DNA of 35,500 nt. Origin: Bacteroidota bacterium. GTDB taxonomy: Bacteria > Bacteroidota > Bacteroidia > Flavobacteriales > Schleiferiaceae. Numbering within the stretch: position 1 is the stretch's first letter; each line of letters opens with the position of its first letter. Under the pieces are notes generated by a model. It worked only from the letters and a program-made list of their open reading frames with translations, did no database searches and was not told where the DNA came from. The DNA is taken from assembly GCA_003045825.1 (NCBI GenBank), contig PZPA01000011.1, forward strand, positions 1 through 35,500, given 5' to 3'. Both the position numbers and the translations under genes were made by a program. Below are positions 1-35,500 of this stretch, piece by piece.

Positions 1-2
1 AA

Positions 3-569
3 GACATTACCTGTATTTCCAACAATGCAGGTGTGGACAACTTTGGTCTAGGACTGCTGCTTCAAACCAAGCAGATTAAAAAAATGATTGCCTCTTACGT
101 GGGCGAGAACGACGAGTTTGAGCGTCAGATGCTCTCTGGCGAGCTCGAAGTTGATCTCATTCCTCAAGGAACATTAGCAGAACGCTGTCGCGCTGCTGGA
201 GCAGGGATTCCTGCTTTTTACACCCCTGCAGGCTACGGTACAGAAGTAGCCGAGGGAAAAGAGGTACGCGTGTTTGATGGCAAGCCGCATATTTTGGAAC
301 ATGCTTTTGATGCTCCTTTTGCATTTGTTAAAGCGTGGAAGGGCGACAAAGCCGGCAACCTGATCTTTAAGGGAACGGCACGCAATTTTAATCCGATGAT
401 GGCCATGGCAGGTAAGATAACCGTAGCAGAGGTTGAAGAACTGGTTGAAGTCGGCGAATTGGACCCGAACAGCATTCACATTCCGGGGATCTTCGTGCAA
501 CGCATTTTCCAGGGGGTGGACTACGAGAAACGAATAGAACAACGCACCGTGCGTGCTAAAAGCGAATAA
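3..569 (+). CDS. scoA: Succinyl-CoA:3-ketoacid CoA-transferase subunit A (partial, 5' end off window)
   Basis: Alpha subunit of the heterodimeric CoA-transferase that moves CoA between succinyl-CoA and acetoacetate (ketone body or acetoacetate use; cytoplasmic). The open frame enters from the left edge. Codons before the GTG at 33 already encode family sequence ([13 protein letters not shown]), so that GTG is internal and the true start lies outside. Visible family signatures are the SNNAG/GLGLLL segment, SYVGEN..FERQ, the G-E-L-E-V-(D/E)[10 protein letters not shown] block and the [15 protein letters not shown] glycine-rich loop. About 189 residues of a roughly 230-residue protein are present. 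It ends two bases before scoB, so the two are co-translated. Function is secure; the exact acyl-CoA preference (acetoacetate versus other 3-oxoacids) cannot be read. Confidence 0.93.
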
Positions 570-571
570 CC

Positions 572-1231
572 ATGGGATTGAGTAAAGATCAAATTGCACA
601 GCGCATTGCCCAAGAACTTCGCGACGGTTGGTACGTAAACTTAGGTATTGGAATTCCAACCTTAGTGGCCAACCACATCCCGCAAGGCATCAATGTGGAG
701 TTTCAAAGTGAAAATGGCATTTTAGGCATGGGACCCTTCCCATTTGAGGGCGAGGAGGATGCGGATTTAATCAACGCAGGCAAGCAAACCATCACGGCAC
801 TGCCGGGTGCGAGCTTCTTTTCCAGCGAGCTCAGTTTCGGAATGATTCGCGGTCAACACGTTCAATTGACCGTTTTGGGCGCCATGGAAGTGAGCGATCG
901 CGGCGATATTGCGAACTGGAAGATTCCAGGAAAAATGGTGAAAGGAATGGGCGGTGCTATGGATTTAGTGGCTTCCGCAGAAAACATCATCGTAGCCATG
1001 CAACACACGAATCGTGCAGGAGAAAGTAAACTCCTCAGTGAATGTTCCTTGCCGCTTACCGGTGTTGCTTGTGTAAAGCGCATTGTAACGGATCTCGCCG
1101 TACTAGAAGTGGACGCTGATCGTGGCTTCGTCTTGATTGAGCGCGCACCTGGAGTAACAGTGGAAGAAATTCAGGCAAAGACCGCAGGTCGCCTAGTAGT
1201 TAAAGGTGATGTACCGGAAATGAAATTTTAA
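572..1231 (+). CDS. scoB: Succinyl-CoA:3-ketoacid CoA-transferase subunit B
   Basis: Beta subunit of the same CoA-transferase; it carries the catalytic glutamate that forms the enzyme-CoA thioester. The N-terminus has the G-I-G-I-P-T-L-V motif (about residues 25-32), followed by the [10 protein letters not shown] active-site motif in which Glu47 is the expected nucleophile. The GGAMDLV segment and the C-terminal L-x-E-x-A-P-G-V-T stretch are also typical. At 219 residues it has normal family length. The ATG lies two bases after the scoA stop, indicating a two-gene operon. Transcription should end at the hairpin just downstream, shared with the converging efflux operon. Confidence 0.95.
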
Positions 1232-1248
1232 GGCCTTGGCCGAGGAAT

Positions 1249-1277
1249 AAAAAAGGCGCCCAATGGGCGCCTTTTTT
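1249..1277. terminator. Bidirectional rho-independent terminator between scoB and the efflux operon
   Basis: A 13-bp perfect inverted repeat (six A, then GGCGCCC) with a 3-nt AAT loop and a matching run of six T. It has a poly-U tail on both strands, so it can stop scoAB transcripts on the plus strand and the efflux operon on the minus strand. It lies 17 bases after scoB and 6 bases after the tolC-like stop. Confidence 0.92.
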
Positions 1278-1283
1278 GTTTGC

Positions 1284-2597
1284 TTAAAGGTCAAACGCTT
1301 GAACCAATTGCCACAGGGCAATGTGTGCATTCCGCGCTTGGAATAGGGCCGCAGTTTTACCGTTTTCGGCATTGAGCAAACCCAATTGCGCTTCACGGAA
1401 TTCCAAAAAACTGAGCTGACCCCGGTGGTAACGTTCTTTCGTTTTCTCGAAATTTTGTTGCGCCACTAAAACATTCTTTTGCTCCAATTCATATTTCGCC
1501 TGTGCATTTACAAATACCTCTGCTGCATTGCGTACTGAAGTAGCAATATTCTCTTCCGCCTGCAACCTGCGTCGCGATGCAATCTCCATATCTAAAGCAG
1601 CATTTTGACGTTGTGTTCTGCTGCGACCGCCGCCAAAAATATCATAAGAAAGGGTGAGCCCTGCATTCAAACCTGTTTGTTGCGAAGCACTCAGAAAGCC
1701 TGCTTCTGCTTGACTTTGGTTGAGTCCATAACTCATTTGTGCACTCACAGTGGGAAATAGGGTGCTTTGGGAAAGCTGGTACTGCAATTGTGCCGTTTCT
1801 TCACCCATTCGAACCAATTGTAAACTTGGATTATGAGCCAATGCCGCGTCCACCATCGCTTCCAGCGCCATGGGCATAGCGAACGTATCGCTTACTGTTT
1901 CCGTCACTTCAAAATCTGCCGAAAGCCCAGCAAACGAACGAAACGTGTTCTTAGCATTGGCGAGTTGCGCGCGGGCATCCATCAAGGTTATTTTATCCCT
2001 GTTCAACGCCACCTCTGCGGACAACAACTCTGTCGAATTTGAACCGCCCAAAGAATGGGTCAATTTCGCACGCTCGTAACGGTCTAAACTTATAGTCATG
2101 TTCGCTTCAGCCGTCCCTATAGTCTCTTGAAGTAAAGCAATGGCATAGTATTGACTATGTGCTTGAGCCACCGTGGCATTCATTTGCTGTAGTTCCTGTA
2201 CACTCGCCATCGCAGCAGCCTTCTTCAAAACTCCGTAAGTCCGTTGCAAAGCACCACCAGAAAAGAGGATTTGGCTCAATGCTAAAGACGCATTTTGAGC
2301 GGCACTTTGTGCCCCATCTACCACTTGACTCTGGCCCGTTGCAAATTCAAGATCTGAATTCTGATTACTGTAATTTGCTCCGGCAGTGGCGCGCAATGCG
2401 GGCAATGCTCCCGCATTGCCCAGCGTCGCACTATTCTCGGCTTGTTCGCGCTGCAGGGCTACCACATACAAATCGTGGTTGTATTCCAACGCAGCAGCAA
2501 CAGCAGCGTCTAAGGAGAGTAATGTAGGTTTTGACTCCTGTGAAGTAGCACTAAGGAGAACACCTAAGAACAGCACTAGGGTTACGACTTTATTCAT
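1284..2597 (-). CDS. TolC family outer-membrane efflux channel protein
   Basis: Outer-membrane channel of a tripartite RND pump. The 437-residue protein begins with a signal peptide (hydrophobic residues 4-16, cleavage likely near residue 19), followed by two homologous OEP halves rich in Ala, Gln and Leu coiled-coil helices. Examples are the segment beginning LDAAVAAALEYNHDL near residue 28 and its counterpart AMVDAALAHNPSL near residue 250. The pattern of A-x-x-x-N-x-x-L helix starts and beta-barrel segments with S/G-rich turns fits the TolC/OprM superfamily. It is the last gene of the adaptor-permease-channel operon; its start overlaps the permease stop by 8 bases, implying translational coupling. 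Substrate is unknown. Confidence 0.93.
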   Translation of the reverse strand: MNKVVTLVLFLGVLLSATSQESKPTLLSLDAAVAAALEYNHDLYVVALQREQAENSATLGNAGALPALRATAGANYSNQNSDLEFATGQSQVVDGAQSAAQNASLALSQILFSGGALQRTYGVLKKAAAMASVQELQQMNATVAQAHSQYYAIALLQETIGTAEANMTISLDRYERAKLTHSLGGSNSTELLSAEVALNRDKITLMDARAQLANAKNTFRSFAGLSADFEVTETVSDTFAMPMALEAMVDAALAHNPSLQLVRMGEETAQLQYQLSQSTLFPTVSAQMSYGLNQSQAEAGFLSASQQTGLNAGLTLSYDIFGGGRSRTQRQNAALDMEIASRRRLQAEENIATSVRNAAEVFVNAQAKYELEQKNVLVAQQNFEKTKERYHRGQLSFLEFREAQLGLLNAENGKTAALFQARNAHIALWQLVQAFDL

Positions 2598-5500
2598 GGT
2601 CTTCTGCTTTATTCAATTCATTAAAGTAGGTCTCGGTTGCCATCTCCCTAATCGCTGGTTCTACGGACTCACGAGTCGGTCTTTCCCCCGTCCAGAAATG
2701 CTTCAAGTTCACGCGCGAATCGTTCACCAGTGCCATGAGCGAAGGCAATACGACCAACGTTAAAAGTGTAGCAAACCCAATACCGTAGGCAATTGAAACG
2801 GCCATAGGAATAAGAAATTGAGCCTGGAATGAGGTTTCTAAAATTAAGGGGGCTAGACCAGCAACGGTGGTGACTGTGGTCAAGAAAATGGCACGGAATC
2901 GGCTCAAGCCTGCATTATAAATAGCCTCATAAACAGGCTGTCCACTCTTTACGTTCAAATTATACTTACTAACCAGTACTAAAGAATCGTTTACAATGAT
3001 TCCAATCAATGCCACCACGCCAAGGAAACTCAAAATTGACATCGGCATGCCGTGCAGCCAGTGTCCCCATGCTACACCCGTCATACTCAACGGAATCAAA
3101 AGCATAATGACAATGGTCTGAATCAACGAGCGGAAGGTAAAAGTGATGGTCAATACAATAAGAAAGAGAATCAACGGCATGACCGTTTTTGAACTGTCTT
3201 GGGTTTTCTGACTTTCCTTCTGCTGGCCTTCATAACGCGCATCTACGGAAGGAAATTGGGCAAATATTGCAGGCAATATATCACTCTGTATTTGCGCCAA
3301 AAGTGCCGGTGCAGATCCATTTGGGCTAGCTAGATTGGTCTCAACTCGAAATTCTCGCTGTCCGTCCAGGTGGTTGATGTTTACCGTTCCTCGTTCAATC
3401 GTATACGTGGCCAATTCTCTTAGCGGCACGCTTCCCTGGGGCGTAGTGATCAGCAATTCCTCTAAGTCCCATAACTTCTTACGGTCCTTCTCTGCCAAAC
3501 GTACCCAAACCTTTACTTCGTCTTCACCTCGCTGCAAGCGTTGCACTTGCGCACCAAAGAAAGACTCACGCACCTGAGTCATAATGCCCCCGGGGGTGAG
3601 CCCTAAGTAACGCGCTTTATCTGTCAATTCTAACGTAACCTCACGAATCCCTTTCTGGTCGTTATCAATAACGTCCGTCAACGCATCCATGCTTTTAAGT
3701 TTGGATTTTAAAATCTCCTTCGCAGCCTTCAACGCTTCGAGGTCATAGGACACCAACGAAATTGAGATCGGCTTGCCAAAAGCTTGCGCTCCACCGAAAC
3801 TCAGATTGTCCGCACCTGGGATTTCTCCGGCAGCTTTTCGTATGTCGTTTTGAATAAGGAACGATGGTGTTAATCGTGTTTCTGAATCCAGGAGATTTAC
3901 GTTTAATCGGGCCTTAGAGGTCAGCGGGCCTACATTTTTCTGTACGGCAACCACCACATCTAAACCGTCTTCGCGTTCCGCTTTGTACTGCTCATTCACG
4001 CGCCAAACAGCATCTTCAATGTGGTTGATCCATTTCAAAGTCACCTCGTCGTTCGTCCCCGCAGGCATGTCAAGGTTGATGTCTATGTTATCGCGCTCAA
4101 TGAAAGGGAAAAATTGAGTCCTAATAATTCCACCACCAATGGCACCAAAGGTCACCAGCATGATTGCAAAGAAGAATGCAAGGGTAATCAACTTATTGTT
4201 GAGCGACCACCTCAAAAACGGGGCATAGTAGCGGTCTCTAAATTTGAAAAGCGCACCCGTAGCTATGCGCTGTACCGGATTCATTTTCTCATCGCGTTGA
4301 AGCTTTGCATGGCTCAAGTGAGTCGGTAAGAACAATAAACCCTCCACTAAAGACACCGCCAAGGTTGCCACCACGATAAAGGCCATTTCAGAGAAGAAAT
4401 CGCCCGGACGGCCCGCTAAGAAAAAGAAGGAAGAAAACGCAATAATGGTCGTTAAGACAGCGCTAACTACGGATGGAATAACCTCCAATGTCCCTTCCAG
4501 TGCTGCCCGCATGAGCGGCTTTCCTTTTTCAAAATGTGCGTAGATGTTCTCTGCAATTACTATCCCGTCATCTACGAGAATACCAATGACTACAATCATC
4601 CCAAAGAGCGAGATTACATTGATGGTAATCCCAAATTGCGTGGCAAGAATGAACATACCGGCAAACGAGACAGGAATTCCGATAGCAACCCAAAAGGCCA
4701 ATCGCCAATTCAAAAACAGAGTCAACAACAATAACACCAGGAAGAAACCTAGCAAACCGTTCTCGAACAATAGATCCTTCCGTTGATCCAAAGTCACCGA
4801 AAAATCACGAATCACATCGATCTGCATGTTCCCCGTGCTGGCATTGTATGAATCTACATACCCGCGCAAATATTCACAGGTTTGCAGGAGGTCTTCTTCA
4901 TCCGTGTTATTTACGGTAATCTCTACCGATGGAATGCCATTAAATTCTGCACGCGTTGGCGCATCGGCCCAGCGATTTCTTACTGTACCTACATCCTTAA
5001 GACGCAGTGTTTCGCCGCTTGGACGCGCATAGACTATAATGTTTTGAAGCGCTTCTGCGTCGTATTGTTTGTTGCGCGAACGAATGAGCATTTCTTCCTG
5101 CGTACCCTTAATGGTACCACCGGTAATATCTAGGTTTGTTGTGCGCAATGCAGTGGCAATCTGGCTTAAAGAAAGATTGTACTTACGCAGGGTACTTTTA
5201 TCTAGAGCAATTTCTATTTCTTCATCTGGAAAACCGCCTAAGGAAATTTTAGAAATTCCTTCTACCAAACGCAGCTCACGTTCTATGCGTCGCGCCTCTT
5301 GTTTCAAGCTAACAAGGTCTACTCCCTCGCCGCTCAACGCCATACTAACTGCAAGGGTAAGGTTTTCTCGTTTCGCAACCCGAATAGGCTCCATGCCGGT
5401 CGGAAAAGAGGGGACGCTTTCAACCGCATTTTTCACGTCTTCCAACACAAGATCTGTATCGTAGCCCTTTATAACCTCAACACTGATCGTCGCGCTGTTC

Positions 5501-5760
5501 TCAGATGAGGTAGACGTGTATTGCTCTACACCCGTCAATCCTTTAAGGTTCTGCTCAATTTTATTGACGACGCCTTCTTCCATCTCTTCAGGAGAAGCAC
5601 CTGGATAAACTGCCGTAACCGTTATATTCCTCGACTCTACTAAAGGGAAAAACGTTGTGTTCAGGGCGTTGTAGCTGACCCATCCGAAAAAGAAGATTCC
5701 GATGAGCAGTGTGTCTACCCCTACGGGATATTTAATAAAAAATTCTATGAGTTTTTTCAT
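2590..5760 (-). CDS. RND-family efflux permease (AcrB/HAE1-like)
   Basis: Inner-membrane proton-driven export pump, 1056 residues, the usual size. Seen in order: N-terminal TM1 (about 10-30), first periplasmic porter domain starting with F-P-x-V/L-E-x-R and the VYPGASPEEMEE motif (51-62), TM2-TM6 with the proton-relay pair Asp397-Asp398 in the GILVDDGIVIAEN motif, TM7, a second porter domain, and TM8-12. The TM10 equivalent reads GIIVNDSLVLVSKYN, so the lysine of AcrB is replaced by Asn-Asp, as in a subgroup of RND permeases. The gene starts 12 bases after the adaptor gene and overlaps the channel gene. Substrate range is not predictable; the TetR control suggests an inducible drug, bile-like or lipid compound. 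Confidence 0.95.
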   Translation of the reverse strand: MKKLIEFFIKYPVGVDTLLIGIFFFGWVSYNALNTTFFPLVESRNITVTAVYPGASPEEMEEGVVNKIEQNLKGLTGVEQYTSTSSENSATISVEVIKGYDTDLVLEDVKNAVESVPSFPTGMEPIRVAKRENLTLAVSMALSGEGVDLVSLKQEARRIERELRLVEGISKISLGGFPDEEIEIALDKSTLRKYNLSLSQIATALRTTNLDITGGTIKGTQEEMLIRSRNKQYDAEALQNIIVYARPSGETLRLKDVGTVRNRWADAPTRAEFNGIPSVEITVNNTDEEDLLQTCEYLRGYVDSYNASTGNMQIDVIRDFSVTLDQRKDLLFENGLLGFFLVLLLLTLFLNWRLAFWVAIGIPVSFAGMFILATQFGITINVISLFGMIVVIGILVDDGIVIAENIYAHFEKGKPLMRAALEGTLEVIPSVVSAVLTTIIAFSSFFFLAGRPGDFFSEMAFIVVATLAVSLVEGLLFLPTHLSHAKLQRDEKMNPVQRIATGALFKFRDRYYAPFLRWSLNNKLITLAFFFAIMLVTFGAIGGGIIRTQFFPFIERDNIDINLDMPAGTNDEVTLKWINHIEDAVWRVNEQYKAEREDGLDVVVAVQKNVGPLTSKARLNVNLLDSETRLTPSFLIQNDIRKAAGEIPGADNLSFGGAQAFGKPISISLVSYDLEALKAAKEILKSKLKSMDALTDVIDNDQKGIREVTLELTDKARYLGLTPGGIMTQVRESFFGAQVQRLQRGEDEVKVWVRLAEKDRKKLWDLEELLITTPQGSVPLRELATYTIERGTVNINHLDGQREFRVETNLASPNGSAPALLAQIQSDILPAIFAQFPSVDARYEGQQKESQKTQDSSKTVMPLILFLIVLTITFTFRSLIQTIVIMLLIPLSMTGVAWGHWLHGMPMSILSFLGVVALIGIIVNDSLVLVSKYNLNVKSGQPVYEAIYNAGLSRFRAIFLTTVTTVAGLAPLILETSFQAQFLIPMAVSIAYGIGFATLLTLVVLPSLMALVNDSRVNLKHFWTGERPTRESVEPAIREMATETYFNELNKAEDHE

Positions 5761-5772
5761 CGCTGGCTTCGG

Positions 5773-6888
5773 TTAATTTTTTACCGCTACAACGATGGTT
5801 CCAGATGCTGCTTTGAGCGTTGGCGCATCAGCGAGCAACTGCCCGTTCTTGAGTCCTTTGATGACAATACTTTCATCAAGCCATTCCACTACTTCGACAG
5901 CAGTTTTCGCAAGTAAAGAATCCGATTCCACGGTATACACGTATTCGTTATCAAAAACCATATAAGCCGGTACGCGAAGGGCATCATACACCTCAACGTT
6001 AGCAATAGTTCCTGTGAGGTACATGCCTTCTTTGAGATCATCGCCACGAAGTGAAGCAATGAGGTTGATGTTTTGGCTTGCATCATCTACAACAGGGCTA
6101 ATACGATCTATCTGACCTTTCCAGGTACCCTTGCGATCCGGGCTAGTGAACGTAATGGACTGGCCCAATTTTAATTCGTCTGCATAGGACAAAGTCACGG
6201 CCCCCTTCAATTCAAAGCCGCCGGATCCAACAAAACTTCCCAGAGCCCTTCCTGGACTCACTAAATTTCCTTTTTTCACTGAGGCCTGAGCCACAACCCC
6301 ATCAAAAGGCGCTCGAATACAAAACTTCTCTAAACGCTCTTCGGCGCTTTTAACTTGATAGTAGGCAGTAGGTATACCACGAGCAATCAAGAATTTCTCC
6401 AGCTTGGTCGCCGTCTTTGGCATCGGTACTAATGAGCTATTGAGACTCAACGCATCATAATAGGCTTCCCAAGCCGCGTAAGCTTCTGGGTAATCTGCAT
6501 TTAAATCAGGTAAAATGGCCAGTACACTATTGATAAAACTACCTTTAAGACCCATCACGTTCGCCTGCGCTTCCGCATTGTCCAATTGCAACATGATCTG
6601 CCCCTTCCTAAATGCAACACCTTCCAAGAACGGTGCATCCCCATCCAAAAAAGTCCCACTAACTTCGGCCAATAAGTCTACACGCTCTGTAGCGCTCAAC
6701 TTCCCATATACAGTTATGGGCAAGGCAATGGTATCGTTCGCAACTTCAATCACTTTTACGCGCGGCTTAATCCTATCTTCACGTATTTCCTCCTTCGTCG
6801 ACATCGCGCTTAGCTTGCCTTTGACGAAAATTCCTATTGCAAGAATCGCCAGAGCGACTACAATATTTCTGATCAATTTACTATTCAT
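5773..6888 (-). CDS. RND efflux periplasmic adaptor (membrane fusion protein, HlyD/AcrA type)
   Basis: Periplasmic adaptor linking the permease to the TolC-like channel. 371 residues: one N-terminal hydrophobic helix (about 7-24) as anchor or uncleaved signal, a beta-barrel/lipoyl half from about residue 60 (VYGKLSATERVDLLAEVSGT), a helical hairpin region (about 105-190), the returning lipoyl half with the APFDGVVAQASVKKGNLVSPG motif (about 198-220), then the beta-barrel and membrane-proximal domains. The hairpin has an aromatic and proline-rich section (near residues 125-160) less heptad-regular than AcrA. It is the first gene of the operon; a TetR-type operator lies about 120 bases upstream. 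Confidence 0.93.
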   Translation of the reverse strand: MNSKLIRNIVVALAILAIGIFVKGKLSAMSTKEEIREDRIKPRVKVIEVANDTIALPITVYGKLSATERVDLLAEVSGTFLDGDAPFLEGVAFRKGQIMLQLDNAEAQANVMGLKGSFINSVLAILPDLNADYPEAYAAWEAYYDALSLNSSLVPMPKTATKLEKFLIARGIPTAYYQVKSAEERLEKFCIRAPFDGVVAQASVKKGNLVSPGRALGSFVGSGGFELKGAVTLSYADELKLGQSITFTSPDRKGTWKGQIDRISPVVDDASQNINLIASLRGDDLKEGMYLTGTIANVEVYDALRVPAYMVFDNEYVYTVESDSLLAKTAVEVVEWLDESIVIKGLKNGQLLADAPTLKAASGTIVVAVKN

Positions 6889-7006
6889 GTGTATTTAGGT
6901 TAGTTATATGTATTTCGTACCGTCGTATTTCTTCAAAAAAGCCCATTCCCCTGAGTCCTGCAAGGAAAACCACTTTGCATCGACTCTCATCGCATATATT
7001 TTGTGT

Positions 7007-7030
7007 AAATAAGTAAGTACTCACTCATTT
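7007..7030. promoter_or_regulatory. Candidate TetR-family operator upstream of the efflux operon
   Basis: Imperfect 24-bp palindrome: AAATAAGTAAGT followed by ACTCACTCATTT, with 10 of 12 positions symmetric. It overlaps the stop codon of the tetR gene and lies 119 bases upstream of the adaptor start. Its core GTAAGT-nn-TCACT is the same as in the operator over the tetR start (12 of 16 positions identical when aligned), which suggests one repressor binds both. Binding itself is inferred. Confidence 0.65.
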
Positions 7031-7548
7031 ATTAACAATTCTCGCAATCCACGCAAACACAAAACGCTGCTTTCTTCATCTCCGTGAAAGGCCAACAGCA
7101 ATGTTCGTTCCAACACCTCAACTGCAGTGCGTGCAACCGCTTCCTCCGAACCATGACCCACGCTCGATATGGCCCAACGCAAACGTTCCATTACAAAAGA
7201 ATCCATTTCTCGACGCACCAGGTCTTCCTGCGTTATCCGAATCATTGCTATCCAAGCGAGTAAATCGGGACTATTTTTGAATTTATCAAGCTGAATAGAA
7301 GTAAACGAGCGCAATACTTCAGTAGGATCGGCATCGTTTAAGAAACCGTAAATCAATCCGGCTCGTGCTCTTTCACCCGCAGACAACACCGCCAGAGCAA
7401 GACCGTTTTTAGATTTAAAATGGCGGAATATCAGCGCTTCACTTACGCCTGCATGCGCCGCTATTTTTGCCGTCGACATCCCCGTGAGGCCGTGTGCAGC
7501 AATAAGCGTTTGAGCGCTTTGAAGTAATGCTTGTTGTTTTTCAGTCAT
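7021..7548 (-). CDS. TetR/AcrR family transcriptional repressor (efflux regulator)
   Basis: DNA-binding repressor, 175 residues. The N-terminal HTH (about residues 20-47) reads GLTGMSTAKIAAHAGVSEAL followed by IFRHFKSKNGL, the classic TetR recognition helix ending in Y/F-x-H/Y-F. The C-terminal helical half (about 60-175) is the ligand and dimer domain and is not conserved enough to name a ligand. It sits immediately upstream of and codirectional with the adaptor-permease-channel operon, and a perfect palindrome covers its own start codon. This is the usual layout of an autoregulated efflux repressor relieved by a pump substrate. Confidence 0.92.
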   Translation of the reverse strand: MTEKQQALLQSAQTLIAAHGLTGMSTAKIAAHAGVSEALIFRHFKSKNGLALAVLSAGERARAGLIYGFLNDADPTEVLRSFTSIQLDKFKNSPDLLAWIAMIRITQEDLVRREMDSFVMERLRWAISSVGHGSEEAVARTAVEVLERTLLLAFHGDEESSVLCLRGLRELLINE

Positions 7549-7568
7549 TGTAAGTGTTCACTTACAAT
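7547..7568. promoter_or_regulatory. Perfect palindromic TetR operator over the tetR start codon
   Basis: A perfect 22-bp palindrome: the half-site ATTGTAAGTG, a TT centre and the exact complement CACTTACAAT. It covers the first base pairs of the tetR start codon and its leader, in the 43-bp gap between the tetR start and the polA stop. Symmetry, length and position are those of TetR-family autoregulatory operators. A shorter inverted repeat, ATACAA-AAA-TTGTAT (7570-7584), adjoins it and may belong to the promoter. Confidence 0.8.
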
Positions 7569-7591
7569 AATACAAAAATTGTATCCGGAAA

Positions 7592-10426
7592 TTAATGTGC
7601 TTCCAACCAAGTTTTCCCCGTACCCACTTCAGCAATCATTGGAACCGCCAAATCAACGGCTGCTTCCATTTTTTCTACGACCAACGCTTTAAGTGCCTCG
7701 AGTTCTCCTTCGACTGCATCAAAGACCAGTTCATCGTGCACCTGAAGGAGCATCTTCGATTTTAATCCCTCTGCACGCATAGCTCGATCAATCTCTATCA
7801 TGGCAAGTTTGATAATATCTGCTGCAGAACCTTGTATAGGCGCATTTACCGCATTTCGTTCGCTGTGCCCCCGAACCACCGCATTGCGACTCTCGATATC
7901 TTTAAGGTACCTGCGTCGACCCGTTATAGTCTCTACATACCCATTTTCGCGTGCAAAAGCGACCTGATCATCCATATAGGCTTTGATTCCCGGATACGTT
8001 CGGAAGTAACCGTCAATAGCGGCTTTGGCTTCTTTACGACTCATATCCGTTTGCTGACTTAAGCCGAAAGCGCTAACACCATAGACAATACCGAAATTGA
8101 CTGTTTTCGCATTGGAACGTTGTTCGCGAGAAACTTCTTCCAATGGCACTTCAAAAACCTTCGCTGCAGTGGCTTTGTGAATATCCTCTCCGTTTCGAAA
8201 CGCCTCGATCATCGCTTCATCCTTTGCTAATGCAGCAATCACACGCAACTCTATTTGGCTGTAATCTGCGGCTAACAAAACGTGTTGTTCGTTCGCGGGG
8301 ACAAACATAGCCCGAACGCGACGACCGTTTTCCGTGCGGATCGGTATGTTTTGCAGGTTGGGGTTGGTTGAACTCAACCTCCCAGTAGCCGCTACGGTCT
8401 GGTTGTAGCTGGTATGAATCCGCCCCGTTGCAGGATGGACCAGTTCAGGTAGCGCATCTACATAGGTACTCTTCAATTTTTTCAATTCTCGGTAGGTCAA
8501 AATAGAATCCACAATCTCATGCTTGCTCCTATAGCCCTGTAAAATATCCTCCGATGTTGCGTATTGGCCTGTTTTTGTCTTCTTGGGCTTGTCTGATAAT
8601 TTCAAATCTTCGAACAATACTTCACCCAGTTGACGCGGGGACCCCACATTGAAAGGCCGGCCAGCCAATGCTACAATAGTCCCCTCGAGCTCGTCTATCA
8701 ATTGGCCCAATTCACGACTGTAGCTGTTTAACGAGGCAACATCTACCCTTATGCCTTCTCGTTCCATCCGCGCCAAGACGGGCACCAATGGCATTTCAAT
8801 ATTTTCAAACACCTTCAGCACCCCAGTTTCTTTCAATTTTGGCTCAAAAACCGCTTTCAACTGAAGGGTGATGTCTGCATCCTCTGCTGCATAGTCGACC
8901 ACAGCTTCCACAGGCACTTCGCGCAGTGTCTTTTGCATTTTACCCTTTTTACCAACGACACTTTCGTAGGAAATGGTGGTATAATTCAAATAGGTCTCCG
9001 CAAGAATATCCATTTTGTGGCGCATATCCGGCTGCAGTAAATAATGTGCGATCATCGTATCGAACAATGGACCGCGCACTTCTATGCCGTAGTTCAGTAA
9101 TACACCGATATCGTATTTTAAATTCTGACCAATCTTTCGGACCGATTCAGATTTGAAAAACGGCTGAAACGCGGCAATCCACTCTTGTGCCTGGTCACGC
9201 TCCTGCGGTACGGGCACATAATAGGCTTTACCTGCTTCAAAAGAGAAACTCATACCAATCAGTTCGGCAGAAAGAATATCTAATGATGTCGTTTCTGTAT
9301 CAAAGCAAACCTCTTCTTTTTCAAGCAACAGTCGGCCCAATTCGCGAGCTTCCGGCAAGGTCTCAATACATTGATACATGTGATCCGCTGTCGCAATCGA
9401 CAATCTTCCGCTGGGTACGTCCGCTTCAGTTATCGCCTGCTGCGGTTCGCCAAAAAGGCTCATTTGATCATTACTGGCCAATGCTACCTTCTTTGTTGGC
9501 ACTGGCTTCGCGCTAACCTCATCCGCGGCATCGCGCTGCAATCCCAACCTTCTGCCTAGTGTGCGGAACTCTAATTCTTCAAACAGATCTAAAAGGGCTT
9601 CTTGGTCCCATGGATCTCTAGTCAGTGAATCTGGGTTTAAATCAATAGGAACTTCAAGAATGATCCGCGCCAACTTTTTTGAGAGCAGCCCTAATTCCGC
9701 ATTATCTCGAATTTTCTCGCCAAGTTTGCCTTTGATCTCATCAGCATGCGCCAATGTTTCTTCTAAAGAGCCGTATTGCTTCAAAAGTTTAGACGCAGTC
9801 TTCGCACCGACACCGGGTAAACCGGGAATATTGTCCACAGCATCGCCCATCATACCTAGGTAGTCAATGACCTGTTCAACGCGATCGAGTTCAAATTTTT
9901 CACAGACCTCCGTCTCTCCCCAGATTTCCGGCGGATTGCCGCCGCGCGCAGGGCGGTACATAAATATGTTTGGTGATACCAATTGGCCAAAGTCCTTATC
10001 GGGCGTCATCATGTACGTGGTATACCCCTCTTTTTCGGCTTGCTTCGCCAAAGTTCCAATCACATCATCTGCTTCATACCCCGGAACACCTAAGGCCGGG
10101 ATTTTAAAAGCTTCCAAAAGCCTGTGGATATAGGGCACGGCCAGCTTTATCGCCTCCGGCGTTGCATCCCGGTTCGCCTTATAGTCTGGAAAAATCTCGT
10201 GGCGTTCAGTAGGCTGGGGCAAATCGAAACAAACGGCGATGTGCGTAGGATTCTCTTTAGACAACAGGTCCAGTAGCGCACTTGTAAATCCATAAACTGC
10301 ACTTGTATCAATCCCACCAGAAGTCACTCTTGGGTTTTTTGCAAAGGCAAAATACGCCCTGAAAATGAGCGCATAAGCATCTAATAAGAACAGCTTTTTG
10401 CTTTGATCCGGTGTTTCTTGACCCAT
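7592..10426 (-). CDS. polA: DNA polymerase I (5'-3' exonuclease, proofreading and polymerase domains)
   Basis: Replication and repair polymerase that removes RNA primers and fills gaps. 944 residues with all three domains. The 5' nuclease (1-about 300) has the LFLLDAYALIFRAYFAF start, GYEADDVIGTLA, TPDKDFGQLV and the HhH motif PGLPGVGAKTASKLL. The 3'-5' exonuclease (about 345-540) keeps its catalytic residues: Asp376-Thr-Glu378, the N-L-K-Y-D motif and Y-A-A-E-D-A-D. The polymerase (about 560-944) has motif A DYSQIELR, motif B RSNAKTVNFGIVYG with Phe in the nucleotide-selection position, and motif C QVHDELVF (Asp898). Proofreading appears intact, unlike Taq-type enzymes. ATG at 10426 gives a short N-terminal tail before the first conserved strand. 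Confidence 0.98.
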   Translation of the reverse strand: MGQETPDQSKKLFLLDAYALIFRAYFAFAKNPRVTSGGIDTSAVYGFTSALLDLLSKENPTHIAVCFDLPQPTERHEIFPDYKANRDATPEAIKLAVPYIHRLLEAFKIPALGVPGYEADDVIGTLAKQAEKEGYTTYMMTPDKDFGQLVSPNIFMYRPARGGNPPEIWGETEVCEKFELDRVEQVIDYLGMMGDAVDNIPGLPGVGAKTASKLLKQYGSLEETLAHADEIKGKLGEKIRDNAELGLLSKKLARIILEVPIDLNPDSLTRDPWDQEALLDLFEELEFRTLGRRLGLQRDAADEVSAKPVPTKKVALASNDQMSLFGEPQQAITEADVPSGRLSIATADHMYQCIETLPEARELGRLLLEKEEVCFDTETTSLDILSAELIGMSFSFEAGKAYYVPVPQERDQAQEWIAAFQPFFKSESVRKIGQNLKYDIGVLLNYGIEVRGPLFDTMIAHYLLQPDMRHKMDILAETYLNYTTISYESVVGKKGKMQKTLREVPVEAVVDYAAEDADITLQLKAVFEPKLKETGVLKVFENIEMPLVPVLARMEREGIRVDVASLNSYSRELGQLIDELEGTIVALAGRPFNVGSPRQLGEVLFEDLKLSDKPKKTKTGQYATSEDILQGYRSKHEIVDSILTYRELKKLKSTYVDALPELVHPATGRIHTSYNQTVAATGRLSSTNPNLQNIPIRTENGRRVRAMFVPANEQHVLLAADYSQIELRVIAALAKDEAMIEAFRNGEDIHKATAAKVFEVPLEEVSREQRSNAKTVNFGIVYGVSAFGLSQQTDMSRKEAKAAIDGYFRTYPGIKAYMDDQVAFARENGYVETITGRRRYLKDIESRNAVVRGHSERNAVNAPIQGSAADIIKLAMIEIDRAMRAEGLKSKMLLQVHDELVFDAVEGELEALKALVVEKMEAAVDLAVPMIAEVGTGKTWLEAH

Positions 10427-10522
10427 GGAATAGATTTTGCGATTGGCTACAGAAAAATAAGGGAGTTAAGATAGCTACTTCAGTGCAAATACCGAGTTTT
10501 GCAAGCAAACAATCCTAACCGC

Positions 10523-11779
10523 ATGGAGTTGTTATTAAGCATCCACACAGATATTATGATTTTCAGAATATTCTTCACCCTCGGGTTCATGCTCGCCATT
10601 GACTTATACGCCTACCAAGCCTTTAAAACCGTCTTTCGTAGCAGCGCCACCCCCTATGTATATTGGGGCATCACGATTGCTTATGTTATTTTCTCCATCA
10701 CGCTGGCCTTAATGATGACGAGTGGAAAAGTAGAATACCGCTACCTCGGTTTACTCATGGGTGCATCCATTTTACTTGCTGTCCCTAAGCTCATTGCCAT
10801 TGGCCCGCTTCTTATAGAAGATATAGTGCGGTTGAGCCAATTTGTCTTTCGCGGTGTAACCACCCAACCCACTTTAATGCCTGAGCGCAGAGCCTTCATT
10901 TCGAAATTGGCCCTGGGCCTCGCCGCCATACCCTTTTTAGGGATTATCGACGGCATTTGGAAAGGACGCTATCGCTATCGAGTTATTTCCCACACTCTGG
11001 AATTTGATGACCTACCCGATGCTTTTGACGGCTTTACGATCGCACAAATTTCCGATATACATAGTGGATCTTTCGACAACACAGAAAAAGTTCAATACGG
11101 CGTAGATATGGTAAGTGCACTTGGAGCCGATTGTATCGTATTCACTGGCGATATGGTGAACAATACCGCCAGCGAAGCCGAACCGTGGATTCCCGTTTTC
11201 CAAAGATTAAAGGCAAAATCAGGCATCTTTTCTATCCTAGGCAACCACGACTACGGTGATTATTGGCGTTTTGCTTCACCGGAGGCCAAAGTCGCGAATA
11301 TGGACAGGCTGAAAGAAATTCACGCTGAAATGGGCATGGACCTCTTACTCAACGATAGCCGTTTTTTTGAGCGCAACGGACAGCGGTTGTACCTTGCAGG
11401 TGTTGAAAATTGGGGATTGCCACCATTCCCTCAGTACGGCGATTTAAATTCTGCGTTAAATCAAATCCCAGAAGATGCATTCACAGTGCTCTTGAGTCAC
11501 GATCCGTCGCATTTTGACGCCGAAGTAAAACAACACCCAAACAAAATACACCTGACACTTAGTGGACATACACACGGCATGCAATTTGGCATTGAAATCC
11601 CTGGGTGGATCAAATGGTCACCTGTAAAATTCAAATACCCCAAATGGGCCGGTCTTTACCCAGAGCAGGACGGGAGAGTTTTGCATGTAAACCGTGGGTT
11701 TGGATTTTTAGCTTTCCCAGGTCGTGTGGGGATCTGGCCGGAGATCACGCACATCACGTTAAAGAAGAAGGTCGCTTAG
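10523..11779 (+). CDS. Membrane-anchored metallophosphoesterase (YkuE/YaeI-like)
   Basis: Calcineurin-like phosphoesterase with a di-metal site. The N-terminal about 110 residues contain three to four hydrophobic segments; the catalytic domain follows with the ordered motifs ISDIHSG (Asp-x-His), TGDMVNN, LGNHDYGDY, LLSHDPSHF and SGHTHGMQ, all metal ligands present. Relatives act on phospholipid-derived or other phosphomonoester substrates at the membrane; the substrate here is unknown. An in-frame TTG lies at 10499, but the ATG at 10523 is preferred (418 residues); a further in-frame ATG lies at 10556. The gene diverges from polA and its TAG stop overlaps the stop of the converging crtY-blh gene by four bases. 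Confidence 0.9.
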   Translation: MELLLSIHTDIMIFRIFFTLGFMLAIDLYAYQAFKTVFRSSATPYVYWGITIAYVIFSITLALMMTSGKVEYRYLGLLMGASILLAVPKLIAIGPLLIEDIVRLSQFVFRGVTTQPTLMPERRAFISKLALGLAAIPFLGIIDGIWKGRYRYRVISHTLEFDDLPDAFDGFTIAQISDIHSGSFDNTEKVQYGVDMVSALGADCIVFTGDMVNNTASEAEPWIPVFQRLKAKSGIFSILGNHDYGDYWRFASPEAKVANMDRLKEIHAEMGMDLLLNDSRFFERNGQRLYLAGVENWGLPPFPQYGDLNSALNQIPEDAFTVLLSHDPSHFDAEVKQHPNKIHLTLSGHTHGMQFGIEIPGWIKWSPVKFKYPKWAGLYPEQDGRVLHVNRGFGFLAFPGRVGIWPEITHITLKKKVA

Positions 11780-13755
11780 AATCGGTCCTTGTAAAGCTTC
11801 GACATGAAGTAGATGTGAGGCAAACTGATCGCGCTGAGGAAGACTAAAAAATAGCTCGACCAGGCCAGCATTGAATTCTTATCGAATCTAAATACCAACA
11901 GGAACAGTACCACCGCGCCGATAGTAAATGGCAGGGCCTTCATCCACATTTCTAAATTTGTCCATTTGTGCGACAACTTTAAGTGGTTCCATCCAGATAG
12001 ACTGTGTTGTAAAACAAAGTAAATCCCGAATGCGGTAGCCAAAGGTAAAGTAGCAGTCAAACTGAGTGTCACCATCGCAACGATCCAGGGGATCGAACGA
12101 AACCAAAGCCCCATAAAAAGCCCAAGTGTTAGGGTCATTCGGATGGCCATATTTACAAATTCAGCAGGCCAATCCACCCTTGTGATGCCCATAACTTCCA
12201 GTACTGTATTGACCTCGCCTAGATGTGGCAACAAAATCATAGCCAGTAGCATTGTTCCCCACAAAAACGACAACCCGATACTAGGGAAACCCCATTCGCG
12301 CAAGTCCGTTTCTCCGAAATGCCAAGCGCTGTAGACTAGAAAAGCGACTAAACCTATGACCGGACTGGCCGCCCAAAATAAAACGACAAGGAGCATGATG
12401 AAGCAATAGCGCAAAATGAATTTTGGCAATCGGTCCTTGTTTGCGTGGCTGTAGCCATCCAGTGCCCCATGTGGAATGCCGTATAAAAACAACAAGAAAA
12501 CCAATATGGCCTGCAAGCCGTAGGTAATATAGGTAGGCAATAATACAACCGCGATTGAAGCAAAAACCGTGAACAAAAGCGGTGCCCAACGGGAAGGCTT
12601 AGCTACCACGAAGGCAATAAAGGAGGCCGCCAATGCCCAGAGAAACTTTAAAACCGGCAATCGGGCAAACATGCTTAATTCCCATTTAACGGAGGACTTT
12701 TCGTCCAAGAACTGAAACACCTTACTCGCTCTTTGGGTAGCAAACAGAGATTCAAAAATTTCTTTACCCCAATGTGGTTTATGCTTTAAAATATGCAGCA
12801 GTAGATGGTCGTAAAAATTAAAGCGATCCATCTCGCTTTTTGGGAGACGCAGCCACGAAGACTCTTTTCGCTCTTGCGCTATACCGCTGGCCAATTCCTT
12901 TGCATGCTCAAACATGCTCTTAAAGGCATAACCGGTAGTGGCTTTTATTTTTCCCGCACGCGCGCCGGTAGAAATGATTCGCGCATCTTGATCTTTTACT
13001 TCAGCGTACTGTGTCATAGGAATTGTCCCGCGCTCCTCATGTACGATATCGAAAGATAAACCAGGAGATAGTAAGTAGTTGCGAAGGTGATTACTTGCCA
13101 ATTCATGCGGCAATGGTTCGCTTCCGAATCGCGTCATTTCAACCAATGCCTCTTTCGTTCCCGTTGGAAGCACGTACATGAACTGTGTGAAACCGTTTTG
13201 GGGAATATTGAAGTCCATAAGGGTCATCTCATTCGGCGTCCAATAATCTTCCTGCAGCTCTACTCGCCAACCCACAAAACTTTGTAACACTAAGGGACCC
13301 ATTGGCTCCTTAATTCTTGGCGGTCGACTGTCGAACACCTGCTGAACTTCCCAAGTATAATCGCCACTTGACAATTCTACCGCATCCGTCCTGGTTTTCA
13401 ATCCATCAACCGCGCCTCTGATCCAGACAATGTTCTCATAGGACTGCGCTACGCTCTTAACCTTATTATACAGTGCAGTACTTTCCACCATATAATAATG
13501 TTGGTCCTCGAGCGATTCCAGTCCGTCGGCAGTAGCTATTGTATCCCATTGATGGGACAACACGTCGCGAAGTTCGGTACGTATCTTGTGTTCTGAATCA
13601 GCCCAAAAACAATAGGTTTTATCGTTTTTTAACTTCGCGTCCGGTTCAAGGATAAGGATCTTAAGCGTATGCAACAGATTCTTTCGCTCCAATTCAAGCA
13701 AAAGCAACCCGTTGGCAGCGCCCATTCCTAAAAACCCTATATCGTACCGGTTCAT
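11776..13755 (-). CDS. Fused lycopene beta-cyclase / Blh beta-carotene 15,15'-dioxygenase (CrtY-Blh fusion)
   Basis: Two enzymes in one 659-residue frame, predicted to convert lycopene to beta-carotene and cleave that to two retinals. Residues 1-about 375 are a complete CrtY-type cyclase: Rossmann FAD/NAD motif G8-x-x-G10-x-G12, FDSRPP near 141-146, LQSFVGWRVE (157-166), YVLPTGTKEALVEMT with Glu206 at the usual catalytic position, and the C-terminal FLDEKSS..FARLP block. Residues about 376-659 are a polytopic Brp/Blh protein with the His sites GIPHGALDG (His429), AWHFGETD (His479), LQHS (His584) and WNH (His591), expected iron ligands. No stop, frameshift or repeat separates the halves. It diverges from the rhodopsin gene, whose chromophore it would supply. 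Lycopene-forming genes (crtE, crtB, crtI) are not in the window. Confidence 0.93.
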   Translation of the reverse strand: MNRYDIGFLGMGAANGLLLLELERKNLLHTLKILILEPDAKLKNDKTYCFWADSEHKIRTELRDVLSHQWDTIATADGLESLEDQHYYMVESTALYNKVKSVAQSYENIVWIRGAVDGLKTRTDAVELSSGDYTWEVQQVFDSRPPRIKEPMGPLVLQSFVGWRVELQEDYWTPNEMTLMDFNIPQNGFTQFMYVLPTGTKEALVEMTRFGSEPLPHELASNHLRNYLLSPGLSFDIVHEERGTIPMTQYAEVKDQDARIISTGARAGKIKATTGYAFKSMFEHAKELASGIAQERKESSWLRLPKSEMDRFNFYDHLLLHILKHKPHWGKEIFESLFATQRASKVFQFLDEKSSVKWELSMFARLPVLKFLWALAASFIAFVVAKPSRWAPLLFTVFASIAVVLLPTYITYGLQAILVFLLFLYGIPHGALDGYSHANKDRLPKFILRYCFIMLLVVLFWAASPVIGLVAFLVYSAWHFGETDLREWGFPSIGLSFLWGTMLLAMILLPHLGEVNTVLEVMGITRVDWPAEFVNMAIRMTLTLGLFMGLWFRSIPWIVAMVTLSLTATLPLATAFGIYFVLQHSLSGWNHLKLSHKWTNLEMWMKALPFTIGAVVLFLLVFRFDKNSMLAWSSYFLVFLSAISLPHIYFMSKLYKDRF

Positions 13756-13873
13756 TGATTAAATGTCGATTTGACCCTTTATAATTTGTCTAACAGCTCC
13801 TGTTCGATTAAGTTCGCTAAACCATACTAATTAGAGGTATATATAGCCATTTATAACAATTTACCCCCAATAT

Positions 13874-13891
13874 ATAAGTGTTTTCACTTAT
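13874..13891. promoter_or_regulatory. Inverted repeat in the rhodopsin / crtY-blh divergent promoter
   Basis: ATAAGTG-TTTT-CACTTAT, seven-base perfect arms and a four-base centre, 73 bases upstream of the rhodopsin ATG and 119 bases upstream of crtY-blh. The half-site TAAGTG/CACTTA equals the core of the TetR operator at 7547-7568, but with a four-base instead of two-base centre. It may be an operator or a transcript hairpin; the A/T-rich context makes chance more likely than for a GC-rich palindrome. Confidence 0.4.
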
Positions 13892-13893
13892 TT

Positions 13894-13908
13894 TTCACGT
13901 GTCGTGAA
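13894..13908. promoter_or_regulatory. Palindromic candidate operator upstream of proteorhodopsin
   Basis: TTCACG-TGT-CGTGAA, a perfect six-base inverted repeat with a three-base centre, 55 bases before the rhodopsin start and three bases after the preceding inverted repeat. In an otherwise A/T-rich 208-bp intergenic region this GC-containing palindrome stands out. The position suits control of the rhodopsin promoter. No clean TTTG-N19-TAnnTTTG promoter is visible for either gene, so exact promoter placement is open. Confidence 0.45.
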
Positions 13909-13963
13909 CAAAAGAATATTTCGTAAGTTAAGTGGTAGTTATAACCTTTAATATTTTAACACC

Positions 13964-14707
13964 ATGTCATTATTTTTAGACGGATCTATGGGATTCGATC
14001 CGAACGATTACGTATCGTTCACATTCTTCGCCGGATACATGGCGATGTTAGCCGCTTCGGTATTCTTCTTCTTCGAAAGAAGTAGAGTTTCAGACGAGTG
14101 GAAAACTTCAATGCTCGTTAGTGGGCTTATTACTGGTATTGCAGCAGTGCATTACTACTACATGCGTGATTTCTACGCTGCCGGTAATGGAAGTCCAGTA
14201 GTTCTACGTTATGTAGACTGGACGCTAACCGTACCACTTATGTGTGTTGAGTTCTATTTGATCACCAAAAAAGCTGGTGGTACGAAGTCAATCTTGTACA
14301 AACTGATCCTAGCTTCAGTTGCGATGCTCGTAACTGGTTACATCGGTGAGGCATTTTACGCAAACGATCCTGTTTCTTGGGTTTGGGGTGCTATTTCTGG
14401 TGCTGCTTACTTCTACATCGTATGGATGGTATGGAAAGGCGACGTTGCTAAGTTGGCGAACAATGCAGGTGGTGCAGTAGCGAAAGCAAACAGTGCCCTA
14501 GCGAAATTCGTAATCATCGGTTGGGGTATTTACCCTATCGGTTACATCTTAGGTACAGCAGGTGGATTCTTCGGAATGGACCTAGGTATCGAAGCAAACG
14601 AAGAAGTACTAAACTTGTGCTACAACCTTGCAGATGCAATCAACAAAATTGGATTTGGTCTTGTTATCTATTCTCTAGCGATCAGCTCAGAAAAAGAAGC
14701 AGCTTAA
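13964..14707 (+). CDS. Proteorhodopsin, green-tuned light-driven proton pump
   Basis: Seven-helix retinal protein that exports protons in light. Over 247 residues the key positions are all visible: helix B His63 (partner of the Schiff-base counterion), helix C RYVDWTLTVPLMCVE with Arg82, proton acceptor Asp85, Thr89 and proton donor Glu96 (a DTE outward proton pump, not the NDQ sodium or NTQ chloride type), and helix G NLADAINKIGFG with Asp224 and retinal Lys228. The residue matching GPR position 105 is Met93, known for green-absorbing flavobacterial rhodopsins. The N-terminus is short, without an obvious cleaved signal. The divergent neighbour makes retinal. A strong terminator follows, so it is probably monocistronic; codon choice looks more uniform than in neighbours, consistent with high expression. 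Confidence 0.98.
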   Translation: MSLFLDGSMGFDPNDYVSFTFFAGYMAMLAASVFFFFERSRVSDEWKTSMLVSGLITGIAAVHYYYMRDFYAAGNGSPVVLRYVDWTLTVPLMCVEFYLITKKAGGTKSILYKLILASVAMLVTGYIGEAFYANDPVSWVWGAISGAAYFYIVWMVWKGDVAKLANNAGGAVAKANSALAKFVIIGWGIYPIGYILGTAGGFFGMDLGIEANEEVLNLCYNLADAINKIGFGLVIYSLAISSEKEAA

Positions 14708-14728
14708 TCAATCATTACAGAGTGTTGG

Positions 14729-14758
14729 AAAACCCCACGGCGAAAGTCGTGGGGTTTT
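14729..14758 (+). terminator. Rho-independent terminator after proteorhodopsin
   Basis: Inverted repeat AAAACCCCACG / CGTGGGGTTTT extended by one G-T wobble and one C-G pair to close on a GAAA tetraloop, followed by C and a run of T. It lies 22 bases after the rhodopsin stop and should end the transcript before the M61 peptidase gene. Confidence 0.9.
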
Positions 14759-14816
14759 CTTTTTTCGGCAAAACCGCATTCTTGTCTATTTTTAGAGGAT
14801 ATTTCATCCCGAGAAC

Positions 14817-16691
14817 ATGAAAATTAAACTCCTACTACTGGCCCTACTGGCTACCCTATACGTTACTGGCCAAAATAAAGGCGTTCATTCCTATGCGATT
14901 GATCTAACCCATGTCGTTGAAGACCGTGTGAAGGTTACCATTGATGCTTCTTTGGTCCAATTATCAAACCCCAAAGACAATCAATACAAATTTCACTTTC
15001 CCGCGACCATACCAGGAACCTACGCCACGCTAGACTATGGTCGATTTATTCAGGATTTTAAAGCGTATAACACAGGTGGACAACCGCTGAAAGTCAAGCA
15101 TAAGGGCAATACCTTCACTATCTATGGCAAACCAGAGCGCATCGAATATTGGGCAGACGATACGTTTGATGCGCGCATTCGTAAAAATAAAGTCTTTGAG
15201 CCCGCAGGGACGAATAATCAAGAGCGGACTAACTTTCTGTTAAACGCAGCTGGCTATTTTGGATTTTTCGAAGGTAAAGAGGCACTCCCCGTAGCACTTG
15301 AAATCACAAAAAGTCCAAGTCTTTATGGGCTTAGCGCATTAGAAGGTTACAGCTACGGCAATACACAAAACTTTTACGCGCGCGACTACCATCACTTCCT
15401 TGATTGCCCCATAATGGTAAGTAAACCGGATACGACATCCTTCAAACTAGGGGGCGCTAAAGTGACCATAGGTGTGTTTACGGAAAATGGCCGGGAGCTA
15501 TCACAAGAGATATACGAACAAGTCGAAACTAGTATGAAGGCGATCGAAGCTTTTTTAGAGGGGAATCTTCCCGTCGAAAACTACGCTTTTCTCTTCTATA
15601 TCAAAGACCACACAGAGTTCGAAGGGCTATTTTCTGGGCAAGAAATTAAGGTAGGTACAATCATTAAAGCCATTCGTACACTTGCTGGAAAAGGTTTTGG
15701 AGCGCTCGAACACGGCAACAGCTCTGTGTACTATTTGCCAGATTTCGGAGGCACAACCGTTTTGGATGGAATGGCCGATGTGTGCATCCACGAATTTTTT
15801 CATATCCTAACACCACTAGGTCTTCACAGCGAAGAAATTGGAAATTTTGATTACATCAACCCAAAAATGAGTCAACACCTTTGGCTCTACGAAGGCATCA
15901 CCGAATACTTCGCAGGCATCAGTCAACTAAAAGGCGGTGTTATAGATAAGGAAGAATACATTCAAAGTCTACTTAGGGGAAAGATTCGTTCTGCCGACCG
16001 CTATCCAACAGCGAAAATGTCATTTACCGAAATGAGTGAAAACGTTTTGAAGAACCCCTATAAAAAGCAATACGGTCAGGTCTATCAGCGTGGTGCATTA
16101 ATGGGCGCATTACTAGATATTCGTATCATGGAACTCACCGGTGGTGAAAAAGACCTGCACGACATCATCCTCGCTCTGCGCGACGTTTACGGACCAGACA
16201 AAAGCTTTAAAGACCCACAAATCATCGCCGAATTTGTTGCATTAGTACATTCTGATCTTCAAGAGTTCTTCGACGACTATGTCAGTGGACGCAACGAATT
16301 GCCTACCAAAGAGTATTTAAACAAAGTCGGTATAGATTACGACCGCCGTTACGCAGGTCCTGTTGTGGTAGATCCCCTCCGGGACAATGGTTACAAAACA
16401 AGAGGTATCCGATCTACGGACTACATAGAAATCAAAAACATCTCAAAAGAAAACCCCTATGAACTAGAAAAGGGAGATCGCGTACAACGTTATGCTAATG
16501 AATTGGAAACGGCATACGGCGGACCTAAAGAAGGTAGCCCCTTAGTACTGTTAATAGAACGCAACGGAACGAAATTCACGGTGCCTTATAACGTCGCTTA
16601 TACAACGGGTTCAAAAAAACACTACATCCGATTCCAAAGAAATCCGACTGCGGCACAATCAGCCTTGCAAAAGCTTTGGTTTAAGAATTAG
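14817..16691 (+). CDS. M61-family (glycyl aminopeptidase-like) secreted metallopeptidase
   Basis: Zinc peptidase, 624 residues. A signal peptide (residues 1-18, hydrophobic LLLLALLATLYVTG) precedes the N-terminal beta domain of the M61 family (about 20-190). The catalytic domain has His325-Glu326-x-x-His329 (HEFFH), the family stretch NFDYINPKMSQHLWLYEG with Glu358 as third zinc ligand, then a helical region. A PDZ-like tail (about 510-624) is suggested by the terminal VNPY/LEKGDRV-type segment but is divergent. It acts in the periplasm or outer envelope; the native substrate is unknown. No T9SS domain or lipobox. It follows the rhodopsin terminator, and its stop overlaps the stop of the converging GH5 gene by four bases. 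Confidence 0.87.
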   Translation: MKIKLLLLALLATLYVTGQNKGVHSYAIDLTHVVEDRVKVTIDASLVQLSNPKDNQYKFHFPATIPGTYATLDYGRFIQDFKAYNTGGQPLKVKHKGNTFTIYGKPERIEYWADDTFDARIRKNKVFEPAGTNNQERTNFLLNAAGYFGFFEGKEALPVALEITKSPSLYGLSALEGYSYGNTQNFYARDYHHFLDCPIMVSKPDTTSFKLGGAKVTIGVFTENGRELSQEIYEQVETSMKAIEAFLEGNLPVENYAFLFYIKDHTEFEGLFSGQEIKVGTIIKAIRTLAGKGFGALEHGNSSVYYLPDFGGTTVLDGMADVCIHEFFHILTPLGLHSEEIGNFDYINPKMSQHLWLYEGITEYFAGISQLKGGVIDKEEYIQSLLRGKIRSADRYPTAKMSFTEMSENVLKNPYKKQYGQVYQRGALMGALLDIRIMELTGGEKDLHDIILALRDVYGPDKSFKDPQIIAEFVALVHSDLQEFFDDYVSGRNELPTKEYLNKVGIDYDRRYAGPVVVDPLRDNGYKTRGIRSTDYIEIKNISKENPYELEKGDRVQRYANELETAYGGPKEGSPLVLLIERNGTKFTVPYNVAYTTGSKKHYIRFQRNPTAAQSALQKLWFKN

Positions 16692-19399
16692 CGAGTTATA
16701 ATGAGTTGCTCTGTGAATCTGCTGGAAGGAGAAACCGCCGTCACGTGAAAAGTCCCATTAGGCAGCGCGTGTATCCCTAGCTGAATCTTTGAACCATTAT
16801 AAGTATGCTTTTCTCTGAGCCACAGCTTACCTGTAGTATCATATATAAAAATATCCAGCGCGGTTCCTGACGCCCATGCACCATCGATAAATAACGCGTT
16901 ACTTGTGGGGTTTGGGAACAACATAATGGGGTGGGAATTCGGCTGTTCAGTGAACCCTATACCCTGAATGAATTCGAACCAATTCAAATTAAATTCAGAA
17001 CCTACATCAAGACGCAATTTATAATCTCCTTGAGAAAGGATGCCGCCAGGTTGATTTGTCGTTTGCCAGGTTTGCCAACCGCCCGTTGCACCTAAAGATA
17101 TTGATGGAAAACTTGTGACATAATTCCCCAGTGTATCCGTAAATATGAATTGCATATTCACCCCTGAAAGCGATGCGTGACGGTAATCAACGCTGTAAGT
17201 AGCGCTATTTAAAACTTTAACGTCGTAGATAAGGTAATCCCCTGCACCTAAGTATCCTATGTTTTGACCTCCTCCAATGTCCGTCGTGTTCTCAAGGGCA
17301 ATACCATCCATTGTAGTAAACGCTTCTGCTTCAATTTTACCGGGAATAACATGTACAGTTGGTAGCGTATTCTCTACTAATTCTTGACTAAAGGACTGAA
17401 CATTGGTGCCGTCCTTCGCTTGTAACGTTGTCCCTGCGTATGAAATTTTGATTTCATCCAGAAACGTTAAAGCTTGGCCTATACCTATGAGCACATTACG
17501 GGAATTGGAGGGACTCTTGGCGACGGAGGTTATAGATGCCGGAACTCCATTCACCGTTACATAATAGGAAGCAGTGGCGCCAAGGTTTGCTGAATCAAGA
17601 GGTTTGTTTGTCTGTACTTCGATCGTGCTGTTATCGTATGTAACTGAATGTACATATTCCGCATTGATTGTAGTGGTGCTGCCCGTGGGAACAAATTCAA
17701 AACTTGTCACATTAAACCCTCCCTGATTTGCTACAAATCTGATTTTCTTATCGTCTGCAGACAGGACAACGTTTGGTATCGTTTTGGTCGACATCACAGT
17801 CCAGCTGCCCGTATTTGTTGCGTAGTAATTTGGTGTTAATCTTACCCCATCCGCTTCGAAGTAAAAATTACCTCCGGTAGACCCACTGCAACCTTGTCGC
17901 ACCTTAATGGTATAAAGGCTGTCTTGCGGTATCGTTACGCTGTAACTCATCCAATCTTCAGTATCAACAAAGCCCACCATATAGCCATTGCTATTTACTG
18001 CATCCGTGAACTTCTCAATATCAACTCCGTCATTTCTATAGGTCCAGCCTGAATTCCATGAAGGAGGGGGATTTAGTTGGAAAGATTCCGTATCAAAGTA
18101 GGCGTCCCCCAAAGGCCCCATATCGTATTCTGAAGCATGAATCACACCAGGTAAATCATGTGATTTCCATGGAATAGAAGTTGGATCCTGAACTTGACGA
18201 AACATCGCATCAATGACACCTCTATTATACGTACAGTTCTGCGCTTTTAAATCCGTAGTTAACTGCATGAGTGTTGCAGTAGCAGTAGCAACCGAAGGAG
18301 CCGAACCATTACCGCTCCAATAATCAAGTAGATCTTGATAGCCCGCAGACTTGGTAATGCTCAACGGTGCATTGATCGTCTCAATCTTTTTTAATGGCCA
18401 CCAAGCCCAACCTACACCTTCAGATTCCATAATGCTGATCAAAGAAGTATACCATGCATTGGAGTTTTCCCCTGTTTCACCAAACCAAATAGGCACATTA
18501 TAAGTATCACGTAAATCCAAGCCGTACTGAATGTCCGCTACACTATTTACAGGTGACCAGTACTTATGTGGTGAATAGGCCATATTGTTATCCCATGGCG
18601 GTGTCAAACCGGTATAGGTGTTTGCGAACCAATTCCCTTCAATAAAGAGGATGTGATTGGTATCGACAGAACGAATGCTATCCGTAACATCTTCGTAGAG
18701 TGCACGTAATAAGGTACCGCCAGGTAAATTCCAGTTGGGCTCGTTTAATAAATCGTAACCCGCAATAGTCGTATCCGTCGAATAGCGTTCTGCCAATTTT
18801 TTCCAAAGGGAAGACGTTTTATTTCTATTGTGAACACTTTCCCAAAGCGAAGGCTTTGTCGGGTCATAATCGCTTATCGCTTCATCATACCCTTGACCTC
18901 CTGGGGCTGCATGCAAATCCAGAATAACATACATGTCATTTGCGTTGCACCACTTGACAACTGAGTCAACGAGATGAAAGCCTTTCGTTAACCACGTGTT
19001 TTGGCCAAGAACAGGCTCCTCTTCAATGGGTAATGTGAATAGATTGTAATGCAAAGGAACACGAACCGTGTTGAATCCCCAGACGGCCATAGAATCTACA
19101 TCAGCTTTACTGAAATGATTTTCTAACCATGCTTCATAAAAAGCTTCGGTGGCCGTCGCGCCGATGAGGTCCTGAATAGTGTCTTTAATCTTGTGCTGTG
19201 GGCTTGCAAATGAAGCCGTCTGTAGCATATAGCCCTCTTGAACCATCCAACCACCAATACCCATTGCGCGAATGAGTAACGTGTCCCCATTCCCATCAAC
19301 AATCGCTTTACCTGCAGCTTGAACGTATTGTGCTTTAAGTGGCTTAAGTACGCTTAAAAGAAAAACGCCTAAAATGAATAGAATACGGGGATGCTTCAT
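16688..19399 (-). CDS. Modular T9SS-secreted glycoside hydrolase family 5 with two CBM6-like modules
   Basis: Extracellular endo/exo-glucanase-type enzyme, 903 residues. Signal peptide 1-23; GH5 (alpha/beta)8 barrel about 25-365 with the RVPLHYN motif (113-119), acid/base Glu220 in LLNEPN, the His278 region (YSPHKYW) and nucleophile Glu308 in WFGETG. A CBM6-like module follows (about 417-573; IHASEYD, VGFVDTEDWMSY), then a SwmB/Ig-like beta module (about 580-672), a second CBM6-like module (about 683-812; PGKIEAEAFT, GYLGAGDYLIYDV) and a T9SS type A sorting domain (about 824-903; LFPNPTSNALFI). It lies downstream of the PUL regulator and probably serves the same beta-glucan. The GH5 subfamily and the beta-1,3, 1,6 or 1,4 bond cannot be decided by eye. 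Confidence 0.9.
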   Translation of the reverse strand: MKHPRILFILGVFLLSVLKPLKAQYVQAAGKAIVDGNGDTLLIRAMGIGGWMVQEGYMLQTASFASPQHKIKDTIQDLIGATATEAFYEAWLENHFSKADVDSMAVWGFNTVRVPLHYNLFTLPIEEEPVLGQNTWLTKGFHLVDSVVKWCNANDMYVILDLHAAPGGQGYDEAISDYDPTKPSLWESVHNRNKTSSLWKKLAERYSTDTTIAGYDLLNEPNWNLPGGTLLRALYEDVTDSIRSVDTNHILFIEGNWFANTYTGLTPPWDNNMAYSPHKYWSPVNSVADIQYGLDLRDTYNVPIWFGETGENSNAWYTSLISIMESEGVGWAWWPLKKIETINAPLSITKSAGYQDLLDYWSGNGSAPSVATATATLMQLTTDLKAQNCTYNRGVIDAMFRQVQDPTSIPWKSHDLPGVIHASEYDMGPLGDAYFDTESFQLNPPPSWNSGWTYRNDGVDIEKFTDAVNSNGYMVGFVDTEDWMSYSVTIPQDSLYTIKVRQGCSGSTGGNFYFEADGVRLTPNYYATNTGSWTVMSTKTIPNVVLSADDKKIRFVANQGGFNVTSFEFVPTGSTTTINAEYVHSVTYDNSTIEVQTNKPLDSANLGATASYYVTVNGVPASITSVAKSPSNSRNVLIGIGQALTFLDEIKISYAGTTLQAKDGTNVQSFSQELVENTLPTVHVIPGKIEAEAFTTMDGIALENTTDIGGGQNIGYLGAGDYLIYDVKVLNSATYSVDYRHASLSGVNMQFIFTDTLGNYVTSFPSISLGATGGWQTWQTTNQPGGILSQGDYKLRLDVGSEFNLNWFEFIQGIGFTEQPNSHPIMLFPNPTSNALFIDGAWASGTALDIFIYDTTGKLWLREKHTYNGSKIQLGIHALPNGTFHVTAVSPSSRFTEQLIITR

Positions 19400-19486
19400 G
19401 ACTTATATGAATTAAACAGGCTCTAAGTTCAATTAATATTTCAAAAATCTCTTTCCCATGTGGCAGACATTAACTGGACAAAAGGG

Positions 19487-22303
19487 TCACAGGCCTTGAA
19501 TATATTCGTCTAATGCATCTTCTTTCTGGAGTTCTAGTTTCTTTTTTAAACGGTATTTAGCCTTTTCAATGGCGGCTGGGCTCACATTTAACACTGTTGC
19601 AATCTCCTTGTTACTCATTTTTTGACGCATTAGGTAGCACAGCCTTATCTCACCTTTTGTAAGGTTTGGAAATCTTTTTATCAAACTTGCTGAAAACTCT
19701 TCGTGCAACTCCCTGTAATTTCGCTCGAAGTGGTCCCAATAGTTTTCGCTTTGTAATTCTCTATTGATTTCCCTTGTCATCGATTTCAAAAATGCTTGAA
19801 CATCGCTAGATCGGTCCTTCTGTTTACTTTCATTGACCAGGCGCTCTTTGAATGATTGGAGCAATTCTAATCGACTGGTGGTCTTCATTAATTGAAAACT
19901 CAAATCTGTTTTCTGCTGGTTCGATTTAACCTCAAGCTCTATTGCCTTTGTCTTTAGCAGCTCACGTTCCGTTTCTACTAACCTCAATCGCGTTGACCTA
20001 AACTTTCGGTCCTGATAAAAGAAGACTCCTGTTGCGATTAGAGAAACGAAAACAATCAGAAGTAATACCCTGAACCATGCACGTTGAATCAGGTAAGAAG
20101 CAATAGTAAAAGGAATTGTAATCGACTGCACTACTTCGTTCGCCCCTGTTGATTGAAGTTCTAATGTGTAGTTCCCCGGGGGCAATTCTTGCAAGTCAAT
20201 AGTTCTACTGCCATAAGGCAACTCTACCCAATAGCTGCCCAATTCTTTTATTCGATATCGATTCGCTATACCGTTACGCAATAAATTACTGACCAATTCA
20301 AAATTGAAACGTACAGATTTCGTGCCTGCTGGGAAAAGTAAAGGCTGTGAAAGGACTCCTCCATCTTTGATTAAATGGACAACTTTAGGTAGGTTATCTG
20401 CATAAACCTCCGTCAAAACAAGCAGCGGTTTTACAGAGGTGATTGCCGTATCAGTGTGAATCTTAGCTACACCTTGGGTTCCTCCCAAAAGCAAATTAGA
20501 ACCTTCAAAAAGCAACGTTTTTCGATTCGACAACCCGACCTGTAGCTCATCGGTCTCCTTAAAAACTTCATAAGACCACTTCCCAACGGCATCTTCAGAG
20601 ATACTTAACAGTCCCAAGCTAGTCGCAGCAAATAGTGCACCGTCGTGTTCCGCTATTGAATAGCAGTTCACAAAGGAATCCTTGCCGATTATAGTATCAA
20701 CAATCTGTCCTGCTTCGACTACCAGTATTCCACTACCCTCGGTACCAATGAGCTTATACTGATTATAGATCGCAATATCAAGTACTGAGTTTTCTAATGG
20801 AATAGCGTTTATAGTTCCTTTATTTGAAAGCGTGTAAAGTCCTTGAAATTCCGTTCCAACCCACAGTAGGTCGCCATCAAATTCCAAATCCATTATATTT
20901 CTTCCTACTTCCCATGCAGTATTGAATGGAGAGATAATTCGAGTCCCATCCCAAAACTGAAGTCCATACAGCGTTCCGATCCATAAGCTATCGCCCCAGG
21001 TAGTCGCCATAGACCAGATGTTTGAATTCTCCAAACCCCTAGAGGAAGGTGAAAAAGCAAGGAAGCGCTCTTTGATCGTTCCGAGAGTATCAATTACAAA
21101 TAGGCCTTCACCTAAACTTCCTACCCATAATTCATCCTTATAAAATGCCAAGCTCGTAATTACTTCAGGCAACGCATCATTTGAGAAAGTCTGTGGCAGA
21201 AAGCCGGATGCTCCGCGCGAGTATTTCACCAATCCCTCGCCATCAAATCCTACCCATAAGTGTTTGTCAGAGACCATGCTGATTGCACTCTGGATACTAG
21301 ACGCTATAAATTCTTTTGGCTTGGGCAGCCGCTCTACCGCCTCATTTTGTGTTGAGAATTGGGCAACACCACCATTAAACGTTCCTAGCCAATAAGAGTC
21401 GTACACTTCATAAATGCCATAAAACTGATCGGTTATGATGCCCGAGCGAGGGTCTTGCTTGGTATAATGAAGGGTGGTTGTCCCATCCCATTTATACACG
21501 CCAGAACCATCGGTAGAAATCAGTAAACCATCTCCGTTTATAATAGCATCGCGCTGTGTTCCATCGAATTCGATATTCAATTTCTCAAAACGCTCACCTA
21601 TTCTTTCAAATACACCTGTACCTTCTACACTATAAATGACTCTTCCGCCGCTTACGTCTACCGTCTTTCTGAATGAGCTTACACTCGTATTTACATTATA
21701 CGACTCAATGCGCTGCTCAGATTTTAAGTAATACAGCAAATGATCACCACTGGTTGCAATCCATAGCGTATCGCCCTGATCTGCAAAATCGAAAATAAAC
21801 TTTAAGTCTTCGTTGAAATCCTGACTCTGAAGGCGCTCCCAACTTTTGCTACCTGCCTTGAGTTGGAAAGCACCCAACCCGGAACTGCCAGCCCAAAGTG
21901 TCCCTTCGTTGTCTTGATGAAGGGAGATTATAGAAATATTCCTTGGAAGTTGTGGTAGTAAACTATCGTTTATCGGTCTAAGAACTTTTAAATCAACGCC
22001 TACAATACCTCCCAACTGAAGTCCAATTATAAGAGTGGAATCTTTTGTAACGAGGAGGCTTTGAACATTATTTGATCTGCGGTTTACTGTGGAGTCTAAA
22101 AAAGAAAATGACGCTGCCCTACCCTCGTTGTACTTGTATAAACCGTCTCGTGTTCCTATCCAGACAAATCCCCAAGGATCTTGTACTATAGAATACACCG
22201 TGGGATTATTCAAGCCCTCCGCCGAGCTAATATGACGGATAGATTGACCTCGTAAACCAAAGGAGGTTAGTATGAACAGTATTAAGAGAAGGCGACGATG
22301 CAT
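19487..22303 (-). CDS. Membrane-spanning one-component PUL regulator (beta-propeller, Y_Y_Y, TM, LuxR-type HTH)
   Basis: Likely sensor-regulator of the adjacent glycan locus. A longer frame opens at 22354, but the ATG at 22303 gives a proper signal peptide (MHRRLLLILFILTSFGLRG), so 938 residues are preferred. Order: periplasmic beta-propeller repeats with at least eight copies of a (L/Y/E)W-(I/V/A)-G-(T/S/F) signature (for example VWIGTRDGLYKY, LWVGFDGEGLVKY, SLWIGTLYGLQFW), a Y_Y_Y domain (about 640-735), one TM helix (about 742-762), a cytoplasmic coiled coil (about 770-870) and a GerE/LuxR HTH (about 881-925; LTKGEIRLCYLMRQKMSNKEIA). There is no histidine kinase and no receiver, so it is not a hybrid two-component system. 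Confidence 0.9.
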   Translation of the reverse strand: MHRRLLLILFILTSFGLRGQSIRHISSAEGLNNPTVYSIVQDPWGFVWIGTRDGLYKYNEGRAASFSFLDSTVNRRSNNVQSLLVTKDSTLIIGLQLGGIVGVDLKVLRPINDSLLPQLPRNISIISLHQDNEGTLWAGSSGLGAFQLKAGSKSWERLQSQDFNEDLKFIFDFADQGDTLWIATSGDHLLYYLKSEQRIESYNVNTSVSSFRKTVDVSGGRVIYSVEGTGVFERIGERFEKLNIEFDGTQRDAIINGDGLLISTDGSGVYKWDGTTTLHYTKQDPRSGIITDQFYGIYEVYDSYWLGTFNGGVAQFSTQNEAVERLPKPKEFIASSIQSAISMVSDKHLWVGFDGEGLVKYSRGASGFLPQTFSNDALPEVITSLAFYKDELWVGSLGEGLFVIDTLGTIKERFLAFSPSSRGLENSNIWSMATTWGDSLWIGTLYGLQFWDGTRIISPFNTAWEVGRNIMDLEFDGDLLWVGTEFQGLYTLSNKGTINAIPLENSVLDIAIYNQYKLIGTEGSGILVVEAGQIVDTIIGKDSFVNCYSIAEHDGALFAATSLGLLSISEDAVGKWSYEVFKETDELQVGLSNRKTLLFEGSNLLLGGTQGVAKIHTDTAITSVKPLLVLTEVYADNLPKVVHLIKDGGVLSQPLLFPAGTKSVRFNFELVSNLLRNGIANRYRIKELGSYWVELPYGSRTIDLQELPPGNYTLELQSTGANEVVQSITIPFTIASYLIQRAWFRVLLLIVFVSLIATGVFFYQDRKFRSTRLRLVETERELLKTKAIELEVKSNQQKTDLSFQLMKTTSRLELLQSFKERLVNESKQKDRSSDVQAFLKSMTREINRELQSENYWDHFERNYRELHEEFSASLIKRFPNLTKGEIRLCYLMRQKMSNKEIATVLNVSPAAIEKAKYRLKKKLELQKEDALDEYIQGL

Positions 22304-22321
22304 ATCAGAAATATACAAATG

Positions 22322-22346
22322 AAAAAGGGACCCGTTACCGGGTCCC
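22322..22346 (-). terminator. Rho-independent terminator after the PUL operon
   Basis: GGGACCCG-TTAC-CGGGTCCC, an eight-base perfect stem with a run of five U on the minus strand. It lies 35 bases after the stop of the T9SS binding protein and only 19 bases before the regulator ATG. The regulator therefore depends either on read-through or on a promoter lying at or above this hairpin. Confidence 0.88.
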
Positions 22347-22380
22347 CTCAACACTTACATACTAACCAAAAGGTAAGTGA

Positions 22381-23706
22381 TTATTTAAGTGCAATGCGCA
22401 CAACGCTTTCGCTCAAACCATTTTGAACGCGTACGATGTACATACCACGAGGTAAAGAGGCAACGTCTAAACGTGCTTCAGTTTCCAAGCGCTGCTCCAA
22501 TACTTTCGCACCAGTAACGCTGTAGACAGCTACGTTAGAAGGAATACCCGTTGTGTTTTCTATGAACAGTACATCAGAAGCTGGGTTTGGCTTAACAACG
22601 AAGTCAGCTGTTGCTTCTTCGATACCGATACCGGAGTTACCACACATTTCCCAACCGTGGATCTCCAAAGTGGTATCCGCAGTTCCGCCCAACATCATGT
22701 AACGGTTTGTAAAAGCACCTTGAGTGATTGTACAAACTGAATCGCTTGTTGCTGGATCGAAGTTTTCCTGAATTGCCCAGTTGTCTGCAGTAAACTTCCA
22801 CTCGTATGCACCAGGCATTAGAGAAAGAGTTACCTCATAAACACCGTCGCCATCTGCATCAGTCATCGCAGTAGCATCACCACTCCAACCGTTCATAGTA
22901 CCTGAAAGGTATGCGTCGGTAAAAGCAGGAGAGTTCGTGCGATCTGAACGGAATGTAACGTTTACAGGTGTTGGAGGTACAGGACAAGATCCATCAACAG
23001 TACACTCGCCAAAACAAGTTACTAAATGGAAATCTCCATATAACGCAGAACCAACGCTACGATCATTGTAGTTTGCAGGATCACCACAAGGCTTACCAGC
23101 TAAGTTCTCTTTACAACCCCAGCTAGGGCAATTACCGTTCATGAATGTAAAGAACGAGAAGAACCCTGTATCACGAGGAAGTGTGATAGAGTATACTGAA
23201 TCACCTATAGGATACATCATGTTTTGACCCGGCGTACCGAAACCAGAACCACCACCTAAGAATACACCTGTTGAATCAACAGTTTGATACTCCATATTTA
23301 CTTGCATAGTCACGTAAACTTGTCCTGCTTTTGCTGCACAAGATTCCCACGCTACACCTGGTAGAATGGTATCACCCGTGAATGCTGCAAAACGATTGGT
23401 ATAAATACCTGTAGTCTTAGTACATGTAGTTCCAGAAGTCAAACTTTCTTGGCCAGTCCAGCCGTCAAGAGTGAACTTGTACTCAATAGAATCAGCCGTT
23501 AATGGTAGTGTAACCGTCCAAATTGAATCCCCTTCTGGGTCAGTCATTGGATTACATGTTCCACACCAGCTGTTGAAGTCACCATTCAAGTGAACAGTAG
23601 TGTACGACCCTGAATAGTCGCGCATGTCAACGATAAACGTGACATCTTTTTGTGCAAAACCCAACATTGGAAGGGCTAGCATTAATAAAGCGTAGATTTT
23701 TTTCAT
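22381..23706 (-). CDS. T9SS-exported protein with CBM-like (E-set/CBM48-type) modules
   Basis: Probable secreted or surface glycan-binding protein, 441 residues, no catalytic motif seen. Signal peptide 1-18. Module 1 (about 20-125) and module 3 (about 248-355) are clear relatives: both have V-T-F-x-x-D, a (L/S)-(N/S)-G-x-(F/M)-N-x-W turn, M-T-D-x-(E/D)-G-D, V-T-L-x-L, (E-Y/E-W)-K-F-T-x-D-x-W and a Cys-Thr-T-x-G-x-(Y/F)-T-N-R end. This resembles the AMPK/CBM48 and CBM20-like beta-sandwich. Module 2 (about 128-245) is a divergent, Cys-rich version. A T9SS type A sorting domain closes it (about 368-441; VVKPNPASDVLFIEN). It is the fifth gene of the PUL operon, 26 bases after GH16. Ligand inferred to be the beta-glucan, not shown. 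Confidence 0.82.
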   Translation of the reverse strand: MKKIYALLMLALPMLGFAQKDVTFIVDMRDYSGSYTTVHLNGDFNSWCGTCNPMTDPEGDSIWTVTLPLTADSIEYKFTLDGWTGQESLTSGTTCTKTTGIYTNRFAAFTGDTILPGVAWESCAAKAGQVYVTMQVNMEYQTVDSTGVFLGGGSGFGTPGQNMMYPIGDSVYSITLPRDTGFFSFFTFMNGNCPSWGCKENLAGKPCGDPANYNDRSVGSALYGDFHLVTCFGECTVDGSCPVPPTPVNVTFRSDRTNSPAFTDAYLSGTMNGWSGDATAMTDADGDGVYEVTLSLMPGAYEWKFTADNWAIQENFDPATSDSVCTITQGAFTNRYMMLGGTADTTLEIHGWEMCGNSGIGIEEATADFVVKPNPASDVLFIENTTGIPSNVAVYSVTGAKVLEQRLETEARLDVASLPRGMYIVRVQNGLSESVVRIALK

Positions 23707-23732
23707 GTTAAGAAATTATTTATGGTTAGTAA

Positions 23733-24893
23733 TTATTGAAATACTCTTATATAATCCACCAGCATATACTGGGGGAACGTGGTTGAAGGGCCTACTGGAC
23801 CAGGCCAGTTTCCTTCTACGGCAATATTTAAAATAAAAAAGAACTTCTTTTTAAACGCGCCCAGATTGGCAATGTTTAATGTATGATACTGAATGTCGTC
23901 GCGGTACCATTTAATTGCGCCACTATCCCAAACTATGGAGAATACATGAAATTCATCATTGTATGTACCCGAAGCGAGGCTATTGTTGCCGCTGTGCTCA
24001 GCATGGCTGCCATTATTTGACCAATGTCCTGTTCCATAAATAGTACGATCGTTATAGCCATCACCTCCGATCAGCTCCATTATATCGATCTCGCCACAGC
24101 TCGGCCAGCCTTCGGTAGAAAAATTATCACCCAACATCCATAAGGCAGGCCATATTCCAGGTCCATAAGGAACCTTCGCTCGTATGTCTATTCGCCCGTA
24201 TTTGAACGACTGCTTTCCTTGAGTTGTGATTCTTGCCGAAGTATATGGCGCACCTAAATGCGTTTCTTCCTTTGCGGTAATTCTCAAATATCCTTGATCA
24301 AGCTCAGCATTCCTATTACCACCGCGGTAATATTGACTTTCATTATTTCCCCAACCCGAAGCACCAGTTTCATAATTCCAATCAGATAGATTTAAATCTG
24401 TACCTGAAAAATCTTCCTCCCAGACCAATGTTTTACCTGGATAGGAATTCGGTGTAGTATACCCTATATCTACTATAGGTGGCGCACCATCGTCGTTACG
24501 CAACGTAATTGATGCATACGGCTCGGGTATGGTCACATTCACAGGATTGCTAAACGAAATCCAGAAACTTTCTGTTTCTTCTGAATCCACGTCACCAAAG
24601 ATGGTTAGCGGAATAGACGCCATAGTAGCACCTTTTGCAATTTCCAACGTGCCTTGTGCTTGTTCAAAATCGACTCCTGAATCAGCATTTACACCGTTCG
24701 TCGCATAATCAAGCGTAATGGTTTTGGCTGCAGGAGCAGATAAAAACACATCAAAGTCTATAACTTTAGTTGCATTCCCTTCATCTATCTCGATGCTGTA
24801 GGCACTAAGTTGAGGAACCGCAGGAGTCTCGCAACCAAAGGTGGCGAGACTCACAACGATCGTTAATGCTATATTACGCAATGTTTGAATCAT
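23733..24893 (-). CDS. GH16 laminarinase-type lipoprotein with N-terminal Calx-beta domain
   Basis: Endo-beta-1,3-glucanase candidate, 386 residues. Lipoprotein signal with Cys21 (SLATFGC) places it on the outer membrane. Residues about 30-135 form a Calx-beta domain (SIEIDEGN, DSGVDFEQAQGTL, DVDSEETESFWISF). Residues about 155-386 form the GH16 jelly roll: WEEDFSG, WGNNESQYY, YGRIDIRAK, GIWPALWML and the catalytic GEIDIME in which Glu268 is nucleophile and Glu273 acid/base with Asp270 between. The GEIDIME spacing with one extra residue is that of laminarinases and lichenases rather than carrageenases or agarases. It sits in the susCD operon, three bases after the PKD lipoprotein gene, and gives the best clue that the locus targets laminarin-like glucan. 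Confidence 0.94.
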   Translation of the reverse strand: MIQTLRNIALTIVVSLATFGCETPAVPQLSAYSIEIDEGNATKVIDFDVFLSAPAAKTITLDYATNGVNADSGVDFEQAQGTLEIAKGATMASIPLTIFGDVDSEETESFWISFSNPVNVTIPEPYASITLRNDDGAPPIVDIGYTTPNSYPGKTLVWEEDFSGTDLNLSDWNYETGASGWGNNESQYYRGGNRNAELDQGYLRITAKEETHLGAPYTSARITTQGKQSFKYGRIDIRAKVPYGPGIWPALWMLGDNFSTEGWPSCGEIDIMELIGGDGYNDRTIYGTGHWSNNGSHAEHSGNNSLASGTYNDEFHVFSIVWDSGAIKWYRDDIQYHTLNIANLGAFKKKFFFILNIAVEGNWPGPVGPSTTFPQYMLVDYIRVFQ

Positions 24894-24896
24894 CTA

Positions 24897-25778
24897 TTAC
24901 GATTGAGAGTATAGTGTGAAGCGCCAAAGGCCGCCACCGAAATCGCATTCAATTTCCATATAACGGTCTCCCGCAACATCTGTCATTGATAAAATGTCAT
25001 ACGTTACTGACGTTACCGGTGAAGAAACCTCACCGCCATTTGCCGCCTTTGGAATCCCAATAAACGCACCAAGACCATTTACCTTTAATTGATCCGGTAA
25101 AGGACCATTTCCAGGAATGATTTCAAAAGAATGTATTCCACTTGCCCAAGCATCGTGCGGATAAGTCAAGTTCGTTTCAGGCGTACAACCTTCTGCTGCA
25201 ACACCCATGTAGGTTTCTGCATAGACATCTCCATTTGCATCATACTCCATGGTACCGTCTTCGCTGAAAATCCACTCATCGTTGAACAGACATGGACGAT
25301 CTGTTGGTCCCGTTGCCGGGATTGCCCACCACGTTGTATTGCCGTCTGGACCGACCCATAGTGAGCCCGCCTGTGGTGCAAGACTCCACGTTCTGTTTGA
25401 ACATTCCGTTAACCACTCCATGGCGCCAATACATGGCATAGGACCGTCTTTCAAAATTTCAATTTGGCCATTAGCAGAAGCACTACCGCCTTGATTAAAG
25501 ACAGTGTGCGTTACGTCATAAGTACCCATAGTTCCTATAAATACTTCGACACTTTCACCCGTATAAGTTCCTACGCCTTCGATGTCCCAATTAAATAGGA
25601 ACGGATCACCAGAACTGTTCGATACCAACTGAACAGTATTACTGTCAATGTACGTAAGTGAATAATCTGCCTGAGGGAGTGCTCCCAATTCTGTATGTCC
25701 CGCTTCGCTTGGCTCACAAGCAATGAAACCGAACGCTACAAGACTAAATAAAGCTAATTTCTTTAACATCGTTATCAA
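24897..25778 (-). CDS. PKD-domain surface glycan-binding lipoprotein (SusE-position SGBP)
   Basis: Predicted outer-leaflet lipoprotein, 293 residues, with a lipobox ending at Cys21 (AFGFIAC). Residues about 35-110 form a PKD-like Ig fold (VQLVSNSSGDPFLFNWDIEG... GTYDVTHTVFNQGGSAS). Residues about 113-293 form a Trp-rich beta domain (CSNRTWSLAPQAGSLWVGPD, TTWWAIPAT, DEWIFSEDGTMEYDANG) of the sort seen beside susCD in laminarin loci of marine Flavobacteriia. It occupies the SusE/SusF position, three bases from both neighbours, so co-translation with susD and GH16 is expected. The role, holding glycan for the SusCD transporter, is inferred from position and fold. Confidence 0.85.
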   Translation of the reverse strand: MITMLKKLALFSLVAFGFIACEPSEAGHTELGALPQADYSLTYIDSNTVQLVSNSSGDPFLFNWDIEGVGTYTGESVEVFIGTMGTYDVTHTVFNQGGSASANGQIEILKDGPMPCIGAMEWLTECSNRTWSLAPQAGSLWVGPDGNTTWWAIPATGPTDRPCLFNDEWIFSEDGTMEYDANGDVYAETYMGVAAEGCTPETNLTYPHDAWASGIHSFEIIPGNGPLPDQLKVNGLGAFIGIPKAANGGEVSSPVTSVTYDILSMTDVAGDRYMEIECDFGGGLWRFTLYSQS

Positions 25779-25781
25779 TTT

Positions 25782-27296
25782 TTAGTATCCTGGATTCTGG
25801 GTTAAAACATCTGGTGCAGCATCTATTTCTTGCTGCGGAATAGGAAGGTATGTGTGTGTTGAAGCAACGAAGCCTTGGTCTCCTAACACCTCTGAAGCCT
25901 TTCCTGTTCTAATAAGATCGAAGAAACGGTGTCCTTCCGTCGCTAATTCCAAACGACGCTCGGAATAAATATCTTCTAGCAATTGATTTCCAGAGCTCGT
26001 TAAAGCAGCGAGACCTACACGATCTCTTACCTGATTAAGGTATGTTCTTGCGGTTCCTTCTGAACCACCGCTTCTTACGATTGCCTCTGCAGCCATAAGC
26101 AATACATCCGCATAACGGATTTCACGAATGTTATTCCCCCAATTCAATGCAGGATCACCGTCTGGTGCAACATTCGCAGCTATTGGTGCATATTTGCGCA
26201 TCCAGAAGCCGGTGTTTTGATACGCAGGCGTATATTCTGCGCCAGGCAAGGCATTTGCGTCGATAATGGTGTATCCATAACGTGGGTCGCCGTCCATAGC
26301 AGCTTCCAATTCAGTTGATACCGGACAGAATCCCCATCCTGTAGCATAAGTAGGACCATTGTAATCACGCATTCCAATAAACTGGACACCAACGTTTCCT
26401 TCTCCACCGCCCCAGCCGAACGAGCCCCAATCTGAAGCCGAATTTTCGCTGTAGGTGATTTCAAAGACACTTTCTGAAGACCATTCACCGTCAGCGGTCC
26501 ACAGATCAGCAAAGCTAGTGAGCAACGAATATTCACCAGATTGAATGACCGACTCACATAGAGAGGCAACTTGGCTCATATTGTTTTCATCGTTCTCAAA
26601 AAGAAGGGCACGCGCCAAAAGAGCCTGTGCTGCACCTTTTGTTACACGACCTAATTGATTAGAGCTTACCGATGAAGGCAGAACAGCAATAGCATCCTCT
26701 AGGTCAGAAATAATCAAAGGGTATATTTGATCAGGACCAACTTGTTCAACTGTATAGTATTCTGATGCGCCCAATGTATGGTCTATTAAAGGGACATTGC
26801 CGAACAAACGTACCAGGTCAAAGTAAAATTTGGCACGTAAAAATTTAGCTTCACCTTTCGTGCGTGTTCTGAATGCTTCACTAGCATCCTCAATACCATC
26901 AATTTTCTCTAAGAATAAGTTGGCACGATAGATTCCTTTGTACGACTTTCTCCAAAATCCACGCTGTGGACCAAGGTTCGGTGTCAAAGTGAAATTATCA
27001 TACGCCACCCATGACGGCTGATCAGATGCATCACTTCCTCCTGCATAGGTATCATCAGATGCAACGTTTTGAAGAAAACGGAACATGGTAAACCCATACT
27101 GGTCGTTCCATTGTAGGACGTCATAGATACTAACAAGCGCCTCAAAGGCTTGTTCTTCCGTCTGGTAGTAGTTCACCTCCAATACACGACCTACAGGGCG
27201 AGTATTCAAGAAGTCTTTAGAACAAGACCCCAAGATCAATGTGAGCGCTAATAGTAAGCTGACCCAGATACTTTTTGTTTGGTTTAACTTATTCAT
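25782..27296 (-). CDS. susD: SusD/RagB family outer-membrane glycan-binding lipoprotein
   Basis: Lid of the SusCD importer that captures oligosaccharides at the cell surface. 504 residues, lipobox with Cys25 (LILGSC). The family start SKDFLNTRPVG..L.VNYYQTEEQAFEAL, TPR helices (RGFWRKSYKGIYRANLFLEKI; KGEAKFLRAKFYFDLVRLFGNVPL) and the C-terminal NNIREIRYADVLLMAAEA...YLNQVRDRVGL..IYSERRLELATEGHRFFDLIRTG block are diagnostic. The end PIPQQEIDAAPDVLTQNPGY is also typical. It starts seven bases after susC; the two products form one complex. Confidence 0.97.
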   Translation of the reverse strand: MNKLNQTKSIWVSLLLALTLILGSCSKDFLNTRPVGRVLEVNYYQTEEQAFEALVSIYDVLQWNDQYGFTMFRFLQNVASDDTYAGGSDASDQPSWVAYDNFTLTPNLGPQRGFWRKSYKGIYRANLFLEKIDGIEDASEAFRTRTKGEAKFLRAKFYFDLVRLFGNVPLIDHTLGASEYYTVEQVGPDQIYPLIISDLEDAIAVLPSSVSSNQLGRVTKGAAQALLARALLFENDENNMSQVASLCESVIQSGEYSLLTSFADLWTADGEWSSESVFEITYSENSASDWGSFGWGGGEGNVGVQFIGMRDYNGPTYATGWGFCPVSTELEAAMDGDPRYGYTIIDANALPGAEYTPAYQNTGFWMRKYAPIAANVAPDGDPALNWGNNIREIRYADVLLMAAEAIVRSGGSEGTARTYLNQVRDRVGLAALTSSGNQLLEDIYSERRLELATEGHRFFDLIRTGKASEVLGDQGFVASTHTYLPIPQQEIDAAPDVLTQNPGY

Positions 27297-27303
27297 TATT
27301 TAT

Positions 27304-30300
27304 TTATTTAAATGTGATGTTTAATCCAATGGTATTCACGCGCGCTTGCGGATAAATACCTCTATCGATTCCCATTCCGGCCCCAATCTCAGGATCAAAA
27401 CCGCTATACTTTGTAAAGGTCAACAAGTTTGTTCCGCTATAGTATACACGCATTTTACGCAAACCTAAGCGATCCGCAATGCCGCCCGTTAGATTGTAAC
27501 CAACTTGAAGTGATTTTAATCTAAAGAAGCTACCGTCTTCCACATAGAAGTCCGAACTACGTGCAAAGTTCTTATTCACGTCGTTAAAGGTCAAACGTGG
27601 ATAGGCATTCGTACTTCCCTCTCCAGTCCATCTATCGATAGCGGATGCTGGCATGTTAGAAGTAGGTAAATCGTAACGACGCGTTGCGTTGTAAATCTGA
27701 TTTCCAAAGACTCCTTGTCCAAAAATGTTGATATCCCAATTCTTGTAGCGCATATCAATGGTCAAACCAGCCGTCCAGTCCGGAGTTGGGTTACCAATCA
27801 TTGTGCGGTCATCCGCATCAATAACACCGTCACCATTTACATCAACAAAGCGGAAATCGCCGGGCTGGGCCATTGGCTGCAAGGTATCACCTTCTACTCC
27901 CGTATGTGAGAACACATCATTCATGTTTTGGAAAATACCGTCTGTTTGGTAACCGTAGAGGTAGCCAATCGGTAGACCTTCAGTTATACGCGTGATTTCT
28001 AAGCCTTGTGGGCCCCAACCGGCTCCTGTCAAGTAACCTGCATCATTACCTATCAAGACTACTTCATTTTTGATAAAACTTGTATTCCCACTAATTCCTA
28101 GAGAGAAGTCTTTACTGTACGTGCGGTCGTATCCAAACTCAATGTCTATACCTTGGTTCAACATAGAACCAACATTAGCCGTTGACGGATCATTACCAAT
28201 ATAATCAGGTAAAGGCGGGCGAGTTTTCATACCGTTGGTACGGCGGTTATACACGTCGAATCCAAGAACCAAATAATCGTAGGCGCGAATCTCAGCACCT
28301 AAGTTTAACTGGGCAACACTCTCCCAACGTAAATCTGGGTTAGCAACCTGCGCAGGCGTAGTTCCGTTCACTAAAACTTCATTTGCTCCGAACGTATACG
28401 AACGACCACCAATGATGGTTGAAGCATATTCTAATGATCCAGCAGCATCGCTACCGTTCAATCCATAACCAGCCTTTAACTTAAGGGTATTCACATTATC
28501 ATATATCCAGAAGTCTTCTTTATGAACGTTCCATCCTGCTGATAACGAAGGGAAATATCCCCAGCGATTATTCTGACCAAATCGAGAAGAGGCGTCACCA
28601 CGTAGAATTGCAGTTGCAACGTACTTTCCGTCATAATCATAATTTACACGACCGAAGTATGACTCAATAGCATAACGCTCCCAACGACCTCCATATACTT
28701 GCTCAGAGATCTCATTACGACCGTAATCGATCGTTGCATCTTGAAAGTCTTGGGTGGGAACATCGCGTTTGTTACCGCCGATGTAACGTCCATTTACCTC
28801 CTGAGCACTGTGTCCTAAGAGGTAATTAAGATTGTGCTTGCCAACACTGTGCGAGTAGGTCAATGTGTTATCCCAAATCCAGGTAAAACCTCTATTAAAT
28901 GAAGAATATACATTGTTTGTGTCCAATAGGTTGGTAGCATTTAAATAATGTGAAGGCGTTAAGCCATCGCTACCCCAAAATGCTAAATCAATCCCCATAC
29001 TAGAGCGTGCCTTTAATCCAGGTAGGATCTCAAATTCAGCATAGGTGTTGTTTACAATCTTGTCCGCCCATCCCACATTATTGATTATGCTGTACGCAGC
29101 AACGGGGTTGACTACCTCTGATGTAACTCTATTCGAGATTCCGAAGATTCCGTTATCATCTCTTACTAGGTTTGATCTAAGCACACCGCCAGAAGAATAA
29201 GGCGTACCTGATAAAACCGTTGGATCTGTTTCGTATAAAGGCGTAATGGGGTCAATATTCAAAGCGCGACCCAAGGGTGATCCCCATTCTGTATTTTCAG
29301 CTACACCATTGCTTTGGTTGTGTGTGTAAGCTACGTTCCAACCCACTGTGAGACGGTCGTTAACTTTTGTAGTCGTGTTTAGACGAGCTGCAAGTCTTTC
29401 ATAGTACGATTTGCCTTCAGCAACAATTCCTTCCTGATTGAAAGAACTAACAGAAGCATAATACGAACCGCGATCTGTTCCGCCGGCAACACTTATATCA
29501 CTATTCTGAATGATCGCGTTTCTATTGAACACTGCATCTTGCCAATCTGTCCCAACGCCATACTGAGATGGGTTTGAGTAAGGAAGCGCCTGACCTGCCG
29601 CTGCGGCCATTTCATTTTGCAAGGTGGCGTATTCTGTTGCATTGAGCACTGGAGTTTTCTTCCAAGGGTTTTGCAGTCCCGTGTAAGAAGTAACTTTTAC
29701 TTGCATTCCTTTGACCTTCGATCCATTTTTGGTTGTAATGATAATTACACCGTTTGCACCGCGCGCTCCATAAATTGCAGCAGATGCTGCATCTTTAAGA
29801 ACTTCGATTGTCTCAATGTCATTTGGGTTTAAGAAATCAATCCCTCCACCAATAACTACTCCATCAACGACATACAGTGGATCCGATCCGTTAATAGAAG
29901 ACGTCCCTCTAATGCGTATCGTTGCCCCCGCACCAGGTTGTCCTGAGCTTTGAACGACGCTGACTCCGGAAGTACGGCCTTGAAGCGCAGTTTCAACACG
30001 TGGCAGCTGCAAATCTTCAAGATCTTCGCTTTTAACACTTGAAATAGCGCCAGTAACATTGGATTTTTTCTGAGTACCGAAACCAACTACAACTACCTCA
30101 TCGAGCGTAGCACCAGCTTGGTCATATTTTAGTTTTACAGTAATCTCCTTGGACGCGCCAAATTCAATATTCTGAGAGAGATAGCCCACAAAGGACACTC
30201 TTGCTGTTGAACCCTGAGCCACATCAAGGGTCCATCTACCCTCTATATCTGTCATTGCAGATTTCTGTCCTGCCTTGATAACTGCACCCGGAAGAGGTGA

Positions 30301-30411
30301 GTTGTCCGTAGCATCTAGAACAACGCCTCTATACTGAGCGCCCAACTGCGCTGAGAATCCTATCGTGAATAGGAACAATAGAGACGCGATGAAATGTTTT
30401 CGTTTAGTCAT
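27304..30411 (-). CDS. susC: SusC/RagA family TonB-dependent glycan transporter
   Basis: Outer-membrane beta-barrel importing oligosaccharides with SusD. The frame is open to 30483, but the ATG at 30411 starts a proper signal peptide (MTKRKHFIASLLFLFTIGFS), so 1035 residues are preferred. A carboxypeptidase-regulatory-like domain follows (YRGVVLDATDNSPLPGAVI), then the plug with the SusC signature (DEVVVVGFGTQKKSNVTGAI, ...RGTSSINGSDPLYVVDGV..., IYGARGANGVIIITTK) and a 22-strand barrel ending in NTIGLNITFK with terminal Phe-Lys. No N-terminal STN signalling domain, so regulation is unlikely to use an anti-sigma factor. It is the first gene of the operon; a candidate promoter and direct-repeat operator lie upstream. 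Confidence 0.97.
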   Translation of the reverse strand: MTKRKHFIASLLFLFTIGFSAQLGAQYRGVVLDATDNSPLPGAVIKAGQKSAMTDIEGRWTLDVAQGSTARVSFVGYLSQNIEFGASKEITVKLKYDQAGATLDEVVVVGFGTQKKSNVTGAISSVKSEDLEDLQLPRVETALQGRTSGVSVVQSSGQPGAGATIRIRGTSSINGSDPLYVVDGVVIGGGIDFLNPNDIETIEVLKDAASAAIYGARGANGVIIITTKNGSKVKGMQVKVTSYTGLQNPWKKTPVLNATEYATLQNEMAAAAGQALPYSNPSQYGVGTDWQDAVFNRNAIIQNSDISVAGGTDRGSYYASVSSFNQEGIVAEGKSYYERLAARLNTTTKVNDRLTVGWNVAYTHNQSNGVAENTEWGSPLGRALNIDPITPLYETDPTVLSGTPYSSGGVLRSNLVRDDNGIFGISNRVTSEVVNPVAAYSIINNVGWADKIVNNTYAEFEILPGLKARSSMGIDLAFWGSDGLTPSHYLNATNLLDTNNVYSSFNRGFTWIWDNTLTYSHSVGKHNLNYLLGHSAQEVNGRYIGGNKRDVPTQDFQDATIDYGRNEISEQVYGGRWERYAIESYFGRVNYDYDGKYVATAILRGDASSRFGQNNRWGYFPSLSAGWNVHKEDFWIYDNVNTLKLKAGYGLNGSDAAGSLEYASTIIGGRSYTFGANEVLVNGTTPAQVANPDLRWESVAQLNLGAEIRAYDYLVLGFDVYNRRTNGMKTRPPLPDYIGNDPSTANVGSMLNQGIDIEFGYDRTYSKDFSLGISGNTSFIKNEVVLIGNDAGYLTGAGWGPQGLEITRITEGLPIGYLYGYQTDGIFQNMNDVFSHTGVEGDTLQPMAQPGDFRFVDVNGDGVIDADDRTMIGNPTPDWTAGLTIDMRYKNWDINIFGQGVFGNQIYNATRRYDLPTSNMPASAIDRWTGEGSTNAYPRLTFNDVNKNFARSSDFYVEDGSFFRLKSLQVGYNLTGGIADRLGLRKMRVYYSGTNLLTFTKYSGFDPEIGAGMGIDRGIYPQARVNTIGLNITFK

Positions 30412-30452
30412 TTTGTCGAGTTGTTTTAAAGATAAAGTGTATTTGGTACACT

Positions 30453-30484
30453 CAAAGATGCTTAACTGTAGGTCGAAACACAAA
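30453..30484 (-). promoter_or_regulatory. Candidate Bacteroidota-type promoter of the susCD operon
   Basis: On the minus strand a TTTG (30481-30484), a 20-base spacer and CATCTTTG (30453-30460) match the -33 TTTG / -7 TAnnTTTG pattern with one mismatch. The inferred transcript start lies about 35 bases before the susC ATG at 30411, a normal leader length. Direct repeats sit just upstream of the -33 box. Confidence 0.5.
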
Positions 30485-30491
30485 CCTTAGC

Positions 30492-30513
30492 GCCGGACAA
30501 ATGCCGGACATTT
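30492..30513. repeat. Tandem 11-bp direct repeat, candidate activator site upstream of susC
   Basis: On the minus strand AAATGTCCGGC is followed directly by ATTTGTCCGGC, ten of eleven positions identical, so two TGTCCGGC boxes sit one helical turn apart on the same face of DNA. The lower copy ends eight bases upstream of the TTTG -33 box. The GC-rich boxes stand out in an A/T-rich leader. This spacing suits a dimeric LuxR-type activator such as the one encoded at 19487-22303; binding is inferred. No second copy was found elsewhere in the window. Confidence 0.55.
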
Positions 30514-30573
30514 GCATAAACCGCCCTGTTATTATAGGTTTAACAGCGCTCAAAGCGGTTGCCTACACAAGGA

Positions 30574-30939
30574 TTAAGCGTCTAACAAATCGTCAATATC
30601 GCGACGGTCCTTTTTTGTAGGGCGTCCTAGTCCTTTTTGACGACTTACATTACGCGCTAAGCGTAGAAACGCCATTTTATCGAGCTCTACCTGAGGGGTT
30701 TTGTTTTCAATAAGGTCCGCAACAAATTTCGCACTAACCCGACTTTTAGGCAATGCTTTGATTTGGAAGACTTCATCATAGCCGTGACGTTTTAAGGTGA
30801 AAACATCTCCCTCTTTGACTTCGCGTGAAGGTTTAACGGAATTTTCATCCATGAAAACACGATTGCTGCGCACCTGCTCACCGGCTAAGGTGCGGGTTTT
30901 GAACAATCGGACACACCACAAGAATTTGTCTATACGCAT
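30574..30939 (-). CDS. S4-domain RNA-binding protein, Hsp15-like
   Basis: Small ribosome-associated RNA-binding protein, 121 residues. The S4 fold begins at once (MRIDKFLWCVRLFKTRTLAGEQVRSNRVFMDENSVKPSREVKEGD), the alpha-L RNA-binding motif. The basic tail SRQKGLGRPTKKDRRDIDDLL is the hallmark of Hsp15 relatives, which rescue 50S subunits with stalled nascent chains after heat stress. The length and the R-P-T-K-K-D-R-R-D tail match the family. It is a single gene, codirectional with susC but separated by 162 bases, and divergent from the isomerase-like lipoprotein gene. The heat-shock role is from family knowledge only. Confidence 0.9.
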   Translation of the reverse strand: MRIDKFLWCVRLFKTRTLAGEQVRSNRVFMDENSVKPSREVKEGDVFTLKRHGYDEVFQIKALPKSRVSAKFVADLIENKTPQVELDKMAFLRLARNVSRQKGLGRPTKKDRRDIDDLLDA

Positions 30940-30997
30940 GGCTACAAAATTGCACGTTTTCCACTAATTTCAAGCCTTCAAGATTAAAAATGATCGC

Positions 30998-31924
30998 ATG
31001 AAGAAATCAGCACTCCTCGGGGCATTTATCTTTAGTACGTTATTTGCCTGTCAAAACGGAGACGAAGCGGCAACCGCGACCCCGGAAGAAAGCACTCAGG
31101 TTATGAATCACTCAGCAAAAGGCTACCAATTGTACACCGTGCGTGAAGCACTTACCGGGGCGGACTCCATCTCAGCTACCCTGCGGGCTACGCGCGAAAT
31201 GGGTTATGAAAAAGTGGAGAGCTTTGGCTATACGGAAGGCGGTTTTTTAGGCCTGAGCACCACAGATTTTAAAAAGGCAATTACAGATGCGGAGCTTAAA
31301 AGTCCATCTGGACACTATATGCCTCCAGAATTGGCCAGTGAGACGATGGGAACCATCGATCCAGCGTCCATTGATGCGTTTTTAGATGCTGCAGAGGCGC
31401 TTGAACAAAAATGGGTCATTATACCCTGGATGAACGAAGCATGGAGAAATAAAGAAGGGTACGATCATTTGATTGAATACCTTATCCAGCTGGGAGAAGC
31501 TGCAGCAAAACGCGGTATGGTAGCGGGCTGGCACAACCATGATTTCGAATTTACACCTTTAGTAGCGAATGATCCGAACGCGCCCTTTGCGTACGAATAC
31601 CTTTTAAATGCCCTAGAAAGAAGCAACGTGATCTTTGAAATGGACATACACTGGGTGGCCTATGCTGGACAAAATCCTGTTGAATGGATGGCGAACTATC
31701 CGGGCCGATTCCCTTTGTGGCATGTGAAAGACTTTGCAGCGGATACCTCAACGCAAGTACCTGTTGGTCAAGGTGTACTGGACTGGGCGGAAATATTCGC
31801 TATGGCTGAAACTGCTGGGCTGCAACATTACTTTATCGAACAAGATTTCTGTGCCGCGGACAAAAGCGTTCAATGCCTTCAAGAAAGTATTGATTGGGCC
31901 AACCAACAGCCCTTCATGGATTAA
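30998..31924 (+). CDS. Secreted sugar phosphate isomerase/epimerase-like TIM-barrel lipoprotein
   Basis: 308 residues with a lipoprotein signal (MKKSALLGAFIFSTLFAC, Cys18) and a short acidic and Ala-rich linker, then an AP-endonuclease-2/xylose-isomerase-like TIM barrel. Expected metal-site pieces are visible: YQLYTVREAL at the first strand, GWHNHDFEF (His-x-His), FEMDIHWVAYAGQNP (Glu/Asp-x-His), LWHVKDF (His-x-Lys-Asp) and FIEQDFC near the end. Such proteins are common exported lipoproteins in Bacteroidota, often near sugar-oxidation genes; the substrate is unknown. It starts 48 bases before kbl and may be co-transcribed with it. Confidence 0.85.
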   Translation: MKKSALLGAFIFSTLFACQNGDEAATATPEESTQVMNHSAKGYQLYTVREALTGADSISATLRATREMGYEKVESFGYTEGGFLGLSTTDFKKAITDAELKSPSGHYMPPELASETMGTIDPASIDAFLDAAEALEQKWVIIPWMNEAWRNKEGYDHLIEYLIQLGEAAAKRGMVAGWHNHDFEFTPLVANDPNAPFAYEYLLNALERSNVIFEMDIHWVAYAGQNPVEWMANYPGRFPLWHVKDFAADTSTQVPVGQGVLDWAEIFAMAETAGLQHYFIEQDFCAADKSVQCLQESIDWANQQPFMD

Positions 31925-31972
31925 ACTAAACCGCTCAAGCAGCGTTAACACAACAACGAATTCAAAAGACCT

Positions 31973-33163
31973 ATGTACGGAGGATTAAAGGACCATTTGA
32001 CCACACAACTCGAGGAAATAACGGACGCTGGATTATTTAAACGCGAACGAATTATTACGACGCCACAGGACGCTGTGATTAAGACCACGGAAGGCGAAGA
32101 AGTGCTCAATTTCTGCGCAAACAACTACCTAGGATTGAGCTCGCACCCGCGCGTGTTGGCGGCGGCCCAGAAGACATTAGAAACACACGGTTTCGGCATG
32201 TCATCGGTACGCTTTATTTGCGGTACCCAGGATATTCATAAGGAGTTAGAGGCCAAGCTTGCGGAGTTTTTACACTGCGAAGACACCATTCTCTACGCAG
32301 CGGCTTTTGATGCCAATGGCGGCGTATTTGAACCGCTTCTAACCGCGGAAGATGCCATCATTTCGGACAGTTTAAATCACGCGTCTATTATCGATGGGGT
32401 CCGCCTTTGTAAAGCACAGCGGTACCGCTACGCAAATAACGATATGGCAGATTTAGAAGTGCAATTGAAAGCTGCTGAAGGTGCCCGATTCAAAATTATT
32501 GTGACCGACGGTGTGTTTTCTATGGACGGTTATGTGGCACAATTGGACAAAATTTGTGATTTGGCAGACCAATACGATGCGCTCGTGATGGTCGATGAAT
32601 GCCACGCCACTGGATTTATAGGCAAGACCGGAAGAGGGACGGTAGAACTGAAAAACGTGCTGGGCCGCGTGGATATTATCACCGGAACTTTGGGCAAAGC
32701 TTTGGGCGGCGCCATGGGGGGGTTTACCTCTGGCCGCAAAGAGATCATTGAGATGCTGCGTCAAAAATCGCGTCCCTATTTATTCTCGAATTCGCTAGCA
32801 CCCGCGATTGTTGGTGCATCCATCGAAGTGTTGAATCTTTTAGGTGAAACTACCGCACTCCGGGACCAATTAGAATGGAACGTCAACTACTTTAAAGACG
32901 GCATGAAAGCGGCTGGATTTGACTATAAGGACGGTGAAAGTGCCATTGTACCTATTATGCTCTACGATGCTGCACTCAGCCAAAATTTTGCGGACCGATT
33001 GCTCGCGGAAGGCATCTACGTGATCGGGTTCTTTTACCCTGTCGTACCGCAAGGCCAGGCAAGAATTAGAGTTCAGTTGAGTGCTGCGCATACCCAAGCA
33101 CATCTCGACAAAGCCATCGCAGCTTTTACAAAAGTGGGTAATGAACTCGGGGTACTGAGCTAA
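31973..33163 (+). CDS. kbl: Glycine C-acetyltransferase (2-amino-3-ketobutyrate CoA ligase)
   Basis: PLP enzyme that cleaves 2-amino-3-oxobutyrate with CoA to glycine and acetyl-CoA, the second step of threonine breakdown via threonine dehydrogenase. 396 residues, as usual. Motifs of the alpha-oxoamine synthase family: [83 protein letters not shown] and [10 protein letters not shown] with Lys242 as the PLP Schiff-base lysine. The H-K-E-L-E and Y-L-F-S-N-S segments favour Kbl over BioF, HemA or serine palmitoyltransferase. The threonine dehydrogenase gene is not in the window. Confidence 0.95.
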
Positions 33164-33233
33164 TTGATCCACATTTAACAACACTTTATCGAGGTTATAC
33201 GTAGCTAAAAGCGCTTATCTGCAGCCGTAGCGT

Positions 33234-33241
33234 TACTTTTG
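33234..33241 (+). promoter_or_regulatory. Candidate -7 promoter element upstream of rseP
   Basis: TACTTTTG is an exact match to the Bacteroidota -7 consensus TAnnTTTG, 22 bases before the rseP ATG. No clear TTG or TTTG lies at the proper distance upstream, so the call is tentative. Confidence 0.35.
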
Positions 33242-33263
33242 TTCCTCATTAGAACTACAGCAC

Positions 33264-34592
33264 ATGCTTATTCAGATTTTACAGTTCGTCTTAGGACTCT
33301 CTATATTGATCGTACTTCACGAGTTTGGCCATTATCTCCCGGCCCGTTACTTCGGTGTACGCGTCACGAAATTCTACCTCTTTTTCGACTACAAGTTTTC
33401 ATTGTTGAAGAAGAAGATTGGGGAAACGGAATGGGGAATTGGTTGGATTCCATTGGGCGGCTATGTAAAAATTGAAGGCATGGTGGACGAAAGCATGGAT
33501 ACCGAAAACCTCAGCGAAGAGCCAGAGGAATGGGAGTTTAGAGCAAAACCAGCCTGGCAACGTGTGATCATCCTTACCGGCGGCGTCATCATGAATTTTA
33601 TTACCGCTTATTTCATTTATGTCTTCTTATTGATGTCCTACGGGAAAGACTATTTACCAAACGAGAGTTTGGTCAACGGCATCTGGACAAACGAAATGGG
33701 ACTCTCCATGGGATTGGAGCACGGGGATAAAATTGTGAGTATCGGAGATATGGTCCCCGAAAGCTACCGTGAAATTCCAATGGAGATTCTATTAAGCCAA
33801 GAAGAAGATATCGTCGTGGAGCGCGCGGGTAATCTAGTTACCGTACCCATCACCATGGAAGCTATCGAAGATATGATCAGCAACAAAAAATTTGTTGGAT
33901 TGATCAAACCCCGTATGCCCTATGTCATAGGCGCATTTGGCGAGGTTAGTGCCGGTGCCGATGCAGGACTTGCCGTGGGCGATAGCATCGTCGGTCTTAA
34001 CGGTCAGGAGCTGCTGTTTTTTGACCAGTACAAAGAAGCCTTACCGGAATTCGTAGGGCAAGAGATTGTACTTTCTGTGTACCGCGAAGGCCAATTAGAC
34101 AGTGTTAAAATGACCGTCCCTGAATCTGGTCAGATTGGTGTTTACAATACTGGCGAGGTCTTTAAATACTACGAAATCAAGAACAAAGCCTACACCTTTG
34201 CTGAAGCCTTGGGCGGCGCTGGTGGCGAGGTCCAGAATAAATTAATGAGCTATATCCGTCAATTCAAGCTCATCTTCAACCCTAAAACAGAGGCGTACAA
34301 AGAGGTTGGCGGTTTCTTGACTATTTTAAAGCAATACGACCAAGCCTGGAATTGGCGTCATTTCTGGGAATTCACTGCATTTTTAAGCATCATGCTCGGA
34401 TTCTTAAACATCCTCCCTATTCCCGCATTAGACGGTGGTCATGTGATTTTCACAGTAATCGAATGGGTATCGGGTAGAAAACCATCCATCAAAGTGCTGG
34501 AATATGCACAAATGGTTGGATTCTTCTTACTTCTCGCACTACTCATTTTCGCAAATGGGAACGACATAATGAAGGCCGTTGTAGGCGGGTAA
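33264..34592 (+). CDS. rseP: RIP metalloprotease RseP (site-2 protease, M50)
   Basis: Intramembrane zinc protease that cleaves anti-sigma factors and signal-peptide remnants within the inner membrane. 442 residues. TM1 carries His19-Glu20-x-x-His23 (LHEFGH), followed by the conserved PLGGYVKIEGM region. After TM2 (about 105-125) come two PDZ domains (about 130-300; GLEHGDKIVSIGD and GLAVGDSIVGLNG). The C-terminal membrane part holds NILPIPALDGGH with the third zinc ligand Asp, then the final TM. All catalytic residues are present. It starts with its own promoter-like element and overlaps nothing; paaD-like follows four bases after its stop. Confidence 0.96.
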   Translation: MLIQILQFVLGLSILIVLHEFGHYLPARYFGVRVTKFYLFFDYKFSLLKKKIGETEWGIGWIPLGGYVKIEGMVDESMDTENLSEEPEEWEFRAKPAWQRVIILTGGVIMNFITAYFIYVFLLMSYGKDYLPNESLVNGIWTNEMGLSMGLEHGDKIVSIGDMVPESYREIPMEILLSQEEDIVVERAGNLVTVPITMEAIEDMISNKKFVGLIKPRMPYVIGAFGEVSAGADAGLAVGDSIVGLNGQELLFFDQYKEALPEFVGQEIVLSVYREGQLDSVKMTVPESGQIGVYNTGEVFKYYEIKNKAYTFAEALGGAGGEVQNKLMSYIRQFKLIFNPKTEAYKEVGGFLTILKQYDQAWNWRHFWEFTAFLSIMLGFLNILPIPALDGGHVIFTVIEWVSGRKPSIKVLEYAQMVGFFLLLALLIFANGNDIMKAVVGG

Positions 34593-34596
34593 TCCT

Positions 34597-35157
34597 ATGG
34601 ATTTAAGCAGTACCATATACACGCATCTCGGTCAGGTCAACGATCCTGAGATTCCGGTACTGAGCCTTCACGATATGGGGATTTTACGTGGGGTAAACGT
34701 GCTCCCTGAGACGGACGAACGTCATGCGCAGGCGCTTGAAAGCTTTCGTACGAGCCATCCCGATGCCCCAAATGAACATGCCGATCATGTCTATGAGATT
34801 GTCATCAGCCCAACCTACGTAGGCTGCCCAGCAATGGACCGCATGTCCCAAGATATTGAAGAAGCAATGTTTGTGCGCCAATTGCCCTTTGCCATCACCC
34901 AACAACTCCAACCTTCCTGGACCACCGAATGGATTTCGGAAGAAGGAAGAAAAAAAATGGAAGCTTACGGCATTGCACCCCCTGTATCTGGGTCAGCTGA
35001 TAAAAGAGCCCTCTTTGCGGAGGCACCGAAAGTACGCTGTCCCAAATGCAAAGACCAAGATACCCGAATGCTCAGTTTACACGGCAGTACGGCTTGCAAA
35101 AGCCAGTACGTCTGTAACAGTTGTTTGGAGCCGTTCGAATACTTTAAGTGTTTGTAG
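34597..35157 (+). CDS. paaD: PaaD-like phenylacetyl-CoA epoxidase subunit D (MIP18 fold plus zinc ribbon)
   Basis: 186 residues. The N-terminal MIP18/DUF59 domain has VNDPEIPVLSLHDMGILRGV and SPTYVGCPAMD with Cys77, the cluster-handling motif. The C-terminal zinc ribbon has Cys148-x-x-Cys151, Cys167 (STACKSQYVC), Cys173-x-x-Cys176 and EPFEYFKCL, the hallmark of PaaD/PaaJ rather than SufT or other MIP18 proteins. PaaD helps mature the di-iron or iron-sulfur parts of the PaaABCE oxygenase. Two oddities: about 25 extra residues (about 37-62, charged) between the first strands compared with typical PaaD, and no paaA, B, C or E next to it; rseP lies four bases upstream and a 2-oxoacid dehydrogenase gene downstream. 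Confidence 0.85.
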   Translation: MDLSSTIYTHLGQVNDPEIPVLSLHDMGILRGVNVLPETDERHAQALESFRTSHPDAPNEHADHVYEIVISPTYVGCPAMDRMSQDIEEAMFVRQLPFAITQQLQPSWTTEWISEEGRKKMEAYGIAPPVSGSADKRALFAEAPKVRCPKCKDQDTRMLSLHGSTACKSQYVCNSCLEPFEYFKCL

Positions 35158-35188
35158 AAACGACCGAGGACAAATGCGCTCCATGTCC

Positions 35189-35196
35189 TAACTTTG
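35189..35196 (+). promoter_or_regulatory. Candidate -7 promoter element upstream of the E1 dehydrogenase gene
   Basis: TAACTTTG is an exact TAnnTTTG match 20 bases before the ATG at 35217. The nearest TTTG upstream (35151-35154) is too far for a standard -33 box, so this is a tentative single-element call. Confidence 0.3.
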
Positions 35197-35216
35197 AGGA
35201 GCCCAAACACAGACTC

Positions 35217-35500
35217 ATGTCAAAAAAGACCACTATTCCGTTCGAAAAAGCGTTTAAGCTCATGGCCACGGCCAAGAGCATGACCGAGCTGTATGAGCGG
35301 GAAAAGGATACGACATCAAAATATGTTCACGCGACGAGCCGTGGCCACGAATCGGCCCAGCTTGCGCTTGCCCTTCATCTAGAAGCAAGAGATTACGTTG
35401 CCCCGTATTACAGAGACGACAGTTTGCTGTTGGGAATCGGCATGACACCTAAAGATTTAATGCTGCAATTGCTCGCTAAAGTGGACGATCCTTTCTCAGG
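35217..35500 (+). CDS. 2-oxoacid (branched-chain) dehydrogenase E1 component, partial (3' end off window)
   Basis: The first 94 codons of a thiamine diphosphate-dependent E1 dehydrogenase. The ATG at 35217 opens MSKKTTIPFEKAFKLMATAK, then the conserved SKYVHATSRGHESAQLALAL, DYVAPYYRDDSLLLGIGMTP and LAKVDDPFSG, typical of the alpha part of branched-chain 2-oxoacid (2-oxoisovalerate) dehydrogenase. In many Bacteroidota this N-terminus belongs to a fused alpha-beta E1 of about 650-700 residues, but the fusion cannot be seen because the gene leaves the window. It acts in valine, leucine and isoleucine breakdown or branched acyl-CoA supply. Confidence 0.88.
   Translation, partial: MSKKTTIPFEKAFKLMATAKSMTELYEREKDTTSKYVHATSRGHESAQLALALHLEARDYVAPYYRDDSLLLGIGMTPKDLMLQLLAKVDDPFS

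Follow-up and report, generated by a model that had tools for sequence, protein, structure and literature searches.

In the window, by which we mean the whole 35,500-nucleotide stretch of contig PZPA01000011.1 analysed here, a single gene carries a CrtY-type lycopene cyclase and a Brp/Blh dioxygenase in one open frame. Its product is probably a two-step enzyme leading from lycopene through beta-carotene to retinal. Sequence comparison further suggests that it arose by one indel from an overlapping gene pair and that its CrtY half is dedicated to retinal, with a second cyclase serving the pigments. The fusion is a property of a whole clade across many Bacteroidota and is not peculiar to the genome of the window. 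In the fused genomes it is almost always the sole Blh found, yet usually not the sole lycopene cyclase, and this observation is new here. The features are listed in Table 1.

Table 1. Features of the fused crtY-blh locus (positions in the window)
Feature	Coordinates	Strand	Remarks
Fused crtY-blh gene	11776..13755	-	659 aa, ATG at 13755, stop codon 11776-11778
CrtY-type FAD-dependent lycopene cyclase domain, residues 5-370	12646..13743	-	PF05834; G10/G12, E206 conserved
Junction, residues 371-420	12496..12645	-	predicted hydrophobic helices (hydropathy, AlphaFold2)
Brp/Blh beta-carotene 15,15'-dioxygenase domain, residues 421-655	11791..12495	-	PF15461, TIGR03753
Divergent intergenic region, 208 bp	13756..13963	.	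blocks conserved among 7 aligned sequences
Proteorhodopsin, RYVDWTLTVPLMCVE segment	13964..14707	+	247 aa; PF01036

The sequence-only reading had claimed that a full CrtY-type cyclase runs in frame into a full Brp/Blh within one 659-residue frame, and our analysis bears this out. That reading did not give the strand; the open frame lies on the minus strand, and frame reading found the plus strand across the same interval riddled with stops. PF05834 and PF15461 were the only families to match the protein in a Pfam search. No solved structure matched the whole fused protein by sequence at E up to 1, and none of 46 pattern matches on viral contigs was a relative. Both domains occur in one frame in 95 distinct fused proteins, the window's included (identical ones counted once; the final 300 residues are common to L012 and L014). 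The genome of the window is a draft of 112 contigs, which lends some room to an assembly or frameshift artefact merging two genes. We regard such an artefact as extremely improbable, since the same join is present in 80 of the 80 relatives kept (the best 80 of 117, from other contig records), the fused proteins form one clade and purifying selection spans the junction; on these three grounds an assembly join was ruled out. Judged from dN/dS against a 90% relative (L002), which was 0.065 for the cyclase, 0.056 for the junction and 0.038 for Blh, this selection acts on both halves as well as on the junction.

The cyclase half matched PF05834 (Lycopene_cycl) with 149.9 bits against a cut-off of 23.4, over positions 1-374 of the 380 in the profile. 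Its scores for the NCBIfam models TIGR01790 (lycopene cyclase family; 113.7, cut-off 209.5) and TIGR01789 (lycopene beta-cyclase CrtY; 69.7, cut-off 215.2) were both below the cut-offs, and it was therefore filed under PF05834 only. The FAD motif (G10/G12), E206 and the FLDEKSS block (residues 349-355) were located exactly where they had been placed by the earlier reading. Both glycines are kept in all aligned cyclase rows with a letter at these positions. E206, which from mutagenesis reported for Pantoea CrtY we take to be the catalytic glutamate, is glutamate throughout the 125 aligned cyclases, of which 95 are fused, 20 come from adjacent pairs and 10 stand alone. Fold comparison of model residues 1-378 identified the cyclase half as a flavoprotein fold, with the geranylgeranyl-reductase-like 3oz2 as the best match (Z 23.6, rmsd 4.3, 350 aligned). 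As this comparison covered the cyclase half, the lack of a solved Blh fold among its matches carries no information. According to the parts of PMC2889829 and PMC11855829 consulted, CrtY-type monocyclases are known, one of them from a flavobacterium, and the myxol cyclase of Nonlabens/P99-3 is a CrtY-type enzyme; the fused CrtY therefore need not form both rings.

The C-terminal half scored 86.3 bits with PF15461 (BCD; cut-off 28) and 114.7 with the NCBIfam model TIGR03753 (Brp/Blh), above its cut-off of 95.25. Four conserved histidines had been proposed for this half. His429, His479 and His584 are indeed family-wide, whereas His591 is not, being present in 90 of 95 fused but in only 3 of 57 separate proteins (L179, a Blh in two pieces, L001, a copy of the window, and L090, a fused fragment, were left out of the residue counts). 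The fourth family-wide histidine is His647, kept in all 57 separate rows and in all 94 fused rows that have a residue at this position. The Blh protein 66A03 needs four histidines, His21, His78, His188 and His192 (review PMC9227343, in the part consulted). In a mapping made by spacing, His429, His479 and His584 would correspond to His21, His78 and His188; the residue at 584+4, equated with His192 by spacing only, is not histidine in any of the 95 fused proteins or in 42 of the 57 unfused ones.

The AlphaFold2 model of the fused protein (pLDDT 88.1, pTM 0.77) shows no disordered linker between the two domains, with block pLDDT values of 84-94 over residues 341-420. The distance from D351 to H429 is 73-78 residues (median 78) in the 95 fused proteins, and the equivalent in unfused pairs, tail plus head, has a median of 76.5.

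As the earlier reading had stated, the fused gene is divergent from a proteorhodopsin gene, the two lying on opposite strands with 208 bp between them. The best PDB matches of the rhodopsin were the proteorhodopsins 9jov/9jou. It carries D-T-E, presumably marking the proton-pump type, and Met at what we take to be the tuning site. The proposal of one shared promoter was not supported: the conserved blocks lie near both gene starts, strongest beside the rhodopsin start, among 7 aligned sequences, and a promoter scan of the gap for sigma-70-type promoters gave no significant signal (2 matches against 1.4 expected). Of the fused loci, 63 have 2 kb of sequence to either side; 47 of these carry a rhodopsin within that distance and 16 do not.

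The fused proteins form one group in the Blh tree (SH-aLRT 90; 45 fused among 84 rows), in the cyclase tree (support 98; 45 fused among 70 rows, without the cut cyclases of L191 and L192) and in a careful joint tree (97/97; 24 fused among 38 rows). In an even sample of Bacteroidota that includes the genome of the window, the gene is fused in 5 of 59 BCD-bearing genomes, as determined from frame lengths (besides the window's genome, 39 of the remaining 58 were also read at the locus); separate crtY and blh genes are the rule elsewhere in the phylum, as the earlier reading had stated for rhodopsin clusters of the SAR11, Dokdonia and Polaribacter types. It is this phylum sample that gives the frequency; the related loci, searched for with stretches of the fused query (best 80 of 117), provide no frequency estimate, and 18 of the 80 lie on contigs that match contigs of the window's family in length and are probably the same records. 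A 956-residue frame in G318 (L141) was considered as another Blh fusion and set aside, as the region has many long overlapping open frames and profile search found no cyclase domain in it.

The unfused state points to how the fusion may have come about. In all 20 adjacent unfused pairs crtY lies upstream of blh, and in 19 of them the two genes overlap out of frame, by an amount that depends on where blh is taken to begin, here at the ATG, GTG or TTG lying furthest upstream. This overlap makes a small indel the likely origin of the fusion. A single such event in Bacteroidota would have merged an out-of-frame overlapping pair with neither part lost. The exact unfused parent is ambiguous: the joint tree places the unfused pair L094 beside the fused group, whereas in the cyclase tree its CrtY groups with stand-alone CrtYs (98) and not beside the fused proteins.

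We then consider which other carotenoid enzymes accompany the fusion, in counts made as if related genomes were independent of one another. The window's family has 31 fused genomes, its own included (two, G060 and G077, were deduced from pieces at contig ends, and in G063 the start of the gene is cut by a contig end), and in all 31 no BCD gene besides the fused one was found. The same holds for 51 of the 52 fused genomes added to these, making the fusion the only Blh found in 82 of 83; 48 fused genomes came via related loci, without kinship or completeness figures. A CrtYcd cyclase is also present in 64 of the 83 (28 of 31 in the family and 36 of 52 further). Another full CrtY occurs in seven, all among the 52 further genomes and none with CrtYcd (matches with E up to 1e-15; short CrtY fragments besides CrtYcd in G034 and G035 were not counted). 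No second lycopene cyclase was found in 12 of the 83 fused genomes searched, and three of these 12 (family code f24) are at least 99% complete, indicating that a dedicated cyclase is not universal. Within the window's family, crtY is linked to blh in 37 genomes, 32 of which have two cyclases, against 0 of 18 with blh unlinked; of the family's 6 unfused adjacent pairs, 4 likewise come with a second cyclase, so linkage and not fusion tracks it. The genome of the window itself contains CrtYcd, a cyclase of another family, on contig C95 next to CrtD- and CruF-like genes, and has lycopene supply genes (crtB-like, crtI and idi) on contig C98. The fusion is thus not the only lycopene cyclase of this genome.

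The two domains with their key residues, the single clade, the purifying selection, the sole Blh and the second cyclase are all read from sequences, and the model that we favour builds on them. The N-terminal CrtY domain would close both ends of lycopene to give beta-carotene, and the C-terminal membrane Blh domain would cleave this at the 15,15' bond, supplying retinal to the adjacent proteorhodopsin. Beta-carotene would be kept near the Blh domain, and we hypothesize that it is handed over between the two active sites. A separate lycopene cyclase accompanies the fusion in most genomes, and on this ground we regard the CrtY half as most likely retinal-dedicated, while the second cyclase (here CrtYcd) may feed membrane pigments. 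This second cyclase is usually of a family unrelated to the CrtY half. More tentatively, the CrtY half could be insulated from the carotenoid pool, rigidly joined to Blh in the membrane and making beta-carotene for Blh alone, so that retinal is set independently of the xanthophylls made through the second cyclase. As reported in the part of PMC11855829 consulted, Nonlabens CrtY alone converts lycopene to beta-carotene but yields mainly a monocyclic product when CruF is added, which would give a CruF-bearing cell a reason to hold its cyclase near Blh.

There is a real, if lesser, chance that the halves are two independent enzymes, co-located at a fixed 1:1 ratio; the fusion would then have become fixed by chance once an indel had occurred, with neither channelling nor a dedicated pool and with beta-carotene mixing freely in the membrane. 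In unfused crtY-blh pairs the genes already overlap, the second cyclase is shared by unfused adjacent pairs of the family, and domain distances correlate no less in such adjacent pairs (0.83) than in fused proteins (0.79), which provides no argument for fusion-specific co-evolution. Chance fixation is harder to reconcile with the persistence of one fused clade despite an average distance between proteins of about 0.6 and with an almost constant junction length, and with the lack of any unfused member inside that clade among the sampled rows.

It is unlikely that CrtYcd makes monocyclic gamma-carotene and the fused CrtY closes the other ring just ahead of cleavage, gamma-carotene then being its substrate as much as lycopene. 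The CrtD- and CruF-like genes in the CrtYcd cluster are typical of monocyclic pigments, and according to Tao 2006 (cited in the part of PMC2889829 consulted) the CrtYcd of Algoriphagus, also of the Bacteroidota, is a monocyclase, but CrtYcd is not required, because 7 of the 52 fused genomes outside the family count carry a different CrtY in its place and 12 of 83 have no second cyclase that we could find. Very unlikely, in our judgement, is a catalytically dead half acting as membrane anchor or regulator for the other. The NCBIfam scores of the cyclase half and the published Blh histidine position that is not kept agree with it; against it, key residues are kept in both halves, dN/dS is low throughout, and in the 12 genomes without another cyclase found the cyclase half is probably needed.

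The fusion bears on the question of how bacteria with a proteorhodopsin share out a limited amount of lycopene, with retinal on one side and protective or antenna carotenoids on the other. Being nearly always the sole Blh found but usually not the sole cyclase, it makes this question testable and, if active, would allow laboratory hosts to turn lycopene into retinal with a single gene.

We found no description of a bacterial CrtY-Blh fusion in the openly licensed (CC0, CC BY, CC BY-SA) literature, although one may exist elsewhere. The nearest precedent is the four-domain CrtI-CrtB-CrtYc/d-Blh protein of Thecamonas trahens (PMC10016063, in the part consulted), in which a cyclase domain is likewise followed by Blh in one polypeptide and read as a retinal supply. 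It differs in its protist host, in the two upstream enzymes that are fused as well and in its CrtYcd-type cyclase; the cyclase fused here belongs to PF05834 and not to PF18916, the CrtYcd family that is joined to Blh in the Thecamonas type. From what the parts of PMC2889829 and PMC10016063 consulted describe, the fungal phytoene synthase/lycopene cyclase (PMC2889829) and the thraustochytrid CrtIBY (PMC10016063) also combine consecutive carotenoid steps in one polypeptide, but are of the CrtYcd type and end at beta-carotene, without Blh. In Dokdonia, blh adjoins proteorhodopsin as the fused gene does, whereas blh and crtY are separate genes there (PMC3587595, in the part consulted). Overlapping crtY-blh pairs of other Bacteroidota (such as L093, L094 and L095) have the same families, order and overall length, and sometimes a rhodopsin alongside, but encode two polypeptides where the fusion encodes one.

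In the fusion protein Pfam recognised two families, Lycopene_cycl and BCD (E up to 0.001), and the strand opposite its frame is interrupted by many stops. The Blh half also scored above the cut-off of its NCBIfam model; the cyclase half scored below the NCBIfam lycopene-cyclase cut-offs and is therefore assigned to PF05834 only. Fold comparison showed a geranylgeranyl-reductase-like fold for the cyclase half (Z 23.6, rmsd 4.3, 350 aligned), and in the AlphaFold2 model the junction is helical throughout (block pLDDT 84-94, residues 341-420). At 11776-11779 the gene overlaps by 4 nt, tail to tail, a convergent metallophosphoesterase gene (10499-11779, plus strand).

Features of the fusion, its surroundings and the carotenoid loci of the same genome (G000)
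Feature	Location	Strand	Remarks
Fusion crtY-blh gene	13755 down to 11776	minus	one open frame, 659 aa
Lycopene_cycl domain (PF05834)	residues 5-370 of fusion	minus	Pfam, above gathering score
BCD domain (PF15461)	residues 421-655 of fusion	minus	Pfam, above gathering score
Gap between fusion and rhodopsin	13756-13963		conserved blocks
Proteorhodopsin	starts 208 bp beyond fusion	opposite to fusion	247 aa
crtI, crtB-like, idi, ECF sigma factor, CarH-like MerR/B12-binding regulator, photolyase-like gene	L139 (G000:C98:26000-44000), 3043-9795		
CruF-like, CrtD, TerC, CrtYcd, CrtZ-like frame	L140 (G000:C95:5000-16000), frames 4139-8827		second carotenoid cluster

With identical proteins counted once, the collection came to 95 fused ones (80 drawn from genome contigs, 14 from a genome search, and that of the window), one fused fragment (L090), 20 Blh proteins with crtY adjacent and 37 without. 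In the cyclase half, E206 is Glu in 125 of 125 rows, and G10 and G12 are Gly in every row having a letter. Among the Blh histidines, 429 is retained in 152/152 rows and 647 in all 151 rows having a letter, and 479 and 584 have one exception each. H591, which the sequence-only reading had listed as a conserved Blh histidine, is not family-wide: it is His in 90 of 95 fused but only 3 of 57 unfused proteins. According to a review, Blh 66A03 needs His21, 78, 188 and 192 (PMC9227343). Residue 588, which would correspond to 66A03 His192 by spacing, is His in none of the 95 fused and 15 of the 57 unfused Bacteroidota proteins. The HS..GW.H signature was also found in the unfused locus L094 and is therefore probably older than the fusion.

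Genome contigs contained 117 stretches related to the fusion, and all of the best 80 of these 117 carried both domains in a single frame. Full-length identity is 85-90% for the six closest among those 80 (L002-L007; titled Flavobacteriales, Schleiferiaceae and Cryomorphaceae). Comparison with the 90% relative gave a dN/dS of 0.065 for the cyclase, 0.056 for the junction and 0.038 for the Blh half; dS against the remaining five was mostly saturated. The same frame in 80/80 relatives and the low dN/dS, including the junction, rule out an artefact. No relatives were found in viral contigs. When the window is compared with L002 (4001-5977), synonymous differences make up a proportion of 0.60 in the cyclase, 0.42 in Blh and 0.28 in the junction; the lower values may reflect recombination between both lineages. 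Some records have unexpected titles (Streptomyces griseus L026, Candidatus Parcubacteria L059) and are presumably mislabelled or mixed bins.

Of 395 evenly sampled Bacteroidota species, 59 had a BCD gene, fused in five, including the window's own; among the other 58, the loci of 39 were examined. Within the family to which the window belongs, a BCD gene was present in 55 of 88 genomes: 31 fused (two assigned from pieces at contig ends), 6 adjacent and 18 unlinked. The fused group includes every one of the 25 genomes from the window's genus, G077 by inference.

The closest solved structures to the window's rhodopsin are proteorhodopsins. In several of seven aligned sequences, the gap before it contains two inverted copies, TTTTGTTC ... 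GAACAAAA, spaced by some 90-100 bp, the second of which is imperfect in the window; the pair is possibly a regulatory element. Loci L115 (G034) and L120 (G035) contain at least two rhodopsin genes or pieces plus short CrtY fragments, as if the rhodopsin-fusion unit had been partly duplicated. Rhodopsin or Blh genes are split or stop-interrupted in L109 (G043; 5103-6028), L179 (G133) and L087 (G004), representing possible phototrophy losses or sequencing errors.

A single branch separated the fused proteins from all others in the Blh tree (SH-aLRT 90), the cyclase tree (support 98) and a joint tree built from 38 rows (97/97, and 95% of 200 bootstrap trees). The nearest outsider in the joint tree was L094 (100/98), an unfused pair from the window's family; in the Blh tree, L094 and L105 were placed just outside the fused group in an unresolved fork (99). 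In the cyclase tree, which included 10 stand-alone CrtYs, the L094 CrtY fell with these (98) in unresolved order. In all 20 unfused adjacent pairs crtY lies upstream of blh; the genes overlap by 1-64 nt in 19, in none of them in frame. The D351-to-H429 spacing is 73-78 aa (median 78) in fused proteins and 71-103 aa (median 76.5) in the matching unfused tail plus head, so the join neither cost any sequence nor introduced a flexible linker. We infer that the fusion was born of one small indel in an overlapping crtY-blh pair. In family f26, L175-L178 have crtY and blh as separate genes with an overlap of 37-49 nt, and three of the four stretches have a divergent rhodopsin, a layout like the window's but unfused. 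Fused genes of the window's family occupy at least two places: in the joint tree that of genus g15 (L115) pairs with a family f24 genome (99/96), away from the window's genus, and the g17 genes fall, with weak support (83/89), close to that of the window. The trees point to inter-lineage transfer, or repeated loss, after the fusion.

Elsewhere in the window's genome, contig C98 groups crtI and a crtB-like gene with idi, a gene for an ECF sigma factor and one for a CarH-like MerR/B12 regulator whose score is below the CarH cut-off; this locus is possibly light-regulated. Since its crtI exceeds the cut-off of the model "bifunctional phytoene desaturase/3,4-desaturase", lycopene is only the presumed end product of crtI. 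In the vicinity of a CrtYcd-type lycopene cyclase on contig C95 (PF18916, 140.7 bits) lie CrtD, a CruF-like gene and a frame that matched no model or family, whose motif we take to be CrtZ-like. The content of this cluster suggests a monocyclic xanthophyll, e.g. saproxanthin or myxol.

At a completeness of 99.5%, the window's genome contains a single BCD gene, a single rhodopsin and a single full PF05834 gene, namely the fusion. In its family, CrtYcd is carried by 28 of 31 fused and 4 of 6 adjacent genomes, by none of 3 with blh and a distant CrtY, by all 15 with blh but no full CrtY, and by none of 7 with CrtY but no blh. Two cyclases are thus present in 32 of 37 linked genomes and in none of the 18 unlinked ones (Fisher p 2e-10, treating relatives as independent observations). 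Among 52 further fused genomes (48 via loci, plus G128, G291, G307 and G405), 36 had CrtYcd, 7 another full CrtY, none both and 9 neither; one had a second Blh. The Blh half is therefore almost never duplicated, and a second cyclase is the norm. This gene content can most simply be read as the fused CrtY serving retinal and another cyclase serving pigments; as a strict rule this is disfavoured by the 12 of 83 fused genomes with no second cyclase, including three nearly complete ones from family f24.

Judged by the protein families, the most likely route is that lycopene would enter the FAD-dependent cyclase half and be closed to beta-carotene, which the Blh membrane domain would cleave to retinal for the pump. 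By analogy with Nonlabens, where CruF can divert the product of a free cyclase (PMC11855829), a tethered cyclase would be useful. As four of the six unfused adjacent-pair genomes already have a second cyclase, the fusion may add only a fixed ratio and nearness.

The two enzymes are individually well known; no description of a bacterial CrtY-Blh fusion, or of the dedicated-cyclase pattern, was found in full-text literature searches. The Nonlabens myxol cluster described in PMC11855829 resembles that of C95, but its cyclase is CrtY-like (26% identity to Pantoea CrtY) rather than CrtYcd; this CrtY alone yields beta-carotene, and with CruF mainly 1'-hydroxy-gamma-carotene. Algoriphagus CrtYcd is cited as a monocyclase in PMC2889829, which also records monocyclic CrtYs. 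The closest protein found in these searches, described in PMC10016063, is the Thecamonas CrtI-CrtB-CrtYcd-Blh protein, whose cyclase is of another type than that of the fusion.
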